In this document: positions 1 to 64,000 of the stretch, in pieces | How positions within the stretch are numbered: position 1 is the first letter of the stretch | Layout: every line of letters starts with the position of its first letter | Assembly: GCF_900182935.1 (NCBI RefSeq) | Contig: NZ_FXUE01000003.1 | Location: 248,001 to 312,000, forward strand | Direction: 5' to 3' | DNA length: 64,000 nucleotides | Origin: Fibrobacter sp. UWB10 | GTDB lineage: Bacteria > Fibrobacterota > Fibrobacteria > Fibrobacterales > Fibrobacteraceae | Made by a program: the position numbers and the translations under genes | The notes under the pieces: generated by a model | The model's input: the letters and a program-made list of their open reading frames with translations, nothing else | What the model was told of the DNA's origin: nothing | The model's database searches: none

Positions 1-697
1 GTTCGGAATGCAGCCCGTTTTTGGTAATGGTCAGGAATTCGCCTGCCTGAATGTCGCGAATGTAGTGGGCGCCCAGCAAGTCGAAGGCGCAAGTTTCGCT
101 GGCGACGCACCAGGCTTTACCCATGCGGGCAAGCGACAGCGGGCGGAATCCGAATCCGTCGCGGGCGACGTACATGGTGTCTTTGCTAATGAAAACGAGG
201 CAGAAACTGCCGGTAAATTTTGCGACGGCCTTCTTGATGGCATCGCCCAGGTCATCGGCCTGGGTGCGTGCGATTTCATGCAGAAGAATTTCGGAATCGG
301 ATGTCGTCTGAAAAATATGACCGTCGGCTTCCATTTCGGCACGGAGCTCGGCGGCGTTAGTGATGTTTCCGTTGTGGGCGACTGCAATCTGGCCCCATTT
401 GCAACTCACCAAAATCGGCTGCGCGTTGGCAAGCGTTGAGGCGCCTGTGGTGCTGTAACGCACGTGGCCAATGCCTGCAAAGCCGTCAAATTCATTGATG
501 TCGTGTTCTCGGAGAAGGGTCGATACAAGTCCCATTGACTTGCGGACGCGAATCTTGTCTCCGTCGGTGACCGCGAATCCGGCACTTTCCTGCCCGCGGT
601 GTTGCAGGGCGTAAAGCCCCATGGTAATATTCCTTACGACAGTGTCGCCATTGTAAATGCCGATCACGCCGCATTCTTCGTGCAATTCGTCGAGCAT
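1..697 (-). CDS. purF: Amidophosphoribosyltransferase, N-terminal part (gene runs off the window)
   Basis: First committed step of purine synthesis: transfers ammonia from glutamine to PRPP in the cytoplasm. The minus-strand frame opens with MLDELHEECGVIGI at 697 and stays open to base 1. This is the class II glutamine amidotransferase half. Cys9 is preceded by an eight-residue propeptide, as expected for PurF enzymes that self-cleave to expose a catalytic N-terminal Cys. Other family motifs are GIGHVRYSTTG and AHNGNITN, then SDSEILLHEIA. A good ribosome-binding site (AAAGAGG) lies 4 nt before the ATG. The phosphoribosyltransferase half lies outside the window. The Cys after a short propeptide favours PurF over GlmS or AsnB, which start directly with Met-Cys. 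Confidence 0.95.
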   Translation of the reverse strand, partial: MLDELHEECGVIGIYNGDTVVRNITMGLYALQHRGQESAGFAVTDGDKIRVRKSMGLVSTLLREHDINEFDGFAGIGHVRYSTTGASTLANAQPILVSCKWGQIAVAHNGNITNAAELRAEMEADGHIFQTTSDSEILLHEIARTQADDLGDAIKKAVAKFTGSFCLVFISKDTMYVARDGFGFRPLSLARMGKAWCVASETCAFDLLGAHYIRDIQAGEFLTITKNGLHSE

Positions 698-801
698 AAC
701 GCCTCTTTGAAATGTATGTCCCCTCTACCTCGAAGGTCACAGCCCACCCGGACGGGTGCAAGCAAGGGAACGGCCGCCCTTGTTAAGCAAAAAATGTGCC
801 A

Positions 802-829
802 TTTTGGCGATTTTGGCTCAAAAACGCCA
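802..829. repeat. Short motif shared with 48852-48878
   Basis: TTTTGGCGATTTTGGCTCAA, then AAACGCCA, lies upstream of purF. A close copy (TTTTGGCGATTTTAGCCCAA) lies before the M23 peptidase gene. Both carry a TTTTGG...CCAAAA or similar inverted element. Role unknown; it may be a promoter-region motif or chance in A/T-rich sequence. Confidence 0.25.
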
Positions 830-830
830 A

Positions 831-880
831 ATTCCTAAATAAAAAGAAGAAAGGTTTTACAACGGATGTAAAACCTTTCT
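831..880 (-). terminator. Rho-independent terminator after the minus-strand peptide operon
   Basis: A perfect 13-bp stem (848-860 with 868-880, AGAAAGGTTTTAC) has a 7-nt loop. Read on the minus strand it is followed by TCTTTTTATTT. It sits 29 nt beyond the stop of the small peptide gene and separates that operon from purF. Confidence 0.8.
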
Positions 881-909
881 GTAGAATTTACGTTTTATGT
901 AAAACTGGG

Positions 910-1053
910 CTATGCCATGTCCGTCTTGTCCGATGAGGAATCTAGTCCAGAAAGTGGACCTGCATAACTTGCTTGCAACAAGTTGGCCTGGTTGTTGAGC
1001 TTGATTTCTTTCATTTCGGGGGCGCTATAATTTTTCTTTAGTTCTTTGTTCAT
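910..1053 (-). CDS. 47-residue leader-like peptide, 'YSAPEMKEI' type
   Basis: A short gene that ORF-length filters miss. The peptide begins MNKELKKNYSAPEMKEIKLN and continues through NNQANLLQAS to a Gly/Ser/Asp-rich tail ending DKTDMA. A strong ribosome-binding site (AAGGAG) precedes the ATG. The gene starts 10 nt after the stop of the secreted repeat protein and ends before a clear terminator, so the two are one transcription unit. The pattern of basic N-terminus, Y-x-x-P-E-x-x-x-I, then L-x-x-x-S resembles small peptides common in Bacteroidota and Fibrobacterota, usually annotated hypothetical and sometimes suspected to be leader or precursor peptides. No maturation enzyme is visible nearby. 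Function unknown; the coding call rests on start, ribosome site and context. Confidence 0.7.
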   Translation of the reverse strand: MNKELKKNYSAPEMKEIKLNNQANLLQASYAGPLSGLDSSSDKTDMA

Positions 1054-1063
1054 GGAGTTCTCC

Positions 1064-2839
1064 TTATTTCTTTAAGACTTTCTTGCCGTAGTAAGCGCCG
1101 CGGGCCTGGTGCGTGCCATTCAGCTTGCGGCCCTTAAGATCGTAGTCGCGGTTCATCTTGAATTCGCTGGAACGAGTATTGATGCTCCCGATAGCTGTCG
1201 TATGTTCGTTGCCGTTGGTACTTTCGACAATGACCACGTCCATGGTGGCAGGGCGATTCTTTTCCTTGAGTTCTGGAGTGAAAATATCTCTTGTGAATAT
1301 GAATGCACGGAAGGGGGCGAGTGTGGCTCCGGCACCGACTTTGACAAACTGGCCGGCAGTTTTAAAATCTTCAGTGACTTGATCGTTGAACCCGTAAATA
1401 TTGTCACTAATAAGATGCTCTGGTGTAAATTCCATGAATTCATCGCTGGCAAGAATAAACCAGATTCCTCTACCGATTGCAGGGGTGAGTGTTTTAGGTG
1501 TTTCAGCTATATCTACGGCGCCTTTAATTACGAGGGTTTCAGATTCCATCTGTATGAGGTACGGTCTATAAGCTTCGGTTTTTACTTGGCTGATGTCTTC
1601 GGATCCATCTTTTAAGTTTTTAACTTGAACTTCCAATTTTCCGTTGACTTCTTCGACTCCCTGGAAATCGTAGATGTTCTTGACTCCGCTCAGTTGATTC
1701 AGGTTGACTGCGAAGGGGAGCATGATTGTGGAGTATCCATTTGCCGAAAGAGGGAACTTTCTTTCGAAAACGACGGAGTCTACGTGTTTCTCTTCGACGT
1801 CGCCGACGGATCCGTAGTAGTCGCCGTCGATGAATGCGATTGTTTTTCCGTCTTCGGTGATGTATCGGATGGCGGGATAATCTTTTTTCATCATGAGCGT
1901 GTTGTTGTAGGCGTAAAGTTTGTAGTCGCTTGTTTTTGCCACGAGATGGTTGAATATTCCATTGTTGATAGCATCATTGGTGATGTATTCCGATTGTCCG
2001 GAAAGAGCAATTTTGGGATTTTTGTCTGTCAAGGACTCTGCGATATCTACGTTGATGAGGGCTTTATCTTTTAATTCGCCTACAATATTGATTTTCTTTC
2101 CGTTAGAGAGAACCAGCGCGTTGTAATCGGGAAAATATGGAGTGCCAGAAATATTGATGTCTTCAAAAGCTTCTACAGCATAGTTTGAGTTAGTATTGAA
2201 TGATCCTCCTGCAAGAGTCACTTTGGATCCTTCTTTTGCGACTATACCTCTGTTGTTTCCGTTGACAGATCCGCTGAATACTTCAACTTTTGAGCCGGAA
2301 TGAGCGGTTATACCTGTACCATAGGAATAAACACTCCCCCCATCTATTTGAAGGGACCCGTGTAAGTCGATGGCCAGATTTTCCTCCGTAACATTGATTA
2401 TTCCTGATAGCAGGAAGGCACTGCCGTTATCATTAACGAGAATCGCAGGGATGCCGGTATTAATGTTGAAATCTCCTGCTATTATGCCTCTATTGTTCTC
2501 GCTCTTGTTGCTGTCTTCGATGATAAGTGTCCTATCGACACGGAAAATCAATGCTTTTTCTGTAACAAAAAGATTATCTAAATTACGTGATAGCCTGTAG
2601 CCGTTGAGATCTAGGCGAATGGTTGCTCCGATGTGAAGGCATCTTGTCAATTTTACGTCTTGGGTTAATATGTAGTCTGTGTTTTTTTGTAGTGACCAAC
2701 AGCCGTCAAAGGTAGAACGATGTTCAAAATCGTCTTCGCTGGAAACTTTCACCGTTTCGATCGGTTCTATCGGGGGGTCTAGGGCGAATGCTCCAAGGGG
2801 TAAAAACAGTAATGTCAGGATTAACTTTGTGATTTTCAT
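1064..2839 (-). CDS. Secreted parallel beta-helix-like repeat protein
   Basis: 591 residues. A classical signal peptide (MKITKLILTLLFLPLGAFA) leads to a region (about residues 60-270) with short repeats of the IDGGSVYSYGTGI / VEVFSGSVNGNNRGIV / VTLAGGSFNTNSNYAVEA kind. That periodicity is typical of right-handed beta-helix (pectate-lyase-like) folds. The second half has no recognised domain. The C-terminus (YDLKGRKLNG...ARGAYYGKKVLKK) resembles the short 'DxxGRxL...G.Y..GKK' end module of secreted proteins in Bacteroidota and Fibrobacterota. A strong ribosome site (AAGGAGGA) precedes the ATG. It is co-transcribed with the 47-residue peptide. An extracellular location is likely; no catalytic residues were identified, so it is not called a polysaccharide lyase. 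Confidence 0.75.
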   Translation of the reverse strand: MKITKLILTLLFLPLGAFALDPPIEPIETVKVSSEDDFEHRSTFDGCWSLQKNTDYILTQDVKLTRCLHIGATIRLDLNGYRLSRNLDNLFVTEKALIFRVDRTLIIEDSNKSENNRGIIAGDFNINTGIPAILVNDNGSAFLLSGIINVTEENLAIDLHGSLQIDGGSVYSYGTGITAHSGSKVEVFSGSVNGNNRGIVAKEGSKVTLAGGSFNTNSNYAVEAFEDINISGTPYFPDYNALVLSNGKKINIVGELKDKALINVDIAESLTDKNPKIALSGQSEYITNDAINNGIFNHLVAKTSDYKLYAYNNTLMMKKDYPAIRYITEDGKTIAFIDGDYYGSVGDVEEKHVDSVVFERKFPLSANGYSTIMLPFAVNLNQLSGVKNIYDFQGVEEVNGKLEVQVKNLKDGSEDISQVKTEAYRPYLIQMESETLVIKGAVDIAETPKTLTPAIGRGIWFILASDEFMEFTPEHLISDNIYGFNDQVTEDFKTAGQFVKVGAGATLAPFRAFIFTRDIFTPELKEKNRPATMDVVIVESTNGNEHTTAIGSINTRSSEFKMNRDYDLKGRKLNGTHQARGAYYGKKVLKK

Positions 2840-2941
2840 ATTTCCTCCTTAAAATAATGAAATACGGGTAAAAGTTACAAAAAACTTACCGTTTTGGCTT
2901 TGGATAAAGTACTTTTTTTGATTTTTAGAGTAAGGAGGCTT

Positions 2942-3835
2942 TTAACAGCTCACGACGAGGGCGATAAGGCCTGCGAACATGGCGATTTTCACCAGTTTTT
3001 GAGCGTTTCGGTAGTTACGCTTGTTTGCAAAAACGAGAATCGCGATGACGGCGGGAGTAAAGGCGATTCCGGTGATAATCAAGAAGAGCATGGGGTAGTA
3101 ACCCTGCGCGACAGGCAGCGGTAAAATGGCCCAGGTGAAAAGGCAAATGAGGCCGGCGAGGCGCCTTGCGGTGGGGGCGCCTGCAATCAGCGGGAACGTC
3201 ATGATGCCTGCCTTGAGGTCGCCGGTTTCGTCTTCCAGGTCCTTGTAGATTTCGCGGGCGGTCGTGAGGAGTATTGCGAACAGCATCGCAGGGTAGAGAA
3301 GTCCGATTTTGTTCGAAATTCCAAGCGTCGATTCGATGGATTCCTTGAGGCCCGTGGGGTAGAACAGGCAGAGAATCAGGGGAGTCGCGCAAAGAAAGGC
3401 GACCGTCATGTTCTTTAAAAGCGGGATGTGCTTAAGCCACTTGTTGTAGGCGACCAGAAGCGCGCTGAGCAGCACAAAGAAAATGCAAGCCGTGAAGTTC
3501 GTCTTGGTCATCAGGCTGTCGGCAAGGCCCGCCGTAACCGTGAGCACAAGAAGAATAATCCACGCCCTCTGCGCCGCCGCCACCGAAACCTTTCCACTCA
3601 CCAGCGGACGCTCCGGGCGATTCAGACGGTCGCTATCCAAGTCCCAAATGTCGTTCTGGATGTTCGCAAATGCAATCGCAAATGCAAAACCGAGAGCCTG
3701 CAAAACAAGCGGAAACCATTCGATACCGCCCGTCGTTGTGGGCAACGCCGAAAGCAGGTAGTAGCCGATCACAAGCGTGACCATTGCAATCACGATGTTC
3801 ACCGGCCGAGACATTTTAACGAGGGCTAGAAGCAT
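2942..3835 (-). CDS. UbiA-family membrane prenyltransferase
   Basis: 297 residues with about eight or nine hydrophobic segments, as in UbiA/MenA enzymes that attach polyprenyl chains to an acceptor at the inner membrane. The first Asp-rich motif is NIQNDIWDLDSDRLNRPERP (N-D-x-x-D-x-x-x-D, prenyl diphosphate and Mg2+ binding). The second is YKDLEDETGDLKAGIMTFP. The 'NRPERPL' wording occurs in the group often annotated as geranylgeranylglycerol-phosphate geranylgeranyltransferase-like in bacteria, but acceptor specificity cannot be read from sequence. It could serve quinone or another lipid pathway. The start at 3835 has a weak ribosome site; a Met seven codons in (MSRPVN) is an alternative. 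Confidence 0.85.
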   Translation of the reverse strand: MLLALVKMSRPVNIVIAMVTLVIGYYLLSALPTTTGGIEWFPLVLQALGFAFAIAFANIQNDIWDLDSDRLNRPERPLVSGKVSVAAAQRAWIILLVLTVTAGLADSLMTKTNFTACIFFVLLSALLVAYNKWLKHIPLLKNMTVAFLCATPLILCLFYPTGLKESIESTLGISNKIGLLYPAMLFAILLTTAREIYKDLEDETGDLKAGIMTFPLIAGAPTARRLAGLICLFTWAILPLPVAQGYYPMLFLIITGIAFTPAVIAILVFANKRNYRNAQKLVKIAMFAGLIALVVSC

Positions 3836-3880
3836 GGTGTGAATATAGAAATATTTGATGAAATGAAATGACTATACAAT

Positions 3881-3911
3881 CACACTGATTCGAAATGCCT
3901 AACGGCATTTC
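3881..3911 (-). repeat. GTTA-loop hairpin repeat, copy A
   Basis: On the minus strand: GAAATGCC, loop GTTA, GGCATTTC, then tail GAATCAGTGTG. The arms pair perfectly over 8 bp. Same organisation as copies B, C and D around the neighbouring lipoprotein gene. Confidence 0.75.
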
Positions 3912-3923
3912 AGAAAATAAATA

Positions 3924-3956
3924 GATTTTGTGTTAACAAAATCGAATTCGTGTGAC
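3924..3956 (+). repeat. GTTA-loop hairpin repeat, copy B
   Basis: GATTTTGT, loop GTTA, ACAAAATC, then tail GAATTCGTGTGAC. The arm sequence differs from copy A but still pairs over 8 bp; loop and tail are retained. It lies head to head with copy A. Confidence 0.75.
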
Positions 3957-4007
3957 ATTAAACTAAATTTGCTTAGTCCGAATTCATGAGGTTACCGGAG
4001 GTCTTCT

Positions 4008-5087
4008 GTGAAATATTTTGCTGCGCTGTTGCTTTCGGCAGTTTTGTTTGTCGCTTGTAGTGGTGAATCTAGTAGCTCCGCTCCCGATCCAATCGGTGAA
4101 ATCTCGTCAAGTAGCAATGAGGCCCTTGGTTCCAGTTCCTCGGCAACAGAAAAGAAATCTTCTAGTTCCGTAAGTGGTAAGAATAGTAGCTCGAGTGTGG
4201 TTGAATCGAGTAGTAGCGGGCGAAATTCTAGCAGCAGTTCTGCGATTTTGTTTAAACAATGTGAAGAAGGTGATACTGTTATAAGTGAAACGGCTTTTAA
4301 AGTGTTTTATTATCGTTGTCAAGATAATGAGTGGGTTCTTGATTCTACGGTGAATGTGGTGAAACCCAAGGTCTATCCGAACATGGATAGCGTGTTTAAT
4401 CCGGCTGTGACTTATGGCTCGTTTAGGGATCCTCGTGATGGAAAGGTTTACAAGACGGTTCAATACTATATGGAGGTCCAAAGTGGCAACACTACTGTCA
4501 TTGATTCTTTTACGGTGATGACTCAGAATCTGAATTACGCTGATACGATAATCGATAGTACAACGACTGTTTTTGACGATTCAAAAGTGGAAAAACGTTG
4601 TTACAACGATGATCCTTGGTATTGTGACAATTATTTTGGTGGACTTTATACTTGGAGTGAGGCTTTGGGGCTTCCTAAAGTGTGTGATAGTGTCGGTGTT
4701 GCTGATAACTCAAAATGCAATGTTAAACTTGGCGACGATGCCAAGGTGCAGGGAGTGTGTCCGGAAGGTTGGCATGTGATGAATGAAGCTGAATGGAAAC
4801 ATTTTGCGTTCCCACGAGACATAGACGTGAGCTATGCATTGTTGTCCCGTGCTGTATGGGAGAACGATAGAAATACGAACTCTAGTGGATTGTCTGTGTT
4901 GCCTTATGGGGATGGAACGTATGATTCTCAAAACAGCATGTTTTGGATGGCCCATGAATTTAAAGAAAAACCTAAAATGGGCGGTGCGTTTATGATCAAT
5001 GGTTTCAGTACTTCTTCAGCGAGCTCAAAATATGGGTCCCTTTACGTCCGTTGCGTAATGGATGAAGGCGACACTTTCATTCAATAA
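4008..5087 (+). CDS. Ser-rich lipoprotein with Fibrobacter major paralogous domain
   Basis: 359 residues, GTG start behind a strong ribosome site (CCGGAGG). The lipoprotein signal ends LFVACSG, with Cys17 as the expected lipidated residue. Residues about 20-80 are a low-complexity linker of SSSS blocks (SSSSVSGKNSSSSVVESSSS). The rest matches the Fib_succ_major type (TIGR02145/PF09603-like): a DPRDGKVYKTV motif, then VMTQNLNYA, WSEALGLP, VCPEGWHVMNEAEWKHF, and a final LYVRCVMD. Members are numerous in Fibrobacter and are thought to be cell-surface proteins of unknown function. The gene stands alone between hairpin repeats A/B and C/D. An outer-membrane surface location is inferred from family and signal, not shown. 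Confidence 0.88.
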   Translation: MKYFAALLLSAVLFVACSGESSSSAPDPIGEISSSSNEALGSSSSATEKKSSSSVSGKNSSSSVVESSSSGRNSSSSSAILFKQCEEGDTVISETAFKVFYYRCQDNEWVLDSTVNVVKPKVYPNMDSVFNPAVTYGSFRDPRDGKVYKTVQYYMEVQSGNTTVIDSFTVMTQNLNYADTIIDSTTTVFDDSKVEKRCYNDDPWYCDNYFGGLYTWSEALGLPKVCDSVGVADNSKCNVKLGDDAKVQGVCPEGWHVMNEAEWKHFAFPRDIDVSYALLSRAVWENDRNTNSSGLSVLPYGDGTYDSQNSMFWMAHEFKEKPKMGGAFMINGFSTSSASSKYGSLYVRCVMDEGDTFIQ

Positions 5088-5098
5088 AGTCTTAACAA

Positions 5099-5131
5099 GA
5101 AATCACGTTAGTGATTTCGAATCAGTGTGAC
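5099..5131 (+). repeat. GTTA-loop hairpin repeat, copy C
   Basis: GAAATCAC, loop GTTA, GTGATTTC, tail GAATCAGTGTGAC, starting 12 nt after the lipoprotein stop. An 8-bp perfect stem with arms different from A and B, so pairing is preserved while sequence is not. It may also act in transcription termination, though no T-run follows. Confidence 0.75.
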
Positions 5132-5144
5132 AATTATATTGTAA

Positions 5145-5177
5145 AAATTGCCGTTAGGCATTTCCAATCCGTGTGGC
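5145..5177 (+). repeat. GTTA-loop hairpin repeat, copy D (imperfect)
   Basis: AAATTGCC, loop GTTA, GGCATTTC, tail CAATCCGTGTGGC. The inner 4 bp pair perfectly; the outer part is degraded. The right arm equals the right arm of copy A. Confidence 0.6.
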
Positions 5178-5190
5178 CTTTTTAGCTAGC

Positions 5191-5232
5191 ATCAAAGGAG
5201 GTGCCGGATCGGGTCCGGCATGACAATTGGGA
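5191..5232 (+). repeat. Dispersed 'GTGCCGG...CCGGCATGAC' repeat, copy 1
   Basis: ATCAAAGGAGGTGCCGGATC followed by GGGTCCGGCATGACAATT. The centre forms a TGCCGGA/TCCGGCA hairpin. A second copy lies at 5314-5356. This is the common palindromic intergenic type seen in many bacterial genomes. With copies C and D and the second copy it fills the gene-free stretch 5088-5392. Confidence 0.7.
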
Positions 5233-5289
5233 CGGGGCGTTGCGGGGTGCCCCCGCTAGAGAGGGTGGAGAGCAACGAAGTGCGAACCA

Positions 5290-5309
5290 GGGAGAGACTT
5301 CTCCCTTTT
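5290..5309 (+). terminator. Possible rho-independent terminator
   Basis: GGGAGA GACT TCTCCC followed by TTTT. A 6-bp perfect stem with a short T-run, located between the two dispersed repeats and before the 91-residue protein gene. It would end transcription coming from the lipoprotein gene. Confidence 0.5.
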
Positions 5310-5313
5310 CATT

Positions 5314-5356
5314 CATCAAAGGAGGTGCCGGGTCCATGCCCGGCATGACAATCGGG
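5314..5356 (+). repeat. Dispersed 'GTGCCGG...CCGGCATGAC' repeat, copy 2
   Basis: ATCAAAGGAGGTGCCGGGTC followed by CATGCCCGGCATGACAATC. Same ends as copy 1, with a changed centre that still pairs (TGCCGGG/CCCGGCA). Confidence 0.7.
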
Positions 5357-5392
5357 CAGGAGGCGTCCCCCTTTTGTTGCTATATTTGCGGT

Positions 5393-5668
5393 ATGCCGTT
5401 TTTTACCAAAAGCAATCTTGTGGACTTGCGGGCGGAAGCCGAGCAACTTTCGATTTGCGTGGAGCATTTCTTGTATGCGTCCGAGCGCGTGGTCGAGGGC
5501 GACTACAAAACGAAGGGCTTTTACGACAACTGTATCGAAAAATGTAATGGAAGACTCAAGGCGATTCATTTTTTGATGGAGTCCATTCGTCAGGATAGGC
5601 CTGTTTCAGAAGAAGAACTCCAGGAAACGCTTCCGGATTTTTTAAATTGCAAGAAAGATGCTAAATAA
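5393..5668 (+). CDS. Small conserved-looking protein of unknown function
   Basis: 91 residues from the ATG at 5393 (MPFFTKSNLVDLRAEAEQLS); the frame is open further upstream but would read through the palindromic repeats, so this start is preferred. The protein is soluble and predicted mostly helical, with two Cys (CIEKCNGRLK) and an acidic C-terminal half. The end overlaps the rsgA start by 11 nt, which suggests translational coupling. I do not recognise a family. Confidence 0.6.
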   Translation: MPFFTKSNLVDLRAEAEQLSICVEHFLYASERVVEGDYKTKGFYDNCIEKCNGRLKAIHFLMESIRQDRPVSEEELQETLPDFLNCKKDAK

Positions 5669-6818
5669 CGAATTCGATGACGAACCGGAACCGCTCCGTC
5701 GCGTAAAGCCGACCCGCCGCGATCACCGCAGCAGGCGTATTGACGTGATGCGTGAATTGGAATCGGGCGTGGTAGACGAGCGCCCGGTCAAGGAGCGTTT
5801 CAGTCGCGAATTCAAGAATCCCCGTATCAAGAAAATCAAGGACCCGCTCGAAAAGATCGACGAGAAGGATTGCGTCGAGGGCTTGGTGGTCGAAGTGCAC
5901 CGCCGCACATGCGAAGTGCGCTTGCCGGAAGAAGGGACTGTCACGGCCATGTACCGTGCGACGACTTCGAAGGCGCTGGGGGAATTCCCGGCGGTGGGTG
6001 ACCGCGTGCTTTTGGGGCAGGTGAACGAAGATGAAGATTCTGGCGAAGGCGTTGGCTCGCAGAAGTATTGTGTGGTGCGAGTGCTCCCGCGAAAGAGCGA
6101 ACTCAAGCGCCCCGGCCCCCGCGATAGCTTTAGGCGTAAACTCACCCTGGCGGCAAACATTGACCAGGTGGTGATTGTCGCGAGCGTGACGCAGCCGGAA
6201 TTCAACTACGGATTTATGGACCGCTTTTTACTGGCGGCGAACCTGAATAACTTGCCGTTCGTGCTGGTGCTGACCAAGATGGACCTGCTACCGAATGGCG
6301 AAGCCGACCTGAACGATGATATCCGCGACTTCATGAGCATTGTGGACAAGGTGATTCCCGTGAGCGTGAAGACGGGAGTGGGCCTGGAACGCCTGCGCGA
6401 GGAACTCCTGGGCAAGTCGTCTGTGTTCAGCGGACAGAGCGGCGTGGGCAAGTCGACGCTGGTGAATGCCTTGGTGCCGGGTGCGGAACTTGAAACGGGT
6501 GCCGTGCGTGAACGCGACGGAAAGGGTAGGCATACGACGACTTCTTCGAGCTTGTTCGATTTTCCGGGTGGCGGTTACGTGATCGATACGCCGGGGATTA
6601 GGAGCATTGGTCTTGCCGACGGTGACGATGACATGGACGGCGAGACCTTGGCGAAGATATTCCCGGGATTTTTCGAGGGTGACTTGTTTACTTGTAAGTA
6701 CAGCAATTGCAAGCATCTGAAAGAACCGGGCTGCTCGGTGCGCGCGGCGGTGGAATCGGGTAAGCTTTCGCGAGCCCGCTATGCGAGTTATTTGAGAATT
6801 TTGAATTCTAGGAATTAG
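5658..6818 (+). CDS. rsgA: Ribosome small-subunit-dependent GTPase A
   Basis: 386 residues. A circularly permuted GTPase that assists late 30S subunit maturation. The order of motifs is diagnostic: G4 (LTKMDLL, about residue 205) comes before G1 (GQSGVGKSTLVNAL, about 260) and G3 (DTPGIRSIG, about 310). An OB-like domain precedes the GTPase domain (VEGLVVEVHRRTCEVRLPEE). The C-terminal zinc site is present as C-K-Y-S-N-C-K-H...C (FTCKYSNCKHLKEPGC). The first 80 residues form an unusually long, basic and acidic N-terminal extension (RRVKPTRRDHRSRR), of a kind seen in some RsgA proteins. Translationally coupled to the upstream 91-residue gene. Confidence 0.95.
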   Translation: MLNNEFDDEPEPLRRVKPTRRDHRSRRIDVMRELESGVVDERPVKERFSREFKNPRIKKIKDPLEKIDEKDCVEGLVVEVHRRTCEVRLPEEGTVTAMYRATTSKALGEFPAVGDRVLLGQVNEDEDSGEGVGSQKYCVVRVLPRKSELKRPGPRDSFRRKLTLAANIDQVVIVASVTQPEFNYGFMDRFLLAANLNNLPFVLVLTKMDLLPNGEADLNDDIRDFMSIVDKVIPVSVKTGVGLERLREELLGKSSVFSGQSGVGKSTLVNALVPGAELETGAVRERDGKGRHTTTSSSLFDFPGGGYVIDTPGIRSIGLADGDDDMDGETLAKIFPGFFEGDLFTCKYSNCKHLKEPGCSVRAAVESGKLSRARYASYLRILNSRN

Positions 6819-6832
6819 GTTTGGGTGTTGTA

Positions 6833-7240
6833 ATGGATATTGCTATTAAGATTACCTTGGTCGCGTCGATTGTGCTGGTGGGCTATAACCTTCACCAGTT
6901 GGTGACGAGTTACGAGGCAATTTGCGAAAAGGTCAAGGAATTCAAGGCGATGGCGCTGGAAAACGATTCGGACGAAGGCGCTGTACGGCGTTCGAACTTC
7001 GTGTTGACGGGAACCCTTTCGGTCTTGTTTATCGTGCTGACTTACCTTTCGGATTTTGCTTACTGGGTCGTGGGAGCCGTATTTGTGAAACTTGCGGTTT
7101 CGATGTATTTGTCGCATTTGGAAATTTCGCAGATTTTCAAGGAAAATTCGATTCGTCCGAAGTTCTTCAAGATTACCAAGGTAGATGCCGCGGTGAATGT
7201 CTTGATGGGGCTTGGAGTGGCGGTAATTGCCGTATCGTGA
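6833..7240 (+). CDS. Small membrane protein, unknown function
   Basis: 135 residues from ATG 6833; a TTG four codons upstream is possible. Hydrophobic segments occur at about residues 5-25, 55-75, 78-95 and 118-135, with a soluble stretch (YEAICEKVKEFKAMALENDS) between the first two. No family recognised. It starts 14 nt after rsgA and ends 7 nt before the beta-barrel gene, so it probably shares their transcript. Confidence 0.7.
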   Translation: MDIAIKITLVASIVLVGYNLHQLVTSYEAICEKVKEFKAMALENDSDEGAVRRSNFVLTGTLSVLFIVLTYLSDFAYWVVGAVFVKLAVSMYLSHLEISQIFKENSIRPKFFKITKVDAAVNVLMGLGVAVIAVS

Positions 7241-7247
7241 GGTGCCT

Positions 7248-7853
7248 ATGAAAAAGATAATCGCCCTGCTCGTATTTGCGCTATTTGCCTGTGTGCCGGC
7301 CTGGTCGCAGACGAATGCCGGTGTTGCCCCGACAGCGGGTGCTGCCACGGGAGCTTCGGCAGGACCATTGCTGAACGGAATCCGTACGCCGTTGGTTGTG
7401 GGCGGTGCGCTTGGCTTTGGCTCGGGCACGGGTGTTGGCTCTGACCGCGGTATCGGACTGCGCCAGATTGAACCGTTTATTGGTTTCTGGTATCCGGGGC
7501 TGGCATTCTTGCGCGTGGGCTACGGCATGTACGGCTACGAAGAGGAATCGGATGACGACGATTATCAGGTGGACCATTCGGAAATCGATTTCGAATTGGG
7601 TATGCACCTGCTGGGTGAAGTCTACTTGATGGGCTCTTATTCGCGCGTGAAGGAACTGAGTGACATGGGCGATGTGGCTTGGAATGAATGGGGCGCGGGC
7701 TTTGGTTCGATGTTTTCCATTTTCTCGAAGACGATGTTGTTTGCCGAAGTCGCTTACCGCTGGGTGCTGACGCATTACGATCCGTTCTTGGACAAGAAGG
7801 TTCATGGTGGCCGTATTCAGTTGAACTTGGGCTTTTCGGCGTACGTGTATTAG
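7248..7853 (+). CDS. Putative outer-membrane beta-barrel protein
   Basis: 201 residues. The start at ATG 7248 gives a clean signal peptide (MKKIIALLVFALFACVPAWS, cleavage near WSQ-T). The mature part is Gly/Ala-rich, then shows alternating aromatic strands (IEPFIGFWYPGLAFLRVGYG, MLFAEVAYRWVL) and ends in a hydrophobic/aromatic strand (GRIQLNLGFSAYVY). This pattern fits a small outer-membrane beta-barrel with a C-terminal aromatic signal for BAM. A very acidic turn (EEESDDDDYQVD) is probably a loop. Function unknown. Confidence 0.7.
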   Translation: MKKIIALLVFALFACVPAWSQTNAGVAPTAGAATGASAGPLLNGIRTPLVVGGALGFGSGTGVGSDRGIGLRQIEPFIGFWYPGLAFLRVGYGMYGYEEESDDDDYQVDHSEIDFELGMHLLGEVYLMGSYSRVKELSDMGDVAWNEWGAGFGSMFSIFSKTMLFAEVAYRWVLTHYDPFLDKKVHGGRIQLNLGFSAYVY

Positions 7854-7876
7854 TGAATTTATCTTAGGAATTTGTT

Positions 7877-8512
7877 TTGTCTGATTATAAGAAGAATGTT
7901 GCTGTTTTAGGGGGAGCGTTCGATCCGGTTCATTTGGACCATATTAGGGTTGCAAAGACTTGTCTGCAAAAAGGGTTTTGTGACGAGGTTTGGTTTATGC
8001 CAAGCCCTGACCGTTGGGACAAGAAACTGAATGCTAGCCCCGAAGACCGCTTTGCTATGTTGGAACTCGCCATGGAAGGCGACCCGCGGCTGATTCTTTC
8101 GGACTTGGAAATTGAACAGGGTGACTTTCGTGGTTCGTACGTGTTCTTGTGCGGACTTAAGGAAAAATTCCCGGACATTAACTTTCGCTTGCTGACCGGT
8201 GCCGATACGTATGATGGCATTCCGCATTGGCGCGACCCGATGAACTTTTTCGGCACGAATTACAACGGCCACTTGCTTTTGCGCGATATTGAACTGATTG
8301 TGTTTGCGCGTAACGGTTACCCGAAGCCGGACATGGTGGCGCACAAGGCGAAAGGCTATGCGGACTTGCTGTGGCTTGGCCCCGAGCAGGGCTTTGAAGG
8401 CGTGTATTCGAGTACCGCGATTCGCAAGGCTTTGTTGTGTGGCGAAGAACCGAAGGGCTTGCACCCGAAGGTGTATGAGTATATAAAGCAACACAATTTG
8501 TATAGAGAGTAG
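7877..8512 (+). CDS. nadD: Nicotinate-nucleotide adenylyltransferase
   Basis: 211 residues, TTG start. It catalyses ATP plus nicotinate mononucleotide to deamido-NAD in NAD synthesis. The nucleotidyltransferase signature GGAFDPVHLDH is at residues 12-22. The C-terminal motif is VYSSTAIRKALLCG (S-S-T-x-I-R), with HPKVYEYIKQHNLY typical of the C-terminal helix. The stretch between, with LLTGADTYDGIPHWRD, matches the substrate-binding loop. Length fits the family. NadD is preferred over phosphopantetheine adenylyltransferase because of size and the GADxxxxxxxW motif. Confidence 0.9.
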   Translation: MSDYKKNVAVLGGAFDPVHLDHIRVAKTCLQKGFCDEVWFMPSPDRWDKKLNASPEDRFAMLELAMEGDPRLILSDLEIEQGDFRGSYVFLCGLKEKFPDINFRLLTGADTYDGIPHWRDPMNFFGTNYNGHLLLRDIELIVFARNGYPKPDMVAHKAKGYADLLWLGPEQGFEGVYSSTAIRKALLCGEEPKGLHPKVYEYIKQHNLYRE

Positions 8513-8513
8513 A

Positions 8514-8540
8514 TGTGTGATGTTCCACATCCCACATTTG
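8514..8540. repeat. Low-complexity 'TGTGATGTTCCACATCCCAC' repeat
   Basis: TGTGATGTTCCACATCCCAC ATTTG lies between nadD and the RluA-type gene. Related strings are found at 31480-31503 and 62425-62457. It creates an upstream ATG that would falsely extend the next gene. Confidence 0.5.
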
Positions 8541-8563
8541 AACCCTGTAGCCTGATTTTTCTT

Positions 8564-9583
8564 ATGCCAGTACCTTCAGATATGTACTTTGAGAGCGTTG
8601 TGCAGCCGGAGCATGAAGGCTGGCTGTTGCTCGATTCGCTTTGCAAGCGCTTTACTTACCACAGTCGTGAACTGTGGGGCGAAAAGATTGCGAACGGCTT
8701 TGTGGCGGTAAACGGCGAAACTGCGAATCTGGAAACTATTGCGCATCGCGGCGACAAGGTGGTTTACCACGTAACGAACTACACTGAGCCTGAAGTTCCG
8801 ACGGATTTTAAAGTCGTGTTCGAAGACGACGAATTCATGCTGGTGGCAAAGCCTGCGGGCGTGCCTGTGCACCATACGGGCCATATATTCTACAATACCT
8901 TTACGGCGATTGTGCGTCGCGGGACTGACTACGAGACCGCGACCCCCATGCATCGCTTGGACCGCGATACGGGCGGACTTATGCTGTTTGCGAAGTATGC
9001 GGAGTCGGCGGCAAGATTCCAGAAGAATCTGGACCGCATTTTGCTAAAAAAGTTTTATATGGCGGTTGTGCGCGGGGACTTCTCGTCTGAACTTGTAGAC
9101 TGCACGATGCCTTTGCGCGAAGACCCCGCGGACCGCTTGCGGCTCCGCATGCACCACTTTGCCGATGGCAAACCCTGCCATACGCGCTTTAGAAAGGTGG
9201 GCGAGGGACTGCTTTCGCAGCCGGTGGCAGGCGAGTCGAAGTACTCGGTGGTGGAGGCGGAACTCTTGACGGGCCGCAAGCACCAGATTCGTGCCCACCT
9301 CGCCGAGCTCGGGTTCCCGATTCTGGGCGACCGCTTATACAGCTTTGATGGCGTTTACTACGAGAAAATGTCTCGCTCTTGGTCACGCGATCCTTCTGTC
9401 GACAATTCCGAAGAAGGTCTTAGCGCCGAAGACCTGGCGGCCCTCGGCGGCAAGTCGCAGATGCTTTATGCGTACAAGGTCGAAATCCAGTTGCCTTACT
9501 GGAAAGAATCTCGCGTTTTCGACTGCGAAGACTACCCGGCAGACATGGCTGAGCTTGTCCAAAACGCAAAAAAGAATGCTTAA
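8564..9583 (+). CDS. RluA-family RNA pseudouridine synthase
   Basis: 339 residues from ATG 8564. An N-terminal S4-like RNA-binding segment (about residues 15-75, including GEKIANGFVAVNGE) is followed by the RluA catalytic domain, with MHRLDRDTGGLMLFAK carrying the catalytic Asp. LTGRKHQIRAHLAELGFPILGD is the conserved RluA motif that contacts RNA. Which uridine is modified (23S rRNA or tRNA) cannot be told. An ATG at 8513, directly after nadD, would add 17 residues encoded by a CACATTTCACATT-type repeat, so 8564 or the Met at 8582 is more likely. The C-terminal 60 residues are less conserved. Confidence 0.88.
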   Translation: MPVPSDMYFESVVQPEHEGWLLLDSLCKRFTYHSRELWGEKIANGFVAVNGETANLETIAHRGDKVVYHVTNYTEPEVPTDFKVVFEDDEFMLVAKPAGVPVHHTGHIFYNTFTAIVRRGTDYETATPMHRLDRDTGGLMLFAKYAESAARFQKNLDRILLKKFYMAVVRGDFSSELVDCTMPLREDPADRLRLRMHHFADGKPCHTRFRKVGEGLLSQPVAGESKYSVVEAELLTGRKHQIRAHLAELGFPILGDRLYSFDGVYYEKMSRSWSRDPSVDNSEEGLSAEDLAALGGKSQMLYAYKVEIQLPYWKESRVFDCEDYPADMAELVQNAKKNA

Positions 9584-9647
9584 GTCGAAAAAAATCTCAC
9601 GAAAATGATTTTTTTCAAAAAAAACGCAAAAAATTCGCCCTTACCCC

Positions 9648-9675
9648 TTGACGAAATATTCTGAATATCTATATT
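9648..9675 (+). promoter_or_regulatory. Sigma-70-type promoter of tRNA-Asn
   Basis: TTGACG at 9648-9653 and TATATT at 9670-9675 with a 16-nt spacer, about 41 nt before the tRNA 5' end. Strong match to the -35/-10 consensus. Confidence 0.7.
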
Positions 9676-9716
9676 TGGTGCCGTCGATGAGAGCAATCTC
9701 AAAGGCAAAACCAAAT

Positions 9717-9789
9717 TGCTTCATAGCTCAGTTGGTAGAGCCCGCGACTGTTAATCGCGTTGTCCTTGGTTCGAGTCCAAGTGAAGCAG
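9717..9789 (+). tRNA. tRNA-Asn (GUU)
   Basis: 73 nt without encoded CCA. The acceptor TGCTTCA pairs with TGAAGCA; the D arm is GCTC AGTTGGTA GAGC; the anticodon arm is CGCGA CTGTTAA TCGCG with anticodon GTT; the T arm is CTTGG TTCGAGT CCAAG; discriminator G. All stems pair fully. It is followed at once by a terminator and lies inside an open reading frame upstream of the Ser-rich lipoprotein gene, which shows that the longer start of that gene is false. Confidence 0.97.
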
Positions 9790-9792
9790 TGA

Positions 9793-9825
9793 AAAAGGTT
9801 CCGATGCAAGTCGGAACCTTTTTTG
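9793..9825 (+). terminator. Terminator of tRNA-Asn
   Basis: AAGGTTCCGA (9795-9804), loop TGCAAG, TCGGAACCTT (9811-9820), then TTTT. A 10-bp perfect stem and T-run beginning 6 nt after the tRNA. Confidence 0.9.
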
Positions 9826-9872
9826 TTATATTGCTTGTGGAAGGGATGTCCGTTTTAAAGAAGGAGTACAGG

Positions 9873-10907
9873 ATGCATCGTTTTTTGCGGTATGGAATGC
9901 TGTTGGTCGCACTTGCCTTGGTGGCTTGTGGCGATTCCGATAGTTCTTCTGTGTCGAGTAATCCTGTTGGCGACCGCGATAATCAAGATTCTTTGGCTTT
10001 AGATTCTATTCCTGACTACTATCGTCTGGATTCGTGTGTCGATGTGTATTATGATAAGCTGACTCTTGTGGAAAAACGGGAATCGAATTTTTTGTGCAAA
10101 ACGAATAAGAAAAAGAATTCGTCTTCTTCTAGCGTGTTGACTCTGAGTTCTTCTAGTTTTAATCCGTCTGATTCTAGCACGTCTGATTCTAGTTCTTCGG
10201 TTTCCAGTTCATCGGTTTCAGAATCTTCTGATTCAAGCTCTTCGGCATCAAGTTCTTCGTCGAATGGCTCTGCGGGAATTGATTTGACTGTGATATACGA
10301 TTGCGCTGAATACGATTGTGTGACAACGGATTACTTGAATTCCAAAATGCTTGGCAGCGGTATGTATGGCTGGTATCTCGATACGCGTGATAGCCAGGTG
10401 TACCGTACGGTGAAAATTGGTTCGCAGACTTGGATGGCGCAGAACTTGAACTACGCCACTGAAAAAAGCGCATGCTACTATGATTACGATTATTATTGTT
10501 CGCGATTTGGGCGACTTTATTACCAGAGTGAAGCTTTGACCGTATGCCCGAAAGGCTGGCATTTGCCGAGTCCCGAAGAATGGGATGAACTTGAAGACTA
10601 TGTGGCTAATGAACTTGGGGATAGCACCGAGGTGGGTAATAGCTTAAAATCCATTAAAAGTTGGACAAATGAAATGGGGTCGGACTTGTTTGGCTTTTCG
10701 GGCCTTGCAAGCCGTTATTTTGGTGAGGTTTACATTTGTGGTGGCGCTCATGGCGTGTATTGGACTTCTAAAGACTGCGAATATCGTTGCCTGTTGAATG
10801 ATAGGAGCGATTTGTATTCTTATTGGGAGGCTTATAGCGTCGATTGGGGAATGTCTGTCCGTTGTATTCTAGACGCCGATGTTGCGGGCGAGGATTCGGG
10901 TTCTTAG
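9873..10907 (+). CDS. Ser-rich lipoprotein with Fibrobacter major paralogous domain
   Basis: 344 residues from ATG 9873, chosen because of AAGGAG 7 nt upstream and because a longer frame would include the tRNA. The lipoprotein signal ends LALVACGDS, with lipidation at Cys20. A linker (residues about 85-135) alternates SSSS with S-D-S motifs. The C-terminal domain carries YGWYLDTRDSQVYRTVKIG, then SQTWMAQNLNYATE, VCPKGWHLPSPEEWDELEDY, and YSVDWGMSVRCILD, the standard landmarks of Fib_succ_major proteins. It is paralogous to the gene at 4008 and shares its design: lipid anchor, Ser linker, globular domain. Likely surface exposed; function unknown. Confidence 0.88.
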   Translation: MHRFLRYGMLLVALALVACGDSDSSSVSSNPVGDRDNQDSLALDSIPDYYRLDSCVDVYYDKLTLVEKRESNFLCKTNKKKNSSSSSVLTLSSSSFNPSDSSTSDSSSSVSSSSVSESSDSSSSASSSSSNGSAGIDLTVIYDCAEYDCVTTDYLNSKMLGSGMYGWYLDTRDSQVYRTVKIGSQTWMAQNLNYATEKSACYYDYDYYCSRFGRLYYQSEALTVCPKGWHLPSPEEWDELEDYVANELGDSTEVGNSLKSIKSWTNEMGSDLFGFSGLASRYFGEVYICGGAHGVYWTSKDCEYRCLLNDRSDLYSYWEAYSVDWGMSVRCILDADVAGEDSGS

Positions 10908-10942
10908 TTCCAAGATTTTCTATATTGTTTTTTGGAGGCTTT

Positions 10943-11341
10943 ATGCTGAAAAAACTGATTGCCATTCTGTTTGCCGCTGCGGTTTTTGCCGTGGCTGACC
11001 CTATTGCTATTGAAGGCCGCTTGACCGAAATTCCGGGCAAGATGCCGAGTAACGACTTGTACAGCTATGTGTACGTGTTCAAGTACAAGGTGCTGAAGGT
11101 GGAATCGGGCAAACTCGATGCCAAAGATGTGTTGGTTGGCGTTTACAACCCGCTGATTGCTCGCGGTAAGGTCAAGGACAAAATGGCTGACAAGTCTAAG
11201 GGCAATGTGGGCGAATTCAAGGCCAAGGCCAAGCATAAGCTCAAACTCGTGCCGCTCGAAGGCAATTGGGACGGCGCTGTCGAAGACGAATACTTTGACG
11301 ACGAATCTCCGCGTTACCTTGCTATCGAAGTAAACGAGTAG
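10943..11341 (+). CDS. Small exported protein upstream of an O-acyltransferase
   Basis: 132 residues from ATG 10943, with TTTGGAGG upstream. Signal peptide MLKKLIAILFAAAVFAVA, cleaved near VA-DP. The mature protein is small, basic in the middle (GEFKAKAKHKLKLVPLEG) and acidic at the end (EDEYFDDESPRYLAIEVNE); YVYVFKYKVLKVESGKLDAK suggests a beta-rich fold. It ends 3 nt before the MBOAT gene. A periplasmic accessory role in acyl transfer is an inference from that pairing; no family recognised. Confidence 0.7.
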   Translation: MLKKLIAILFAAAVFAVADPIAIEGRLTEIPGKMPSNDLYSYVYVFKYKVLKVESGKLDAKDVLVGVYNPLIARGKVKDKMADKSKGNVGEFKAKAKHKLKLVPLEGNWDGAVEDEYFDDESPRYLAIEVNE

Positions 11342-11344
11342 TTC

Positions 11345-12763
11345 GTGGTCTTTTCTTCCCAGATTTTCCTGTTCTATTTCTTGCCGACGTTTTTGGTCGG
11401 CTACTTTGTGTTGCACAAGCTGCATGCAAAGCATTCGACGCTGAATTTTTTCATCACGATTTTCAGCTACATTTTTTACGGCTGGCTTGAACCGTGGCTT
11501 GTGTTCTTGATGTTCAGCTGCACCTTGGTGGTGTACATTGCCGGGCGTTTTATTTCGGCTCCGGGTGCAGGTAAGTTGCAGCGGAACTTGGCGCTAGGGG
11601 TTGCAGTTGCGGTAAACCTTGGTGCTCTTGCTTACTTTAAGTACTACATGTTTGGCATGGGGGTCATTAATGATGTGGTGACCAAGCTTGGTTGTGAACC
11701 GTTCTCGGTCATGACAGTCCTTTTGCCGGTGGGTATTTCGTTCTATTCGTTCCAGTCCATGAGTTATGCGATTGACGTGTGGCGTGGAACCGCGCCTCCG
11801 GTCAAGAATTTTGCGACTTTCGCTTGCTATGTGGCCTTGTTCCCGCAGTTGGTGGCAGGCCCGATTGTGCGTTACAATACGGTGGCCGAAGAACTTGAAA
11901 CGCGCACGCATACGCTTGAAAACTTTGTGCGCGGCATGGTGTTTTTCTGCTTTGGTTTTTCTGAAAAGATTTTCCTTGCAAACCAAGTAGGCATTATTGC
12001 TGACCGCGTTTTTGCGGCTGATGCTCCGGGCGTACTCAACAGCTGGTGGGGTTCGCTTGCGTACATGTTCCAGATTTATTTTGACTTCTCGGCCTATTCG
12101 AACATGGCGATTGGCCTGGGGCTCATGCTGGGGTTCCATTTCCCGCGTAACTTCGATGGTCCGTATCGCTCCAGAAGCATTACGGAGTTCTGGAAACGCT
12201 GGCATATCTCTTTGACGAGCTGGTTCCGCGATTACCTGTACATTCCGCTGGGCGGAAACCGCGTGGGCAAGTTCCGACTTTATTTTAACCTGTTCTTAGT
12301 GATGTTCGTGAGCGGTGTATGGCATGGGGCAAACTGGACGTTTGTCTGCTGGGGCCTTTACCATGCATTCTTTATGATTGTGGAACGCGCGAATAACAAG
12401 CAGGCCCTTTATTACAAACTGCCTAAGGTAGTGCAGCTGACGTTTACGCAGATTATCGTGTTGTTTGGCTGGGTGCTGTTCCGTGCTGATAGCATTGGCG
12501 AAGCTTGGCGCATGTGGAAGTGCATGCTTGGCTTGAATGCGGTGAGCACGACCGATGCGATTCTTTCGGCAGAAATCTTTACGCCGAGTTGCCAGTTCTT
12601 TATGGCGCTAGCCTTTATGCTTTCGTTCTGGAAGTTCCGCAGCTATGACTGGTGCGACAAGGTGTCGCCGCAGCGCGTAGCGGTGGCCATGGTGATTTTT
12701 GTGGTGGCGATCCTTGCTTTGTTTACTCAGAGTTACAATCCGTTTTTGTATTTCCAATTCTAG
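11345..12763 (+). CDS. MBOAT-family membrane O-acyltransferase (AlgI-like)
   Basis: 472 residues, GTG start. Polytopic inner-membrane protein of the AlgI type, which moves acyl groups across the membrane for O-acylation of extracytoplasmic glycans. Motifs: YFKYYMFG and LPVGISFYSFQSMSYAIDV early; FWKRWHISLTSWFRDYLYIP in the centre; VWHGANWTFVCWGLYHAFF with the conserved His pair (about residues 326 and 339). These match AlgI/DltB/PatA-type MBOATs. A DltB role is unlikely without dltA or dltC. The second half of an AlgI/AlgJ-type system, an SGNH lipoprotein, is encoded about 7 kb away at 19562. Confidence 0.92.
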   Translation: MVFSSQIFLFYFLPTFLVGYFVLHKLHAKHSTLNFFITIFSYIFYGWLEPWLVFLMFSCTLVVYIAGRFISAPGAGKLQRNLALGVAVAVNLGALAYFKYYMFGMGVINDVVTKLGCEPFSVMTVLLPVGISFYSFQSMSYAIDVWRGTAPPVKNFATFACYVALFPQLVAGPIVRYNTVAEELETRTHTLENFVRGMVFFCFGFSEKIFLANQVGIIADRVFAADAPGVLNSWWGSLAYMFQIYFDFSAYSNMAIGLGLMLGFHFPRNFDGPYRSRSITEFWKRWHISLTSWFRDYLYIPLGGNRVGKFRLYFNLFLVMFVSGVWHGANWTFVCWGLYHAFFMIVERANNKQALYYKLPKVVQLTFTQIIVLFGWVLFRADSIGEAWRMWKCMLGLNAVSTTDAILSAEIFTPSCQFFMALAFMLSFWKFRSYDWCDKVSPQRVAVAMVIFVVAILALFTQSYNPFLYFQF

Positions 12764-12810
12764 TCAAATGTCCTAGTCTAGCGAATACTTAATTTTCTAT
12801 TTTTAAGCCC

Positions 12811-13635
12811 ATGAAATATTTAACCCGTTTTTTGAGTGTAGCCGGCCTTGCATTTCTCTCTGTTTTTGCAGGCTGTAACAGTCCGTTTTCCGAAGATGAT
12901 CCGGTTGTCGTATCGGTAGGGGAGTCCAAGCTCCGTCAGTCTGCCGTTTACCGTCTTGTCCCTGAATGGGATTACATGACTGACCGCGAAAAGTTGACTT
13001 TCCTGGAACATTGGATCGACGAAGAAACCATTTACCAGGAAGCAATGGCCAAGGGCTTTTGGAAGGATTCTGCCCTGCAGGAACAGATTAGGCGTACCGA
13101 ACGCAAGTTGACGGTGGATTACTACCTGCAGACGTTTGCCGACACCATGATGCTCGGCGATACCGAAAAGTTGGATTACTATCACGCCCATCCGGAATTC
13201 TTTGTCCGCGGTCGTAACTTGCTTACTGGCTCTATCCTTTACTTTAAGGATTGGCAGATGGCTGAAATGTATTACAAGGGCCACAGAAAGCTGACTTATG
13301 AAACCTATGCCGCTAACAGCTGGATGGTCAAGCGTATTGAAAACTTCGATACAGTGGCCGTTAGCCCCGATAGCTGCCTTATCCCGTCGTTTACCGATGT
13401 GGAATTCGGCAAGCTTTCTCAGGTGAAGCTTTGCGGTGGTCAGCTCAAGGCCGCTGTCATTCTGTCTCGACTCGATTCTGCTGATGTGCTGCCCTACGCC
13501 GAAGTGGCCGAAGATGTGGCTGCCCGCGCCTGGGTTGAACACCAGAAGACGGTGCTTTCTCGCTTGAAAAAGGAATGGAAAAAGGTCCGTCCGATTTTCT
13601 CGCAGATGAATGTTTTTAGTGAAAAGGAAAAGTAA
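12811..13635 (+). CDS. Lipoprotein with SurA/PrsA-like N-terminal chaperone region
   Basis: 274 residues. The lipoprotein signal ends LSVFAGCNS, with Cys22 the likely anchor. Residues 30-110 look like the N-terminal chaperone segment of peptidyl-prolyl isomerase lipoproteins (VVVSVGESKLRQSAVYRLVP; LEHWIDEETIYQEAMAKGFW). The remainder (YYHAHPEFFVRGRNLLTGSI) lacks the parvulin active-site signature seen in the next gene, so it is probably a chaperone without isomerase activity. Its stop and the next start share one base (TAATG), so the two are translated in tandem. A periplasmic role in outer-membrane protein delivery is inferred. Confidence 0.75.
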   Translation: MKYLTRFLSVAGLAFLSVFAGCNSPFSEDDPVVVSVGESKLRQSAVYRLVPEWDYMTDREKLTFLEHWIDEETIYQEAMAKGFWKDSALQEQIRRTERKLTVDYYLQTFADTMMLGDTEKLDYYHAHPEFFVRGRNLLTGSILYFKDWQMAEMYYKGHRKLTYETYAANSWMVKRIENFDTVAVSPDSCLIPSFTDVEFGKLSQVKLCGGQLKAAVILSRLDSADVLPYAEVAEDVAARAWVEHQKTVLSRLKKEWKKVRPIFSQMNVFSEKEK

Positions 13636-14930
13636 TGAAGTTTCCTGCTGGAATGAAACTTTTTGTTTCTGTACTGAGTGCTTGTGCCGCATTTGCCATG
13701 GCTGAACCCGTGTTGATGGAAGGGGTGGCGGCCGTGGTCGACGGTAAGCCGATCATGCGTTCTGAATTTTTGAACCATTTGTACCGCTTTCAAGAAACGC
13801 CCGAAGGCTCGGCAATGTCCGAAGCTGACCAGCGTAAGTATGTGCTTGACCAGATGATAGAAGAAAAGGTCTTGTTGAGCCGTATTGATCGCGATTCCAT
13901 TGTGATTACCGATAACGAAGTGGACCAGCGCGTGAATGCGCACTTGTCGCAGCTTGCAGCAAGCCAGAATACGGACCTTGCTACGCTTGAAAAGGCGATT
14001 CGTGCTCAGCTTGGTATTAGCATGTCGCAGTACCGAGACCAGCTTTCGAAACAGATTCGTAACCATATTGAAATGGCTCGCGTGCGTCAGCGCCATGTGG
14101 GTGCGATTTCTCCGACCAAGAAAGAAGTGGATGCCTTTTTTGCAGAATACAAGGATTCTATTCCGCAGCAGTTTAACTGTGTGCTCTTGAGCCACATTCA
14201 GCTCCCGATTGAACCGGATTCCATGATCGTTGATTCGGTAAAGAAAGTTGCTGAAGCCTTGATTGATACGTTGAACCTGGGTATGAGCTTTGAGCTTTTG
14301 GCGAAGGCGCATTCGCAGGATTCGTCTGCCGCAAAGGGGGGCGACCTCGGTTACTTTAAGCGCGGCCAGCTGGACCCGGTGTTTGAACGTACGCTTGAAA
14401 TGCTGAAGAATGGCCAGTATTCTTCGAACCCGATCAAGACCAAGCTTGGTTGGCACATTGCCCGCGTGCTTGGCCGTAAAGAAGACGGTGTGCGTTCTGC
14501 CCAGATTTTGCTTCGCACGATTCCGACTGCCAAGGATTCTGCCGAGGTTCTTGCTCGTGCAGATTCTTTGAAAAATGCAATCAAGACGACGGAAGCTTTT
14601 GCCGCAGCTGCTAGAAAGTTTAGTGAAGACAAGTCCAGCAATTTTGCCGGCGGCCGCCTCGGTTGGTTCCAGCGTAATGAAATGGAACCGGCTTATGTGG
14701 AACCGGTTGCTAACTTGAGTGTGGGTGAAATTTCGGAACCGGTGCTGATTGATGGCGCTTACCATTTGTTCCGTTTGGATGATTCTCGCCAGACGCGCGA
14801 CTTGACTTTGGATGAAGATTACGGCAAGATTGAGCAGATGGCTGCAACGCACCTTGAAAACCAGAAGCTCGAAGCTCTGGTGAAAAAGTGGCGCGAAGAA
14901 GTCCATATTGAAATCCGCATGACTGAGTAG
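13635..14930 (+). CDS. SurA-like periplasmic peptidyl-prolyl isomerase (two parvulin domains)
   Basis: 431 residues. A signal peptide (ending AFAMA-EP) is followed by an N-terminal chaperone domain that opens GVAAVVDGKPIMRSEFLNHL. Two parvulin-type domains follow: the first includes LLSHIQLPI and AKAHSQDSSAAKGGDLGYFK, the second VRSAQILLRTIPTAKDSAEV and ARKFSEDKSSNFAGGRLGWF. The G-G-D/R-L-G-Y/W-F motif is diagnostic. The architecture equals SurA, which chaperones outer-membrane barrels. It sits between the SurA-like lipoprotein (1-nt overlap) and ftsE (3-nt gap). Confidence 0.9.
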   Translation: MKFPAGMKLFVSVLSACAAFAMAEPVLMEGVAAVVDGKPIMRSEFLNHLYRFQETPEGSAMSEADQRKYVLDQMIEEKVLLSRIDRDSIVITDNEVDQRVNAHLSQLAASQNTDLATLEKAIRAQLGISMSQYRDQLSKQIRNHIEMARVRQRHVGAISPTKKEVDAFFAEYKDSIPQQFNCVLLSHIQLPIEPDSMIVDSVKKVAEALIDTLNLGMSFELLAKAHSQDSSAAKGGDLGYFKRGQLDPVFERTLEMLKNGQYSSNPIKTKLGWHIARVLGRKEDGVRSAQILLRTIPTAKDSAEVLARADSLKNAIKTTEAFAAAARKFSEDKSSNFAGGRLGWFQRNEMEPAYVEPVANLSVGEISEPVLIDGAYHLFRLDDSRQTRDLTLDEDYGKIEQMAATHLENQKLEALVKKWREEVHIEIRMTE

Positions 14931-14933
14931 CGC

Positions 14934-15623
14934 ATGATTCACTTTAACCACGTCACTAAATCTTACGAGGATAATTGGAAGGCGCTTTCCAATGTGACGT
15001 TGCGTATTCATAAAGGTGAATTTGTTTTCTTGACCGGACATTCTGGTGCTGGTAAGTCGACGCTCTTGAAGTTGATTTACATGGACGAACGTCCGGACGA
15101 AGAACGCGGTGGCCAGGTGATGGTGAAGTTTACGGGCGACTGCCTGTATGACAGCAAGAATACACCTGATAACAAGATTCAAGCGCTTCGTCGCAAGATG
15201 GGAATTATCTTCCAGGACTTTAAGCTGTTGCCGGACCGCAATGTGTTTGAAAATGTGGCGCTTGCGCTCCGCATTGTGGGAACCCCCAGCAAGTTGATCA
15301 ATGCGGCGGTGTTCGATGCTTTGGCCTTGGTGGGCATTAGTCAGAAACGCTTTGCCATGCCGTATACGCTTTCGGGCGGTGAGCAGCAGCGCGTGGCGAT
15401 TGCACGTGCAATGGTGCATAACCCGTACCTGCTTTTGGCTGACGAACCGACGGGTAACTTGGACCCGAAAAACGCTGAAGAAGTCTTTAAGATTTTCAAG
15501 GAAATCAATGCCCGCGGTACAACTGTGGTGATGGCAACCCATAACCCGGACTTTTATCTGAATAGCCCGTTCCGCCGCTTGGTGCTTGACCACGGCGAAC
15601 TTTTGAATAGAGATTTGATTTAA
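14934..15623 (+). CDS. ftsE: Cell-division ABC ATPase FtsE
   Basis: 229 residues. An ABC ATPase that with FtsX activates peptidoglycan hydrolases at the septum. Walker A GHSGAGKSTLLKLI (about residues 37-50), Q-loop GIIFQDFKLLPDRNVFENVA, signature LSGGEQQRVAIARAM, Walker B LLLADEPTGNLDP, H-loop VVMATHN. The phrase FQDFKLLPDRNVFENVALAL is typical of FtsE and separates it from LolD/MacB ATPases. ftsX, normally just downstream, is absent; the next gene is convergent and overlaps the ftsE stop by 4 nt. FtsE is still the best call. Confidence 0.88.
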   Translation: MIHFNHVTKSYEDNWKALSNVTLRIHKGEFVFLTGHSGAGKSTLLKLIYMDERPDEERGGQVMVKFTGDCLYDSKNTPDNKIQALRRKMGIIFQDFKLLPDRNVFENVALALRIVGTPSKLINAAVFDALALVGISQKRFAMPYTLSGGEQQRVAIARAMVHNPYLLLADEPTGNLDPKNAEEVFKIFKEINARGTTVVMATHNPDFYLNSPFRRLVLDHGELLNRDLI

Positions 15624-16378
15624 ACTTGAATGGCGCGGATTTCGCCGGGCTTTAAATCACCTAGCGTGTACTTATCGAATTGAATGCGCATGAGGCGCAT
15701 GACTTCATAGCCGAGGTGGGCCAGCATGCGACGGATTTCGCGGTTCTTGCCTTCGGACAAAGTAATTTCAAGCCAACAGTTCTTTTCGCCTTCGTTTGCG
15801 AGTGTGACGCGTTCGGCGTGCATGAATTCTTCGCTTTCGCCGAAGACGCGGGGCGGAACGTTGAAGCCTTTTTCCATTTGTGAAAGTTCGGCGGCGGAAG
15901 GCTTGCCCTTGACTTGCACGCGGTAGATTTTGAGGTGTGTGGGGTCGGTGAGGACGCGGTCCGCCCAGGCTGTGTCGTTAGTAAACAGCAGCAAGCCTTC
16001 GCTTGCGGCGTCGAGGCGGCCTACGGGAGCGATGTGCGGCATAGGCTTGCCGGGGTACATCTTGGCGAACTGTTCGCGGAATAAATCCATCACGGTCTTG
16101 CGGCCCTTTTCGTCGCTTGCGGTGGTGACGATTCCGCGAGGCTTGTTCATGGCGAAGTAGACGAACTCGCTTGCGGTAACGGGGACGCCGTCAACGAGAA
16201 TTTCGTCGTTTTCGTAGGCAGGTGATTCGGGGTCGCGCACAGGCTTGCCACGGAGAAACACGTGGCCTTCGCGCACCAACTTTTCGGCTTGGCTGCGGCT
16301 GCAATAGCCGCGTTTGGAAATGACGCGGGCAACGCCGTGGGCGCCTTGCTTTGTGGGTTTGCGGTTATTGAATGCCAT
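15620..16378 (-). CDS. RsuA/RluB-family pseudouridine synthase
   Basis: 252 residues. N-terminal S4 RNA-binding domain (VARVISKRGYCSRSQAEKLV, then VFLRGKPV) and the RsuA-type catalytic domain (FVYFAMNKPRGIVTTASDE; APVGRLDAASEGLLLFTND with the catalytic Asp). The end motif is GKNREIRRMLAHLGYEVMRL. Acts on 16S or 23S rRNA; sequence alone does not settle RsuA, RluB or RluF. Last gene of a minus-strand operon; its start overlaps the arginase-fold gene by 14 nt and its end overlaps ftsE tail to tail. Confidence 0.88.
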   Translation of the reverse strand: MAFNNRKPTKQGAHGVARVISKRGYCSRSQAEKLVREGHVFLRGKPVRDPESPAYENDEILVDGVPVTASEFVYFAMNKPRGIVTTASDEKGRKTVMDLFREQFAKMYPGKPMPHIAPVGRLDAASEGLLLFTNDTAWADRVLTDPTHLKIYRVQVKGKPSAAELSQMEKGFNVPPRVFGESEEFMHAERVTLANEGEKNCWLEITLSEGKNREIRRMLAHLGYEVMRLMRIQFDKYTLGDLKPGEIRAIQV

Positions 16379-17189
16379 GGAGTCCCGTGAGTAAGCGGAA
16401 AAGTTTCTCGTTTAGCGCGTTGTTGAGAGCGTCTGCTGTGGCGGTGTCTTCGAATCCTATGTCGCGGGCGCGTTCTCCGCAAATGTCGATGCCTAGAATT
16501 TTTCGATTTTGGGCGAGAATCTGGAGCGTTTCGGCCAGTTGGTCGTAGGTGAGAGAACCTTGATCCCAGTTGGTAGCGGCCTCTGCCGTAGAGAGGGCGT
16601 CTTTGTCGATGCTGATGTGACACGGAAGTGTCATCCTGAGCGAAGCCCATAAGGGCGAAGCCGAAGGATCTTTCCCGAATGAATTTAGTTCGCTTTCGCG
16701 GATGAAGGTGACGCGGTTCAGTATTTCGGCGGAGTTTGCTTGTGAAAGGTCTTCGCGAATTTCTTCGACTAGGTGGTCGGCGACTCCGATAACGATTACA
16801 TTCTGCACGAACTTGTTGTGGTCCAGAACTTCTTTAATCCAACCACCGCAACTCAAGATTCCTTCGAATCTAGGCGGTTGCATATCGGGGTGGTGGTCGA
16901 ATACCACTAGGTCAAAAGGTTCCTGAACTTGGTCTGTCCAGAGTTTGCTCATGTAGTGGTAATTGCCGTTATCGAAAAAGTGAATGCCGAAGGAATCGTT
17001 GCCAACGCTTTCGATTTGTTGAAGGAGAATGGCTTGCGCTTCGTCATCGCAGTAGCAGTCGGTGCCGTCAACTTGAGTGCAATCAAACCAATGAATATTC
17101 TTGTCGGTAGCCGCAGACTCCCGCAACCCTTGTATAAAAGGCTGCTCGGCGTAAACGCCTGTGAAATCTTGAACGGTAACGATTGGCAT
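16365..17189 (-). CDS. Arginase/ureohydrolase-fold protein of unknown substrate
   Basis: 274 residues. The fold is suggested by GIHFFDNGNYHYMSKLW, then FDLVVFDHHPDMQPP (D-x-H-x-D metal-type motif) and, near the end, CHISIDKDALSTAEAATNWD with the second Asp cluster. ILGIDICGE resembles the closing strand of arginase-fold enzymes. Arginases and agmatinases use a DAHxD plus DxD pair; here the spacing is kept but wording differs, so the substrate is not assigned. About 20 residues just before HISIDKD (FGKDPSASPLWASLRMTLPC) are encoded by a dispersed repeat inserted in frame, directly upstream of the second metal motif. The gene lies 18 nt after the radical SAM gene in the same operon. Confidence 0.65.
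   Translation of the reverse strand: MPIVTVQDFTGVYAEQPFIQGLRESAATDKNIHWFDCTQVDGTDCYCDDEAQAILLQQIESVGNDSFGIHFFDNGNYHYMSKLWTDQVQEPFDLVVFDHHPDMQPPRFEGILSCGGWIKEVLDHNKFVQNVIVIGVADHLVEEIREDLSQANSAEILNRVTFIRESELNSFGKDPSASPLWASLRMTLPCHISIDKDALSTAEAATNWDQGSLTYDQLAETLQILAQNRKILGIDICGERARDIGFEDTATADALNNALNEKLFRLLTGLHGIQ
16630..16671. repeat. Dispersed 'GTCATCCTGAGCGAAG...CGAAGGATC' repeat inside a gene
   Basis: GTCATCCTGAGCGAAGCC CATAAG GGCGAAGCCGAAGGATC, an imperfect palindrome of a kind that is widespread between genes in many bacteria. Here it lies within the arginase-fold coding sequence, in frame and without a stop. Confidence 0.75.
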
Positions 17190-17207
17190 GTTGACTCAAA
17201 TATAAAC

Positions 17208-18116
17208 TTATTTTCCAAAGCGCTTGCAGAAGGTGCAACTTTGACAAAGCGGGTGGCGCAATTCGTGTTTTTCGAATCCTTCGCGGAGGCTCTTGGCGGC
17301 AGGCGATTCGAGAATTTCGGCGAGGCTTTGGTCGGCAATGTGCCCGAGCGTGATTTGCCCGCTATGGTCGAGACAGCAAGCGACAACGCGGCCATCGTGC
17401 AGAATCGCAATGTGGGTATCGAGGGCGCGGCATGAACCGGCGGTAGATTTGGCGCGTCTCTCGTCTAACTCGGGCCATTCAAATCGGGAATCTTGATGCA
17501 GGTAAATTCTTCCGACGACGGGGAAACTCTTGTGCCGACTGCAGAAATGCTCCAGCGAAATTTGTTGGCGAGGTTCTGCGCCGCTTGATGCATTTCCGAA
17601 AGCTTCGTTGACCTTGGAAATCATGATTCGATTCCATGTGTCGCTGGCGTCGTCGCCTACGTTCCAGAGTCTTAAATTGATATACAGGTCCGGACGTTCG
17701 GCGTTTGCGAGCTTACAAAAGTCGAGGACATCTTGAAGGTGGCGCGAGGCTATCTCTGGCGTAAGTTCCGCATAGGCATGCGTTGAAAAATTCACTTGTC
17801 GCACGGTGGGGGAGGCAAGAATCAGCTTGCCGGTGCGTGCAATGGTGGTGCCGTTTGTGGTCAAGTTCAGCTTGAGAGGAGTTGTCTCTAGTTTTTTCAG
17901 GAAATGGCCGAATCCCGGATGCAGCGTGGGTTCGCCAAGCACATGAAAGTAGACATTTTCAGCTATGGTCGCCGATTCTGCAATACAACGTTCGAATAGT
18001 TCCGAACTCATGAAATCACGTTTGCCTTGCGAATTCTCAGAAGAATCCTTTCCGCAGGGGCAAAAGCTGCAATTCAAATTGCAAACATTTGTGATTTCAA
18101 TATAGACCGCGTTCAT
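17208..18116 (-). CDS. Radical SAM / SPASM-domain protein
   Basis: 302 residues. The [4Fe-4S]-SAM motif C-x3-C-x2-C is CNLNCSFC at residues 12-19 (MNAVYIEITNVCNLNCSFC). FHVLGEPTLHPGF is the GGE-like SAM-contact strand. The C-terminal part has SPASM-type cysteines: STAGSCRALDTHIAILHDGR, VVACCLDHSGQITLGHIADQ, and HPLCQSCTFC. This build is typical of rSAM enzymes that modify peptides or proteins, or of related unassigned families. No peptide substrate is seen next to it. It begins 3 nt after the CLC channel gene and precedes the arginase-fold gene. Reaction unknown. Confidence 0.85.
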   Translation of the reverse strand: MNAVYIEITNVCNLNCSFCPCGKDSSENSQGKRDFMSSELFERCIAESATIAENVYFHVLGEPTLHPGFGHFLKKLETTPLKLNLTTNGTTIARTGKLILASPTVRQVNFSTHAYAELTPEIASRHLQDVLDFCKLANAERPDLYINLRLWNVGDDASDTWNRIMISKVNEAFGNASSGAEPRQQISLEHFCSRHKSFPVVGRIYLHQDSRFEWPELDERRAKSTAGSCRALDTHIAILHDGRVVACCLDHSGQITLGHIADQSLAEILESPAAKSLREGFEKHELRHPLCQSCTFCKRFGK

Positions 18117-18119
18117 GCT

Positions 18120-19493
18120 TTACTTGAGTCTCAGCTTTTTCTGGGCGTAAATGCTTTGTCCGCCGTTGCAAACGAAGGCGAATACGCATACGATAAAGAA
18201 TGCGGGCAGTGTGTCAAATCCAAAAATCTCGGCGCCAATGAAGATGGGTGCCAAGAGCGTGTTGGTCGCTCCGCCAAAGACGGCTGCGTAACCAAGGGCA
18301 GCTGCGAGCGGCAGGGGCACGCCTACCATGGCGGCTACCCAAGCGCCAAAGGTTGCGCCGATGGCGAACAACGGCGTGACTTCGCCGCCCTTGAACCCGA
18401 CGGCAATTGTTGCAATCGTGAGTGCAAATTTCAGAATCCAGTCGCAGGCAAAAACCGTCGTGCCAACGGCGGCTCCGTTTGTAAAGCAGAAATCAATCAG
18501 GTTCGTGCCCAGGCCCGCATAGCGGCCCTGCCAGAACAACAGCAAAAGAAGGCTAATAGCGATGCCGACAAAGGCGATGCGCTTGAATGCATTTGGCAAC
18601 TTGTTTGCGGCGAGATTCTTGGCGAGCGAAAGCAACTTGGCAAAACCGCCACCGACAATGCCGAAAAGAACACCGAGCAAAGTAAGTTTCAGTACAAATT
18701 GAATATTCAATCCGTTTTCATTCCACAGGAGTCCGGCGACATTCCAATCCGGGAAAAGCGTGCTCAAATCAACGGAGAACTTTTCAAGCCCGAGCATTTC
18801 GGAAACCTTGTAGGCTGTAAATGCCGCGACCGTTGCGGGGAGTAATGCCGACAGATTCAAGTAGCCCACAAGCAGAACTTCGAGCGCGAGCGCAATGGCG
18901 GCAAGCGGTGTCTGGAAAAGCCCGGCAAAGCCTGCGGCCATGCTTGCAATCAGCAGAATCTTGCTTGCGTTTTCAATATGAATCTTTTTGCTGATGTTGT
19001 GCCCGAGAGTTGCGCCAATTTGAATCGCGACGCCTTCGCGGCCGGCGCTACCGCCGAACAAATGAGTAAGCCAAGTACTCACCGCGACCATCGGGATCAT
19101 GCGCAGCGGAATTTCCCTTTCTTTACCGTGGGCGACCCCGAAAACCATGTCCATGCCGCGTTCGGTGCCTTTGCCAAATTTTTTGTAACCCAGTACAATC
19201 ACAACACCAATCAAGGCGAGTCCCGGAATCCAGTAAAGCGGGTTGGCATCGCGTACTGCGCTCACTGCCAAGAGCACCTGCCCAAAGAAAGCTGTAAGAG
19301 CTCCAACAATTGCACCTATGACAGCTGCAACAACCGTTAAAATCGGGAGCGATAGCCATTTTTGAACAAATGCGCGGATTCTTGCCTTCATTTGTTCCTT
19401 TGCCATTTGCATCATTTGCTCCTTCATTTCGGAGGACATGCTGGCGAATTGTTCCTTGAACTGGTTGTATTTGCCAAAATCTCTAAAATTCAT
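18120..19493 (-). CDS. CLC-family anion channel/antiporter, possibly the fluoride-type branch
   Basis: 457 residues, about 10-12 membrane helices after a charged N-terminal stretch rich in Met and Lys (QFKEQFASMSSEMKEQMMQM). CLC motifs: GGSAGREGVAIQIGATLGHN (G-R-E-G region) and VGFKGGEVTPLFAIGATFGA. The Ser-centred GSGIP motif of chloride CLCs is not found, and the G-R-E-G-P proline is Val here; such changes are characteristic of the CLC-F fluoride exporters. Fluoride specificity is an inference; no fluoride riboswitch was seen in the 68-nt divergent region to 19562. First gene of the operon 19493-15620. Confidence 0.82.
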   Translation of the reverse strand: MNFRDFGKYNQFKEQFASMSSEMKEQMMQMAKEQMKARIRAFVQKWLSLPILTVVAAVIGAIVGALTAFFGQVLLAVSAVRDANPLYWIPGLALIGVVIVLGYKKFGKGTERGMDMVFGVAHGKEREIPLRMIPMVAVSTWLTHLFGGSAGREGVAIQIGATLGHNISKKIHIENASKILLIASMAAGFAGLFQTPLAAIALALEVLLVGYLNLSALLPATVAAFTAYKVSEMLGLEKFSVDLSTLFPDWNVAGLLWNENGLNIQFVLKLTLLGVLFGIVGGGFAKLLSLAKNLAANKLPNAFKRIAFVGIAISLLLLLFWQGRYAGLGTNLIDFCFTNGAAVGTTVFACDWILKFALTIATIAVGFKGGEVTPLFAIGATFGAWVAAMVGVPLPLAAALGYAAVFGGATNTLLAPIFIGAEIFGFDTLPAFFIVCVFAFVCNGGQSIYAQKKLRLK

Positions 19494-19561
19494 GGATAAT
19501 CCTTGATTGCGCGGTAAATTTAGAAATTTAGTCCGAAAAGCAGATTTAGTATATTTGAAAT

Positions 19562-21538
19562 ATGAAATTGGAATCCCGCTCTAAAAAATTTTCATTGACT
19601 CAGATTTCTTTGGCGATGCTTTCGTCGTCGCTCTTGGTGGCAGCACTTTCTTCGTGCGCTTCGAACAAGCCTGATGCTAATGCACCCGCGACCGAGAGCG
19701 TGTCTGCGGAGCGCCCGGCAGCACTTCCGCCTCAGCCTTCGACTCCGGTGACCGTGTTTGAAATGAAGTTTCTGAGTGTAGACAAGCAGGTGCGTGTGGT
19801 TAACAAGCCCACTCTTGCGGCGCTTGATTTTGCAGCGTATTTCAATAATCCGATTCGCTTGGCGGGCAAAGAAGAAAAGCCTGAAAACTATACGGGCAAA
19901 ATGGCTTCGGCAAAGCTTGCAGAATATCCTTTCCCGATGCTGGATTCCCTTTCGGAATATGAACCTGCCGCTGTTGCGGGCCGTCAGCCTTTGGCTTGGG
20001 AACCGCTTGCGAAAATTCTATACGCACAGACCGGAAATGATTCGCTCTCGCAGATGTTGAATTCTATTGAAGCGGTCAAGTGGAACGAACCCGATGTATT
20101 CAGAGCCTTCCAGACGGTAACCCGCATGTGGGGCGTTCCTCTGAGCGATGGCTCGGTAGATTGGTGGGTCGAAGTGATGCCCGCTATGTGGACAGAACGT
20201 TCTGTGTTCTACGGCAAACTGAAGTTAAGCTCTACAGGTGAAACTGCTGAAATCCTGAATTATTATCTGACTGGCGAAATGAACATTGACGACGCCATGA
20301 ACTGGGCTCGTACATTGTCTTCTTACTGGTATCCGACTTTGAATACGGACTTGGAACCCCATACGGCAGGTGCGACCTGGGAAGGTGACAAGAATAGGCC
20401 TTTCGCTGTGATGCGCGGAAACCCGATGGGTACGCCGATGTGGATTGCTTTTGAAGTGCCTGCTTTCCGCATGAATGACGAAGCCTTGCGCGCCAAGCGT
20501 ACGGCAGATTCTTTGGCCGAAGCGGGCGAGGTGGTGCCGGTGAACCGCACGCTCGATACAAGTTCTGCTTTCAGGCTCGAAACGCTTGCTTCGCTCGAAG
20601 GAACGTGCCCTGTGAATGCGGACACGAAAAAGTTCCGCGATGCGCTCTCGAAAAAGCTCAAGAAACTCCCGAAGGAACAGAACGCTTGGGCCGGTGGCGA
20701 TATGCTTTGGTTCAGACGTAACGCCAACTACCTGCTCGCAGATAAAATAACCGGTCAGGACAGTTTGCACAATCCGCTCCCGCGTCTGTTGGAACTCAAG
20801 AAGTATCTGGATTCCTTGAATGTGCAGCTCTTGGTGGTGCCGGTTCCGGTGAAAGAAGAAATTTATGGCGACCGCTTGGTCGAAGGCACTGCCGCTGACC
20901 TTTGCGTGAATCCGGCTGGTCGCGAATTCACTCGCGAAATGCTTGCTGCTGGGCTCGATGTGCTTGACCTTTACCCGGCCTTGATGGCCGCGAAATCGGG
21001 CGATGAACCGCCGCATTACAGCTACCAGCGTTACGATACGCACTGGTCCTTGCCTGGTATGCTTGCTGCCATGGAACTCTTGGCTAGCCGCGTGACGCAG
21101 TATTCTTGGTACGCCGAATCGGGAGCACAACCTGGTTCGCTTAACCTGCAAGAAACGAAAACGGTACGTGAAGGCGATCTTGTGGCGCATTTGCCCGATG
21201 CCGAAAAGTCTAAATATCCGGCAGATACTTTGCCTGCAATGAAAATCTTCAAGGGCACCGAAGCCTACAAGGGCGGCAAGAATTCCCCGATTCTCTTGAT
21301 GGGAGATTCCTTTACGGGCGTGTTTGAATCGGTCGACCAAAAATCGGGCGGCCCGGGCTCGCTCTTGGCTTACGCAACGGGGCTCGATGTGCAGGTGCTT
21401 ACTAGTTGGGGCGGCGGCCCGGGCGTGTATCACCGCATGATGAAAATGAAGAAGGATATGCAGAGCAAGCGCCTCGTGATTTACATGATGACGGCTCGCG
21501 ACTTCTGGCAGTCTCCCATGGAGTGGGATGCTCTCTAA
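19562..21538 (+). CDS. AlgX/AlgJ-like SGNH-fold lipoprotein
   Basis: 658 residues. Lipoprotein signal ends VAALSSCAS (Cys about residue 32). The N-terminal 300 residues have no recognised domain. The C-terminal part resembles the SGNH/AlgX-type acetyltransferase domain: LLVVPVPVKEEIYGDRLVEG, YQRYDTHWSLPGMLAAMELL (D-T-H-W, Asp/His of the triad), SPILLMGDSFTGVFES (GDS, nucleophile Ser) and TSWGGGPGVYHRMM. In alginate-type systems such proteins complete O-acetylation with an MBOAT partner; one is encoded at 11345. The next gene overlaps by 11 nt. Acyl-transfer function is inferred from fold and context. Confidence 0.8.
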   Translation: MKLESRSKKFSLTQISLAMLSSSLLVAALSSCASNKPDANAPATESVSAERPAALPPQPSTPVTVFEMKFLSVDKQVRVVNKPTLAALDFAAYFNNPIRLAGKEEKPENYTGKMASAKLAEYPFPMLDSLSEYEPAAVAGRQPLAWEPLAKILYAQTGNDSLSQMLNSIEAVKWNEPDVFRAFQTVTRMWGVPLSDGSVDWWVEVMPAMWTERSVFYGKLKLSSTGETAEILNYYLTGEMNIDDAMNWARTLSSYWYPTLNTDLEPHTAGATWEGDKNRPFAVMRGNPMGTPMWIAFEVPAFRMNDEALRAKRTADSLAEAGEVVPVNRTLDTSSAFRLETLASLEGTCPVNADTKKFRDALSKKLKKLPKEQNAWAGGDMLWFRRNANYLLADKITGQDSLHNPLPRLLELKKYLDSLNVQLLVVPVPVKEEIYGDRLVEGTAADLCVNPAGREFTREMLAAGLDVLDLYPALMAAKSGDEPPHYSYQRYDTHWSLPGMLAAMELLASRVTQYSWYAESGAQPGSLNLQETKTVREGDLVAHLPDAEKSKYPADTLPAMKIFKGTEAYKGGKNSPILLMGDSFTGVFESVDQKSGGPGSLLAYATGLDVQVLTSWGGGPGVYHRMMKMKKDMQSKRLVIYMMTARDFWQSPMEWDAL

Positions 21539-22274
21539 ATTATCGCGTCTTGCAAAGCGCCTGTTCTGGCCTGTGCTAATCGTCGTTTTTGCGGCGTCGT
21601 TAGCGCTAGTGCTCTGGAGTGGGCGCGCCGAGACCATGGGCTTTCGCGATGCGGCGTGTTCTTTTGAGGACCGCATGCCGGGTTGCCTTGACTCGCTTGA
21701 ACTCTGGAATGGGGGACTTGCGTATTTCGACAGTTCGCTTGCGACTACCGGCGATACCTTATGGAGCTTGAAAAGCCTGCTTTGGACATACTGGGGACTT
21801 GAATTTGCGGGCGCAGGTGATGCTGCCGTTTCCGCCGAAGCGATTCTCCCGCTGCATGTGCTGCAAATGAAAAAGTCCGGCTGCATGGGCCTTTCTTGGC
21901 TTGCGATGATGCTTGCCGAAGCGCGGAACTTGCCACTTTCTGTCATCATGCTCCCGGGGCATGTGTTCCTGCGCTACGGCGCGGATTCCTCGACGGCAAT
22001 CAATCTGGAACCCAACCGCGAAGGCTATAGCTATACTGACGCCGAGTACCGAGAAAAGTACAAGGCTGGCCCCTGGACTGGGCTTGAATTCAAACCGCTT
22101 ACGCCCTCGCAGTTTGTGGGACTTGCCGCTTTCAACATGGGAAACCTGTACTTAGACAGCGATTTGCGACGTGCGCTCACTTGGTATCGCATGGCCGAGG
22201 AGTTCTTTTCGGAATATCCGGGCATCAAGGCCAACCAAGAGATTGCTAAAAGCCGCTTACCAGACCATTTGTAA
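21528..22274 (+). CDS. Membrane-anchored transglutaminase-like (SirB1-type) protein
   Basis: 248 residues. One N-terminal membrane segment (residues about 10-30, FWPVLIVVFAASLALVLWS). The rest resembles SirB1/transglutaminase-like domains: MKKSGCMGLSWLAMMLAEAR with a candidate catalytic Cys, LSVIMLPGHVFLRYG with His, and INLEPNREGYSYTDAEYR with the third residue region. A TPR-like end follows (NMGNLYLDSDLRRALTWYRM). Overlaps the SGNH lipoprotein by 11 nt, so translation is coupled and the two probably act together at the envelope. Enzyme activity not certain. Confidence 0.7.
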   Translation: MLSKLSRLAKRLFWPVLIVVFAASLALVLWSGRAETMGFRDAACSFEDRMPGCLDSLELWNGGLAYFDSSLATTGDTLWSLKSLLWTYWGLEFAGAGDAAVSAEAILPLHVLQMKKSGCMGLSWLAMMLAEARNLPLSVIMLPGHVFLRYGADSSTAINLEPNREGYSYTDAEYREKYKAGPWTGLEFKPLTPSQFVGLAAFNMGNLYLDSDLRRALTWYRMAEEFFSEYPGIKANQEIAKSRLPDHL

Positions 22275-22309
22275 GCGAATTTTGGACTCGAAATTGCTAT
22301 TTTTAGCAA

Positions 22310-25054
22310 ATGCGGGTCATTTTTTTATTATTGACATCTTTGCTTTTTTTCGCATGCTCTCTTGATGGCAATTCGACTTCGGGGAGTGCTTTTCTCGATT
22401 TTTCTGACGATGATTTAGAGGGAATGGTTCGCGTATCCGCATCAAATGCGAATTCTTTGCTGGGAACCAATGACACGAATGCCAATGTAGAAGAACGCCC
22501 GCGGATGAGGGTGAAAATCGACTACTCGTTTTCGATGGGTAAGCATGAAGTCACTTGCGGTGAATTTAATTCCTTGATGAAATCGCAGGGCTTGACTCTT
22601 TCTTGTGAAAACAAAAAAATGCCGGCGACGGACTTGACGTACTACGATGCCGTTTTGTACGCCAATGAAAAAAGCAAGAAAGCGCACATGGATACGGTGT
22701 ATACCTATACGAGCAAACAGGTCGATGGTAACGGTCACTGCACTTTCTTGGAAGGCTTTAATTTCCATGCCGATGTAGATGCTTACCGCTTGCCGACCGA
22801 AGCAGAATGGGTTTTGGTGGCTGGCCGTGATTGGAATCCGCAAAATAGCTGGAATGCTGAAAATTCTCAATACAAGTTGCATGAAGTTTGCACCAAGAAT
22901 GACGATTCTAGCAGTTTTTGCGACTTAGCCGGCAATGCCATGGAATGGGTCAATGACTGGCTCGGATTCTTTAGGGATACAACCATTTACAATTATGCCG
23001 GATCTCCCGATGGCGGAAACCTAGGCAAGAGAATAGTGAAAGGCGGTAGCTATCGCCACATGCCGTCGGCCATGAACTTGTATAGCCGTACCGATGTCTA
23101 TACCGTGACTTCTTCGACTCGTGCCGAATATGTCGGTTTCCGTTTGGCATATGGCTCGATTCCTGATGCGGTCTGGATGGGCTATAATGGCCTGGTGAAT
23201 TCCAAACGCGTGATTTCGTTAGTGAATCAGCGTACGTTAAAATCGATTTTGGGGTCATACAAAATTATTCTCGCGTTTAGAAACAATCTAAACAGCGCTC
23301 TCGATTACTTGAATTATTCTTCTGGGACGATTTATACCGCAGAAATTGCAGATGGTGTTGATGTGTATCATCCGGAAATTTCTCCCAATGGACGTTATGT
23401 CGCCTACAGTACAGGCTTGGAAGGCGTGTCCGGCAGCTCGGCGATTTATGTCAGAATGCTTTCGTTGTCAGAGAATTATCTTAACAAGTTAGATGTCAAG
23501 AATGCCGCGATTCCGCGTTGGCGTGTTTTGCCCAATGGCGATACCGTGATTGTTTATGTGACCGATGCCGGAAATAATAAAGATGAAACTTCGTTCAAGA
23601 AGGCTTCTACTTGGCAGGTTACGTTCATGAAGGGCCGCTTTGGAAAACCGCAAAAAATCATGGATGGTGCCTATCATGACGGAATCAGTGTTGACAATCG
23701 CTTGGCGGTATCAGGGGCGCGTTTGCTTCGTGCAAAGATTGCAGATTCCAATTCTACTGTGAAGAATGCTAAAGATACGCTCTTGTATAACGGCGAACAG
23801 GCTTGCAATGTGTCGCTGGCACAAGACGGTTCCAAGAAAATGCTGTTCTTGGATTTTGGCGGAAAAACGGGCCGGAAGTTTGTGGGCGAATCGTATGGAG
23901 TCCATGAACGTCTGTTAGTGATGGATAGCACGGGTAAACTCATTCAGTCTGTGAAGTCTCCGGATGGTTATTCGTTTGATCATAGCGAATGGGTTCATGG
24001 TCGTTCTGACCTTGCGGTGGTATCTTTGGCCGATGCCAATGGCATGCATAAGAAAATTGCCTTGGTGAACTTGACTGACAGTAGCATTGTGGATTTGGTG
24101 GAAGGTGATGACTTGTGGCAACCCAGCTTGTGGGTTCCTGAAGCTTTTGATAGGTCTAAGATTGAGGTGGACGAAGATAGTGCCGGTGTGTATATGCATG
24201 AAGGCGACAACCTTGAAGGCATTTACATGCGCTACAACATGGAATTGCTGTGGCGGTATCGTGATTCGGCAAGTGTGGTTGTGTTAGGTTCTTCGCGTCC
24301 GTTGCTTTCTATTTCGCCCAAATTCTTTGGCAGAAAGTACTTCACCATCAATTTGGCTCAAACGCCTAATTCCATATACATGTCGAGGGATTATTTGGAC
24401 AACTATATCTTCCCCCATGTGAAAAACTTGAAGTACATTATTCTGTCTTTAGATATCGATTTGTGGTACAAGGACAAAGACGAAAATTTCTTTGAAAGCG
24501 AATACAAGCAGTACGCCGGCTATGTCTATGATAAGAATCATGATTATTGGAAAGACGGATATCCGCAGGGTTTGATGGAATGTACTGCCAATTATCTTTC
24601 GGTCGAAGGGGAAGCGTACTATTTGGATGAACGAGGCCTTTATACGGGCTCGAAGTGCAAGGCATGGGGAGATGTTAAAATCGAATTGGATTCCATGTTT
24701 TTCGACGAACATCCGGAAGCTCTTGAAAATTCCATGAACGTGCTGAAGGATATTCTTCAAAAGGCCGAAGATAGGGAAATTTTTGTGGTGGGCGTTATTT
24801 TCCCGCAGAACCCCAAATACAAGGAAACAGGTGCCTTTGGTCGCTATGGTATGCGTAGAAGCCTTGCCAAAGAAGTGATTGCAGAATTGAAGAATATGCA
24901 AAAAACGTATCCGCATTTTAGAGTCTTTGACCAGAATAAAATGGGTGACCACGATTATGCAGACGAAAAGGCTGGGGATACAGACCATCTGTGCATTAAA
25001 GGGGCCTCTCAGATATCTACACGACTTTATGAGTTCATAAAGACCTTGAGGTAA
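22310..25054 (+). CDS. Large paralogous lipoprotein 1 (FGE-like, beta-propeller and SGNH-like regions)
   Basis: 914 residues, matching the Fibrobacter paralogous family TIGR02171. A lipoprotein signal ends LLFFACSLD (Cys about 16). Residues about 55-300 resemble formylglycine-generating-enzyme (SUMF1) domains: MGKHEVTCGEFNSLMKSQG, YRLPTEAEWVLVAGRDWNP, CDLAGNAMEWVNDWLG, KGGSYRHMP, YVGFRLAYG. The catalytic Cys pair of FGE is missing after KGGS. Residues about 330-600 carry PD40/TolB-like strands (VYHPEISPNGRYVAYSTGLE). The C-terminal part, starting at VVVLGSSRPLLSIS, recalls an SGNH-like domain and ends with KMGDHDYADEKAGDTDHLC. First of three adjacent paralogs; no function is known. Confidence 0.88.
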   Translation: MRVIFLLLTSLLFFACSLDGNSTSGSAFLDFSDDDLEGMVRVSASNANSLLGTNDTNANVEERPRMRVKIDYSFSMGKHEVTCGEFNSLMKSQGLTLSCENKKMPATDLTYYDAVLYANEKSKKAHMDTVYTYTSKQVDGNGHCTFLEGFNFHADVDAYRLPTEAEWVLVAGRDWNPQNSWNAENSQYKLHEVCTKNDDSSSFCDLAGNAMEWVNDWLGFFRDTTIYNYAGSPDGGNLGKRIVKGGSYRHMPSAMNLYSRTDVYTVTSSTRAEYVGFRLAYGSIPDAVWMGYNGLVNSKRVISLVNQRTLKSILGSYKIILAFRNNLNSALDYLNYSSGTIYTAEIADGVDVYHPEISPNGRYVAYSTGLEGVSGSSAIYVRMLSLSENYLNKLDVKNAAIPRWRVLPNGDTVIVYVTDAGNNKDETSFKKASTWQVTFMKGRFGKPQKIMDGAYHDGISVDNRLAVSGARLLRAKIADSNSTVKNAKDTLLYNGEQACNVSLAQDGSKKMLFLDFGGKTGRKFVGESYGVHERLLVMDSTGKLIQSVKSPDGYSFDHSEWVHGRSDLAVVSLADANGMHKKIALVNLTDSSIVDLVEGDDLWQPSLWVPEAFDRSKIEVDEDSAGVYMHEGDNLEGIYMRYNMELLWRYRDSASVVVLGSSRPLLSISPKFFGRKYFTINLAQTPNSIYMSRDYLDNYIFPHVKNLKYIILSLDIDLWYKDKDENFFESEYKQYAGYVYDKNHDYWKDGYPQGLMECTANYLSVEGEAYYLDERGLYTGSKCKAWGDVKIELDSMFFDEHPEALENSMNVLKDILQKAEDREIFVVGVIFPQNPKYKETGAFGRYGMRRSLAKEVIAELKNMQKTYPHFRVFDQNKMGDHDYADEKAGDTDHLCIKGASQISTRLYEFIKTLR

Positions 25055-27778
25055 ATGATGAATAGGATGCTTTTGTTGTTGCTGCTCGGCGCGCTTTTTG
25101 CGGCCTGCTCCAATTCTGAAAGTGTATATTCACAACAAAATTCAGGGTCAGCTCTTGAAGTGGATTCCCTTGAAGGCATGCTTGCTGTTCGCATGGAACA
25201 GAAGAATCTTGTGCTGGGTTCGAACGATAATGCGACAAAAACTAACGAACGCCCGCAAATGAGCGTGTCGCTGCAGTACGATTTTTCGATTGGCAAACAT
25301 GAGGTAACTTGCGGCGAATACAATTCCTTGATGAAGTCGGTCGGAGCTTTGCTGGATTGTGAAGGCGACAATATTCCGGCAACTAATGTGACGTATTATG
25401 ATGCTGTCTTGTTTGCGAATGCGCGCAGCAAGGCGGAAGGCTTTGATTCGGTGTACACGTATACGGCAGCCTCTTTTGATGCGGAAAAGCATTGCACCAA
25501 TTTGGAAGGTTTTGCTTATCACCCCGAAAAGCAAGGGTATCGCTTGCCGACCGAAGCGGAATGGGTTTATGTCGCTGGCCTGAATTGGAATCAGGCTTCG
25601 GGCTGGACTTCTGATAATTCCGATTACAAGTTGCACGATGTTTGCTCGTTTGCTTCGGCAGACAATGAAGCCTGTGACCTTTTAGGAAATGCGATGGAAT
25701 GGGCCAACGACTGGTTGGGCAATTTCCGTGATACGATGGTGGTGAATTACGTGGGCGCACCCGATGGCGGCTCGCTTGGCCAGCGTGTGGTGAAAGGCGG
25801 AAGTTTCCGCAATGAGGCTCGTTCCGTTGCGCTTTATTCCCGTGGCGATGTCTATATGGTGACGTCTTCGACTCGCGCCAATTATGTCGGCTTTAGACTT
25901 GCTTTTGGTGTGATTCCTGATGCGCTATGGATGGGCTCCGACGGTAAGGTTGCTGAAAATAGGGTGGTTCCTTTGGCTGGAACTTCGACGGTTCGGTCTG
26001 TGGTCGGTACGAATCGCAGCAAGTTGGTGTTCCGGAATGACCTCACGAAAAATCTTGCCTACATCGATTATGCGGGTGGCTCTCTTTCAGTGATTGAAAT
26101 TGCGGATACCTTGGATGCTTACCATCCTGAAATTTCGCCGGATGGACAGAAGGTGGCGTTCTGTACTGGGCTTGAAGGGGTTGCTGGCAAATCGTCGCTT
26201 TACGTTCGCGACTTGAATGCTGAGGGCTCGAACCTTGTAAAGCTTGATGTCAAGAGTGCGGCGATACCGCGTTGGCGAGTGCTTGAAAATGGCGACACCG
26301 CAATCGTATATGTGAGTGATGCCGGAAACAACAAGAATGAGTCTGATTTCAAGGCGACCTCGACATGGCAGGTGACTTTCGCGAATGGAAAATTTGGAAA
26401 ACCGCAGAAATTGTTTGATGGCGCGTATCATGGCGGCCTGAGCGTAGACGGCTCTTTGGCGGTAACAGGTGCTCGGCTCCTTCGCGCACGAGTGGGTAAA
26501 TCTAGCACAATCTGGTACAACGAAGAACAGGCATGCAATGCCTCGCTTGCGTCGGATAGCTCCAAGCGAACCTTGTTCCTTGATTTTGGTAGCAAGACCG
26601 GGCGTGATTTTGTGGGCGAAAAATACGGCACGCATGAACGGATTCTTGTGGCTGACAGTACGGGCAAATTGATTCAGTCTGTTGCAGCTCCGGCAGGTTA
26701 TGCATTTGATCATAGCGAATGGGTCAAGCATTCCGGCAAACTGGCGATAGTAACGTTTACGAATGCGAGCGGTGCGCATACAAAGATTGCTCTTGTCAAT
26801 CTGGAAGACTATAGCTTTGTAGAACTTGCCGAAGGCGACGAACTCTGGCACCCTTGTTTTTGGTTTAAAGAAAGTTTTGTTCCCGAAGACGATGTGCTGT
26901 TAGATTTGGATAGTGCCGGCGTGTACTATGTAGAAGGGCAAAGTTGGGACCATCAGGTCATGAGTATCAAGATGAGTCTCTTCTGGAAAAACATAAATAG
27001 TATCGAAATCTTGGGCGTAGGTAGTTCCCGAATAGAAGACGGTTTGATTCCCTTGAATGTTACGGCGGGAAAGACTCTCAATATGGGACATCCCGGAAAT
27101 GATTTGAATGCGGCTCTCTATGTCGCTGAAAACTATGGCTTGCTCCATTTGCCCAAATTGAAAGCGGTCGTTGTCTCGCTGGATATTGATTTGTGGCAGG
27201 TGACAACGGAATACACGCACGAAATGTTTGATGTGACTCCAGGTTTTGTGTACGACGCAAATCATCAATTCTGGAAAGACGAAATCCCGTATGCTTTTGT
27301 CGATGCAGTGAATAACGCTATGGTCGGTGGCGATGCTTATGCAACCTATTATAAAACGATGGGCTTTGCGGCGAATCTGTCTGGTTCTTGGGGCAATCCC
27401 GATGTTGAAAAGGATTCGACTTGGCAGTATGTTTTGCCGACAGCGATAGAATGGAACTTGGAACGCTTGAAGTCGTTTGTCGAAAAGGCAAAAGAGAAAA
27501 ATGTTGCTGTTGTTGGCATTATCTTCCCGCAGAATCCGGGATATCGCAATACAGGCGCATGGGGTCGTTACGGCCCGACAAGAACCGTCGCGAAAAAAAC
27601 TTTGAAATCTTTGGAACAGTTGGAAGCATCCCATTCGAATTTTATATTGCTCAATGAAAATAAAATGGGAAACCACGATTATTCAGATGAAATGGCTGTC
27701 AATACAGATCATCTGAGCGAATTGGGCGCTCGTCAATTGACCGAAAGATTGGATTCACTTTTAAAGGAAATGGATTAA
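25055..27778 (+). CDS. Large paralogous lipoprotein 2 of the tandem set
   Basis: 907 residues, starting on the base after the stop of copy 1. Signal ends GALFAACSNS. It has the same three-part plan: FGE-like region (IGKHEVTCGEYNSLMKSVGA, YRLPTEAEWVYVAGLNW, CDLLGNAMEWANDWLGNFRD, KGGSFRNEARS), PD40/TolB-like strands (AYHPEISPDGQKVAFCTGLE), and a C-terminal SGNH-like region that opens IEILGVGSSRIEDGLIP and ends NKMGNHDYSDEMAVNTDHLS. The middle is nearly identical in long runs to copy 3 (LFLDFGSKTGRDFVG, THERILVADSTGKLIQSVA) but more different from copy 1. The FGE catalytic Cys pair is again absent. Confidence 0.88.
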   Translation: MMNRMLLLLLLGALFAACSNSESVYSQQNSGSALEVDSLEGMLAVRMEQKNLVLGSNDNATKTNERPQMSVSLQYDFSIGKHEVTCGEYNSLMKSVGALLDCEGDNIPATNVTYYDAVLFANARSKAEGFDSVYTYTAASFDAEKHCTNLEGFAYHPEKQGYRLPTEAEWVYVAGLNWNQASGWTSDNSDYKLHDVCSFASADNEACDLLGNAMEWANDWLGNFRDTMVVNYVGAPDGGSLGQRVVKGGSFRNEARSVALYSRGDVYMVTSSTRANYVGFRLAFGVIPDALWMGSDGKVAENRVVPLAGTSTVRSVVGTNRSKLVFRNDLTKNLAYIDYAGGSLSVIEIADTLDAYHPEISPDGQKVAFCTGLEGVAGKSSLYVRDLNAEGSNLVKLDVKSAAIPRWRVLENGDTAIVYVSDAGNNKNESDFKATSTWQVTFANGKFGKPQKLFDGAYHGGLSVDGSLAVTGARLLRARVGKSSTIWYNEEQACNASLASDSSKRTLFLDFGSKTGRDFVGEKYGTHERILVADSTGKLIQSVAAPAGYAFDHSEWVKHSGKLAIVTFTNASGAHTKIALVNLEDYSFVELAEGDELWHPCFWFKESFVPEDDVLLDLDSAGVYYVEGQSWDHQVMSIKMSLFWKNINSIEILGVGSSRIEDGLIPLNVTAGKTLNMGHPGNDLNAALYVAENYGLLHLPKLKAVVVSLDIDLWQVTTEYTHEMFDVTPGFVYDANHQFWKDEIPYAFVDAVNNAMVGGDAYATYYKTMGFAANLSGSWGNPDVEKDSTWQYVLPTAIEWNLERLKSFVEKAKEKNVAVVGIIFPQNPGYRNTGAWGRYGPTRTVAKKTLKSLEQLEASHSNFILLNENKMGNHDYSDEMAVNTDHLSELGARQLTERLDSLLKEMD

Positions 27779-27781
27779 AAA

Positions 27782-30511
27782 ATGTACCGAATGTATTCGC
27801 TTTTAATTTGCGGTATCCTTTGCCTTGTAACGGCTTGCTCCAATTCTGTGGGCTATACCGAAACCGTCAATAACGGAATTACCGTTGACACTCTTTCGGG
27901 AATGCTTCGCATACCTGTTTACGATGCTCGAGTCGTTCTCGGTACAACGAATGAATTGGCCAAGTCGAATGAACGCCCGCAAATGACGGTCATTCTGGAT
28001 TATCCATTCTCCATTGGCAAAAGCGAAGTGACCTGTGGTGAATTCAAGTCGCTCATGGAATCTCAAGAGTATTCTATAGATTGTGATCATAATGATTTGC
28101 CGATAATGAATGTGAGCTACTATGATGCCGTTCTTTTCGCGAATGAACGTAGTAAAAAAGAAGGCCTTGATACCGCTTACACCTATAGCAGTATCGTTTA
28201 TGATTCTGACAAACATTGCTCTAATCTCGAAGGCTTTGCCTTCCATCCCGAAGTGAATGCTTATCGCTTGCCGACCGAAGCGGAATGGGTCTTGGTGGCT
28301 AGCATAAATTGGAATCCGGCGCAGGCTTGGACAGCCGAAAATTCTGATTACAAGGTGCATCGCGTTTGCGGAAAAAATACGGCTGAAAATGAAACCTGCG
28401 ATATGGCGGGAAACGTAATGGAATGGATCAATGACTGGCTTGGAAATTTCCGCGATACAACGGTGACAAACTATGTGGGCGCACCCGATGGCGGCTCACT
28501 CGGTCAGAGAATTCTCAAAGGCGGAAGTAACCGCAATCCGGCCTATTCTATCACGCTCTTTAGCCGCGGCGACGTATATACGGTAACGTCTTCGACAAGA
28601 GCTAATTATGTGGGCTTCCGTTTGGCCTATGGCGCCATTCCCAATGCGTTGTGGATGGGTTCTGATGGCAAGGCTGCAGTAAGTCGCGTGGTGCCGCTGG
28701 CAAATTCTTCTACACTGCGCTCGTTTACCAAGACTTATGCAATGAAGCTTGCTTTCCGAAATGATTTGACGGGAAACCTTGCCTATATTGATTATTTGGG
28801 TGGTGCCTTGACGGTTGAAGAAATTCAGGATTCCTTGAGTGTCTATCATCCGGATATTTCTCCTGATGGCAAAAAGGTGGCTTTTTCTACCGGTCTCGAA
28901 GGCATTGCTGGCAAGTCGGCGCTTTATGTCCGCGACTTGGATGCCGAAGGCTCGAATCTTGTAAAGCTTGATGTCGAAAGTGCGGCAATTCCGCGTTGGC
29001 GTGTACTTGAAAATGGTGATACCGCAATCGTATATGTGACTGACGCCGGAAACAACAAGAATGAGTCTGATTTCAAAGCAGCTTCGACTTGGCAGGTGAC
29101 TTTTGCAAACGGTAAATTTGGCGAACCGCAGAAGCTGTTTGATGGTGCTTATCATGGTGGCATTAGCGAAGACAATTCTTTGGCGGTCACTGGCGCTCGA
29201 CTCCTTCGCGCACGAGTGGGCAAATCTAGCGTTATCTGGTATAATGAAGAACAGGCGTGTAATGCCTCGCTTGCCCAAGATAGCAGCAAGCGCACCTTGT
29301 TCCTTGATTTTGGCGGCAAGACCGGGCGTGATTTTGTCGGATCCAAGTATGGTACGCATGAACGCATTCTTGTGGCAGACAGCACGGGCAAATTGATTCA
29401 GTCGGTAGCTGCCCCGAAGGGTTATTCGTTTGACCATAGCGAATGGATTCCTAGCGGCAATAATCTGGTGGTGGCGACGCTTACGAATGCAAATGGCGCT
29501 CATACCAAAATCGTACTTGTCGATATGTCTGATGGCAGTGTTGTGGACTTGGCCGAAGGCGATGAACTTTGGCACCCTGCATTCTGGTTTAAAAAGCGCG
29601 TTGCTACGGGTGACGGTGTGTCGCTTGACTTGGATAGCGCTGGAATGTACTTGTCCGAAGACCATATTAATTCGCAGTCCAAGCATCGCGTGAAAATGGA
29701 ATTGTATTGGAAAAATTTGAATACCACGAATGTGTTGCTAGTGGGTAGCTCCAGAATGGAAATGGGTATCGATGCCGATATGTTCCCGGAATGGAATATG
29801 TTCAACTGGGCTATTCCTGGAATCGACCCTGTTCGCGATATGTATTTTGCGACCAACTACGGAATGAATCATTCGGAACATTTGAAGGCCGTGGTATTCT
29901 CGCTTGATATCGATAGCTGGCGCGGTACCGAAGACTTCCTTTCGCTGATGCTTTATTCTGCACCCGGTTACATGTACGATGCCAATCACCAATTCTGGAA
30001 GGATGGCGTTCCAGAAGACTTGATTGCTGCTGTTGAAAATTCGTATCCGGCTGAAACAGATGTGAAACATCAAATTTCAGATAGAGGTACGTCGATGGCC
30101 ATTTCCCGCGGCTGGGATGCCGACCCGATTGAAGTCTTTTACGATTCTGTCTATACCAAAAAGCAAATGAAGTTCTTCAATGACCGCATTGAAGAATTGA
30201 AGTTCTTTGTGGACATGGCGTCAGCCAAGGGCATTTATGTAATCGGTATTATTTTCCCGCAGGCCCCGCAGTACAAAAAGACGGGTGCGCTCGGCTTGTA
30301 TGGCTTGCAGCGTAGCGTCGCGAAGGAAGTGATTGAATCTTTGCAAGCTTATAGCAAAGAAAACAAGCATTTTGTTTTGATGGATGAAAATAAAATGGGT
30401 GACCATGATTATACCGACGATATGGCGCATAATCGTGATCACTTGAGCTATCTCGGTGCCGCTCAAATGACAGCACGCCTGGATTCTGTTTTGAAAACGT
30501 TGAAATGGTAA
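27782..30511 (+). CDS. Large paralogous lipoprotein 3 of the tandem set
   Basis: 909 residues, 3 nt after copy 2. Signal ends LCLVTACSNS. FGE-like region (IGKSEVTCGEFKSLMESQEY, CDMAGNVMEWINDWLGNFRD, KGGSNRNPAYS), PD40 strands (VYHPDISPDGKKVAFSTGLE) and the SGNH-like end (NVLLVGSSRMEMGIDADMFP, VVFSLDIDSWRG, KMGDHDYTDDMAHNRDHLSY). The final D-H-L-S matches copy 2, supporting a conserved Asp-His pair next to GSSR as an SGNH triad. Its stop codon overlaps the start of the membrane protein gene (ATGGTAA), so translation is coupled. Confidence 0.88.
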   Translation: MYRMYSLLICGILCLVTACSNSVGYTETVNNGITVDTLSGMLRIPVYDARVVLGTTNELAKSNERPQMTVILDYPFSIGKSEVTCGEFKSLMESQEYSIDCDHNDLPIMNVSYYDAVLFANERSKKEGLDTAYTYSSIVYDSDKHCSNLEGFAFHPEVNAYRLPTEAEWVLVASINWNPAQAWTAENSDYKVHRVCGKNTAENETCDMAGNVMEWINDWLGNFRDTTVTNYVGAPDGGSLGQRILKGGSNRNPAYSITLFSRGDVYTVTSSTRANYVGFRLAYGAIPNALWMGSDGKAAVSRVVPLANSSTLRSFTKTYAMKLAFRNDLTGNLAYIDYLGGALTVEEIQDSLSVYHPDISPDGKKVAFSTGLEGIAGKSALYVRDLDAEGSNLVKLDVESAAIPRWRVLENGDTAIVYVTDAGNNKNESDFKAASTWQVTFANGKFGEPQKLFDGAYHGGISEDNSLAVTGARLLRARVGKSSVIWYNEEQACNASLAQDSSKRTLFLDFGGKTGRDFVGSKYGTHERILVADSTGKLIQSVAAPKGYSFDHSEWIPSGNNLVVATLTNANGAHTKIVLVDMSDGSVVDLAEGDELWHPAFWFKKRVATGDGVSLDLDSAGMYLSEDHINSQSKHRVKMELYWKNLNTTNVLLVGSSRMEMGIDADMFPEWNMFNWAIPGIDPVRDMYFATNYGMNHSEHLKAVVFSLDIDSWRGTEDFLSLMLYSAPGYMYDANHQFWKDGVPEDLIAAVENSYPAETDVKHQISDRGTSMAISRGWDADPIEVFYDSVYTKKQMKFFNDRIEELKFFVDMASAKGIYVIGIIFPQAPQYKKTGALGLYGLQRSVAKEVIESLQAYSKENKHFVLMDENKMGDHDYTDDMAHNRDHLSYLGAAQMTARLDSVLKTLKW

Positions 30512-31938
30512 TAGCCATTTTTGTCATACTGCTTGCGATTTTCCCGCTGACTGATACCGACATCTGGTGGCATTTGGCGTGTGCTCGCGAGTGGGTGACT
30601 ACATGGACGCCTGTCCGCACGCCCGTTGTGAATGTGCATGAGTACTTTCAACTGGTCGTAGGCTTTGTCTATGGTTTGGGAGGCGCACCGCTTTTGGTTG
30701 CCTTCAAAGCGCTTTTGTGGGGAATCGTCTTTTGGCTTTTCCTTCGCCGACCCCGTCACTGTTATGCTGAACAAGGTTCAGCATCGGCAATTTCTGCCTT
30801 AACCATTATCCTACTGTTCATTTTCCGCTACCAGTTCGAGGTTCGCCCGGTTCTTTTTTCGCTTTTGTTCCTTGGCGTTTACTGGAATGCGGTTCCGTGG
30901 CTAGCCAAAGAATGGCGCGAATCTCGGTTCGGTATAAAGCGGATTGCGTGCGCGGCGCTGATTCTTGCTGTTCAGTGGATTTGGTGCAAGTGCCAGGGGC
31001 TTTATGTCTTGGGCCCGATTTTTGCGACGTTAGTATTGTGCGCCAGTTTGCTTGAATCAAAAAAGCAGAGGAGGCTTTGCGCGAAATTTGCAGTACCGCA
31101 AGTTGCTTTTGTGTTGTTTCTTTGGATAATGCCGTTCTTGCATCGCGAAGGCTGGGCGTTGTTCCTGTATCCGTTTGGATTGTTGGACCGCTTGCTTGGT
31201 CTTACTCAATCTGCTGCGATATTTGCAAGTCAAATTGCCGAGAATCGTTCTCCTATAACGCTCTTGATGGCGGGGGAGAATAGGATTGTTTCGACGGCAA
31301 TGATTGTGCTGAGCCTTGTTGGGATAATACTTGCTGGCATGAATTGGCGTTCCGTAAAATCTTTGTGGATGCTTGCCATGGCGATTCTCGCGCTTGTTGC
31401 CGAACGCAACTTTGTTCTGTTCTTGCCTGTGCTGTTATCAATGAATAATGAACAATTAAAAATGAATAAATCCATTTTTCATCACTCATTTCACATTCCA
31501 CATTATTTGATTGCGTTTGTTTCTCTTGCTTTTATTTTGGGTCTTTGGGCTCGTTCGCTTTCGGCTTACGACTATTCCATGGTTGCTTACCAGCGTGTGC
31601 CTGTGCAAGCCGCAGAATGGATGGCGAAAAATCCTCATTCGGGCAGGCTTTTTAACGATGACCGCGCCGGCGGTTACATGGCGCTAACGAATCCCGCCGA
31701 CTCTATTTATATCGATGGCAGGTTCATCCTTAAGACCGCAGATTTATTTGAACGGTATCTGAATTACGCCCAAGATCCGGCGTTGTTCATGCATGATGCC
31801 GATTCTTTAGGCATTGACCGTGCCCTATTCCCGCTGCAGTATTACGCCCGCTGGGATAAGCTGATGCTTGCCCTTGATAGCGATTCCCGCTGGCACCTGG
31901 CCTACCGCGACGAATACTTCGCTGTGTTTGATAAATAA
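30505..31938 (+). CDS. Polytopic membrane protein, GT-C glycosyltransferase-like
   Basis: 477 residues with about ten hydrophobic helices. The first loop carries PLTDTDIWWHLACAREW, an Asp-rich motif at the position of the catalytic loop in GT-C-type glycosyltransferases. The soluble C-terminus (GRLFNDDRAGGYMALTNPAD, IYIDGRFILKTADLFERYLN) is typical of a large family of unassigned membrane proteins. Two stretches look foreign to the fold: CYAEQGSASA (about residue 86, encoded by a hairpin repeat) and SMNNEQLKMNKSIFHHSFHI (about residue 312, encoded by an AT-rich repeat). Start overlaps paralog 3 by 7 nt. Function unproven; envelope glycan synthesis or lipoprotein glycosylation would fit. Confidence 0.7.
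   Translation: MVIAIFVILLAIFPLTDTDIWWHLACAREWVTTWTPVRTPVVNVHEYFQLVVGFVYGLGGAPLLVAFKALLWGIVFWLFLRRPRHCYAEQGSASAISALTIILLFIFRYQFEVRPVLFSLLFLGVYWNAVPWLAKEWRESRFGIKRIACAALILAVQWIWCKCQGLYVLGPIFATLVLCASLLESKKQRRLCAKFAVPQVAFVLFLWIMPFLHREGWALFLYPFGLLDRLLGLTQSAAIFASQIAENRSPITLLMAGENRIVSTAMIVLSLVGIILAGMNWRSVKSLWMLAMAILALVAERNFVLFLPVLLSMNNEQLKMNKSIFHHSFHIPHYLIAFVSLAFILGLWARSLSAYDYSMVAYQRVPVQAAEWMAKNPHSGRLFNDDRAGGYMALTNPADSIYIDGRFILKTADLFERYLNYAQDPALFMHDADSLGIDRALFPLQYYARWDKLMLALDSDSRWHLAYRDEYFAVFDK
30764..30784. repeat. 'ATGCTGAAC...GTTCAGCAT' hairpin repeat inside a gene
   Basis: ATGCTGAAC AAG GTTCAGCAT, a perfect 9-bp stem with 3-nt loop, preceded by CCCCGTCACTGTT. It belongs to the common intergenic repeat type and lies in frame in the membrane-protein gene. 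Confidence 0.65.
31440..31503. repeat. AT-rich dispersed repeat inside a gene
   Basis: ATGAATAATGAACAATTAAA, then AATGAATAAATCCATTTTTC, ending ATTTCACATTCCACATT. This low-complexity string is of a kind that recurs near gene ends in many bacteria. It encodes a stretch unlike the surrounding membrane sequence, in frame and without a stop. Confidence 0.6.
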
Positions 31939-31940
31939 AA

Positions 31941-31970
31941 AAGGTCCGACCCGAAGGTCGGACCCCTTTC
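31941..31970. terminator. Bidirectional terminator between convergent genes
   Basis: GGTCCGAC CCGAAG GTCGGACC, an 8-bp stem flanked by an A-run on the left and CCTTT on the right; serves the membrane-protein gene (plus) and the GH5 gene (minus). Confidence 0.8.
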
Positions 31971-31988
31971 TCTCTCGTTTGATTGGTA

Positions 31989-33380
31989 TTACTTAATCTG
32001 GAAGGCGCGAACCATGTTCGTAGCGTTTCCATGAACTCGTGCAAAGTACTTGCCTGCAGGGAGCTTGGCGAGCGAAAGCGTGCCGCTCACGTTGTTGATT
32101 GCCATAAGCTTGTCACCCTTCAAACTGTAGATTTCGACAGTCATCGGTGCGCCAGCAATGTGCAATGCATTGTCCGAGAACGAAACGTTGAAATTCACAT
32201 TGGCCTTCACGAAAATCGGAGTTTCATTTCCGTTCCCGTTATTGTTGCCGTTGTTTTCGCCGTTGTTGCCACCCTGGTTTTCGTTGCCATTGTTGCCGCC
32301 GTTAGCTGCGCACTTGGTGTAGCTTGTGGGGTTGGTGGCAAGGTAGCCTTTTACGAGGTTACCGGAAGTGGTGTACTGAAGCGAAGTCTTGGTTGAAGAA
32401 CCTTCAAATGCGGCAGTACCTTCGCTAATCTTGGATGCAGACCAGTTTGCCCAAGAAAGCTGGTGCTTGTTAATGTATTCCTGCCAGCTCTGGTTACGAC
32501 CCTGATCCGGGTTTCCGCCGCCGCTAGCATCTGCAGTGCCCCATTCCGAAACGAATACGGAAAGACCTGCGTTAATGGCTTCTTCGCCGTTGGTACCTTC
32601 GCAAGTTCCACCCCAGTCGTACTGACCACTCCAGCAGTGGCTATTGGCGTAGTAGTGCAAGGTATAGGCTGTGTTTTTCTTCGGGTCGTTGACTTCGTTT
32701 CCGATGGCTGCTTGCGGGTTCTGGTCCCACTTGGGGGTGCCCACAAGAACCAGGTTGTCGGAGTATTCGCGAATCACGGAAACCACCTGGTCTGCGTAGG
32801 TCTTGATGGTGCCCCAAGCAATATCGGTGGGTTCATTGAACAGCTCGAAAATCACATGGTCATATTTACCATAGGTCTGCGCCATTTGCTTAAAGAAGTT
32901 CTTGGACGCTTCGGTCTGTTCATTTGCATTGTGAGAATGCCAGTCGATAATCACATAAATGTCGTTCTTGATAGCCGCTTCGACAACGGTTTTCATCAAG
33001 CTCAATTGAGTGTTGGGATCGCTGCCGTAGCCCTGATAGCCATTGCTCCAGTCTTCGTTGCCGGTGGCCATGGCGGCACGCACAATTTGGATGTTCATGT
33101 CGCGAACCATGGTGGAGATTGCTTCTTCACTCCAGAATTCGACGGCCTGCGGCATCAAACTCCAGTAAAGGCTCATACCGCGTACCTGCACTTCGGCGCC
33201 GTCCTTTACACCTTCGCAGCTACCATAAATGCGGCCCTTGCCTTGCGAGTTCTTGCCGGTCATCAACTGACCGTATTGGCTAACAGGGCCCACGCGGGTG
33301 GGGGTAATGTCTTGGGCTGCTGCAAACGAAGTGCACAGAGCCATCGACGACAGAAATGCGATTAGCGGTAATTTTTTCAT
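31989..33380 (-). CDS. Secreted GH5 endoglucanase (cellulase)
   Basis: 463 residues. Signal peptide (ending SFAAA-QD). The GH5 catalytic domain spans about residues 25-345: VRGMSLYWSLMPQAVEFWS, DIYVIIDWHSHNA, VIFELFNEPTDIAWG with the acid/base Glu183, LHYYANSHCWSGQYDWGG, and FVSEWGTADASGGG with nucleophile Glu279. Hydrolyses internal beta-1,4 links of cellulose or mixed-linkage glucans. A Gly/Asn-rich linker (about residues 365-390) joins a C-terminal module of about 75 residues (VEIYSLKGDKLMAINNVSG, AKLPAGKYFARVHGNA), resembling sorting modules of fibrolytic bacteria. No carbohydrate-binding module is seen. Transcribed away from the propeller gene; the 166-nt region 33381-33546 must hold both promoters. 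Confidence 0.93.
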   Translation of the reverse strand: MKKLPLIAFLSSMALCTSFAAAQDITPTRVGPVSQYGQLMTGKNSQGKGRIYGSCEGVKDGAEVQVRGMSLYWSLMPQAVEFWSEEAISTMVRDMNIQIVRAAMATGNEDWSNGYQGYGSDPNTQLSLMKTVVEAAIKNDIYVIIDWHSHNANEQTEASKNFFKQMAQTYGKYDHVIFELFNEPTDIAWGTIKTYADQVVSVIREYSDNLVLVGTPKWDQNPQAAIGNEVNDPKKNTAYTLHYYANSHCWSGQYDWGGTCEGTNGEEAINAGLSVFVSEWGTADASGGGNPDQGRNQSWQEYINKHQLSWANWSASKISEGTAAFEGSSTKTSLQYTTSGNLVKGYLATNPTSYTKCAANGGNNGNENQGGNNGENNGNNNGNGNETPIFVKANVNFNVSFSDNALHIAGAPMTVEIYSLKGDKLMAINNVSGTLSLAKLPAGKYFARVHGNATNMVRAFQIK

Positions 33381-33546
33381 ATAAACATCCCTTTTTTTAG
33401 AAAATAGGTTTTAAACGCGGAAAAAGGCGAAAAAAGAACTTCTTTTTTGTTTACGCCTGTGTAATATGTGAGCGTGGTCAATTTTTTGAGGCCAAATGTG
33501 CCATTTTTTCGCGGTTTTTGGGGCGGAAATTACTAGATTGCGAGGT

Positions 33547-34743
33547 ATGAAGAATGTGATGAAGTTTGCTATTCCGGCCTTATTGGCTTTTTCGACTGTA
33601 TTTGCCCAGCAGGGGGCTCCGACTGGCGCTGCCGTTGATCCTACCGCTGACGAACAAAAGGCTCTTTCGGCCCTCAAGGGTAAGCTTGAAGGCGCGATTG
33701 TATGGGCCACGAGCCGTGCGAATAGCCATCACGATATTTGGATTATGAATGCCGACGGTACGAATGCCCGTGCCCTTACGCAGGGTGACAACGTGGACTG
33801 GTTCCCGCGCATTTCGCCGGATGGCTCTACGGTGCTCTTTAACCGCAGTAAGGGTGGTTGGGTGCCTGAAAACGATGCCAACTATCCGGAAAAGTGGGAC
33901 TTGTGGATGGTCGACATTTCGGGCGAAAACGCTCGCAAGGTTGTGGACAACGCCACGTGGGGCACTTGGAGACCCGACGGCAAGTCTATCGTGTTTAGCC
34001 GTGCAGGCAAGGTGTTCTCGATGGATCTTGCAAGCAAGAAGGAAACGCTTGTGCTTGATGGCGAAAAGGCCTTCAATAAATCCGGCGTGATTCTGCAAGA
34101 ACCGAACATGAGCCCCGATGGCAAGCATTTGGCCATTACGCTTCGCGGTTCCATGCGCGAAACGGGCGTGTGGGATCTTTCGAAGAATGCTTGGACTAAG
34201 TCTGGCGACGGTTGCCAGATTGACTGGAACTTTGACGGCAGCAAGCTTTACCGCGTGAACCCGACGGGTAACGGTGGCACGGCTGCTCCGAGTGAAATTT
34301 TGTGGTTCAGCGCTAAAGATGGCAAGCAGATTGAAAAGGTCGGTTTCTTTGGCATTCCGAAGAATGTGAAGTTGATGGACCTGCCTGGTCGCCGCAGTCA
34401 CGAATATTTCCCGCGTCTCTCTCCGGATGGCAAGTGGCTCGTTTGGGGTGCGACCGACAAGGGTCACGATCACGACTTGTTCGACTACGAACTGTACATC
34501 TGGAAGATTGGCGAACCGGTTGAGTCGGCAACGCGTATTACTTACCACACCGGTAATGACCGCTGGCCGGACATTTGGCTTGGCAAGGTTCCGGTAAAGG
34601 AATCGGTATCTGCGAAGGCTGTAGAATCCGTTTCTAAGGCTGCAGCAACAGCAATTGCTGGTGGCGTGAGCGATGCCAAGATGGACGAACTGATTCAGGC
34701 CATCGATCGTTTGACAGAAGCAGTGAAGTCGCTGGCTAAGTAG
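33547..34743 (+). CDS. Secreted TolB-like beta-propeller protein
   Basis: 398 residues from ATG 33547; the 17 residues before it in the open frame are unlikely because this start gives a signal peptide (MKNVMKFAIPALLAFSTVFA). PD40-type repeats recur: HDIWIMNADGTNARALTQGD, WFPRISPDGSTVLFNRSKGG, GTWRPDGKSIVFSRAGKVFS, MSPDGKHLAITLRGSMRE, FPRLSPDGKWLVWGATDKGH. This is a six- or seven-bladed propeller as in the TolB C-terminal domain, without TolB's N-terminal domain. A coiled-coil-like tail ends the protein (MDELIQAIDRLTEAVKSLAK). A periplasmic protein; binding partner unknown. Confidence 0.8.
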   Translation: MKNVMKFAIPALLAFSTVFAQQGAPTGAAVDPTADEQKALSALKGKLEGAIVWATSRANSHHDIWIMNADGTNARALTQGDNVDWFPRISPDGSTVLFNRSKGGWVPENDANYPEKWDLWMVDISGENARKVVDNATWGTWRPDGKSIVFSRAGKVFSMDLASKKETLVLDGEKAFNKSGVILQEPNMSPDGKHLAITLRGSMRETGVWDLSKNAWTKSGDGCQIDWNFDGSKLYRVNPTGNGGTAAPSEILWFSAKDGKQIEKVGFFGIPKNVKLMDLPGRRSHEYFPRLSPDGKWLVWGATDKGHDHDLFDYELYIWKIGEPVESATRITYHTGNDRWPDIWLGKVPVKESVSAKAVESVSKAAATAIAGGVSDAKMDELIQAIDRLTEAVKSLAK

Positions 34744-34778
34744 TAGGCAGTAGACGGTAGGAAGAATTTTAAGACTGT

Positions 34779-35537
34779 TTACTTCGAACTGTTATCAGAA
34801 CGAATCTTAAAGCACATAATGGCGTAGGCGCCGGCGACATTCATGCTCGCCTTGCGGCCAGCCATCGGGATTGTCACCTTCATTGTCGCTTCGGCCATCA
34901 GTTCCGGAGCGATTCCTAATTCTTCGTTTCCGAGGATAATGAGGCCTTTTTCGGGCCATGTTACGTTGTTTATACTCGGAATGTCTTCGCCGGTTTCAAG
35001 TGCTATGATTTCGTAGCCGTTTTCCTTGTGCCATTTGACGCAATCGAAGGGCGATTCCCAGCGCTTGATAGGAATCCATTCCTGGCAGCCGCGGGCAGCA
35101 CTCTTGACTGTCACATGGTCTGGTCCGCAACTGTAACCGCTCAGGTGCACGCCTTCGAGCCCGAAGCAGTCTGTGCTGCGAATGATGGAACCGACATTGA
35201 AGGCGCTGCGCAGATTGTGCACGAGTACGGCAAACGGGAGCGGGGCTTCGTTGGCAACTTCGCGGTCGCCCGGCTCTTGTTCCAAGTAAACATCGCGTTC
35301 AAACCCGAGCCCGGCACGAGTGCGGAAAGTCTTGTACAGGTCAATCATTTGGGCCTGATTCTTGCCGGTCAGGCGCTCGCTTTCGGGGAGCTTCATCCAT
35401 TCGGCGTAAGTATCAAATTCACGCTTGGCGCGGGGGACATCATCGCCCAATTGCAGGATGATTACGCGCAGTAATTCGGCCATGCGTTTGGCCTTAGAAG
35501 TCTCTTTTGTCGCTAGGAATTTTTTCTCGGAAAACAT
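34779..35537 (-). CDS. TrmH/SpoU-family RNA 2'-O-methyltransferase
   Basis: 252 residues from ATG 35537 (MFSEKKFLATKETSKAKRMA); the start 31 codons upstream would overlap surE and is not preferred. SPOUT motifs are in order: HNLRSAFNVGSIIRSTDCFG (N-x-G-x-x-x-R), LIILGNEELGIAPELM, and IPMAGRKASMNVAGAYAIMC, which together form the trefoil-knot SAM site. The N-terminus (LGDDVPRAKREFDTYAEWMK) is an RNA-binding extension. Methylates a ribose in rRNA or tRNA; target not determined. Divergent from surE with a short shared promoter region. Confidence 0.88.
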   Translation of the reverse strand: MFSEKKFLATKETSKAKRMAELLRVIILQLGDDVPRAKREFDTYAEWMKLPESERLTGKNQAQMIDLYKTFRTRAGLGFERDVYLEQEPGDREVANEAPLPFAVLVHNLRSAFNVGSIIRSTDCFGLEGVHLSGYSCGPDHVTVKSAARGCQEWIPIKRWESPFDCVKWHKENGYEIIALETGEDIPSINNVTWPEKGLIILGNEELGIAPELMAEATMKVTIPMAGRKASMNVAGAYAIMCFKIRSDNSSK

Positions 35538-35608
35538 GCTCAAAAAGATAGCTAATGGAGCGGTTTTTAACCCCCATTTTTGAGTAAATTTTCTATCTTT
35601 TATCTTAC

Positions 35609-36406
35609 ATGCAAGACTACCCGAAGACACGTGTCCTCATCTCGAACGATGACGGAATCCAGAGTGGCTATATGCTCGCTTTGGCGTGTGCGCTTGTCCC
35701 TTATGCGGATGTGTGCGTTTTTGCGCCCGAAGTGGAGCAGAGCGGGGTAGGACACGCCTTTACAGTTCGGCGTGGGCTTTCGGTCAAAAAAGTGAAAATT
35801 CCGGAAAATGCGTCAATTGAGGCGTATTCCATGTCGGGAACACCTGCTGATTGTGTCAAATTTGCGTTGGGCCATTTTGCTGCTCATGGGCTAACCACCG
35901 AGGGGGTCGGTCCGGGTAATTTTGACGTGTGTTTTTCGGGCGTGAATCTCGGCGAAAATTCCGGCGTGTCGTCGCTCTATTCGGGTACGGTCGCAGGCGC
36001 TCGTGAAGCGGCTCTTTGGGGTGTGCCGGGCATTGCGCTTTCTCTCCGTGGCACGACTGCAAATATGCTCGAAACCGCAAAGGAATTTGCCGTGAAGGTG
36101 GTCAAGGACCGCTTGTTCGAACGGATTCCCGTAGGCGTTTTCTGGAACGTGAATTTTCCAAAGGCTACCGCCGAAACCTTTAAAGGGTTTAAGGCAACCA
36201 AGATGGCTCTTGGAATGTTTACTGACCACTACTCCCACGAAAATGGACTGTGGCAACTGGATGGCGATAAACTGTGGGATGAACAGCCTAAGGATAGCGA
36301 CGACTATCTGCTGAATCAGGGCTATGCGACGATTACGCCCCACCGTATCGACCAGACCGACGAAGAAAGTTTGAAAATAATAAGTGAAATGATAGAGGAA
36401 AACTAA
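35609..36406 (+). CDS. surE: 5'/3'-nucleotidase SurE
   Basis: 265 residues. Metal-dependent phosphatase of nucleoside monophosphates; stationary-phase survival protein. The metal motif is VLISNDDGIQSG (Asp14, Asp15); EVEQSGVGHAFTVRRGLSV supplies the Ser of the site; AYSMSGTPADCVKFAL is conserved; FSGVNLGENSGVSSLYSGTV has the Asn ligand, and VAGAREAALWGVPGIALSLR is the standard core. Stop and gyrA start overlap by one base (TAATG), so translation is coupled. Confidence 0.95.
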   Translation: MQDYPKTRVLISNDDGIQSGYMLALACALVPYADVCVFAPEVEQSGVGHAFTVRRGLSVKKVKIPENASIEAYSMSGTPADCVKFALGHFAAHGLTTEGVGPGNFDVCFSGVNLGENSGVSSLYSGTVAGAREAALWGVPGIALSLRGTTANMLETAKEFAVKVVKDRLFERIPVGVFWNVNFPKATAETFKGFKATKMALGMFTDHYSHENGLWQLDGDKLWDEQPKDSDDYLLNQGYATITPHRIDQTDEESLKIISEMIEEN

Positions 36407-39108
36407 TGTCAGAAGAATTGGTACCAGGTTCGCAAATCAGGTCCTTGATTGAAAAGGACATGCAGGATTGCTACTTGCGCTATTCCATGAGCGTGATTGT
36501 TGCACGTGCCTTGCCTGATGCGCGTGATGGCTTTAAGCCGGTGCACCGCCGTGTGATGTACAGTATGCATAAGCTCGGCGTGGTGCCGAACAAGCCGACG
36601 GTGAAGTCTGCCCGTATCGTGGGTGACGTGATCGGTAAATACCACCCGCATGGCGACTCTGCCGTGTACGAAACCTTGGTGCGTATGGCGCAGGACTTCT
36701 CGCTGCGCTACCCGCTGGTGTTCGGTCAAGGTAACTTCGGTTCTATCGACGGTGACGGCGCTGCCGCTATGCGTTACACCGAAGCCAAGATGAACAACAT
36801 GGGTGCGCTCATGTTGGAAGACTTGGAAAAAGATACCGTGGACATGGGCCCGAACTTCGACGAATCTTTGGAAGAACCGAAGGTTTTGCCGTCTGCTCTC
36901 CCGAACATGCTGGTGAACGGTACCACCGGTATTGCCGTGGGTATGGCAACTTCTATGGCTCCGCATAACTTGCGCGAAATTGCAAATGCAATTCATGCGG
37001 TGGCTGAAAATCCGGATATTTCTGGCGAAGATCTTTTGCAGTATGTGTCTGGCCCGGACTTCCCGACCGGCGGCGTGATTTGTGGCCGCGCGGGCATCCG
37101 CGATGCTTATTTGACGGGACACGGCCGCGTGCGCGTGCGTGCTCGTACTGAAATCGATGTCGATAGCCGTGGTAAGCCGCGCATTGTCGTGAGCGAAATT
37201 CCTTACATGGTCAATAAGGCCGAACTCTGTAAGAAGATTGCAGAACTCGTGAAGGACAAGCGCGTTGACGGCATTACCGACATCCGCGATGAATCTAGCC
37301 GCGAAGGCATGCGCATCGTGATTGAAATGCGCAAGGATGTGGTGGCTGAAGTTGTTTTGAACAATTTGTTCAAAAATACGCAGCTGCAGACGACGTTCAG
37401 CATTTACAACTTGGCGCTCGTCAACAACCTGCCGAAGCTCCTGACGCTTAAGGAACTCATTCAGGTTTACGTGGATCACCGCTTGGATGTGATTACGCGT
37501 TCTACTCAGTTTGACTTGAACAAGGCCGAAGCACGACTCCACATTATTGAAGGCCTGCGTATTGCAACGCAGAACATCGATGAAGTGGTGCAGATTATCA
37601 AGTCGAGTCCGACGACCGAAGCTGCGAAGACTGCCTTGCAGGACCGCTTCAACCTCGACGAAATCCAGTCCCAGGCTATCGTGGACATGCGTCTTGCTCA
37701 GCTCACGGGCCTGAACTTGGAAAAGTTGGAAAACGAATACAACGAACTCGTTGCTACCGTTGCCGACTTGAAGGATATTTTGGAAAAGCGCGAACGCCGC
37801 GTGAAGATTATGCTCGACCGTCTCGATGCAATCGTCGACAAGTGTGGCGATGACCGCCGTACTTCTATCGAAGATGCTGTCGATGACTACGATTACGAAG
37901 ACCTGATTGCCGAAGAAGAACAGGTGATTACGCTCAGCCGCGAAGGCTACATCAAGCGCTTGCCGATCGATACCTTCAAGGCCCAGAACCGTGGCGGCAA
38001 GGGCATTATCGGCGCAACTCTCAAGGAAGAAGACAACGTCGAACAGATCTTTACCGCAAGCACCCACAGCTACCTGCTGGTGTTTACGAACAAGGGTCGC
38101 GCTTACTGGACCAAGGTTTACCGACTCCCCGAAGGAACCCGCAACGGCAAGGGCCGCCCGATTATCAACTTTATCGGTCTTACCGAAGGCGAAAAGGTAC
38201 AGGCGATTGTGCCGGTGCGCAAGTTCGGTGGTTACTTCTGTCTCGTGTTTGCGACTAAGAAGGGTGTCATCAACAAGATGGACCTCACGTTGTTCAGCCG
38301 TCCGCGTAAAGCGGGCGTGAACGCCATCAGCTTGGACGAAGACGATGAATTGGTGAAGGTTCAGCTCGTGGGCATGTCTGCCGAAGACTTCAAGGCTAGC
38401 CAGGCTGCCGAAGGCGAAGAAGCCGATGCTGAAGCCGAAACACAGGCTGCCGAGGCCGCCATCGCCGAGGAATCCGAAGACGCCGAAGATATCGAAGGCC
38501 GCCCGATTCCGAAGGACCTCTTGATGCTTGCGACCAAGAACGGTCAGGCCGTGACCTTCCCGATCAGCTGCTTCCGCGCCATGGGCCGCGGCACGCACGG
38601 CGTGAAGGGCATTACCTTGGCCGAAGGCGACGAAGTGATTTCTCTGTTGTGGCTCAAGGCCGGCAACAAGATCGTGACCATTACCGAAAACGGCTACGGC
38701 AAGCGCAGCGAACCTTCGACTTACCGCATTACCCGTCGCGGTAGCAAGGGCGTGCGCAACCTGAACGTGACCGATAAGGTGGGCGCCGCCGTATTCGTCG
38801 AAAGTGTCGCTGACGACTACGACTTGATCATTACCAGCCGCGAAGGCCAGGTAATTCGTATCAAGGCAGCCGATATCCGCCTCACGGGCCGTAATGCTCA
38901 GGGCGTCAAGGCCATCAGCCTGCGCGAAGGCGATGTGGTGCAAGATGCTACCGCACTCCCGAGCGTCGAGGATATCGAACAAGATAGCGCCGAGGCGAAG
39001 GAAACCTTCGACAAGGTGGAAGGCGTCGAAGTCGACGACGATTCTGTCGAAAAGATCGAAGACAAGCCGGAACAGCAGATTGGAGTTCCTTCTTCTGACG
39101 AAGAATAG
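36406..39108 (+). CDS. gyrA: DNA gyrase subunit A
   Basis: 900 residues. It cuts and rejoins DNA to introduce negative supercoils together with GyrB. Breakage-reunion domain: YLRYSMSVIVARALPDARDG at the start, the quinolone region HPHGDSAVYETLVRMAQDFS (Ser and Glu at the two classic positions), and AAAMRYTEAKM with the catalytic Tyr (about residue 124). C-terminal beta-pinwheel with a GyrA box of form QNRGGKG (about residue 526), confirming gyrase rather than topoisomerase IV. Within the pinwheel there is an acidic Ala/Glu-rich insert (about residues 660-703, EEADAEAETQAAEAA), and the tail is acidic. Follows surE with a 1-nt overlap. Confidence 0.96.
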   Translation: MSEELVPGSQIRSLIEKDMQDCYLRYSMSVIVARALPDARDGFKPVHRRVMYSMHKLGVVPNKPTVKSARIVGDVIGKYHPHGDSAVYETLVRMAQDFSLRYPLVFGQGNFGSIDGDGAAAMRYTEAKMNNMGALMLEDLEKDTVDMGPNFDESLEEPKVLPSALPNMLVNGTTGIAVGMATSMAPHNLREIANAIHAVAENPDISGEDLLQYVSGPDFPTGGVICGRAGIRDAYLTGHGRVRVRARTEIDVDSRGKPRIVVSEIPYMVNKAELCKKIAELVKDKRVDGITDIRDESSREGMRIVIEMRKDVVAEVVLNNLFKNTQLQTTFSIYNLALVNNLPKLLTLKELIQVYVDHRLDVITRSTQFDLNKAEARLHIIEGLRIATQNIDEVVQIIKSSPTTEAAKTALQDRFNLDEIQSQAIVDMRLAQLTGLNLEKLENEYNELVATVADLKDILEKRERRVKIMLDRLDAIVDKCGDDRRTSIEDAVDDYDYEDLIAEEEQVITLSREGYIKRLPIDTFKAQNRGGKGIIGATLKEEDNVEQIFTASTHSYLLVFTNKGRAYWTKVYRLPEGTRNGKGRPIINFIGLTEGEKVQAIVPVRKFGGYFCLVFATKKGVINKMDLTLFSRPRKAGVNAISLDEDDELVKVQLVGMSAEDFKASQAAEGEEADAEAETQAAEAAIAEESEDAEDIEGRPIPKDLLMLATKNGQAVTFPISCFRAMGRGTHGVKGITLAEGDEVISLLWLKAGNKIVTITENGYGKRSEPSTYRITRRGSKGVRNLNVTDKVGAAVFVESVADDYDLIITSREGQVIRIKAADIRLTGRNAQGVKAISLREGDVVQDATALPSVEDIEQDSAEAKETFDKVEGVEVDDDSVEKIEDKPEQQIGVPSSDEE

Positions 39109-39157
39109 CTTCAAATTCCGCTAAATTACGCCGGATTCGGCATTTTGTAAATCTTTT

Positions 39158-39181
39158 GCCGTTGTTTCTAGGAACAACGGC
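39158..39181 (+). terminator. Probable terminator after gyrA
   Basis: GCCGTTGTT TCTAGG AACAACGGC, a 9-bp perfect stem 49 nt past the gyrA stop. The following T-run is weak (AATTCTTAT), so it may be a partial terminator or an mRNA-stabilising hairpin. Confidence 0.5.
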
Positions 39182-39259
39182 AATTCTTATATATAAAGTT
39201 GAATTAGATGGGGCCGGATATATTTTTGATGTTAGAGGATCTTTTGATAGGAGACTAAA

Positions 39260-41137
39260 ATGAAAACTCTATTCAAATCTGGCGTCAAAGTTGGTTTGGC
39301 TTTGACCTTGGGTGTAGCCGGAGCTTATGCTCAGGACTTCTGCAGCAACGCTAAACATTCTGGCCAATCTGTGCAGATTTCTTCGAACAAAGTCGGTCAA
39401 ATCGGTGATATCGGTTACGAACTTTGGGACGAAAACGGCCATGGCGGTAGCGCTACGTTCTATAGCGATGGTTCCATGGATTGTACCATTACGGGCGCCA
39501 AGGACTATCTCTGCCGTGCAGGTCTTTCCCTCGGCAGTAACAAGACCTATAAGGAGCTTGGCGGCGACATGATTGCCGAATTCAAGCTCGTGAAGACTCA
39601 GGCTCAAAATGTGGGTTACTCCTACATCGGTGTTTATGGCTGGATGGAAGGCGTTCCCGGAACTGCTAGTAACCTGGTCGAATACTATGTGATTGATAAT
39701 ACCCTCGCCAATGACATGCCGGGTAGCTGGATTGGTAACGAAAGAAAGGGTACCATTACGGTTGATGGCGGTACCTACACGGTTTACCGCAATACCCGTA
39801 CGGGTCCGGCTATTAAGAATAGCGGCAACGTGACATTCTATCAGTATTTCAGCGTGCGTACTTCTCCGCGTGACTGCGGTTCCATCAATATTTCCGAACA
39901 CATGAGACAGTGGGAAAAGATGGGCATGACCATGGGTAAGCTTTACGAAGCCAAGGTGCTTGGTGAAGCCGGTAACGTGAATGGCGAAGTCCGCAACGGT
40001 CGTATGGACTTCCCCCATGCCAAGGTCTATGTGTCTAATGGCAGCAGTGGTGGCGACACTCCGAAGTCTAGCTCTTCTGCTGCTGTAGCAAAGTCCAGCT
40101 CTTCTAAGGGTGGCAGCACTGTTTCTGGTAAGATTGACGCCTGTAAGGATAAGATGGGTCACGAAGGCAAGGAAACGAGGACCCAGGGCCAGAACAATTC
40201 GAGCGTGACGGGTAATGTCGGCAGCTCTCCGTACCACTATGAAATCTGGTACCAGGGCGGCAACAACTCCATGACGTTCTACGACAATGGTACTTACAAG
40301 GCCAGCTGGAACGGCACCAACGACTTCCTTGCCCGTGTCGGCTTCAAGTATGACGAAAAATCGACATACAGTGATGTTGGCCCCATCGATGCATACTTCA
40401 ATTGGAGTAAGCAGGGTAATGCCGGTGGCTACAACTACATCGGTATCTATGGTTGGACGGTTGATCCGCTCGTAGAATACTACATCGTGGACGACTGGTT
40501 CAGCGAACCGGGTGCAAATCTTCTGGGTTCCAAGAAGGGTGAGTTCACGGTTGATGGCGCTACCTATGAAGTTTATCAGAACATGCGCTACAACGCCCCC
40601 TCTATCAAGGGTGACCAGACCTTCCCGCAGTTCTTCAGCAAGCGTAAGGGAGCTCGTTCTTGCGGCCATATCGATATTACCGCTCACTTCAAGAAGTGGG
40701 AAGAACTCGGCATGAAGATGGGTAAGATGTACGAAGCCAAGGTGCTCGTTGAAGCCGGTGGCGGTTCGGGTTCGTTCGACGTCTCCTACTTCAAGATGAC
40801 CGACAAGAAGCATCCTCTTGAAGTTGCCGTGGAAGAATCCAGCTCTTCTGAAACTCCGAAGTCCAGTTCCAGCAAGGACGAAAAGAAGTCTAGCTCTAGC
40901 GAAAAGGTGAAGAGCTCTTCTAGCAAGGGTACTATCGGTATCGCTCCGGTGGAATTTGCAGTGCACGAAATCAGCGGCAAGTTCCAGGTACTCGACATGC
41001 AGGGCCGTTACTTGGGTAATGTGGAAGTGCAGGCCGGCAGCAACATGAAGGATGTGCTGTTCGCCAAGTTCCACAAGCCGGGTGTGTACATGGTCAAGCA
41101 GGGTAGCTTCCTGAACACGGTCAGGGTCAACCGCTAA
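39260..41137 (+). CDS. xynC: Endo-1,4-beta-xylanase with two GH11 domains
   Basis: 625 residues; architecture as in F. succinogenes XynC. Signal peptide ends AYA-QD. GH11 domain 1 (about residues 27-255) has the nucleophile in NLVEYYVIDN (Glu141) and acid/base in VLGEAGNV (Glu236). A Ser/Lys linker (PKSSSSAAVAKSSSSKGG) leads to GH11 domain 2 (about 290-510), with PLVEYYIVDDW (about Glu406) and VLVEAGGG (about Glu498). A second Ser/Lys linker (SSSKDEKKSSSSEKVKSSSS) and a C-terminal module (FQVLDMQGRYLGNVEVQAGS) follow. The two domains are clearly divergent from each other. The end module is shared with the next gene. Cleaves xylan backbones outside the cell. SD GGAG precedes the start. Confidence 0.93.
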   Translation: MKTLFKSGVKVGLALTLGVAGAYAQDFCSNAKHSGQSVQISSNKVGQIGDIGYELWDENGHGGSATFYSDGSMDCTITGAKDYLCRAGLSLGSNKTYKELGGDMIAEFKLVKTQAQNVGYSYIGVYGWMEGVPGTASNLVEYYVIDNTLANDMPGSWIGNERKGTITVDGGTYTVYRNTRTGPAIKNSGNVTFYQYFSVRTSPRDCGSINISEHMRQWEKMGMTMGKLYEAKVLGEAGNVNGEVRNGRMDFPHAKVYVSNGSSGGDTPKSSSSAAVAKSSSSKGGSTVSGKIDACKDKMGHEGKETRTQGQNNSSVTGNVGSSPYHYEIWYQGGNNSMTFYDNGTYKASWNGTNDFLARVGFKYDEKSTYSDVGPIDAYFNWSKQGNAGGYNYIGIYGWTVDPLVEYYIVDDWFSEPGANLLGSKKGEFTVDGATYEVYQNMRYNAPSIKGDQTFPQFFSKRKGARSCGHIDITAHFKKWEELGMKMGKMYEAKVLVEAGGGSGSFDVSYFKMTDKKHPLEVAVEESSSSETPKSSSSKDEKKSSSSEKVKSSSSKGTIGIAPVEFAVHEISGKFQVLDMQGRYLGNVEVQAGSNMKDVLFAKFHKPGVYMVKQGSFLNTVRVNR

Positions 41138-41194
41138 GATTTTCCACAATCTTCAGGAAAATCCCGAAAAAAACTCCAAATTTTGTGGAAGAAG

Positions 41195-41226
41195 GCGCCT
41201 CACACACTGTTGTGGGGCGTTTTTTA
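41195..41226 (+). terminator. Terminator after xynC
   Basis: GCGCCTCACACA paired with TGTGGGGCGT with a short loop, then TTTTTT. Typical rho-independent form about 60 nt past the stop. Confidence 0.8.
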
Positions 41227-41328
41227 TATACACGAAAAGAATGCCGTATTTTGACGTAAAATTGGCTTTTTTGTGTAAAAATTGTGGATTTGGTGTTGTT
41301 TTTTACAACAACGCCATTTATATGGGGA

Positions 41329-41368
41329 CTATTCCAAATTAGACCAAATGGATATAACTTTGGAATAG
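41329..41368 (+). promoter_or_regulatory. Inverted repeat upstream of the second xylanase
   Basis: CTATTCCAAA and TTTGGAATAG, 10-bp perfect arms, spaced 20 nt, ending 33 nt before the ATG. It could bind a dimeric regulator or form an mRNA hairpin in the leader. The 263-nt region 41138-41400 otherwise holds the xynC terminator and an A/T-rich promoter zone. Confidence 0.5.
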
Positions 41369-41400
41369 AGGTTGAACGGGATTTTCTTAAGGAGTATATT

Positions 41401-42906
41401 ATGAAAACCAATCTTTTTGTTAAAACAGGCTTGGTGCTTGCCTTTGGGCTTGCAACCAGTGCTTTCGCTCAGACTGAAAGTTTCTGCAGCACCGCTGCAC
41501 ACTCGGGTCAGTCTGTGAAGGTCTCTTCGAACAAGACCGGTCAAATCGGTGATATCGGTTACGAACTTTGGGACGAAAACGGCTATGGTGGTGATGCAAC
41601 CTTCTATAGCGACGGTTCCATGGAATGTAACATTTCCGGTGCTAAGGACTATCTCTGCCGCGCGGGTCTTTCCCTCGGCAGTAACAAGACTTACGATCAG
41701 CTTGATGGTGACATGATTGCCGAATTCAAGCTCATCAAGAACAATGCACAGAATGTGGGTTATTCCTACATCGGTATTTACGGCTGGATGGAAGGCGTTC
41801 CCGGAACGGCTAGCCAGTTGGTGGAATACTACGTGATTGACAATACCCTCGCCAATGATATGCCGGGTAGCTGGATTGGTAACGAAAGAAAGGGTACTAT
41901 TAATGTTGACGGCGGTACCTATACGGTTTATCGTAACACTCGTACGGGTCCGGCTATTAAGAACTCCGGTAACGTCACGTTCTATCAGTATTTCAGCGTG
42001 CGTACTTCTCCGCGCGATTGCGGTACCATCAATATTTCCGAACACATGAGACAGTGGGAAAAGATGGGCCTGACCATGGGTAAGCTTTACGAAGCCAAGG
42101 TGCTCGGTGAAGCTGGTAACGTGAATGGTGAAGTTCGCAGCGGTCACATGGACTTCCCGCATGCTAGGGTTTATGTGGGTTCCTATGTTCCGCCTGAACC
42201 GCCGAAGCCGATCGAACGCAAGGCGTTTGGTGGTACCCCGGCTTCTATTCCGGGCACCATCGAAGCCGAAAACTTTGACGAAGGTAACCAGGATTCTACT
42301 TACGGTGGCTCTAGTGTTCCGAGCACTGCAGAAGGCATTGATGCATCCTATCGTGGCTCTGATTACAGCAATATCGGTATTGTTTCTAGCGGTACTGGCA
42401 AGGTTCTCGGTTACACGACTGCTGACCAGTGGATGGAATATACTGTGAATGTTGCTGAAGATGGCGAATACGATATCGTGGCTTCTGTTTCGAATGGTTC
42501 CGGTGCTGGCAAGTTGAACCTCGCTATCGATGGCAAGCAGATAGCTTCGCTCTCCTTCACGGGTACAAGCAACGATTGGGATGCCTATGAAGACGCTACC
42601 GGTAAGGCTACGCTCACCAAGGGTCAGCATGTTCTTCGCATCACGATTGCCAACGACAACACCAACGTTGACTACGTGAAGTTCAGCAAGGATGGTGGCG
42701 AACCGCTGGCTATCGCAGCTGACCTCCGTCTGAATGCAGCTGGCAAGACCTATCAGGTATTTGACATGCAGGGTCGCGCTCTCGGCAAGGTTGATGTTGC
42801 CGCCGGTGCTTCCATCGCTGACGCTCTCTTTGCTAAGTTCCAGCAGACCGGTGTCTATATGGTGAAGCAGGGTAGCAAGCTTAATCTGGTGCGTGTAACT
42901 CGCTAA
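41401..42906 (+). CDS. Secreted xylanase: GH11 domain plus CBM6
   Basis: 501 residues from ATG 41401 (ribosome site AAGGAG). Signal peptide ends SAFA-QT. The GH11 domain (about 27-255) is almost the same as domain 1 of xynC: by eye about 25 differences in about 225 residues. Catalytic Glu in QLVEYYVIDN and VLGEAGNV. A Pro/Lys linker (VPPEPPKPIERKAFGG) leads to a CBM6-type module (IPGTIEAENFDEGNQDSTYG ... WMEYTVNVAEDGEYDIVASV), which binds xylan or cellulose chain ends. The C-terminal 50 residues (YQVFDMQGRALGKVDVAAGA, GVYMVKQGSKLNLVRVTR) are the secretion-type module of xynC. Acts on xylan outside the cell. Confidence 0.93.
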   Translation: MKTNLFVKTGLVLAFGLATSAFAQTESFCSTAAHSGQSVKVSSNKTGQIGDIGYELWDENGYGGDATFYSDGSMECNISGAKDYLCRAGLSLGSNKTYDQLDGDMIAEFKLIKNNAQNVGYSYIGIYGWMEGVPGTASQLVEYYVIDNTLANDMPGSWIGNERKGTINVDGGTYTVYRNTRTGPAIKNSGNVTFYQYFSVRTSPRDCGTINISEHMRQWEKMGLTMGKLYEAKVLGEAGNVNGEVRSGHMDFPHARVYVGSYVPPEPPKPIERKAFGGTPASIPGTIEAENFDEGNQDSTYGGSSVPSTAEGIDASYRGSDYSNIGIVSSGTGKVLGYTTADQWMEYTVNVAEDGEYDIVASVSNGSGAGKLNLAIDGKQIASLSFTGTSNDWDAYEDATGKATLTKGQHVLRITIANDNTNVDYVKFSKDGGEPLAIAADLRLNAAGKTYQVFDMQGRALGKVDVAAGASIADALFAKFQQTGVYMVKQGSKLNLVRVTR

Positions 42907-42944
42907 TACTTAACATCCAAATGCTCCTATATTGTGGATGAAAA

Positions 42945-42972
42945 GGCGCCCCGCAAATGCGGGGTGTTTTTC
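42945..42972 (+). terminator. Terminator after the GH11-CBM6 gene
   Basis: CGCCCCGC AAAT GCGGGGTG followed by TTTTTCT; 8-bp stem with one G-U pair. Confidence 0.85.
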
Positions 42973-42998
42973 TATATTAGCGCAAAGAGGTATAAATC

Positions 42999-43913
42999 AT
43001 GAAATTCTTTGTGACAGGTGTTGGTGGCCAGCTGGGTCACGATGTAATGAATGAACTTGCAAAGCGTGGGCACACGGGTGTGGGCTCCGATATGGCGCCT
43101 GCCTACAGCGGTGTCGCCGACGGTTCTGCTGTTACGACCATGCCTTACGTGCAGCTCGACATTACGGACTCTGTCGCCGTCGACAAGGCTCTTTCTGAAA
43201 TCAAGCCCGATGCCGTGATTCACTGTGCCGCATGGACTGCTGTCGACATGGCCGAAGACGATGCCAACGTGGCGAAGGTCCGCGCGGTAAATGCCGGCGG
43301 TACGCAGAACATTGCCGATGCCTGCAAACGCCTCGGTTGCAAGATGACTTACATCAGCACCGACTACGTGTTCAACGGTCAGGGCACGGAGCCCTGGCAG
43401 CCCGATTGCAAGGATTACAAGCCTCTCAACGTTTACGGCCAGACCAAGCTCGAAGGCGAACTCGCTGTCGCCAATACGCTTTCCAAGTATTTCATCGTGC
43501 GAATCGCCTGGGTGTTCGGCCTGAACGGCAAGAATTTTATCAAGACCATGCTGAACGTGGGCAAGACTCACGATACCGTGCGCGTGGTGAATGACCAGAT
43601 CGGTACGCCCACCTACACGTTGGACCTTTCGCGCCTGCTCATCGACATGAACGAAACCGAAAAGTACGGCTACTATCACGCCACCAACGAAGGCGGATTC
43701 ATCAGCTGGTACGACTTTACCTGCGAAATCTACAAGCAGGCCGGCCTTTCTACCAAGGTGCTGCCGGTAACCACAGCTGAATATGGTCTGAGCAAGGCCG
43801 CGCGCCCCTTCAACAGCCGCCTCGACAAGAGCAAACTCGTTGCAAACGGCTTCAAGCCGCTCCCGACTTGGCAAGACGCCCTCGCTCGTTACCTCAAGGA
43901 AATCGGAGGCTAA
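42999..43913 (+). CDS. rfbD: dTDP-4-dehydrorhamnose reductase
   Basis: 304 residues. Last step of dTDP-L-rhamnose synthesis: NADPH-dependent reduction at C4. A short-chain dehydrogenase/reductase with the nucleotide motif MKFFVTGVGGQLGHDVMNEL, the strand VIHCAAWTAVDMAEDD that is typical of RmlD, STDYVFNGQG with the catalytic Thr, and the catalytic YGQTK (Tyr and Lys). The C-terminal substrate region includes NDQIGTPTYTLDLSRLL and ATNEGGFISWYDFTCEIYKQ. Other rml genes are not in the window. It is followed at once by the zinc-ribbon microprotein gene. Confidence 0.93.
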   Translation: MKFFVTGVGGQLGHDVMNELAKRGHTGVGSDMAPAYSGVADGSAVTTMPYVQLDITDSVAVDKALSEIKPDAVIHCAAWTAVDMAEDDANVAKVRAVNAGGTQNIADACKRLGCKMTYISTDYVFNGQGTEPWQPDCKDYKPLNVYGQTKLEGELAVANTLSKYFIVRIAWVFGLNGKNFIKTMLNVGKTHDTVRVVNDQIGTPTYTLDLSRLLIDMNETEKYGYYHATNEGGFISWYDFTCEIYKQAGLSTKVLPVTTAEYGLSKAARPFNSRLDKSKLVANGFKPLPTWQDALARYLKEIGG

Positions 43914-43915
43914 CG

Positions 43916-44056
43916 ATGGAAGAAAAGAAAACTTACCGCGAAGTCATGCCGGGCGAGCTCCCGTGCGAAGTGCCGGAATGTGACGGCGTGATGGTCGTTG
44001 ACCCCGATAACAGCTACAAGCTGACCTGCGACAAGTGCGGACATATTAAGGAATGA
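43916..44056 (+). CDS. 46-residue zinc-ribbon microprotein
   Basis: Sequence begins MEEKKTYREVMPGELPCEVP. Four cysteines (CEVPEC and CDKC, at about 17, 22, 38 and 41) form a rubredoxin/zinc-ribbon-like knuckle. It starts 2 nt after the rfbD stop, and its stop overlaps the hrpA start (ATGA), so expression is coupled to both. Role unknown; a small partner of the helicase or an RNA-binding ribbon is possible. The ORF is short, but strong coupling and an ordered Cys pattern support it. Confidence 0.72.
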   Translation: MEEKKTYREVMPGELPCEVPECDGVMVVDPDNSYKLTCDKCGHIKE

Positions 44057-47000
44057 GTCTAAAAATCGACTACCCAGAGCTTCCCGTCGTTGAACATCGG
44101 GAAGAATTTTTTGAGATGCTCGAAAAGCATCAGGTGGTGATTGTTAAGGCAGACACCGGTTCTGGAAAGTCGACGCAGCTCCCGAAATTTTTGTTAGAGT
44201 GGTTCGCAAACTCGAGTGAGAAAACGCAATCATTCAAAATTGGCGTCACGGAGCCGAGGCGCTTGGCTGCAATCTCGATTGCGGACCGCTTGCGTGAAGA
44301 ACTGAAAGACGAAACGCTTGTGAGTACCAAGATTCGTTTCTGGGAACAAGGCCAGAGCGATGCTCCCATCAAGGTCATGACCGATGGTATCTTGCTGCAG
44401 GAATTCCGCCGCGACAGACTCTTTCACCAGTATTCGGCGGTCGTGATTGACGAAGCGCATGAACGCTCGCTGAATATCGACATCTTGCTTGGCATTTTCA
44501 AGACGGTTTTGCAGGCCCGCCCTGAATTCAAACTGATTGTGGCCTCGGCAACGCTCGATGCCAAGCTTTTCGAAGAATTTTACGACAACAGTTGCGTGCT
44601 CGAAGCCGAGGGCCGCATGTACCCGGTCGACATCGAGTATTATTTTGATGCCGACGGCGGTGTGCTCGGTCGCGATATTTCGGGCAAGGGTGATTCGGGC
44701 CTGATTGAAGAAGCCCGCGACGCGATTTTGGATTTGGAATCTCGCCATCGCGACCATTTGCTGTGCTTCTTGCCGACCGAACGCGACATTCAAGATTTAG
44801 CGGGGGAGCTTGCGCACGAACTGGATAGCGCAACTTTCGACGTGCTCCCGCTTTTCGGACGCATGAGTCCCGAAGAACAGCGCCGCATTTTCAAGAATTC
44901 GGGCAAGACTCGTGTAGTGCTTGCCACAAACATTGCTGAAACTTCACTCACGATTCCGGGAATTGCCTACGTGGTCGATACGGGCATGGCCCGCATCTCG
45001 CGATACAATGCGCAGTCGAGAATCCAGGGGCTCCCGGTCGAAGAAATTTCGAAGGCGAGTGCCCGGCAGCGCACAGGGCGCGCGGGGCGCGTAAAGCCTG
45101 GCGTATGTATTCGACTTTATTCGCCGGAGAATTTCGAGAAGCGAGACGAGTTTACGGAGCCGGAAATCCGGCGCAGTAATCTCGCGAATGTCGTTTTGCA
45201 ATTGCGCAGCCTCGGGCTGGAACTGGAAAATTTCCCGTTCCTGCAATCGCCGCCGCATTCGGCATTCCGCGGCGCGTACAAGACGCTTTTTGAACTCGGC
45301 GCGTTGACTGCGGACAATTCCAGCGGTCATGTGACTAAGCTTGGCCGCGAAATGACGCGGCTCCCGATGGACGTTTCGCTTTCGGCTGTACTTTTGCGGG
45401 CCCGAGAATCCGGCGTTTTGCAGCCGGCGCTCATCGTCTGCTCGGCCCTTAGCATTCAGGACCCGCGCGTTGTCCCCGGCGAAGAGCCGGAACGTACCCG
45501 AATCCGCCAGCTGCACCGCAAATTTGCGGGTCACAAAAGCGATTTTCTGACTTTTGTAAGCATGTGGAATGCCTTCTGCGCCGAATGGGATGGCAAATCT
45601 TGGAACAAGCTTCGCAAATTCTGCGACAAGTTCAGCATGCATTTCTTGCGTTGTCGCGAATGGATTGATTTGTATGACCAGTTCAGCCGCATTCTCGAAG
45701 TCAAGTTCGACAAGCGTGAATGCCCGCTCGACAGTTTCCATGCCGACAACTTGCACATTGCCCTTCTTTCCGGATTCCTTGGGGGCGTTGCTCGTCGCGA
45801 TATCGAAAACGGTTGCTACCGCCTAGTGAGCGGGCGCGAAACCCATGTGTTCCCGGGCAGTGACCTTTACGGCAAGAGTGTGGAATGGCTCTTTAGTGCC
45901 GAAGTTCGCGAAACGAGCCGCATCTTCTTGAACAAGGGTGCCGAAATCAAGCCCGAATGGATTATGCAGGTGGCAGAACCGTTCTGCACACGCCGCTGGT
46001 TCATGCCGACCTGGAATCAGGAACGCGGATTTGTGGAAGCGGTCGAAGAAGTAAGCTTCAGGGGCCTTGTGATCAGTCGCGGGCACCGAGTGGATTACGC
46101 TCGCGTGAATCCGGACGAATGTGCCGAAATCTTTTGGCGCGAGGCTGTGGTGCTCGGGCAAATGGCACGCCCGTTTGCCTTCATGACCCACAACGAGCGC
46201 GTGGTCGAAGACTTGCACGGGCTCGAGGCTCGCAAACGCCAATTCGGGTTGGCCCCCAGCGAAGACGCCCTGGTCGATTACTACGTGCGCATTGCCCCGC
46301 GGGTCAATTCCATCAAAACGCTTAAGGACTACATTCGCGAACATACTGACCAGTTCCTGAAATTCGACGCCAAATTCTGGCTGGACCAGAACGAAACAGG
46401 TGTCAGCTACACAGATTCGGGTTTCAGCAATCGCGCCTTCGATGCCTTGGCGAAGGGTGACAAGAAAAAGGGCCCCAAGCCGCAGGAACCGCAGCTCGGC
46501 GGTTCCCTTGAACAGTTCCGAATCGAATGTCTCGACGGTTCTAGTCGCATGGTCGTGGGCGAGATGGTCTTTGATGCGACCAAGGAATATGACGGCATTA
46601 CGCTGGACCTGCCTTATGACTTGATTCCGCAGCTGACGCCTGCGAAACTGGCGCTTTCCATTCACCAATGGCGCGAATGGATGATTGAATCCATCGTGCG
46701 CGAAATGCCCAAGGCCGCTAAAAAGCAACTCGAAAATCGCCGGACTTTCATTGACGATGCTTTCTGTGACCGCCTGAAGGCGGCTCCGCACAAGTCGCCC
46801 ATGGTCTCGCTGTACGAAGTCTTTGCCGGAATCAAGCAACTCGATTGCGACATTCCGACCGTGACGCCCGAAAAGGAAAATCACCTGCGCTTGCATGCCA
46901 AGATTTTCAAGACTGGCTTCCCGGAGAAATTTGCCTGCGAGATTAATCCGGAATGGGGGAGTTTCAATTTGTTTGCTGCGGTCCGCCCGATTGTGGTGAC

Positions 47001-47976
47001 CTTCGGCATCGATTTTGCGCTGGGCGACATGCGCTTTGGCTGGCGTCTCGGCGAATCGGCCCTCATGACTCCGGCAGAATCCGCCTTCTGGCAGAACTTC
47101 CGCAAGCGGGTGGAAGGTCGCGCAAATTCCTCGGTCGACGCAACCGCGTCCGAAGCCGCCGCGCAGGCCCTCATTACCGACCGCCTGAATCTGCTCGAAA
47201 CCGGCGGACTCTATTCCGACGGATTCAAGACGGCCCTGAAGGCCTGGGTGCTCAAGTCGCTTGCCGCCGACAACCTGGATGCTAACCGTTGTGTGCGCTT
47301 TACCGGCCTGGAATTTTCCCGCGGCAAGAAAATCAACGATTTCAAGAATCTCGCTGCGACCTCGCGCAGCGAAGATGACGAGGTGCGCCTCGCCCTAGTG
47401 CGTGCGACTTACGAGTCGGCCCTGCTCGGCGCCGAATCCTTCGTTGCCTATTGGGACATTCTTCGCGAATTCTCGGTCGCCATGCGCCAAGGTGGCGACC
47501 ACGCCCGCGACGCCATCGCCGCTTTGACCGCGAGCCACAAGTTTATCGCCAAAATCATCGCGCTTTATTCGCCCGATAGCCCAGAAAACACGCTTTTCGA
47601 GCGAATTTCCGCCCTCGCCGGCGCGCTCGCCTCCCAAATCAGCGCTCCTGACGGCCAGAACAGCCGTACTTCCGTCGTCACGCCTCAGTCTGCGGACCGC
47701 CCAGACCTTTCGGTCAAGTCCCTCCGCGAAAAGTTCCGGCCCTTCCTCAAGGCTCGCTTCATGAAGGACCACGAGCTCAAAAACGCTCGCGACCTGCTTT
47801 CGAAAATGGAACGCCTCTCGCAAGACGACCCCGAGTATCCGGAACTCTACCTGCAGGCCAGCGCCTTGCTCGAAAGTTTTGAAGTGCTCAAGTTTAAGCG
47901 CAAGGGCGACGATTCTGAAGAAGTAATCGAAGTCGATGCCCTCGCGAAACTCAAGGGCCGCTTCGGACGACTCTAG
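44053..47976 (+). CDS. hrpA: ATP-dependent RNA helicase HrpA (DEAH box)
   Basis: 1307 residues, close to the size of Escherichia coli HrpA. Motif I KADTGSGKSTQLP (residues 32-44), Ia VTEPRRLAAISIADRL, II AVVIDEAHERSLN (DEAH, about 133), III IVASATLD, VI ARQRTGRAGRVKPG. HA2/OB-fold regions follow (LPMDVSLSAVLLRARESG, then ALSIQDPR), then a long C-terminal region typical of bacterial HrpA. HrpA acts on ribosomal and messenger RNA, including stalled or colliding ribosomes. The start overlaps the zinc-ribbon gene by 4 nt. Confidence 0.95.
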   Translation: MSLKIDYPELPVVEHREEFFEMLEKHQVVIVKADTGSGKSTQLPKFLLEWFANSSEKTQSFKIGVTEPRRLAAISIADRLREELKDETLVSTKIRFWEQGQSDAPIKVMTDGILLQEFRRDRLFHQYSAVVIDEAHERSLNIDILLGIFKTVLQARPEFKLIVASATLDAKLFEEFYDNSCVLEAEGRMYPVDIEYYFDADGGVLGRDISGKGDSGLIEEARDAILDLESRHRDHLLCFLPTERDIQDLAGELAHELDSATFDVLPLFGRMSPEEQRRIFKNSGKTRVVLATNIAETSLTIPGIAYVVDTGMARISRYNAQSRIQGLPVEEISKASARQRTGRAGRVKPGVCIRLYSPENFEKRDEFTEPEIRRSNLANVVLQLRSLGLELENFPFLQSPPHSAFRGAYKTLFELGALTADNSSGHVTKLGREMTRLPMDVSLSAVLLRARESGVLQPALIVCSALSIQDPRVVPGEEPERTRIRQLHRKFAGHKSDFLTFVSMWNAFCAEWDGKSWNKLRKFCDKFSMHFLRCREWIDLYDQFSRILEVKFDKRECPLDSFHADNLHIALLSGFLGGVARRDIENGCYRLVSGRETHVFPGSDLYGKSVEWLFSAEVRETSRIFLNKGAEIKPEWIMQVAEPFCTRRWFMPTWNQERGFVEAVEEVSFRGLVISRGHRVDYARVNPDECAEIFWREAVVLGQMARPFAFMTHNERVVEDLHGLEARKRQFGLAPSEDALVDYYVRIAPRVNSIKTLKDYIREHTDQFLKFDAKFWLDQNETGVSYTDSGFSNRAFDALAKGDKKKGPKPQEPQLGGSLEQFRIECLDGSSRMVVGEMVFDATKEYDGITLDLPYDLIPQLTPAKLALSIHQWREWMIESIVREMPKAAKKQLENRRTFIDDAFCDRLKAAPHKSPMVSLYEVFAGIKQLDCDIPTVTPEKENHLRLHAKIFKTGFPEKFACEINPEWGSFNLFAAVRPIVVTFGIDFALGDMRFGWRLGESALMTPAESAFWQNFRKRVEGRANSSVDATASEAAAQALITDRLNLLETGGLYSDGFKTALKAWVLKSLAADNLDANRCVRFTGLEFSRGKKINDFKNLAATSRSEDDEVRLALVRATYESALLGAESFVAYWDILREFSVAMRQGGDHARDAIAALTASHKFIAKIIALYSPDSPENTLFERISALAGALASQISAPDGQNSRTSVVTPQSADRPDLSVKSLREKFRPFLKARFMKDHELKNARDLLSKMERLSQDDPEYPELYLQASALLESFEVLKFKRKGDDSEEVIEVDALAKLKGRFGRL

Positions 47977-48029
47977 TTCCCGCGACTCCCGTGCCCGATA
48001 TTTATATTTTAAGCAAAAAGAGGTCCCCG

Positions 48030-48794
48030 ATGCAAATTTCCGAATTCTCGACATGGCTAGACAACCTGCTTGAACCCAAGCTCTTCAAGGATTATTGCGT
48101 CGACGGACTTTGCGTCGAAGCTTCCGACAAGGTCTGCCGAATCGTTACGGGGGTCTCTTTCCGCGACCGCTTGATCGATGCTGCCATCGAAAACAAGGCC
48201 GACTGCATTATCGTCCACCACCCGAATGGCTTTTGGAAGGGCGAAAATTGCAGGCTCGTGGGCAAGTTTGGCGAGCGCATGCGCCGCCTGATGCAGAACG
48301 GAATCTCGCTTTACGGCTTCCACCTGCCGCTTGACGGCCACATGGAAGTGGGGAATAACATCTTGATAGCCAACGCTTTCGGGCTCCAAAATGTGGAAGG
48401 GTTCCTGTGGGAAGGTGAACGCACCATCGGAGTCGTGGGCGAGTTTACCGAACCTGTTTCTAGCCAATCTTTCGTGGACCAGGCGAAAACGGTGTTTGAA
48501 CATGGGGTGCAGCATGCCCTGATGTACGGAAAGTCTTCTATTAAGAAGGTGGCCGTTTGCAGTGGTTCGGCAGGTGCTCCTGCCATCGAAGAAGCAATCG
48601 CCCTCGGTTGCGACGCTTTCGTGACCGGCGAAATCAAGGAAGCCGTTCCTATCGCTTGCGAAGAACTCGGCTTTAACCTGCTCAGTTGCGGTCACCACCG
48701 TACCGAAATTTTCGGTGTTCGGGCCCTCGCCGCCAAAATTCAGGCCGAACTGGGTATCCCGGCCAAGTTCATCGATATCGATAACGAAGTGTAA
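48030..48794 (+). CDS. Nif3-like dinuclear metal-centre protein
   Basis: 254 residues from ATG 48030 (ribosome site AAAAGAGG); a longer frame exists but lacks a better signal. Nif3/YbgI family (DUF34/NIF3): DCIIVHHPNGFWKGENCRLV with a His-His metal pair and GISLYGFHLPLDGHMEVGN with a third cluster. VCSGSAGAPAIEEAIALG is the C-terminal half, and LLSCGHHRTEIFGVRALAAK supplies the last ligands. Often named GTP cyclohydrolase 1 type 2, but that function is doubtful. Forms hexameric toroids; biological role unsettled. Confidence 0.9.
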   Translation: MQISEFSTWLDNLLEPKLFKDYCVDGLCVEASDKVCRIVTGVSFRDRLIDAAIENKADCIIVHHPNGFWKGENCRLVGKFGERMRRLMQNGISLYGFHLPLDGHMEVGNNILIANAFGLQNVEGFLWEGERTIGVVGEFTEPVSSQSFVDQAKTVFEHGVQHALMYGKSSIKKVAVCSGSAGAPAIEEAIALGCDAFVTGEIKEAVPIACEELGFNLLSCGHHRTEIFGVRALAAKIQAELGIPAKFIDIDNEV

Positions 48795-48851
48795 AAAACG
48801 CCGTTTTTACAACTTTCGTAAAATTACTTTTTTGTTCCGTTTTTAACGGAT

Positions 48852-48878
48852 TTTTGGCGATTTTAGCCCAAAAATGGC
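48852..48878. repeat. Short motif shared with 802-829
   Basis: TTTTTGGCGATTTTAGCCCA AAAATGGCG, close to the string upstream of purF. It lies in the 169-nt gap 48795-48963 between the Nif3-like and M23 genes, together with a TAAAAAACGCCGTTTTTAC inverted stretch directly after the Nif3-like stop that may terminate it. Confidence 0.25.
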
Positions 48879-48963
48879 GTTTTTGGCATGAAAAGGCCGT
48901 TGAGTGTGCCACATCACACTATTTTACATTGCCACGAAAGACCTTTTTACTATCTTTTCGCCC

Positions 48964-49884
48964 GTGAATTTATACAAGACAACCATACACTTCCAGAACT
49001 CCTCGAAGTCGATGACCGTGCACATGCCGGTGTTCTTGTTCAAGGCATGGCCTGTGCTTCGTGTCTTCGTTGTGATTGGTGTATTGTTGTTTATCGTCCA
49101 GATGGTCTCGACCACGATTTACGATGGCGTCCTGAACCACCAGTTGAACGAACGCCAGAAGCTCGACAAGGAAATGTCCCAGATTCAGGGGACCCTCGAC
49201 TACCTGTCGAACACCACGGCTTCTTTCTTCTCCGACGAAAACCGCCTTTACGCAAGCTTTGGACTGCCGACCCAGGACAAGGGTTCCCGCGAACTCGGTA
49301 CCGGAGGTTCTGTAAGCCCGAACTCCCTTTTGCTTCGCAAGACATCTCCGGTTTACGAACGCATGTCCATTTTGAATGAAACTGCCGAACGTATCCAGGG
49401 CAAGCTTGCGAACAACGACTCGTCTTTCCGTACTCTGAACAAGTTCATGGACCAGAAGCATTACATGTGGCGCTTCATTCCGTCCATTTCTCCGACTAAC
49501 GGTCGCTACGCTTCCGCTTTCGGCCCCCGTATCCATCCGGTGACGGGTGAAGTCGGCAAGATGCACCAGGGTGTGGATATTGCAAACGAACGCTGGACCC
49601 CGATTTACGCCCCTGCCGATGGCGTGGTGGAAGTTGCCCAGCTGAGTTCGACCTTCGGTAACTTTGTCACGATTGACCACGGAAACGGCATTAAGACACG
49701 CTACGGTCACATGCAGCTGTCTATTGTGCAGCCGGATCAGTATGTGCATCGTTACCAGGTGATTGGTTATATGGGTAACACCGGCCGCTCTGTGGGTCCG
49801 CACCTCCATTACGAGGTCTGGGTTCATAATAGCCCTGTTAACCCGCTTGCCTATATGTTGCCCAACGAATATACCGTTGACTAA
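48964..49884 (+). CDS. M23-family peptidoglycan metallopeptidase, membrane anchored
   Basis: 306 residues from GTG 48964; ATG 49012 is an alternative start, neither with a strong ribosome site. One membrane helix (about residues 30-52, VFVVIGVLLFIVQMVS) is followed by a coiled-coil-like segment (LNERQKLDKEMSQIQGTLDY). The C-terminal LytM/M23 domain runs from SAFGPRIHPVTGEVGKMHQG, with zinc ligands in MHQGVDIAN (His, Asp) and GPHLHYEV (HxH). KTRYGHMQL supplies another His. All catalytic ligands are present, unlike degenerate EnvC-type proteins. Cleaves cross-links in the wall and probably helps growth or division. Confidence 0.9.
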   Translation: MNLYKTTIHFQNSSKSMTVHMPVFLFKAWPVLRVFVVIGVLLFIVQMVSTTIYDGVLNHQLNERQKLDKEMSQIQGTLDYLSNTTASFFSDENRLYASFGLPTQDKGSRELGTGGSVSPNSLLLRKTSPVYERMSILNETAERIQGKLANNDSSFRTLNKFMDQKHYMWRFIPSISPTNGRYASAFGPRIHPVTGEVGKMHQGVDIANERWTPIYAPADGVVEVAQLSSTFGNFVTIDHGNGIKTRYGHMQLSIVQPDQYVHRYQVIGYMGNTGRSVGPHLHYEVWVHNSPVNPLAYMLPNEYTVD

Positions 49885-49902
49885 CGGTGTCTGGGTAACG
49901 CC

Positions 49903-49957
49903 CTGCTCCTAAAATATGGCGCCGCTTGTCGGCTAAGAGCAGTAACCCCTTAGGGGT
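49903..49957 (+). other. Hairpins overlapping the ribosome-binding site of the lamin-tail gene
   Basis: CTGCTC (49903-49908) pairs with GAGCAG (49937-49942), and within it GCCG CTTGT CGGC forms an inner stem. Next, CCCC TTA GGGG (49946-49956) places the G-rich ribosome site directly before the ATG at 49961 inside a stem. This could limit translation of the operon. No known riboswitch class matches. Confidence 0.35.
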
Positions 49958-49960
49958 CCC

Positions 49961-50779
49961 ATGAATCCATTTGGCGCATGTCTGCGTCTAACCGCGTTAT
50001 TTGTCGCGCTTTTTGTAGGCGTGGCGTTTTCTGATATTCCAAAACTCTACTTTACCGAGGTGCACCATTGCCCCGCGGAGCCCGAACCGGAATGGGTCGA
50101 AGTCTACAACGCCTCCGACTCTCCGCAACCTCTCGAAGAATTCCGCTTTTGCAACCGGGCCAAGAATTGGCTTACGGGCAAAAACAAGCACGACTCGATT
50201 GCTCCGTTCGAAACCGTGCTTCTCACCCGCGATACGCTCCTGTTGCGCGAATACCTCGGGTTTAAGGATGTACGCCTGATTCAGTATGCCATGGGCTACC
50301 TGAACAACACGGCGGGCTCGCTTGCCATTTGCAAGGGTGACTCCATTATCGATAGCGTTGCCTGGGACAAGTCGATCGTAACCTGCCCCTCGGGGTTTAA
50401 CCCGCGCACCGGCAGGGCCGAAAACACGCCGGGCTACCAAAGCGCTCGTGACTCGGACCGGAGCATTCTTTGGGGTGGGTCCGCAGACAAAGGCGAGAAA
50501 ACGCAATCGGGCAACCAGGCTCCCTTTACATTCCGGCTATCGACGCGCTTGGTGCGAGTAAACAAGACTCCGCTTCGGGTTTATGTCGAAAGTGAATTCC
50601 CGGTCGCACTTCGGCTGCTAGATTCGGCCGGCCGCGAGCAGTGGAAAACAACCGTGCCAGCGCATTCCAACGCTTGGGTCAATGTGCCGCTTGACCGCCT
50701 TGTGGGTATAGGCGCTGCCTATATCGCACTCGCTTCGGGCCGCTATGAGCAATTGGTCGGATTTTTGGTGAGGCCGTAA
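49961..50779 (+). CDS. Secreted lamin-tail-domain protein
   Basis: 272 residues. Signal peptide ends VGVAFS-DI. Residues about 27-135 fit a lamin tail domain: LYFTEVHHCPAEPEPEWVEV, YNASDSPQPLEEFRFCNRAK, GSLAICKGDSIIDSVAWDKS, and an end PRTGRAENTPGYQSARDSDR. These Ig-like modules occur in secreted bacterial nucleases and adhesins, but none of those catalytic domains are present. The last 70 residues are a beta-rich segment. The stop overlaps the next start (TAATG). Role unknown. Confidence 0.78.
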   Translation: MNPFGACLRLTALFVALFVGVAFSDIPKLYFTEVHHCPAEPEPEWVEVYNASDSPQPLEEFRFCNRAKNWLTGKNKHDSIAPFETVLLTRDTLLLREYLGFKDVRLIQYAMGYLNNTAGSLAICKGDSIIDSVAWDKSIVTCPSGFNPRTGRAENTPGYQSARDSDRSILWGGSADKGEKTQSGNQAPFTFRLSTRLVRVNKTPLRVYVESEFPVALRLLDSAGREQWKTTVPAHSNAWVNVPLDRLVGIGAAYIALASGRYEQLVGFLVRP

Positions 50780-51537
50780 TGCGAAGGCTGATTCTTTTGA
50801 TTGCTTGGCTAGCATGTATCGCTTGCGCCAAGGATTTTTTGCTGATGGAAAATCTTATGGAAAATCCGGCACAGGTGGCTGACCCGGGCTTTGAAGTCGC
50901 CTACGCCCAGGTGCCAGCGGTCTCGCTCTCGGTGGTGGGGGTAGGCGGCGAATTCGGATGGGGGCGCTCCGGCGACTATGACCGCTACCGCCTCGCTTTT
51001 TCGGGCTCGTACCTCGAAATGGATTCTTTGTACAGGCAAGTTTATTCGGAATGGGATTTCTCGGTAGCAAGTCTTTCGAAAGATTGTGTGGGCTTTGTCG
51101 CGGGAGTCGGCTACGGGCTTTCTATCGACTGGGTGCCAAAAGGGGATGACTTTGCGGGTGAATCGTGGACCAGCAATCGTTACAAGGCGGGGGCTACTTT
51201 GGTCAGAAGTCCGCTGTCGCTTTCGGCGATGTTGTCTCTTTTGAATCACGATTCGTATTTTGAATTTGATTATGCGTTGGCTCTTCGCTTTGAAGGCTCG
51301 CGCATTGGGGCGTTTGTTGAATTCGATGGTAAATCGCTCAATGTGGGTGATTACCTGAAGTTTGAGCATTTCGCAATTTATTCGGTATACCGGTTTCCGG
51401 ACTTTGCCATGTCGGTCTCGATTGTGTTTTCGATTGGGAACTGGAACTTTTCGGGGGCGTACGGCAATGCCGGCTCATTATGGGATTGGTTTGGCTTTTC
51501 TATCTCTAAATCCATAAGAAAAAAGACTATATTATAA
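50779..51537 (+). CDS. Probable outer-membrane beta-barrel protein
   Basis: 252 residues. Signal peptide MRRLILLIAWLACIACA; a Cys at that position leaves a lipoprotein reading possible. The mature protein alternates aromatic and polar residues with Gly-rich turns (VVGVGGEFGWGRSGDYDRYR, FVAGVGYGLSIDWVPKGDDF, FEFDYALALRFEGSRIGAFV), consistent with a barrel of 10-12 strands. Overlaps the lamin-tail gene by one base; ends 2 nt before the PAS-domain gene. Function unknown. Confidence 0.65.
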   Translation: MRRLILLIAWLACIACAKDFLLMENLMENPAQVADPGFEVAYAQVPAVSLSVVGVGGEFGWGRSGDYDRYRLAFSGSYLEMDSLYRQVYSEWDFSVASLSKDCVGFVAGVGYGLSIDWVPKGDDFAGESWTSNRYKAGATLVRSPLSLSAMLSLLNHDSYFEFDYALALRFEGSRIGAFVEFDGKSLNVGDYLKFEHFAIYSVYRFPDFAMSVSIVFSIGNWNFSGAYGNAGSLWDWFGFSISKSIRKKTIL

Positions 51538-51539
51538 AT

Positions 51540-52799
51540 ATGCAGGTATCTGTAAGTATTCTCATTGCTGTATCCTTTTTCTGTTTGTTGGTCATAACAG
51601 CATTTGTGATATCTGTTCTCTTGATTAGGGATTTGCTGAGCAAGCAAAAGATTTATTCCATTTTTGCAAGCTATCTTAGCGACTTTTTGGTGATTGTCTC
51701 TAAAGAAGGGCGTTTGATCGATGCTACCCCGACCTATATTTCGGACCCGCTTTATAATTCCATTTTGCGCCAGAGGTCTTTTAAGAAGATTTTTTCGGCT
51801 TCGGAGTACAAGCGCTTTTTGGAATACGTCAAAGGCCTGGATGCTTATCCCGACATTCCGTTTGTGTTTTCGCAAGACGTGGGGGACGGTATCAACTGGT
51901 ACGAAATTCGTGCAAGTATGCAAAAGCAGGGGGCCGATGTCCACATGGTGCTTTTGCTCACGAACGTGACTTTGGACGTGGAATCGAGAACCCAGCGTGA
52001 CGAATTGAAAGAAAAGGTCGACATGCTTTTGCAGAATACGGGCGACTTTTTGTGGTCGATGGATGTCGATACCCGTACGTTTACCTTCTTGACTCCGCTC
52101 GTAGACGACGAAGGTCGTGCGATTCCGAGAACGCAGGGCGTTCAGGATATTCGAGCGATGATGCCCGATGACGACTACGCCTTCTTTGACAAGCACTTGA
52201 ACGCGCGCATTGTGGAATTCCGTGCCACGGGTCAGAATTCCAGCGAAAATCACGGGGTGCGTCTGCGCTTGCTGGGTGAAAACGGCAAGTTGGACTGGTA
52301 TGCGTTCTGTGGTCGCCTTTATACCGAAGAAAACGCCAAAATCGTATTCCGCGGTACGGCGCGTCGTTTGGACATGCACCTTGAAAATTCGATGGTCGAA
52401 GGTTCCGGCGTGAGTGAAGCGACTCAGGTTTCAGCCCTTGCGTTCCCGGATATTCGCATGTTCTGGATTGATAGAGACTATAAGGTTTGTGGCTGTAACC
52501 AGGCGTTTTCGCTTGCGTTCGGTAGCCCGAATCCCGAAGAAATCGAAGGTAAGCGCTTGCTTGAAGTGGTTCGCCCCCGGTATTTCACGCTGTTCCATGG
52601 AGTTCTTTCAGAAGTTTTCGAAAAGGGACTTTCTAAATCTTGGAAAGGTCCTTTCGGTGTGGGAAAGCGTCTTTTGTGGTTCAATGCAGTACCTCTCAAA
52701 CGCGATGACGGATACACGTATCGCGTGTTGGGCGTGTATTTGCAGTTGGACGAAAACGATTTTAATTCAGTAAATAACGTTCTTATGGAGAAAAAATGA
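51540..52799 (+). CDS. Membrane-bound PAS-domain sensor without catalytic domain
   Basis: 419 residues. An N-terminal membrane helix (residues about 5-30) is followed by two or three PAS-like regions: FLVIVSKEGRLIDATPTYIS, a coiled linker (QRDELKEKVDMLLQNTGDFL), a second PAS region (WSMDVDTRTFTFLTPLVDDE), and a third, MFWIDRDYKVCGCNQAFSLA. No histidine kinase, GGDEF or methyl-accepting domain follows, so it is a sensor or scaffold whose output is unknown. Its stop overlaps the rhodanese gene start by 4 nt (ATGA). Confidence 0.75.
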   Translation: MQVSVSILIAVSFFCLLVITAFVISVLLIRDLLSKQKIYSIFASYLSDFLVIVSKEGRLIDATPTYISDPLYNSILRQRSFKKIFSASEYKRFLEYVKGLDAYPDIPFVFSQDVGDGINWYEIRASMQKQGADVHMVLLLTNVTLDVESRTQRDELKEKVDMLLQNTGDFLWSMDVDTRTFTFLTPLVDDEGRAIPRTQGVQDIRAMMPDDDYAFFDKHLNARIVEFRATGQNSSENHGVRLRLLGENGKLDWYAFCGRLYTEENAKIVFRGTARRLDMHLENSMVEGSGVSEATQVSALAFPDIRMFWIDRDYKVCGCNQAFSLAFGSPNPEEIEGKRLLEVVRPRYFTLFHGVLSEVFEKGLSKSWKGPFGVGKRLLWFNAVPLKRDDGYTYRVLGVYLQLDENDFNSVNNVLMEKK

Positions 52800-53242
52800 A
52801 AAAGTTAATGATACTTGCTGTGGCCTCGATGTTCATTTTCGCAGGTTGTGAAGAAAAGAAGGCCGAAGAAGTGAAGGTGGAAGCAAAGCCGGTTGCTGAA
52901 CAGCCTGCTGCAAAGCCTGCTCCGGCTCCGTCTGATGCGGCGGTGCGTGCCGGTATCCAGTCTGTTGATTGGGCCAAGGCGATCGAAATGAATGCCAACG
53001 GTGGTATTTACGTGGATGTGCGTAATGCTGCAGAATTGAACGAAGGCTATGCTCCGTATGCAGTGAACATTCCGCTGGGTGAACTGAGAAACCGTTTCGG
53101 CGAACTTCCGAAGGACAAGGACTTGCTGATTTACTGCCGTTCTGGCCGTCGTAGCGAAGCTGCCTCCAAGTTCCTGATGGACCAGGGCTACACCCGCGTG
53201 TATAACGTCCTCGGAGGCTTCAACGCATTCCCGAAGAAGTAA
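52796..53242 (+). CDS. Rhodanese-domain lipoprotein
   Basis: 148 residues. Lipoprotein signal ends SMFIFAGCEEK (Cys18). A Lys/Pro/Ala-rich linker (residues about 20-48) leads to a single rhodanese domain: GGIYVDVRNAAELNEGYAPY, then the active loop LIYCRSGRRSEAASKFL with Cys114, and VYNVLGGFNAF. Such domains move sulfane sulfur or bind anions. Lipid anchoring places it in the periplasm. Coupled by overlap to the PAS gene. Confidence 0.85.
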   Translation: MKKLMILAVASMFIFAGCEEKKAEEVKVEAKPVAEQPAAKPAPAPSDAAVRAGIQSVDWAKAIEMNANGGIYVDVRNAAELNEGYAPYAVNIPLGELRNRFGELPKDKDLLIYCRSGRRSEAASKFLMDQGYTRVYNVLGGFNAFPKK

Positions 53243-53258
53243 GCCTGTTGCCCTCGTC

Positions 53259-53278
53259 ATCCCGGCGAAGGCCGGGAT
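53259..53278. repeat. Palindromic 'TCATCCCGGCGAAGGCCGGG' repeat
   Basis: ATCCCGGC GAAG GCCGGGAT, 8-bp perfect stem, preceded by CTCGTC. Widespread intergenic type. It lies between the rhodanese gene and ribD and would add a false N-terminus to ribD if a longer frame were used. Confidence 0.7.
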
Positions 53279-53292
53279 CAGCAATCTTGAAT

Positions 53293-54582
53293 ATGAATTA
53301 TTTACAGCTAGCGTTTGAGACCTCACTCTTCTCGGTCGGGATTAGCCGACCGAATCCTGCCGTGGGCGCCGTTGTCGTTAAAGACGGAATCGTCGTCGGG
53401 AAGGGGCGTACACAGCGCCCTGGGAATGCTCATGCCGAGGTGATGGCGCTGCGTGACGCGGGCGAACTCGCCCGCGGGGCGGCCATCTATGTAACGCTGG
53501 AACCTTGCTGCCATTATGGCCGCACGCCCCCCTGCACAAAGGCAATCATCGATGCTGGCATCAAAGAAGTCTACTTCGCGCATGCCGACCCGAATCCGGT
53601 GGTGCGCGGCAAGAGCCGAGCCATTCTCGAAGAAGCTGGAATCAAGGTCTTTGAAGGCCAGGATGCTTGCGAGCGTGCTATTGTTGAAAGTGGCTGGGAT
53701 GATTCTTGCTCCCATGACGGCTGCAAGGTGCTTTCAGAAAATTCAACAGTCATGGGGGAGCCGGAGACTCGCGCCGAGGCGCTTGCCGAAGCTCGCATGG
53801 TCTTTCACGAAATCGAACGATTCTTCGAAGCGTATGACTATTTCGTGCGCAACAAGGCGACTTTTGTAGAATTAAAATCCGCCATTTCGCAAGAAGGCTA
53901 CATGGGGGCGGTTGTAGGTGGCGGTGCAAAGGGTGCTGCGTGCAATGCGTCGCTTAAGATCACCGCTCAAGGCGCCAATTGCTGGAATCATGAACTTCGC
54001 GCCATGAGCGATGCAATCCTGGTGGGCGCAGGCACCGTACTTGCCGACAACCCTTCGCTCGATGTCCGTTTTGCCCAAGGGAACAATCCTGTCAAAATCA
54101 TCTGGGCCGGGCATCATGAATTTACCGCAGCCGAAGTGGCTACCCTTCGCATATTCCAGGCGCCTGTAGAAGAAGGCAAGGCTCCCATTGTCTTTACATG
54201 CGTGCCGCAGCCCGCGCTTGAAAAAAATCTTGAGAAATTAAAGAATGTGGGGGCAGCGCCGGCTGCTGAAAATTTCGCAGTTGAAGTCGTCGCTTTAAGT
54301 AATGCGTCCTTCGTTGCCAACTGGCACGAGATGCATGCGAATCTCTCCGCCCGCGGCATGCACCGCCTCATGGTAGAACCTGGCGCTCGTCTTGCTGATG
54401 AAATTTTTAAATGCGGTCTCTGGAATCGCCTCGATTTATGGCAATCTTCCGACCCCGCGGTCGATCGTGCGCTTGAATCCAGCGGCGCCGACGGCTTAAC
54501 TTATCCCGAACTTCCCACAGCCCTCGTCGCCCGCGAATCCTTCATGCTCGGGCCCGACGTGTTGACTGTGTACTCGCGCTAG
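53293..54582 (+). CDS. ribD: Riboflavin biosynthesis protein RibD (deaminase plus reductase)
   Basis: 429 residues from ATG 53293. The bifunctional enzyme deaminates and then reduces the pyrimidine intermediate in riboflavin synthesis. Deaminase domain: RPNPAVGAVVVKDGIVVGKG, zinc ligands in NAHAEVMAL (His/Glu about 46-49) and LEPCCHYGRTPPC (Cys about 71 and 80). Reductase domain: SLKITAQGANCWNHELRAMS and AILVGAGTVLADNPSLDVRF. Longer than the usual 360-380 residues because of an acidic helical stretch between the two halves (about 140-200). The start is just beyond a palindromic repeat and has a poor ribosome site. Tail-to-tail overlap of 4 nt with sufD. Confidence 0.92.
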   Translation: MNYLQLAFETSLFSVGISRPNPAVGAVVVKDGIVVGKGRTQRPGNAHAEVMALRDAGELARGAAIYVTLEPCCHYGRTPPCTKAIIDAGIKEVYFAHADPNPVVRGKSRAILEEAGIKVFEGQDACERAIVESGWDDSCSHDGCKVLSENSTVMGEPETRAEALAEARMVFHEIERFFEAYDYFVRNKATFVELKSAISQEGYMGAVVGGGAKGAACNASLKITAQGANCWNHELRAMSDAILVGAGTVLADNPSLDVRFAQGNNPVKIIWAGHHEFTAAEVATLRIFQAPVEEGKAPIVFTCVPQPALEKNLEKLKNVGAAPAAENFAVEVVALSNASFVANWHEMHANLSARGMHRLMVEPGARLADEIFKCGLWNRLDLWQSSDPAVDRALESSGADGLTYPELPTALVARESFMLGPDVLTVYSR

Positions 54583-55553
54583 AGCGCCTGCATCAAGCGT
54601 TTCTTCGCGGCCCCATCAGGCAATTCCAGGAACAATTCCTTCGCAAATGCCTTAGTCAGCATTTCGCGGGCCTTGTCAGCCGGAATTCCGCGGCTTGTCA
54701 AATAGAACATCTGATCCTTGTCGAGTTCGCCCACGGTATTGCCGTGCGTACATTCCACGTCATCGTGGTAAATCTTGAGCACCGGCTTCACGGAAACGCT
54801 GGGGCCGTCGCTTAAGAGAATCGTATTCACCAACTGGCTCGAATTCACTTGGCTGCAATTGTTACCAACGACCACTTGGCCGTCGTAGCTGGCGTAAGCG
54901 TTTTCGTCGAGAATGTTGCGCACGAACTGCGTGCTCACCGTGCTGGGAGCGTTGTGCAAAATCGTCAGGCGTTGGTGCTTAGAGGCTGTACCCTTCAGAA
55001 TATTCAAACTGCGGTAATCGAAGTTTGCTCCTTCGCCGTTCAGTTCCACGTGGGCGCTAATACGGCCAATGCCGCTGTCTTGCAAAACGTTTGCGAAATG
55101 CACCGTCGAATTCGCGGCCTGCTTGATGTCGAAATGCCTAAAGGTCAAAGGCAAGTCGTTAGTGGGGTTCGCAAAAAAGATTTCGAGTTCGGCGCCTTCA
55201 GCGACATTGATATCGAAGCGTTCCGCGCAAATTTCATGCATCACCTTGTTGTCAAGGATTTCAATGCTAGCCTTTGCGTTCTTGCCGATGTTCAAAACCG
55301 TGCGACCGAAGTCGTTGTTGCACTTGAGCATCGCCATTTCGTTTTCGCCGTCATCAATAGTCTTCACGAGCTGGCGGGCGTTGCAGGCAATCGGCAAAAG
55401 GGCGGCAAAGTCGTCTTCGCTTGCGAAGTCTTCGTCACAAGTGCATTCACTCGGGAATTCAGGAGCCTGAATCTTGTTGACCGGGAAAAACGTCCACAAT
55501 TCGTTATTGCGACGCGGCATTCCCAATTGTTTAATGCGGGTAATGGCGTCCAT
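54579..55553 (-). CDS. sufD: Fe-S cluster assembly protein SufD
   Basis: 324 residues. Component of the SufBCD scaffold for Fe-S cluster assembly. Matches the SufB/D fold: the N-terminal GMPRRNNELWTFFPVNKI resembles the 'R..EEWRYT' entry motif, a beta-helix core follows, and the C-terminus has CSQVNSSQLVNTILLSDGPS, VLKIYHDDVECTHGNTVGEL and FYLTSRGIPADKAREMLTKA, all typical. Shorter than Escherichia coli SufD (423). Follows sufC with a 1-nt overlap. Cannot be SufB, because its Cys-rich features and length do not fit. Confidence 0.9.
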   Translation of the reverse strand: MDAITRIKQLGMPRRNNELWTFFPVNKIQAPEFPSECTCDEDFASEDDFAALLPIACNARQLVKTIDDGENEMAMLKCNNDFGRTVLNIGKNAKASIEILDNKVMHEICAERFDINVAEGAELEIFFANPTNDLPLTFRHFDIKQAANSTVHFANVLQDSGIGRISAHVELNGEGANFDYRSLNILKGTASKHQRLTILHNAPSTVSTQFVRNILDENAYASYDGQVVVGNNCSQVNSSQLVNTILLSDGPSVSVKPVLKIYHDDVECTHGNTVGELDKDQMFYLTSRGIPADKAREMLTKAFAKELFLELPDGAAKKRLMQAL

Positions 55554-56299
55554 TAGTTTTCCTCAATCCAGTCGTAACCTTGTTCTTCGAGCTTGAGGGC
55601 GAGTTCCGGACCGCCCGAAAGAATAATCTTGCCGTGGCGCAGCACATGCACGTAAGTCGGCTTGATGTAGTCCAGAAGTCTCTGGTAGTGCGTCACCAGA
55701 ATCACGGCCTTTTCGGGCGACATAATCTGGTTGATGCCATGAGCCACAATGCGGAGAGCGTCAATGTCGAGACCCGAGTCCGTTTCGTCGAGGAACGATA
55801 CCTTCGGATCCAAAATAGCCATCTGCAGAATTTCGTTGCGCTTCTTTTCGCCACCGCTAAAGCCGTCGTTCACGCCGCGGTCACGGTAACGGTCATCCAT
55901 TTCGAGCATGGCCATCTTTTCTTCGCAGAGTTTCTTGAAGTCTGCATCGGCGAGCGGTTCGAGCCCGAGGTAGGCGCGCTTGGAGTTGAGCGCCATCTGC
56001 AAGAATTCCACGTTGTTCACGCCCGGAATTTCGGTCGGATACTGCGTGCTGATGAACAGGCCGGAATTGGCGCGGTCGCAAATTTCCATCGAAAGCAGGT
56101 CCTTGCCATCGAGCGTCACGGAGCCGTCATTCACGGTGTAGGCGGGGTGGCCTGCAATCACCTTCGAAAGCGTACTTTTGCCGGAACCGTTGGGGCCCAT
56201 AATGGCATGGACTTCGCCCGGTTTGACTTCCAGATTGATACCCTTCAAAATTTGGGTTCCGTCTTCGATACTAGCTTTCAGGTTCTTGATGGACAGCAT
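55553..56299 (-). CDS. sufC: Fe-S cluster assembly ATPase SufC
   Basis: 248 residues. The ABC ATPase of the Suf complex. Walker A AIMGPNGSGKSTLSKVIAGH, Q-loop LFISTQYPTEIPGVNNVEFL, signature NDGFSGGEKKRNEILQMAIL, Walker B FLDETDSGLDIDALR, and H-loop VTHYQRLLDYI. The ETDSGLD wording and SGGEKKRNEI are specific to SufC. Next to sufD; sufB and sufS are not in the window. The dnaG stop is about 100 nt upstream. Confidence 0.94.
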   Translation of the reverse strand: MLSIKNLKASIEDGTQILKGINLEVKPGEVHAIMGPNGSGKSTLSKVIAGHPAYTVNDGSVTLDGKDLLSMEICDRANSGLFISTQYPTEIPGVNNVEFLQMALNSKRAYLGLEPLADADFKKLCEEKMAMLEMDDRYRDRGVNDGFSGGEKKRNEILQMAILDPKVSFLDETDSGLDIDALRIVAHGINQIMSPEKAVILVTHYQRLLDYIKPTYVHVLRHGKIILSGGPELALKLEEQGYDWIEEN

Positions 56300-56402
56300 A
56301 ATTCCTCCGGCGCTATTGCGCTAGAACATTTTTTTACGGCTCAAATTTAGAAAAACTTGCGGCCTGTGTCTTATCAATTTTTTTTATAATCAGATGAACA
56401 GA

Positions 56403-58607
56403 TTACCCGAAGTCATCAAAGTCATTGCCCATGTTGTCGTCACCGCCGTAAGAATATTCTTCGTCGTCTTCGGGCGGCGGGGGCTCAAAGCCCTCGGGCG
56501 GTTCGTCGGTTGGCATTTGCTCTTCGGAATAATTTTCAGGCGCAAATTCAGCAGGGGGTTGCGGCACATTTTCTGCAAATGTAGGGGCACTCGGTTGCGA
56601 GTACTGCGGTGCAGGGGCTGCTTGGACAGGTGCAGTCTGAACCGGTGCGGGCGTTGCCTGAATGGAGGTCGGTGTAATCACGGTTGGTGCCGCAGGCATC
56701 GGGGCGCCCTGAATCACCGACTGGAACAGTATCAGCTGAGTCTTGCTGCGTACCACTTGATCGGCGAAGGCGTCAATCGTAATCTTTTCGGCGTTGAACA
56801 GGGCGTTCAACTTTTGCATGCCCTGCGTAAACTTGGACATCTGCATGCGCGTTTCAACCGCTTCGTTGCTGGTCAGCGGAATCATGTGCTTTTGTCTGTC
56901 GCAAAGCTTGGTCGAAAATACGGTTAGCGTCTGGTAAAATTCGATGATTTCTTGCGGAGTCTTCCACTTTTCTTCGGGCAAGCCTTCCAAAAAGAGCCTG
57001 AGCGTGGGCGATACATTTTCGTACATTAGCTGCGGCGAAACTGCGCCAGTTTCGGCGTAAAGCGCAATGGCTGAATTCACGAATTCTTCGACCACCGGAG
57101 ATTCAAACATGCGGACTCCGCTTGCGGCCCAGTCCATGTCAAAGTATTCCAGCGCGCGGTCCATCAGCGTCGGGTTTCGAAGCACCAAGTTCGCAAAACG
57201 GATTTCCATGGGCGGAATGCTTGCCCAGTCAAGCGATGCGGCCTGCTCTAGTTGCGGAATCACTTCAGGTGCGCCGGGGGCGGCGTTTACTGCCATCGGT
57301 CGGCGTTCTTCGGGGCCTTTTTGCGGCTTCAAGCTTTTTACTTGAGCCAAGGAACGGCTCGTATTGAATCGTTCCGCAATCAGCTTCACATACTGGTTTT
57401 GAAGTTCGCGGTCGGTAATGCTTTTTACAAGCGACTTGGTGTAAGTCACAAAGCGGGCGCGTTCTTCGGGGCTTTGCATGTCGTGCTGGCGAGCCAAATA
57501 AGAAAGCCAGTCTTCGGAATCTCGCAAAGCGGCGCGGAATGCGTCGGCACCGCGTTCGTTCACAAAGTTGTCGGGGTCAATCTTGGTGCCATCGGGGCGC
57601 GAAAGCGCAAACACTCGAGGTGCAATTCCCTTGGGCAAGACAATTTCCAAACTTCTGAGGGTAGCCTTCTGGCCGGCAGCGTCACCGTCGAATACCAGGT
57701 AGGCGGTGTTGGCGTATCGGGCAAGAATGCTCGCGTGTGTTTCGGTCAAAGCCGTTCCCGAGGCTGCCACCACGTTCGTGACGCCGCCTTGATACAGGCT
57801 AATCATGTCGAAGTAGCCTTCTACGATAATCACCGCATTTTCTTTTGCAATGCTTTGACGGCTCTGGTGCAAACCGAATAGAATATCGCTCTTGTGGTAC
57901 AGCGCCGATTCCGGGCTGTTCATGTACTTGGCGTGGCTCTTTCCGGAGAGGTCGCGGCCACCGAAGGCGACAATCACGCCCGAAAGGTTCTGAATTGCAA
58001 TCATTAAGCGATCGCGGAACTTATCCGAGATTCCGCCATTTTCTTTTTCGACAGCGAGCCCCGCCTTAACGCAGTCCAGCGGCGAAAAACCATTCTTGAC
58101 CGCATACCCGATAAAGCCTTCGCGACCTTCCGGTGCGTAACCGATGTGGAATAGCTTGCGGGTTTCGTCGGTAATGTGGCGGCTGGCAAGATACTGGAGT
58201 GCCTTGGGAGAAAGGGCGAGTTGCTGCTCGAACCATTGGCAGGCAAGTTCGTTCAGCCTGCGGACCATGGCGCGTTCTTCAGTCTTTTCGCTGTCTTCGG
58301 GGGCGCCTAGCTGGGGGAGTGCAAAACCGGTAAAGTTTGCGACCCATTCCACGGCCCCCTTAAAATCCATTTTTTCGTGTTCTTGCACGAATTTGAAAAC
58401 GTCACCGCCTGCTCCACAAGCAAAGCATTTATAAATTCCCAAGCTTGGGTTGACGTTCATGGAAGGACTTCTGTCATCATGAAAGGGGCAGACACCCAAG
58501 TAGCGGCCATTTCCGGAACGTTTCAGCGGAACAAAATTCTCAATGACCAACGCAATATCTGCGTGGGCTTTGAGTTGCTGAATGATTTCGTTAGAATAGA
58601 ACGCCAC
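56403..58607 (-). CDS. dnaG: DNA primase
   Basis: 734 residues. Makes RNA primers for the replication fork. Zinc domain: GVCPFHDDRSPS and YKCFACGAGGDVFKF (Cys40, His43, Cys61, Cys64). Polymerase core FRDRLMIAIQNLSGVIVAFG, TOPRIM IIVEGYFDMISLYQGG and VFDGDAAGQKATLR. A helicase-binding region follows. The final 110 residues are unusual: Ala/Pro/Gln-rich (ATPAPVQTAPVQAAPAPQYS), then a strongly acidic tail (EGFEPPPPEDDEEYSYGGDD). Upstream of sufC in the same orientation with a gap of about 100 nt. Confidence 0.95.
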   Translation of the reverse strand: MAFYSNEIIQQLKAHADIALVIENFVPLKRSGNGRYLGVCPFHDDRSPSMNVNPSLGIYKCFACGAGGDVFKFVQEHEKMDFKGAVEWVANFTGFALPQLGAPEDSEKTEERAMVRRLNELACQWFEQQLALSPKALQYLASRHITDETRKLFHIGYAPEGREGFIGYAVKNGFSPLDCVKAGLAVEKENGGISDKFRDRLMIAIQNLSGVIVAFGGRDLSGKSHAKYMNSPESALYHKSDILFGLHQSRQSIAKENAVIIVEGYFDMISLYQGGVTNVVAASGTALTETHASILARYANTAYLVFDGDAAGQKATLRSLEIVLPKGIAPRVFALSRPDGTKIDPDNFVNERGADAFRAALRDSEDWLSYLARQHDMQSPEERARFVTYTKSLVKSITDRELQNQYVKLIAERFNTSRSLAQVKSLKPQKGPEERRPMAVNAAPGAPEVIPQLEQAASLDWASIPPMEIRFANLVLRNPTLMDRALEYFDMDWAASGVRMFESPVVEEFVNSAIALYAETGAVSPQLMYENVSPTLRLFLEGLPEEKWKTPQEIIEFYQTLTVFSTKLCDRQKHMIPLTSNEAVETRMQMSKFTQGMQKLNALFNAEKITIDAFADQVVRSKTQLILFQSVIQGAPMPAAPTVITPTSIQATPAPVQTAPVQAAPAPQYSQPSAPTFAENVPQPPAEFAPENYSEEQMPTDEPPEGFEPPPPEDDEEYSYGGDDNMGNDFDDFG

Positions 58608-58654
58608 GCCCCAAATTTAGCAAGAAAACGCCGTCAAAATTTTGACAGAAACAT

Positions 58655-58690
58655 AAAAAAAGAATCCGTTCTTGAAGAACCGGATTCTTT
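58655..58690 (-). terminator. Terminator of the initiator tRNA gene
   Basis: AGAATCCG paired with CGGATTCT, extended by GTTC/GAAC, with a T-run on the minus-strand side. It lies directly after the tRNA 3' end. Confidence 0.85.
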
Positions 58691-58695
58691 TTTAG

Positions 58696-58769
<74 letters not shown>

Positions 58770-58783
58770 TCGAGGTTGCACCA

Positions 58784-58812
58784 TATATAGTAAATTTTTA
58801 TAGCCCTGTCAA
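58784..58812 (-). promoter_or_regulatory. Consensus sigma-70-type promoter of tRNA-fMet
   Basis: On the minus strand TTGACA (58812-58807), 17-nt spacer, TATATA (58789-58784), about 15 nt before the tRNA 5' end. Also close to the stop of the phosphatidyltransferase gene. Confidence 0.85.
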
Positions 58813-58819
58813 GGGTTTT

Positions 58820-59977
58820 TTACACGAATTTTTTCAGAATATGCTTGCTAGCGACGAAATAATCAATACCGCTAATAATGGTAATTGCGGTTATGACGCC
58901 CATCACAGCTTGCGGGAAAATTGCCCAGAATGATTGATAATTGGGGATAATTGCTTCCATCGGATCGAGGGCACCAAGCAAAATGGCGACAATACCGATA
59001 CCCTGGAGAGCCGTTTTCCATTTGCCACTACGGCGAGCCGGCATAATCAAACCTTCGCTTGCGGCAAGCGTACGGAGAGTTTCGACGCTCGATTCGCGGA
59101 AGTAAATGAGGGCTACCATCCACACCGGAGCATACCCTGTAGCGATAAAGCACATGAATATTGTCATGTTCGAAATCTTGTCGCTGAACGGGTCCAAGTA
59201 CTTGCCGAGTGTGCTCACTTCACCGAGTTTGCGGGCGAGGTAGCCATCTAAAAAGTCGGTCAGCATAAAGCCAAGCACCATCACCAACGAAAGGCTCTTG
59301 AAAACGAGGCTGTTGTTGCTGTAATCCAAATCGTTATCGTAGAAGAAAACCCACAAGAAGAACGGGGTCAACACAATGCGGCTCATGGTCAGCTGGCTTG
59401 CAATCGAAAGCGGCTTACGGTGAGCAGGATCGCGGTAATACCAATAGGCATATGCAACAGTCGAGGCGATAATCAAGAGAATTGAGGTTACCATGCAAAT
59501 TTGTTGGTAATCTTCGAGGTTCAGCAGGTACACGCCCATCGTTACCGTAATCGCAATGTTTGACAATTTGCTCCAGCGACGCTTGCGGGGGAGAGACTTT
59601 CCTTCGCGAAGAACGCCGAGGCTAAAGAGTGTGTGGGCGACAAGGCGGGCAAGCAAGAATACGCAACCGACGGCGAGCAATTTTTCGGTTTGATCGTTTT
59701 GGAGCAAGTCGCGCACGAAAATGCTGGTCATCACCACGAACGAAAGAAAACCGTCAACCACGTTCAGCCAAAGTCTATAATAGGGCTTTTCAATTTCTTG
59801 CGAACGCAGTTGGTACAAATTAACCCAGCCCATAATCAGGGCGATTGCTACTAGGGCGGTGGCGGTCTTGGCCATGCCCATCCAGATAAAGACGATGACG
59901 GCTATGAAAACCATCGCGCGCATAACGCTCCAAATGCGTGTGCGAAGTCTAATATCGGATGTCTGTTCTTGTGTCAT
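58820..59977 (-). CDS. CDP-alcohol phosphatidyltransferase family protein (PgsA-like)
   Basis: 385 residues. Many hydrophobic helices. The CDP-alcohol signature D-x2-D-G-x2-A-R-x8-G-x3-D-x3-D is complete as FLDGYLARKLGEVSTLGKYL followed by DPFSDK. Fits phosphatidylglycerophosphate synthase or a cardiolipin synthase. An N-terminal extension of about 160 residues with extra membrane helices, before the domain (MSRIVLTPFFLWVFFYDNDL), makes it about twice the usual 180-200 residues. Follows recN with 12 nt gap. Confidence 0.85.
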   Translation of the reverse strand: MTQEQTSDIRLRTRIWSVMRAMVFIAVIVFIWMGMAKTATALVAIALIMGWVNLYQLRSQEIEKPYYRLWLNVVDGFLSFVVMTSIFVRDLLQNDQTEKLLAVGCVFLLARLVAHTLFSLGVLREGKSLPRKRRWSKLSNIAITVTMGVYLLNLEDYQQICMVTSILLIIASTVAYAYWYYRDPAHRKPLSIASQLTMSRIVLTPFFLWVFFYDNDLDYSNNSLVFKSLSLVMVLGFMLTDFLDGYLARKLGEVSTLGKYLDPFSDKISNMTIFMCFIATGYAPVWMVALIYFRESSVETLRTLAASEGLIMPARRSGKWKTALQGIGIVAILLGALDPMEAIIPNYQSFWAIFPQAVMGVITAITIISGIDYFVASKHILKKFV

Positions 59978-59989
59978 TTAAAGCCTCTG

Positions 59990-61633
59990 TCAAACTTCTA
60001 AAAGTTGTCTTGCATGTTCGCGAATCGTGTCAGATTCGCCGCCGAGCATGCGAGAAAGTTCCTTGATGCGTCCATCGTGGTCGAGTTCAACCACATGCGT
60101 GTAGGTGCGGCCATCGATTTCTTCTTTGCTGACCGCGAGTTGGTTCTTGGCGCGGCTTGCCACCTGGTGCAAGTGCGTAATCGTGAGCACTTGGTGGTGC
60201 TGGCCTAAATTCTTTAATGCTTCGCCGATGCTGTTGCCGACTTCGCCGCTGATTCCAGAATCCACTTCGTCGAAAATCAAGAGGGGCACGCGGTCGAGGT
60301 CGGCCATCACGCTCTTGATCGAAAGCAGGACGCGAGACAGTTCGCCGCCCGAAACCGCTTTTTGCAGGCTCTTGAATCCTTCGCCGGGGTTTGGGGCGAG
60401 CGTAAATTCAATCTTGTCGGCACCGTTCGGCGACAAAGCCTGCATGGTAATCGATGTTGCAAAAATCGCCTTCGGCATGCCGAGTGTATTCAGAATGTCG
60501 CTAACGGCCTTGTCGTAACGGGCTGCTGCATTCTGGCGAGAAGTCGTCAGCTTGAGGGCGGTTGCCTGCAGTGCTTCGAGTGCCTTCTTGGATTGCCTGG
60601 AAAGTTCTTCCAAATCGGCGTCCAAGTTCTCGAGGCTCGAAAGTTCTTCTTTGCGTTGTGCGGTCAAGGCAATCAGGCCCGCAACATCGGTGCGGTACTT
60701 GCGCTTGAGTTTCTGAATTTGGGCAATGCGGGCATTGGCGCGGTCAATGTCGGCGGCACTCATGGCTGCCGAAGGGTGCAACCTCAACAAGTCTTTGCAA
60801 ACACTTTCGTACGGGTCAGTCACTTCTTCAAGCGACTTCAGATAATCTTCGTAGTCCGGGAGTTTTGCGGCAAGCGAACGCATCTTGGCTTGCAAAATCT
60901 GCACTTGGTCCAAAAGTCCGTTTTCGCCACCGAGCATTCCCTGAATGTCGTTCAAGTAGCGGGTTTCGGCTTCTTGCTTGCTTGCGCTGTTCACCTTTTC
61001 TTCGAGGGCTTCTTCTTCGCCTTCTTTCAGGGCTGCTTTTGAAAGCTCATCGAATTGGAACTTCAAAAAGTCCTTTTGGGCTGCCAAGTTTTTCGCGCGT
61101 TCTTCGGTTGCCTTGATTTCGTCTTGAATCTTGTTCCAGGTGGCCCATTCGCTTGTGTATTCGGCAAGCAGTTCGCCGTTTCCGGCAAAGTCATCGAGCA
61201 TCTGCGTATGGGTGCGAATGTCGCGCAGCAAGAGCTGTTCGCTCTGACCGTGCATCTGGATTAATTCTTCGCCCAGGCGCTGCAAATCGGGGAGGGCCAC
61301 TACGGCTCCGTTCACACGGGCGCGGCTCTTGCCGTTTTCCTGAATTTCGCGGCGGATAATCAGTTCGTCGTCGCTGTCGAGCTCCAGTTCTTCAAGGACT
61401 TTCTTGACCTGCGGCTCGTTTGCAATGTCGAATGTGGCTTCGACAACAGCCTTTTCTTCGCCGGTACGCACCATAGTCGATTGCGCTTTGTCGCCGCATA
61501 CAATGCGGAGCGCCTTTAAAAGCACCGATTTTCCGGCACCGGTTTCGCCGGTAATCGCAGTAAAACCATCGCGGAACGGAACTTCCGCTTGAGCAATCAA
61601 AGTAAATCCACTAATCGACAGGTGCTTTAACAT
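59990..61633 (-). CDS. recN: DNA repair protein RecN
   Basis: 547 residues. SMC-like ATPase in double-strand break repair. Walker A AITGETGAGKSVLLKALRIV (GETGAGKS at 29-36), ABC signature KAVSGGELSRVLLSIKSVMA, Walker B VPLLIFDEVDSGISGEVGNS; a coiled-coil central region (about 160-370, rich in K/E and leucine) includes NKIQDEIKATEERAKNLAAQ. LTITHLHQVASRAKNQLAVS is the H-loop. Family length is normal. Confidence 0.94.
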   Translation of the reverse strand: MLKHLSISGFTLIAQAEVPFRDGFTAITGETGAGKSVLLKALRIVCGDKAQSTMVRTGEEKAVVEATFDIANEPQVKKVLEELELDSDDELIIRREIQENGKSRARVNGAVVALPDLQRLGEELIQMHGQSEQLLLRDIRTHTQMLDDFAGNGELLAEYTSEWATWNKIQDEIKATEERAKNLAAQKDFLKFQFDELSKAALKEGEEEALEEKVNSASKQEAETRYLNDIQGMLGGENGLLDQVQILQAKMRSLAAKLPDYEDYLKSLEEVTDPYESVCKDLLRLHPSAAMSAADIDRANARIAQIQKLKRKYRTDVAGLIALTAQRKEELSSLENLDADLEELSRQSKKALEALQATALKLTTSRQNAAARYDKAVSDILNTLGMPKAIFATSITMQALSPNGADKIEFTLAPNPGEGFKSLQKAVSGGELSRVLLSIKSVMADLDRVPLLIFDEVDSGISGEVGNSIGEALKNLGQHHQVLTITHLHQVASRAKNQLAVSKEEIDGRTYTHVVELDHDGRIKELSRMLGGESDTIREHARQLLEV

Positions 61634-61671
61634 ACGGCAAATAAATTAGCAATTTAGCTTGACACTAAGTG

Positions 61672-62415
61672 TCATTTTTCGAATTCAACAACGCTTCGGT
61701 AGATGGGGCGACCTTCCTTGCGGTACTTCTTTTCGAAGCCGGTCATAATGCCTTCGGTAGGTTCTGCGGTGTTTCGTTCCAGAATTTTGCAACCCTTAAA
61801 GTTGTCGAAAACTTCGAGCGCAACTTCGTTGTATTCCTGGTGGTCGGTTCCCCAGTAGAAAATGCGCTTGCCGGGCTTTAACACGCGGGCGACTTCTACC
61901 AAAAAGTCCGGGCGCAAAAGGCGGTTCTTGTGGTGGCGTTCTTTCGGCCACGGGTCCGGGAAATACATGTGGAATGCATCTACCGTGTTGTCTTTCACGC
62001 AGTCACGCAAAAAGAAGAACACGTCGCCGCGGAGCATGGTGGCGTTGGCGAGGGCTCCTGCCTTGTCCATCTTACGCTGTGCAAACTTGGCCCAAGTGTA
62101 GTCCCATTCGCTGCCCATGATAACGGTATCCGGGTGCTTGGGAGCATATTCCGAAAGGAATCCGCCCTTGCCGCTTCCGATTTCGACTTCCACGCGGTCG
62201 CCCATATTCGGGAACATGTCTTTCCAGTTAAAGTCCAGCTTGTGGGGGAGTCCATCAGGCGTTGCAATCGGCTTACGGTCGCCGTGCGTGCGGAACACGT
62301 AATGCCAAAGGCCCTTCGATTCCGGGTCTTCTTTCAAGTCGCGGTAAAATTCAGGAATCACCACGTCCTTTTCCACTTTTTCTTCGCTTTCGTTCAATAC
62401 TTCTTCGTTTGCCAT
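61672..62415 (-). CDS. trmB: tRNA (guanine-N7)-methyltransferase
   Basis: 247 residues from ATG 62415 (MANEEVLNESEEKVEKDVVI). An ATG 11 codons upstream would read through a repeat and is rejected. Motifs of TrmB: VEVEIGSGKGGFLSEYAPKH (SAM site), GSEWDYTWAKFAQRKMDKAG, DAFHMYFPDPWPKERHHKNR (D-P-W-x-K-x-R-H-x-K-R-R type) and FYWGTDHQEYNEVALEVF. Methylates G46 of tRNA. An acidic N-terminal stretch is typical of several bacteria. Confidence 0.93.
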   Translation of the reverse strand: MANEEVLNESEEKVEKDVVIPEFYRDLKEDPESKGLWHYVFRTHGDRKPIATPDGLPHKLDFNWKDMFPNMGDRVEVEIGSGKGGFLSEYAPKHPDTVIMGSEWDYTWAKFAQRKMDKAGALANATMLRGDVFFFLRDCVKDNTVDAFHMYFPDPWPKERHHKNRLLRPDFLVEVARVLKPGKRIFYWGTDHQEYNEVALEVFDNFKGCKILERNTAEPTEGIMTGFEKKYRKEGRPIYRSVVEFEK

Positions 62416-62424
62416 AAATTCTTT

Positions 62425-62457
62425 CATCTCACATTTCACATCACACATTTCACATTT
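62425..62457. repeat. Low-complexity 'CACATTTCACATCACACATT' repeat
   Basis: CATCTCACATTTCACATCAC ACATTTCACATTT, between trmB and the RNase Z-like gene. Related to the strings at 8514-8540 and 31480-31503. It supplies an in-frame ATG upstream of trmB and is not part of the gene. Confidence 0.6.
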
Positions 62458-63344
62458 TATATAAACGCTACAACCTTATCCAAAAACTTTTCCGGAATTT
62501 CCTTTGCAATCATTTCGCGAATGTATTTTTCGGAATACTTCATCGAAAAATGTGCAAGGATAATCTTTTCGCATTTCACCTGGTCGCCCATGCGGTTCAG
62601 CGCATCTGCAATTTGGCAAATGTGTGTGTGGCCCTTCTTGTGGCTCATTTCATAGTCTTCGGGGGCAAGGAATGTGCATTCCGTAATCAGCACTTTCGAC
62701 TGGAATACGCGTTGGTTTTCCAGCAGGCTTTCTCCCATGCAATCGCCCATAAAGCTGACCAGTGGATCGTACACTTCGCGTGTAATTTCAGTACCGCTCT
62801 CGCGCAGTTTGATGATTTCGTCGGGAGTCTTTCCCAAGTATTCATCCTTGAGCTTTTTCTTGTAATGGTACAAGGTGGCGCCCATAGCGTGAATCGAGTG
62901 CTTGACTTCGAACGCTTCGAGCGCCAAGTCTTTACGGTGTTCCAAAAACTGGAGTTCACCTGCGCTCACGCCGACAATTTCGGGATAGCGGAATTTGTTT
63001 TCGGGCACGCCTTCGAACATGGCCTCGGCACGAATCCAGTCGCGAGCTCCGTCGCAAATGCGTTCGGGCATATAATAAATGCTTTCGCGTTCCACGCCCA
63101 TCATTTTGCGCAGGCTATGGTGACGCATCAGACAACGAGCATGATCGCCATGCGCGTGCGTCAGGAATACGTGATTCAAGGAGGTTGCTGAAAGCGGGCA
63201 TTCGCCCATATCAATGCAAAAATCTAGTTCCGGGAGCTGAATGTAGGTCGCAAGCCCCGAAATCGAAAAACCGACAACAGACGTGCACGAAGTGCTTACG
63301 TGCACCTGCTTTAAGGCGTTATGAATGTATTTACTTTCTGCCAT
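62457..63344 (-). CDS. Metallo-beta-lactamase-fold RNase Z-like protein
   Basis: 295 residues. VFLTHAHGDHARCLMRH has the HxHxDH metal motif. Further fold elements are CIDMGECPLSATSLNHVFLT, VSFMGDCMGESLLENQRVF (metal Asp) and IILAHFSMKYSEKYIREMIA (last His). Resembles RNase Z/arylsulfatase-type proteins, which trim tRNA 3' ends. The family exosite arm is not clearly seen. Both tRNAs of this window lack an encoded CCA, which would make RNase Z processing relevant. Assignment to RNase Z is probable, not certain. Confidence 0.75.
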   Translation of the reverse strand: MAESKYIHNALKQVHVSTSCTSVVGFSISGLATYIQLPELDFCIDMGECPLSATSLNHVFLTHAHGDHARCLMRHHSLRKMMGVERESIYYMPERICDGARDWIRAEAMFEGVPENKFRYPEIVGVSAGELQFLEHRKDLALEAFEVKHSIHAMGATLYHYKKKLKDEYLGKTPDEIIKLRESGTEITREVYDPLVSFMGDCMGESLLENQRVFQSKVLITECTFLAPEDYEMSHKKGHTHICQIADALNRMGDQVKCEKIILAHFSMKYSEKYIREMIAKEIPEKFLDKVVAFI

Positions 63345-63370
63345 GAATTTTCTACGCCAAATGTAGAAAT

Positions 63371-63402
63371 TTAGAGCTTAGAGCTTAGAACATGGCACCT
63401 AG
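63371..63402. repeat. Low-complexity 'TTAGAGCTTAGAGCTTAGAA' repeat
   Basis: TTAGAGCTTAGAGCTTAGAA CATGGCACCTAG lies upstream of the RNase Z-like gene. A partial tandem of GAGCTTA. A related string, GTAGGCAGTAGACGGTAGG, occurs at 34742-34761. Confidence 0.5.
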
Positions 63403-63420
63403 AAAAAAGCTGTTATTTTA

Positions 63421-63450
63421 ATAAAAAAGAAAAGCCCACTTTTGTAGGCT
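63421..63450 (-). terminator. Terminator after the last minus-strand gene
   Basis: AGCCCAC TTTT GTAGGCT with one mismatch, and on the minus strand a following TTTCTTTTTTAT. It ends transcription from the gene at 63481. Confidence 0.7.
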
Positions 63451-63480
63451 TCCTAAGTTCTACTAAGTAAGCTCTGTCGA

Positions 63481-64000
63481 CTACTTGGTCTTTGCGTTTT
63501 CTGCGATAAGCTTGTCGAAGTCTTCGCAGCTCAAAGCTTCAATGTGGTTACCCATGGCTACGCTACGGGTACGGGCGTTACCCTTCTTTTCGGGAATGCG
63601 GAAGCAGAAATTGTAGACGTTTCCCTTGTCGGTCGGAATGCCCATCTTGAAAATGCGGATTCGCTGGGCACCCTTGTTGTAAATTTCGTGATAATCGTAG
63701 GAATTCTTGATTTTTTCGAGGCGTTTTTGCTGGGAAAATTCAATTTCGTCGTTAATGGGGCCTTCCAATTTGAGGGGAAGGGAGTTCTGGAAACGGAGTT
63801 CCAATTCGTTGCCAGTCTTTACAATCGATGTTTCTTGCGGCTTGATCAGGTAACGCTGCTGCGGAATGTTCTTATAGGCAAAGGTATGCACCGTACGGAC
63901 TCCACACATCTCGCGCATGTCAGGCTGTTCCACAAAGTCGATATCACGGCAGATGGGGGGCATATTGGTAGGAACTTCCAGGCTTTCGCTAGTGTTGCTG
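63481..64000 (-). CDS. Unidentified protein, N-terminus outside the window
   Basis: The frame is open to base 64000, so the start may lie beyond it; an internal Met at 63963 gives at least 160 residues. The C-terminal part is basic and charged (EIEFSQQKRLEKIKNSYDYH, KMGIPTDKGNVYNFCFRIPE), with no membrane segment. Ends at a proper stop before a terminator. No family recognised. Confidence 0.6.
   Translation of the reverse strand, partial: SNTSESLEVPTNMPPICRDIDFVEQPDMREMCGVRTVHTFAYKNIPQQRYLIKPQETSIVKTGNELELRFQNSLPLKLEGPINDEIEFSQQKRLEKIKNSYDYHEIYNKGAQRIRIFKMGIPTDKGNVYNFCFRIPEKKGNARTRSVAMGNHIEALSCEDFDKLIAENAKTK

Follow-up and report, generated by a model that had tools for sequence, protein, structure and literature searches.

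Homing endonuclease genes of the PD-(D/E)XK type are small, nuclease-only selfish genes. The target cruciform of DGRs has an 8-bp stem and a 4-nt loop, and its stem sequence is free. REP sequences and REPINs with their RAYTs are short dispersed hairpin repeats that replicate mainly as inverted doublets with conserved outer tags, presumably through one gene acting in trans (PMC3116915). Intervening sequences (IVS) of 23S rRNA are accompanied by an S23 protein and include the Coxiella IVS of 428 nt (PMC4990558). The hairpin repeats that flank a lipoprotein gene in the rumen bacterium Fibrobacter sp. UWB10 share features with each of these systems. These hairpins probably form the two ends of a very small mobile element of ~455 bp, with GxxExxY as its only gene. 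The element was previously unrecognised, and the hairpins in UWB10 would mostly be gutted copies of it.

Hairpin copies in the window and in the UWB10 genome

The window, a 64-kb stretch of the UWB10 genome, contains four matches to the repeat pattern, copies A to D (Table 1), against 0.10 expected from shuffles. The sequence-only reading had described perfect 8-bp stems around a GTTA loop in A, B and C, two copies on either side of the lipoprotein gene, and a head-to-head arrangement of A and B. All three descriptions are borne out, with A and B lying hairpin to hairpin and their tails pointing outward. Copies C and D form a tandem right-end block of a type that recurs at several loci with a spacing of 46-47 bp. 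The DNA fold z-score is -5.2 at copy A and -1.0 at copy D. The most likely reading of the A-B unit is that a hairpin-ended GxxExxY element was gutted to give this non-autonomous derivative, because inverted-pair units are common and deletion intermediates keep parts of the GxxExxY gene. The same intergenic region also holds a second REP-like family, and Fibro-purF RNA was identified in the window.

Table 1. Coordinates of hairpin copies, units and related features (window positions unless a locus is named).
Feature	Location	Strand	Length	Description
Copy A	3879-3911	minus		GAAATGCC-GTTA-GGCATTTC + tail GAATCAGTGTGAT; perfect 8-bp stem; left end of A-B unit and outward left end of lipoprotein cassette
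Copy B	3924-3956	plus		GATTTTGT-GTTA-ACAAAATC + tail GAATTCGTGTGAC; perfect 8-bp stem; right end of A-B unit
Copy C	5099-5131	plus		GAAATCAC-GTTA-GTGATTTC + tail GAATCAGTGTGAC; perfect 8-bp stem; starts 12 bp past lipoprotein stop codon
Copy D	5145-5177	plus		AAATTGCC-GTTA-GGCATTTC + tail CAATCCGTGTGGC; decayed stem, 6/8 pairs
A-B unit	3879-3956		78 bp	Inverted pair
Lipoprotein gene	4008-5087	plus		FISUMP domain (PF09603/TIGR02145); between outward-facing ends A and C/D
menA-rsgA interval	3836-5657; also L195-L198			FISUMP cassette hotspot
Second REP-like family	5197-5226, 5317-5349			Repeat CAAAGGAGGTGCCGG..CCGGCATGACAAT
Y1 gene, UWB10 genome	L031 1471-1908			Sole Y1 gene
Complete unit, Treponema MB2.76	L280 617-1069		453 bp	GxxExxY between outward ends
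Complete unit, G005	L102 5739-6203		465 bp	GxxExxY between outward ends
Copies with alternative tail	L116 3096, L124 2665, L125 2904, L127 2684, L091 3891, L095 16732, L136 2665			Tail SRATAAATGCGTA
Nested end region	L263 6002-6317			ACAAACGGATTTG-type end region within a GTTA-type unit
GxxExxY gene, Sphingomonas plasmid	L446 1440-1905			Within fab operon (fabD-fabG); imperfect inverted repeats at borders

Genome-wide, the pattern has 44 matches, compared with 3 for a reversed control pattern. A covariance model recovers 55 full-length copies in the UWB10 genome at E<=1.3e-4, and the number of matches rises to 60 when the cutoff is E<=0.01. In an alignment of 29 copies, 95.8% of cells pair, double changes occur at 7 of the 8 pairs, and the covariation score is 0.70, against 0.19 for shuffles and at most 0.30 when the partner is slid. 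The stems are diverse, with 71 distinct 5' arms among 284 hairpins. Between orthologous flanks, the stem is kept in 52 comparisons and different in 44, and 88 of the column changes keep Watson-Crick pairing versus 36 that gain or lose pairing. The genome scan and covariance-model test proposed by the sequence-only reading therefore returned many copies rather than few, and stems that covary strongly rather than ceasing to pair. The results favour its suggestion that structure is under selection, more probably in the DNA than in the RNA. G-U pairs were considered as a means of separating RNA from DNA and dropped, because A-C mismatches read as G-U on the other strand and the excess falls at the outermost pair.

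Read from the outside, each end consists of GYCACACNGATTS followed by the 8-bp hairpin. Inverted pairs are frequent, with the hairpins inside and the conserved 13-nt tail outside (GYCACACNGATTS-hairpin...hairpin-SAATCNGTGTGRC); the loci examined contain 58 such units shorter than 200 bp. Distinct units below 400 bp (n=67) have a median length of 85 bp and mostly measure 71-140 bp. The perfect short stems and inverted pairs do not suggest an integron attC. A search by tail alone found cGNNAg or cGNAg loops in 197 of the 199 predicted hairpins beside intact tails (GTTA 178, GTA 13, GTGA 3, others single), a set partly collected with the GTTA pattern. Loci sampled by protein family, for which no GTTA pattern was used, have 35 GTTA loops, 9 GTA loops and no others. 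GNA and GNNA loops with G-C pairs form extraordinarily stable DNA mini-hairpins (PMC4686876), and their near-constant use here suggests folded single-stranded DNA as the substrate. Several copies have an alternative tail (Table 1), and at two of these loci (L124 and L125) an outer CAATCCGTGTGGC end lies ~75 bp further out, giving a second end architecture.

The same hairpins could be read as an RNA-level signal (a riboregulator, a terminator or a stability element) whose function makes it look like a repeat. The copies are intergenic and hairpin-forming, and T-rich DNA follows some of them when read from the tail strand. However, the family occurs upstream of genes, downstream of genes and between divergent genes in either orientation, its presence is patchy across species and phyla, and the hairpins have no Rfam match. 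The loops GTTA, GTCA, GCTA and GTA are not GNRA RNA loops and fit stable DNA loops instead. An intrinsic terminator, with a GC-rich stem and a T-run in gene orientation, was not called at any of A to D. An RNA-level role is thus very improbable.

The many dispersed hairpins, conserved tails and frequent inverted pairs agree with the earlier suggestion of a REP-like mobile element, but the expected Y1 partner is missing and the linked gene is GxxExxY. A true REP or REPIN family moved by a Y1 transposase (RAYT or IS200) would explain inverted hairpin pairs with conserved outer tags, and the UWB10 genome does contain one Y1 gene. However, this gene encodes a 145-aa IS200-like protein that has no relation to the hairpin family, and no copy of the repeat adjoins it. 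Furthermore, no Y1 transposase appears among the genes recurrent beside copies, and the tail is not GTAG/CGTC, the outer tag being GYCACACNGATTS. Movement by Y1 is largely refuted and retains hardly any probability.

The GxxExxY-bearing unit and signs of its movement

Across genomes, the genes that cluster near the hairpins encode FISUMP lipoproteins (in Fibrobacter), type I specificity subunits and GxxExxY. Several Fibrobacter loci (L101, L102, L104, L352, L353) have hairpin ends that run into, or directly adjoin, type I restriction specificity (hsdS) genes. Other Fibrobacter and Treponema carry a complete unit of ~455 bp, in which GYCACACNGATTS and a hairpin precede a single GxxExxY gene (~127 aa), and a second hairpin and SAATCNGTGTGRC follow it. 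The protein matches the GxxExxY profile (PF13366/TIGR04256) at E 1e-41 to 1e-44 and has a PD-(D/E)XK motif; the catalytic residues E28 and D68-X9-E78-L-K80 are invariant in five aligned proteins. A moderate-confidence structure model (mean pLDDT 73.5; the other four of five models did not exceed 50) weakly resembles PD-(D/E)XK nucleases, such as lambda exonuclease and the Cas4 protein SSO0001, with no PDB match below E = 0.001. A sequence search of the PDB with GxxExxY gave no match. The open-access literature searched contains just two passing mentions, with no report tying GxxExxY to mobility and no activity of any GxxExxY protein.

GxxExxY loci were also sampled by protein from Fibrobacter relatives, carrier genomes and 195 Treponema-family genomes. 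These ends lie on both sides of the gene in 12 of 50 loci; 11 of the resulting units measure 451-479 bp, and the twelfth measures 529 bp. Every GxxExxY locus in the Fibrobacter genomes searched (two in G005, one in G018 and a remnant in G029) adjoins these ends. Among hairpin-sampled loci with outward ends 200-1800 bp apart, the intervals enclose only GxxExxY (three, one a remnant), FISUMP (four) or no ORF (two), and one of the two intervals without an ORF holds a GxxExxY remnant. No GxxExxY gene is found in the UWB10 genome despite its 55 end copies, or in G003 despite 31. The UWB10 copies are therefore probably stranded, or may depend on passing sources. No GxxExxY was found in the phage collection.

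Several loci capture the element in different states. The CNNM-acyltransferase locus carries a complete element in F. succinogenes RUG10650 and, in G029, this element without the middle part of its gene (280 bp), whereas the locus is empty in G003, G009, G012 and G019. The flanks in this single full/empty comparison are too diverged, and no clean target-site duplication could be read. A second gutted gene occurs in Treponema (L283), where a 232-bp unit retains a broken C-terminal part of GxxExxY. In two pairs of loci (L352/L353 and L376/L427), the elements are ~97% identical and the flanks largely unrelated. In another pair (L366/L423), the element is 98% identical and both flanks are only ~80% identical.

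The distribution of the ends is also uneven. Within Fibrobacter, copies are patchy, with 55-60 in UWB10, 49 in another genome of the same species, 31 in G003, 15 in G005, 12 in G029, and few or none in most others. Outside the genus, no copies were found among the 60 relatives searched. In a pattern scan of GTDB genomes, the matches listed are mostly from Treponema of the rumen and gut, T. bryantii and T. saccharophilum among them; the others listed come from Fibrobacter and rumen Neisseriaceae MAGs, with single matches elsewhere. Many of the GTDB matches are likewise inverted pairs, and Fretibacterium also carries ends. Few changes beyond the minimum are needed to place the end families on the protein tree, in which Fibrobacter is nested in Treponema. 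As judged from these sequences, the end sequence follows the GxxExxY protein clade, and the element has been transferred across phyla, between Fibrobacter and Treponema.

Sequence comparison shows the repeat and its inverted-end architecture, the uniform gene-bearing unit, the full, deleted and empty states of one locus, derivatives with internal deletions in each of two phyla, units of near-identical sequence in differing surroundings, and an end family that tracks the protein clade. For the mobilisation itself, we infer that GxxExxY is responsible. The nuclease would recognise the ends as folded single-stranded or cruciform DNA, because the cGNNAg/cGNAg loop is near-constant, the stem is free but paired, and the tail is fixed. 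It may then cut at or beside the tail, with host repair or replication completing the insertion. Gutted copies such as A-B would be moved in trans.

FISUMP lipoprotein cassettes between the ends

In Fibrobacter, FISUMP genes are as frequent as GxxExxY between the ends, so GxxExxY itself could be cargo. This possibility leads to a different explanation, in which the hairpins are recombination boundaries that mainly shuffle FISUMP cassettes in Fibrobacter, with GxxExxY as a further cargo gene and some host enzyme as the agent. Of the 41 clusters in the genome, 15 have a FISUMP domain within 800 bp, compared with 1.6 expected. The interval between menA and the gene upstream of rsgA is a hotspot, with differing FISUMP-type lipoprotein genes in UWB10, its species-mate G061, G029 and G003, and no cassette in G009. 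Elsewhere, UWB10 has a FISUMP cassette with a hybrid left stem where G003 and G061 have an 89-bp unit, which indicates that exchanges can break within the hairpin. A FISUMP gene between two outward ends behaves as a cassette that can be replaced, either through end-mediated transfer or when the repeats recombine.

However, ordinary genes flank most Fibrobacter clusters. The ends also occur in Treponema, rumen Neisseriaceae MAGs and Fretibacterium, and no FISUMP cluster was seen at the Treponema hairpin loci. Additionally, the end family follows the GxxExxY clade, and sister clades own other inverted ends. Cassette shuffling as the main role is therefore unlikely, though it deserves more weight than an RNA signal or a Y1-driven family. 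The cassette boundary proposed in the sequence-only reading is partly borne out, for the FISUMP-associated clusters; as to the check that it suggested, copies do not always flank surface-protein genes.

Other GxxExxY clades and comparison with known systems

Inverted ends are not limited to the GTTA hairpins. An inverted repeat scoring at least 12 occurs in the flanks of 75% of 44 GxxExxY genes, versus 4% of 254 control genes; strict scoring misses imperfect ends (e.g., L446 and L356), and 75% is not a ceiling. Some GxxExxY loci are flanked by direct repeats or by no repeats (e.g., L440, L447, L441). A sister clade has ends made of ACAAACGGATTTG and a hairpin, with the same loop logic and a different tag (L371, L429, L433, L435, L436, L438), and one end region of this type is nested in a GTTA-type unit (Table 1). 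Genes of other clades are bracketed by other short inverted repeats of the CACAGAG, CGCAAAG, CACGAAA, AAAGAT and AATCAG types, often less than 50 bp from the gene (L349, L350, L351, L355, L361, L365, L372, L378, L415, L425, L437, L439, L442, L445). A literature search found nothing on the array repeats. On a Sphingomonas plasmid, a GxxExxY gene lies within the fab operon (Table 1).

A broader proposal, on which our judgement is evenly balanced, is that GxxExxY genes, which are widespread in bacteria, define a new class of minimal mobile elements and form their core, each element comprising a small PD-(D/E)XK nuclease and inverted ends without a transposase. Different clades would own different end repeats (GTTA hairpins, ACAAACGGATTTG hairpins, or arrays of the five other types), accounting for several short dispersed repeat families across phyla. 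If the GTTA-hairpin element is as proposed, a common protein family of hitherto unassigned role gains a concrete mobile-element function, and one of the smallest known gene-bearing mobile elements, lacking a recognised transposase, would be added. It would also provide a likely source for dispersed repeats ignored by annotators, show exchange between Fibrobacter and Treponema in the gut, and suggest how variable Fibrobacter lipoprotein cassettes get swapped. The fixed DNA-type loop and free stems make the hairpin-recognition mechanism directly testable.

Each known system matches the element in part. The similarity to DGR target cruciforms lies in the 8-bp stem, the 4-nt loop and the free stem sequence. 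However, copies are not confined to variable genes, and an RVT_1 search of the UWB10 genome was empty, leaving no reverse transcriptase for a DGR. As with PD-(D/E)XK homing endonuclease genes, one locus has an element 98% identical between flanks ~80% identical; unlike them, the element has no intron or intein, and it has hairpin ends and dispersed non-autonomous copies. The 23S rRNA IVS is also a selfish element of similar size with a single small ORF (PMC4990558). In contrast to the IVS, the present element is not in rRNA, encodes a nuclease-superfamily protein rather than S23p, and has many dispersed gutted copies.

The closest parallels are with REPINs and MITEs. Like REPINs with their RAYTs, the hairpins are extragenic palindromic repeats in many copies, with inverted doublets and conserved outer tags (PMC3116915). 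Unlike in that system, the linked gene encodes GxxExxY (PD-(D/E)XK) rather than a Y1 HUH transposase and lies inside the element, the tags are different, units of near-identical sequence turn up in unrelated surroundings, and the family is found in more than one phylum. As in the MITEs of insertion sequences, gutted internal-deletion derivatives share inverted ends with a gene-bearing parent; here, however, the parent is only ~455 bp and has no recognised transposase, and each end is a hairpin with a near-constant loop. Thus, while it departs from REP-RAYT in its tag and in the absence of Y1, and has no known transposase, the element works like a REPIN or a MITE with its parent.
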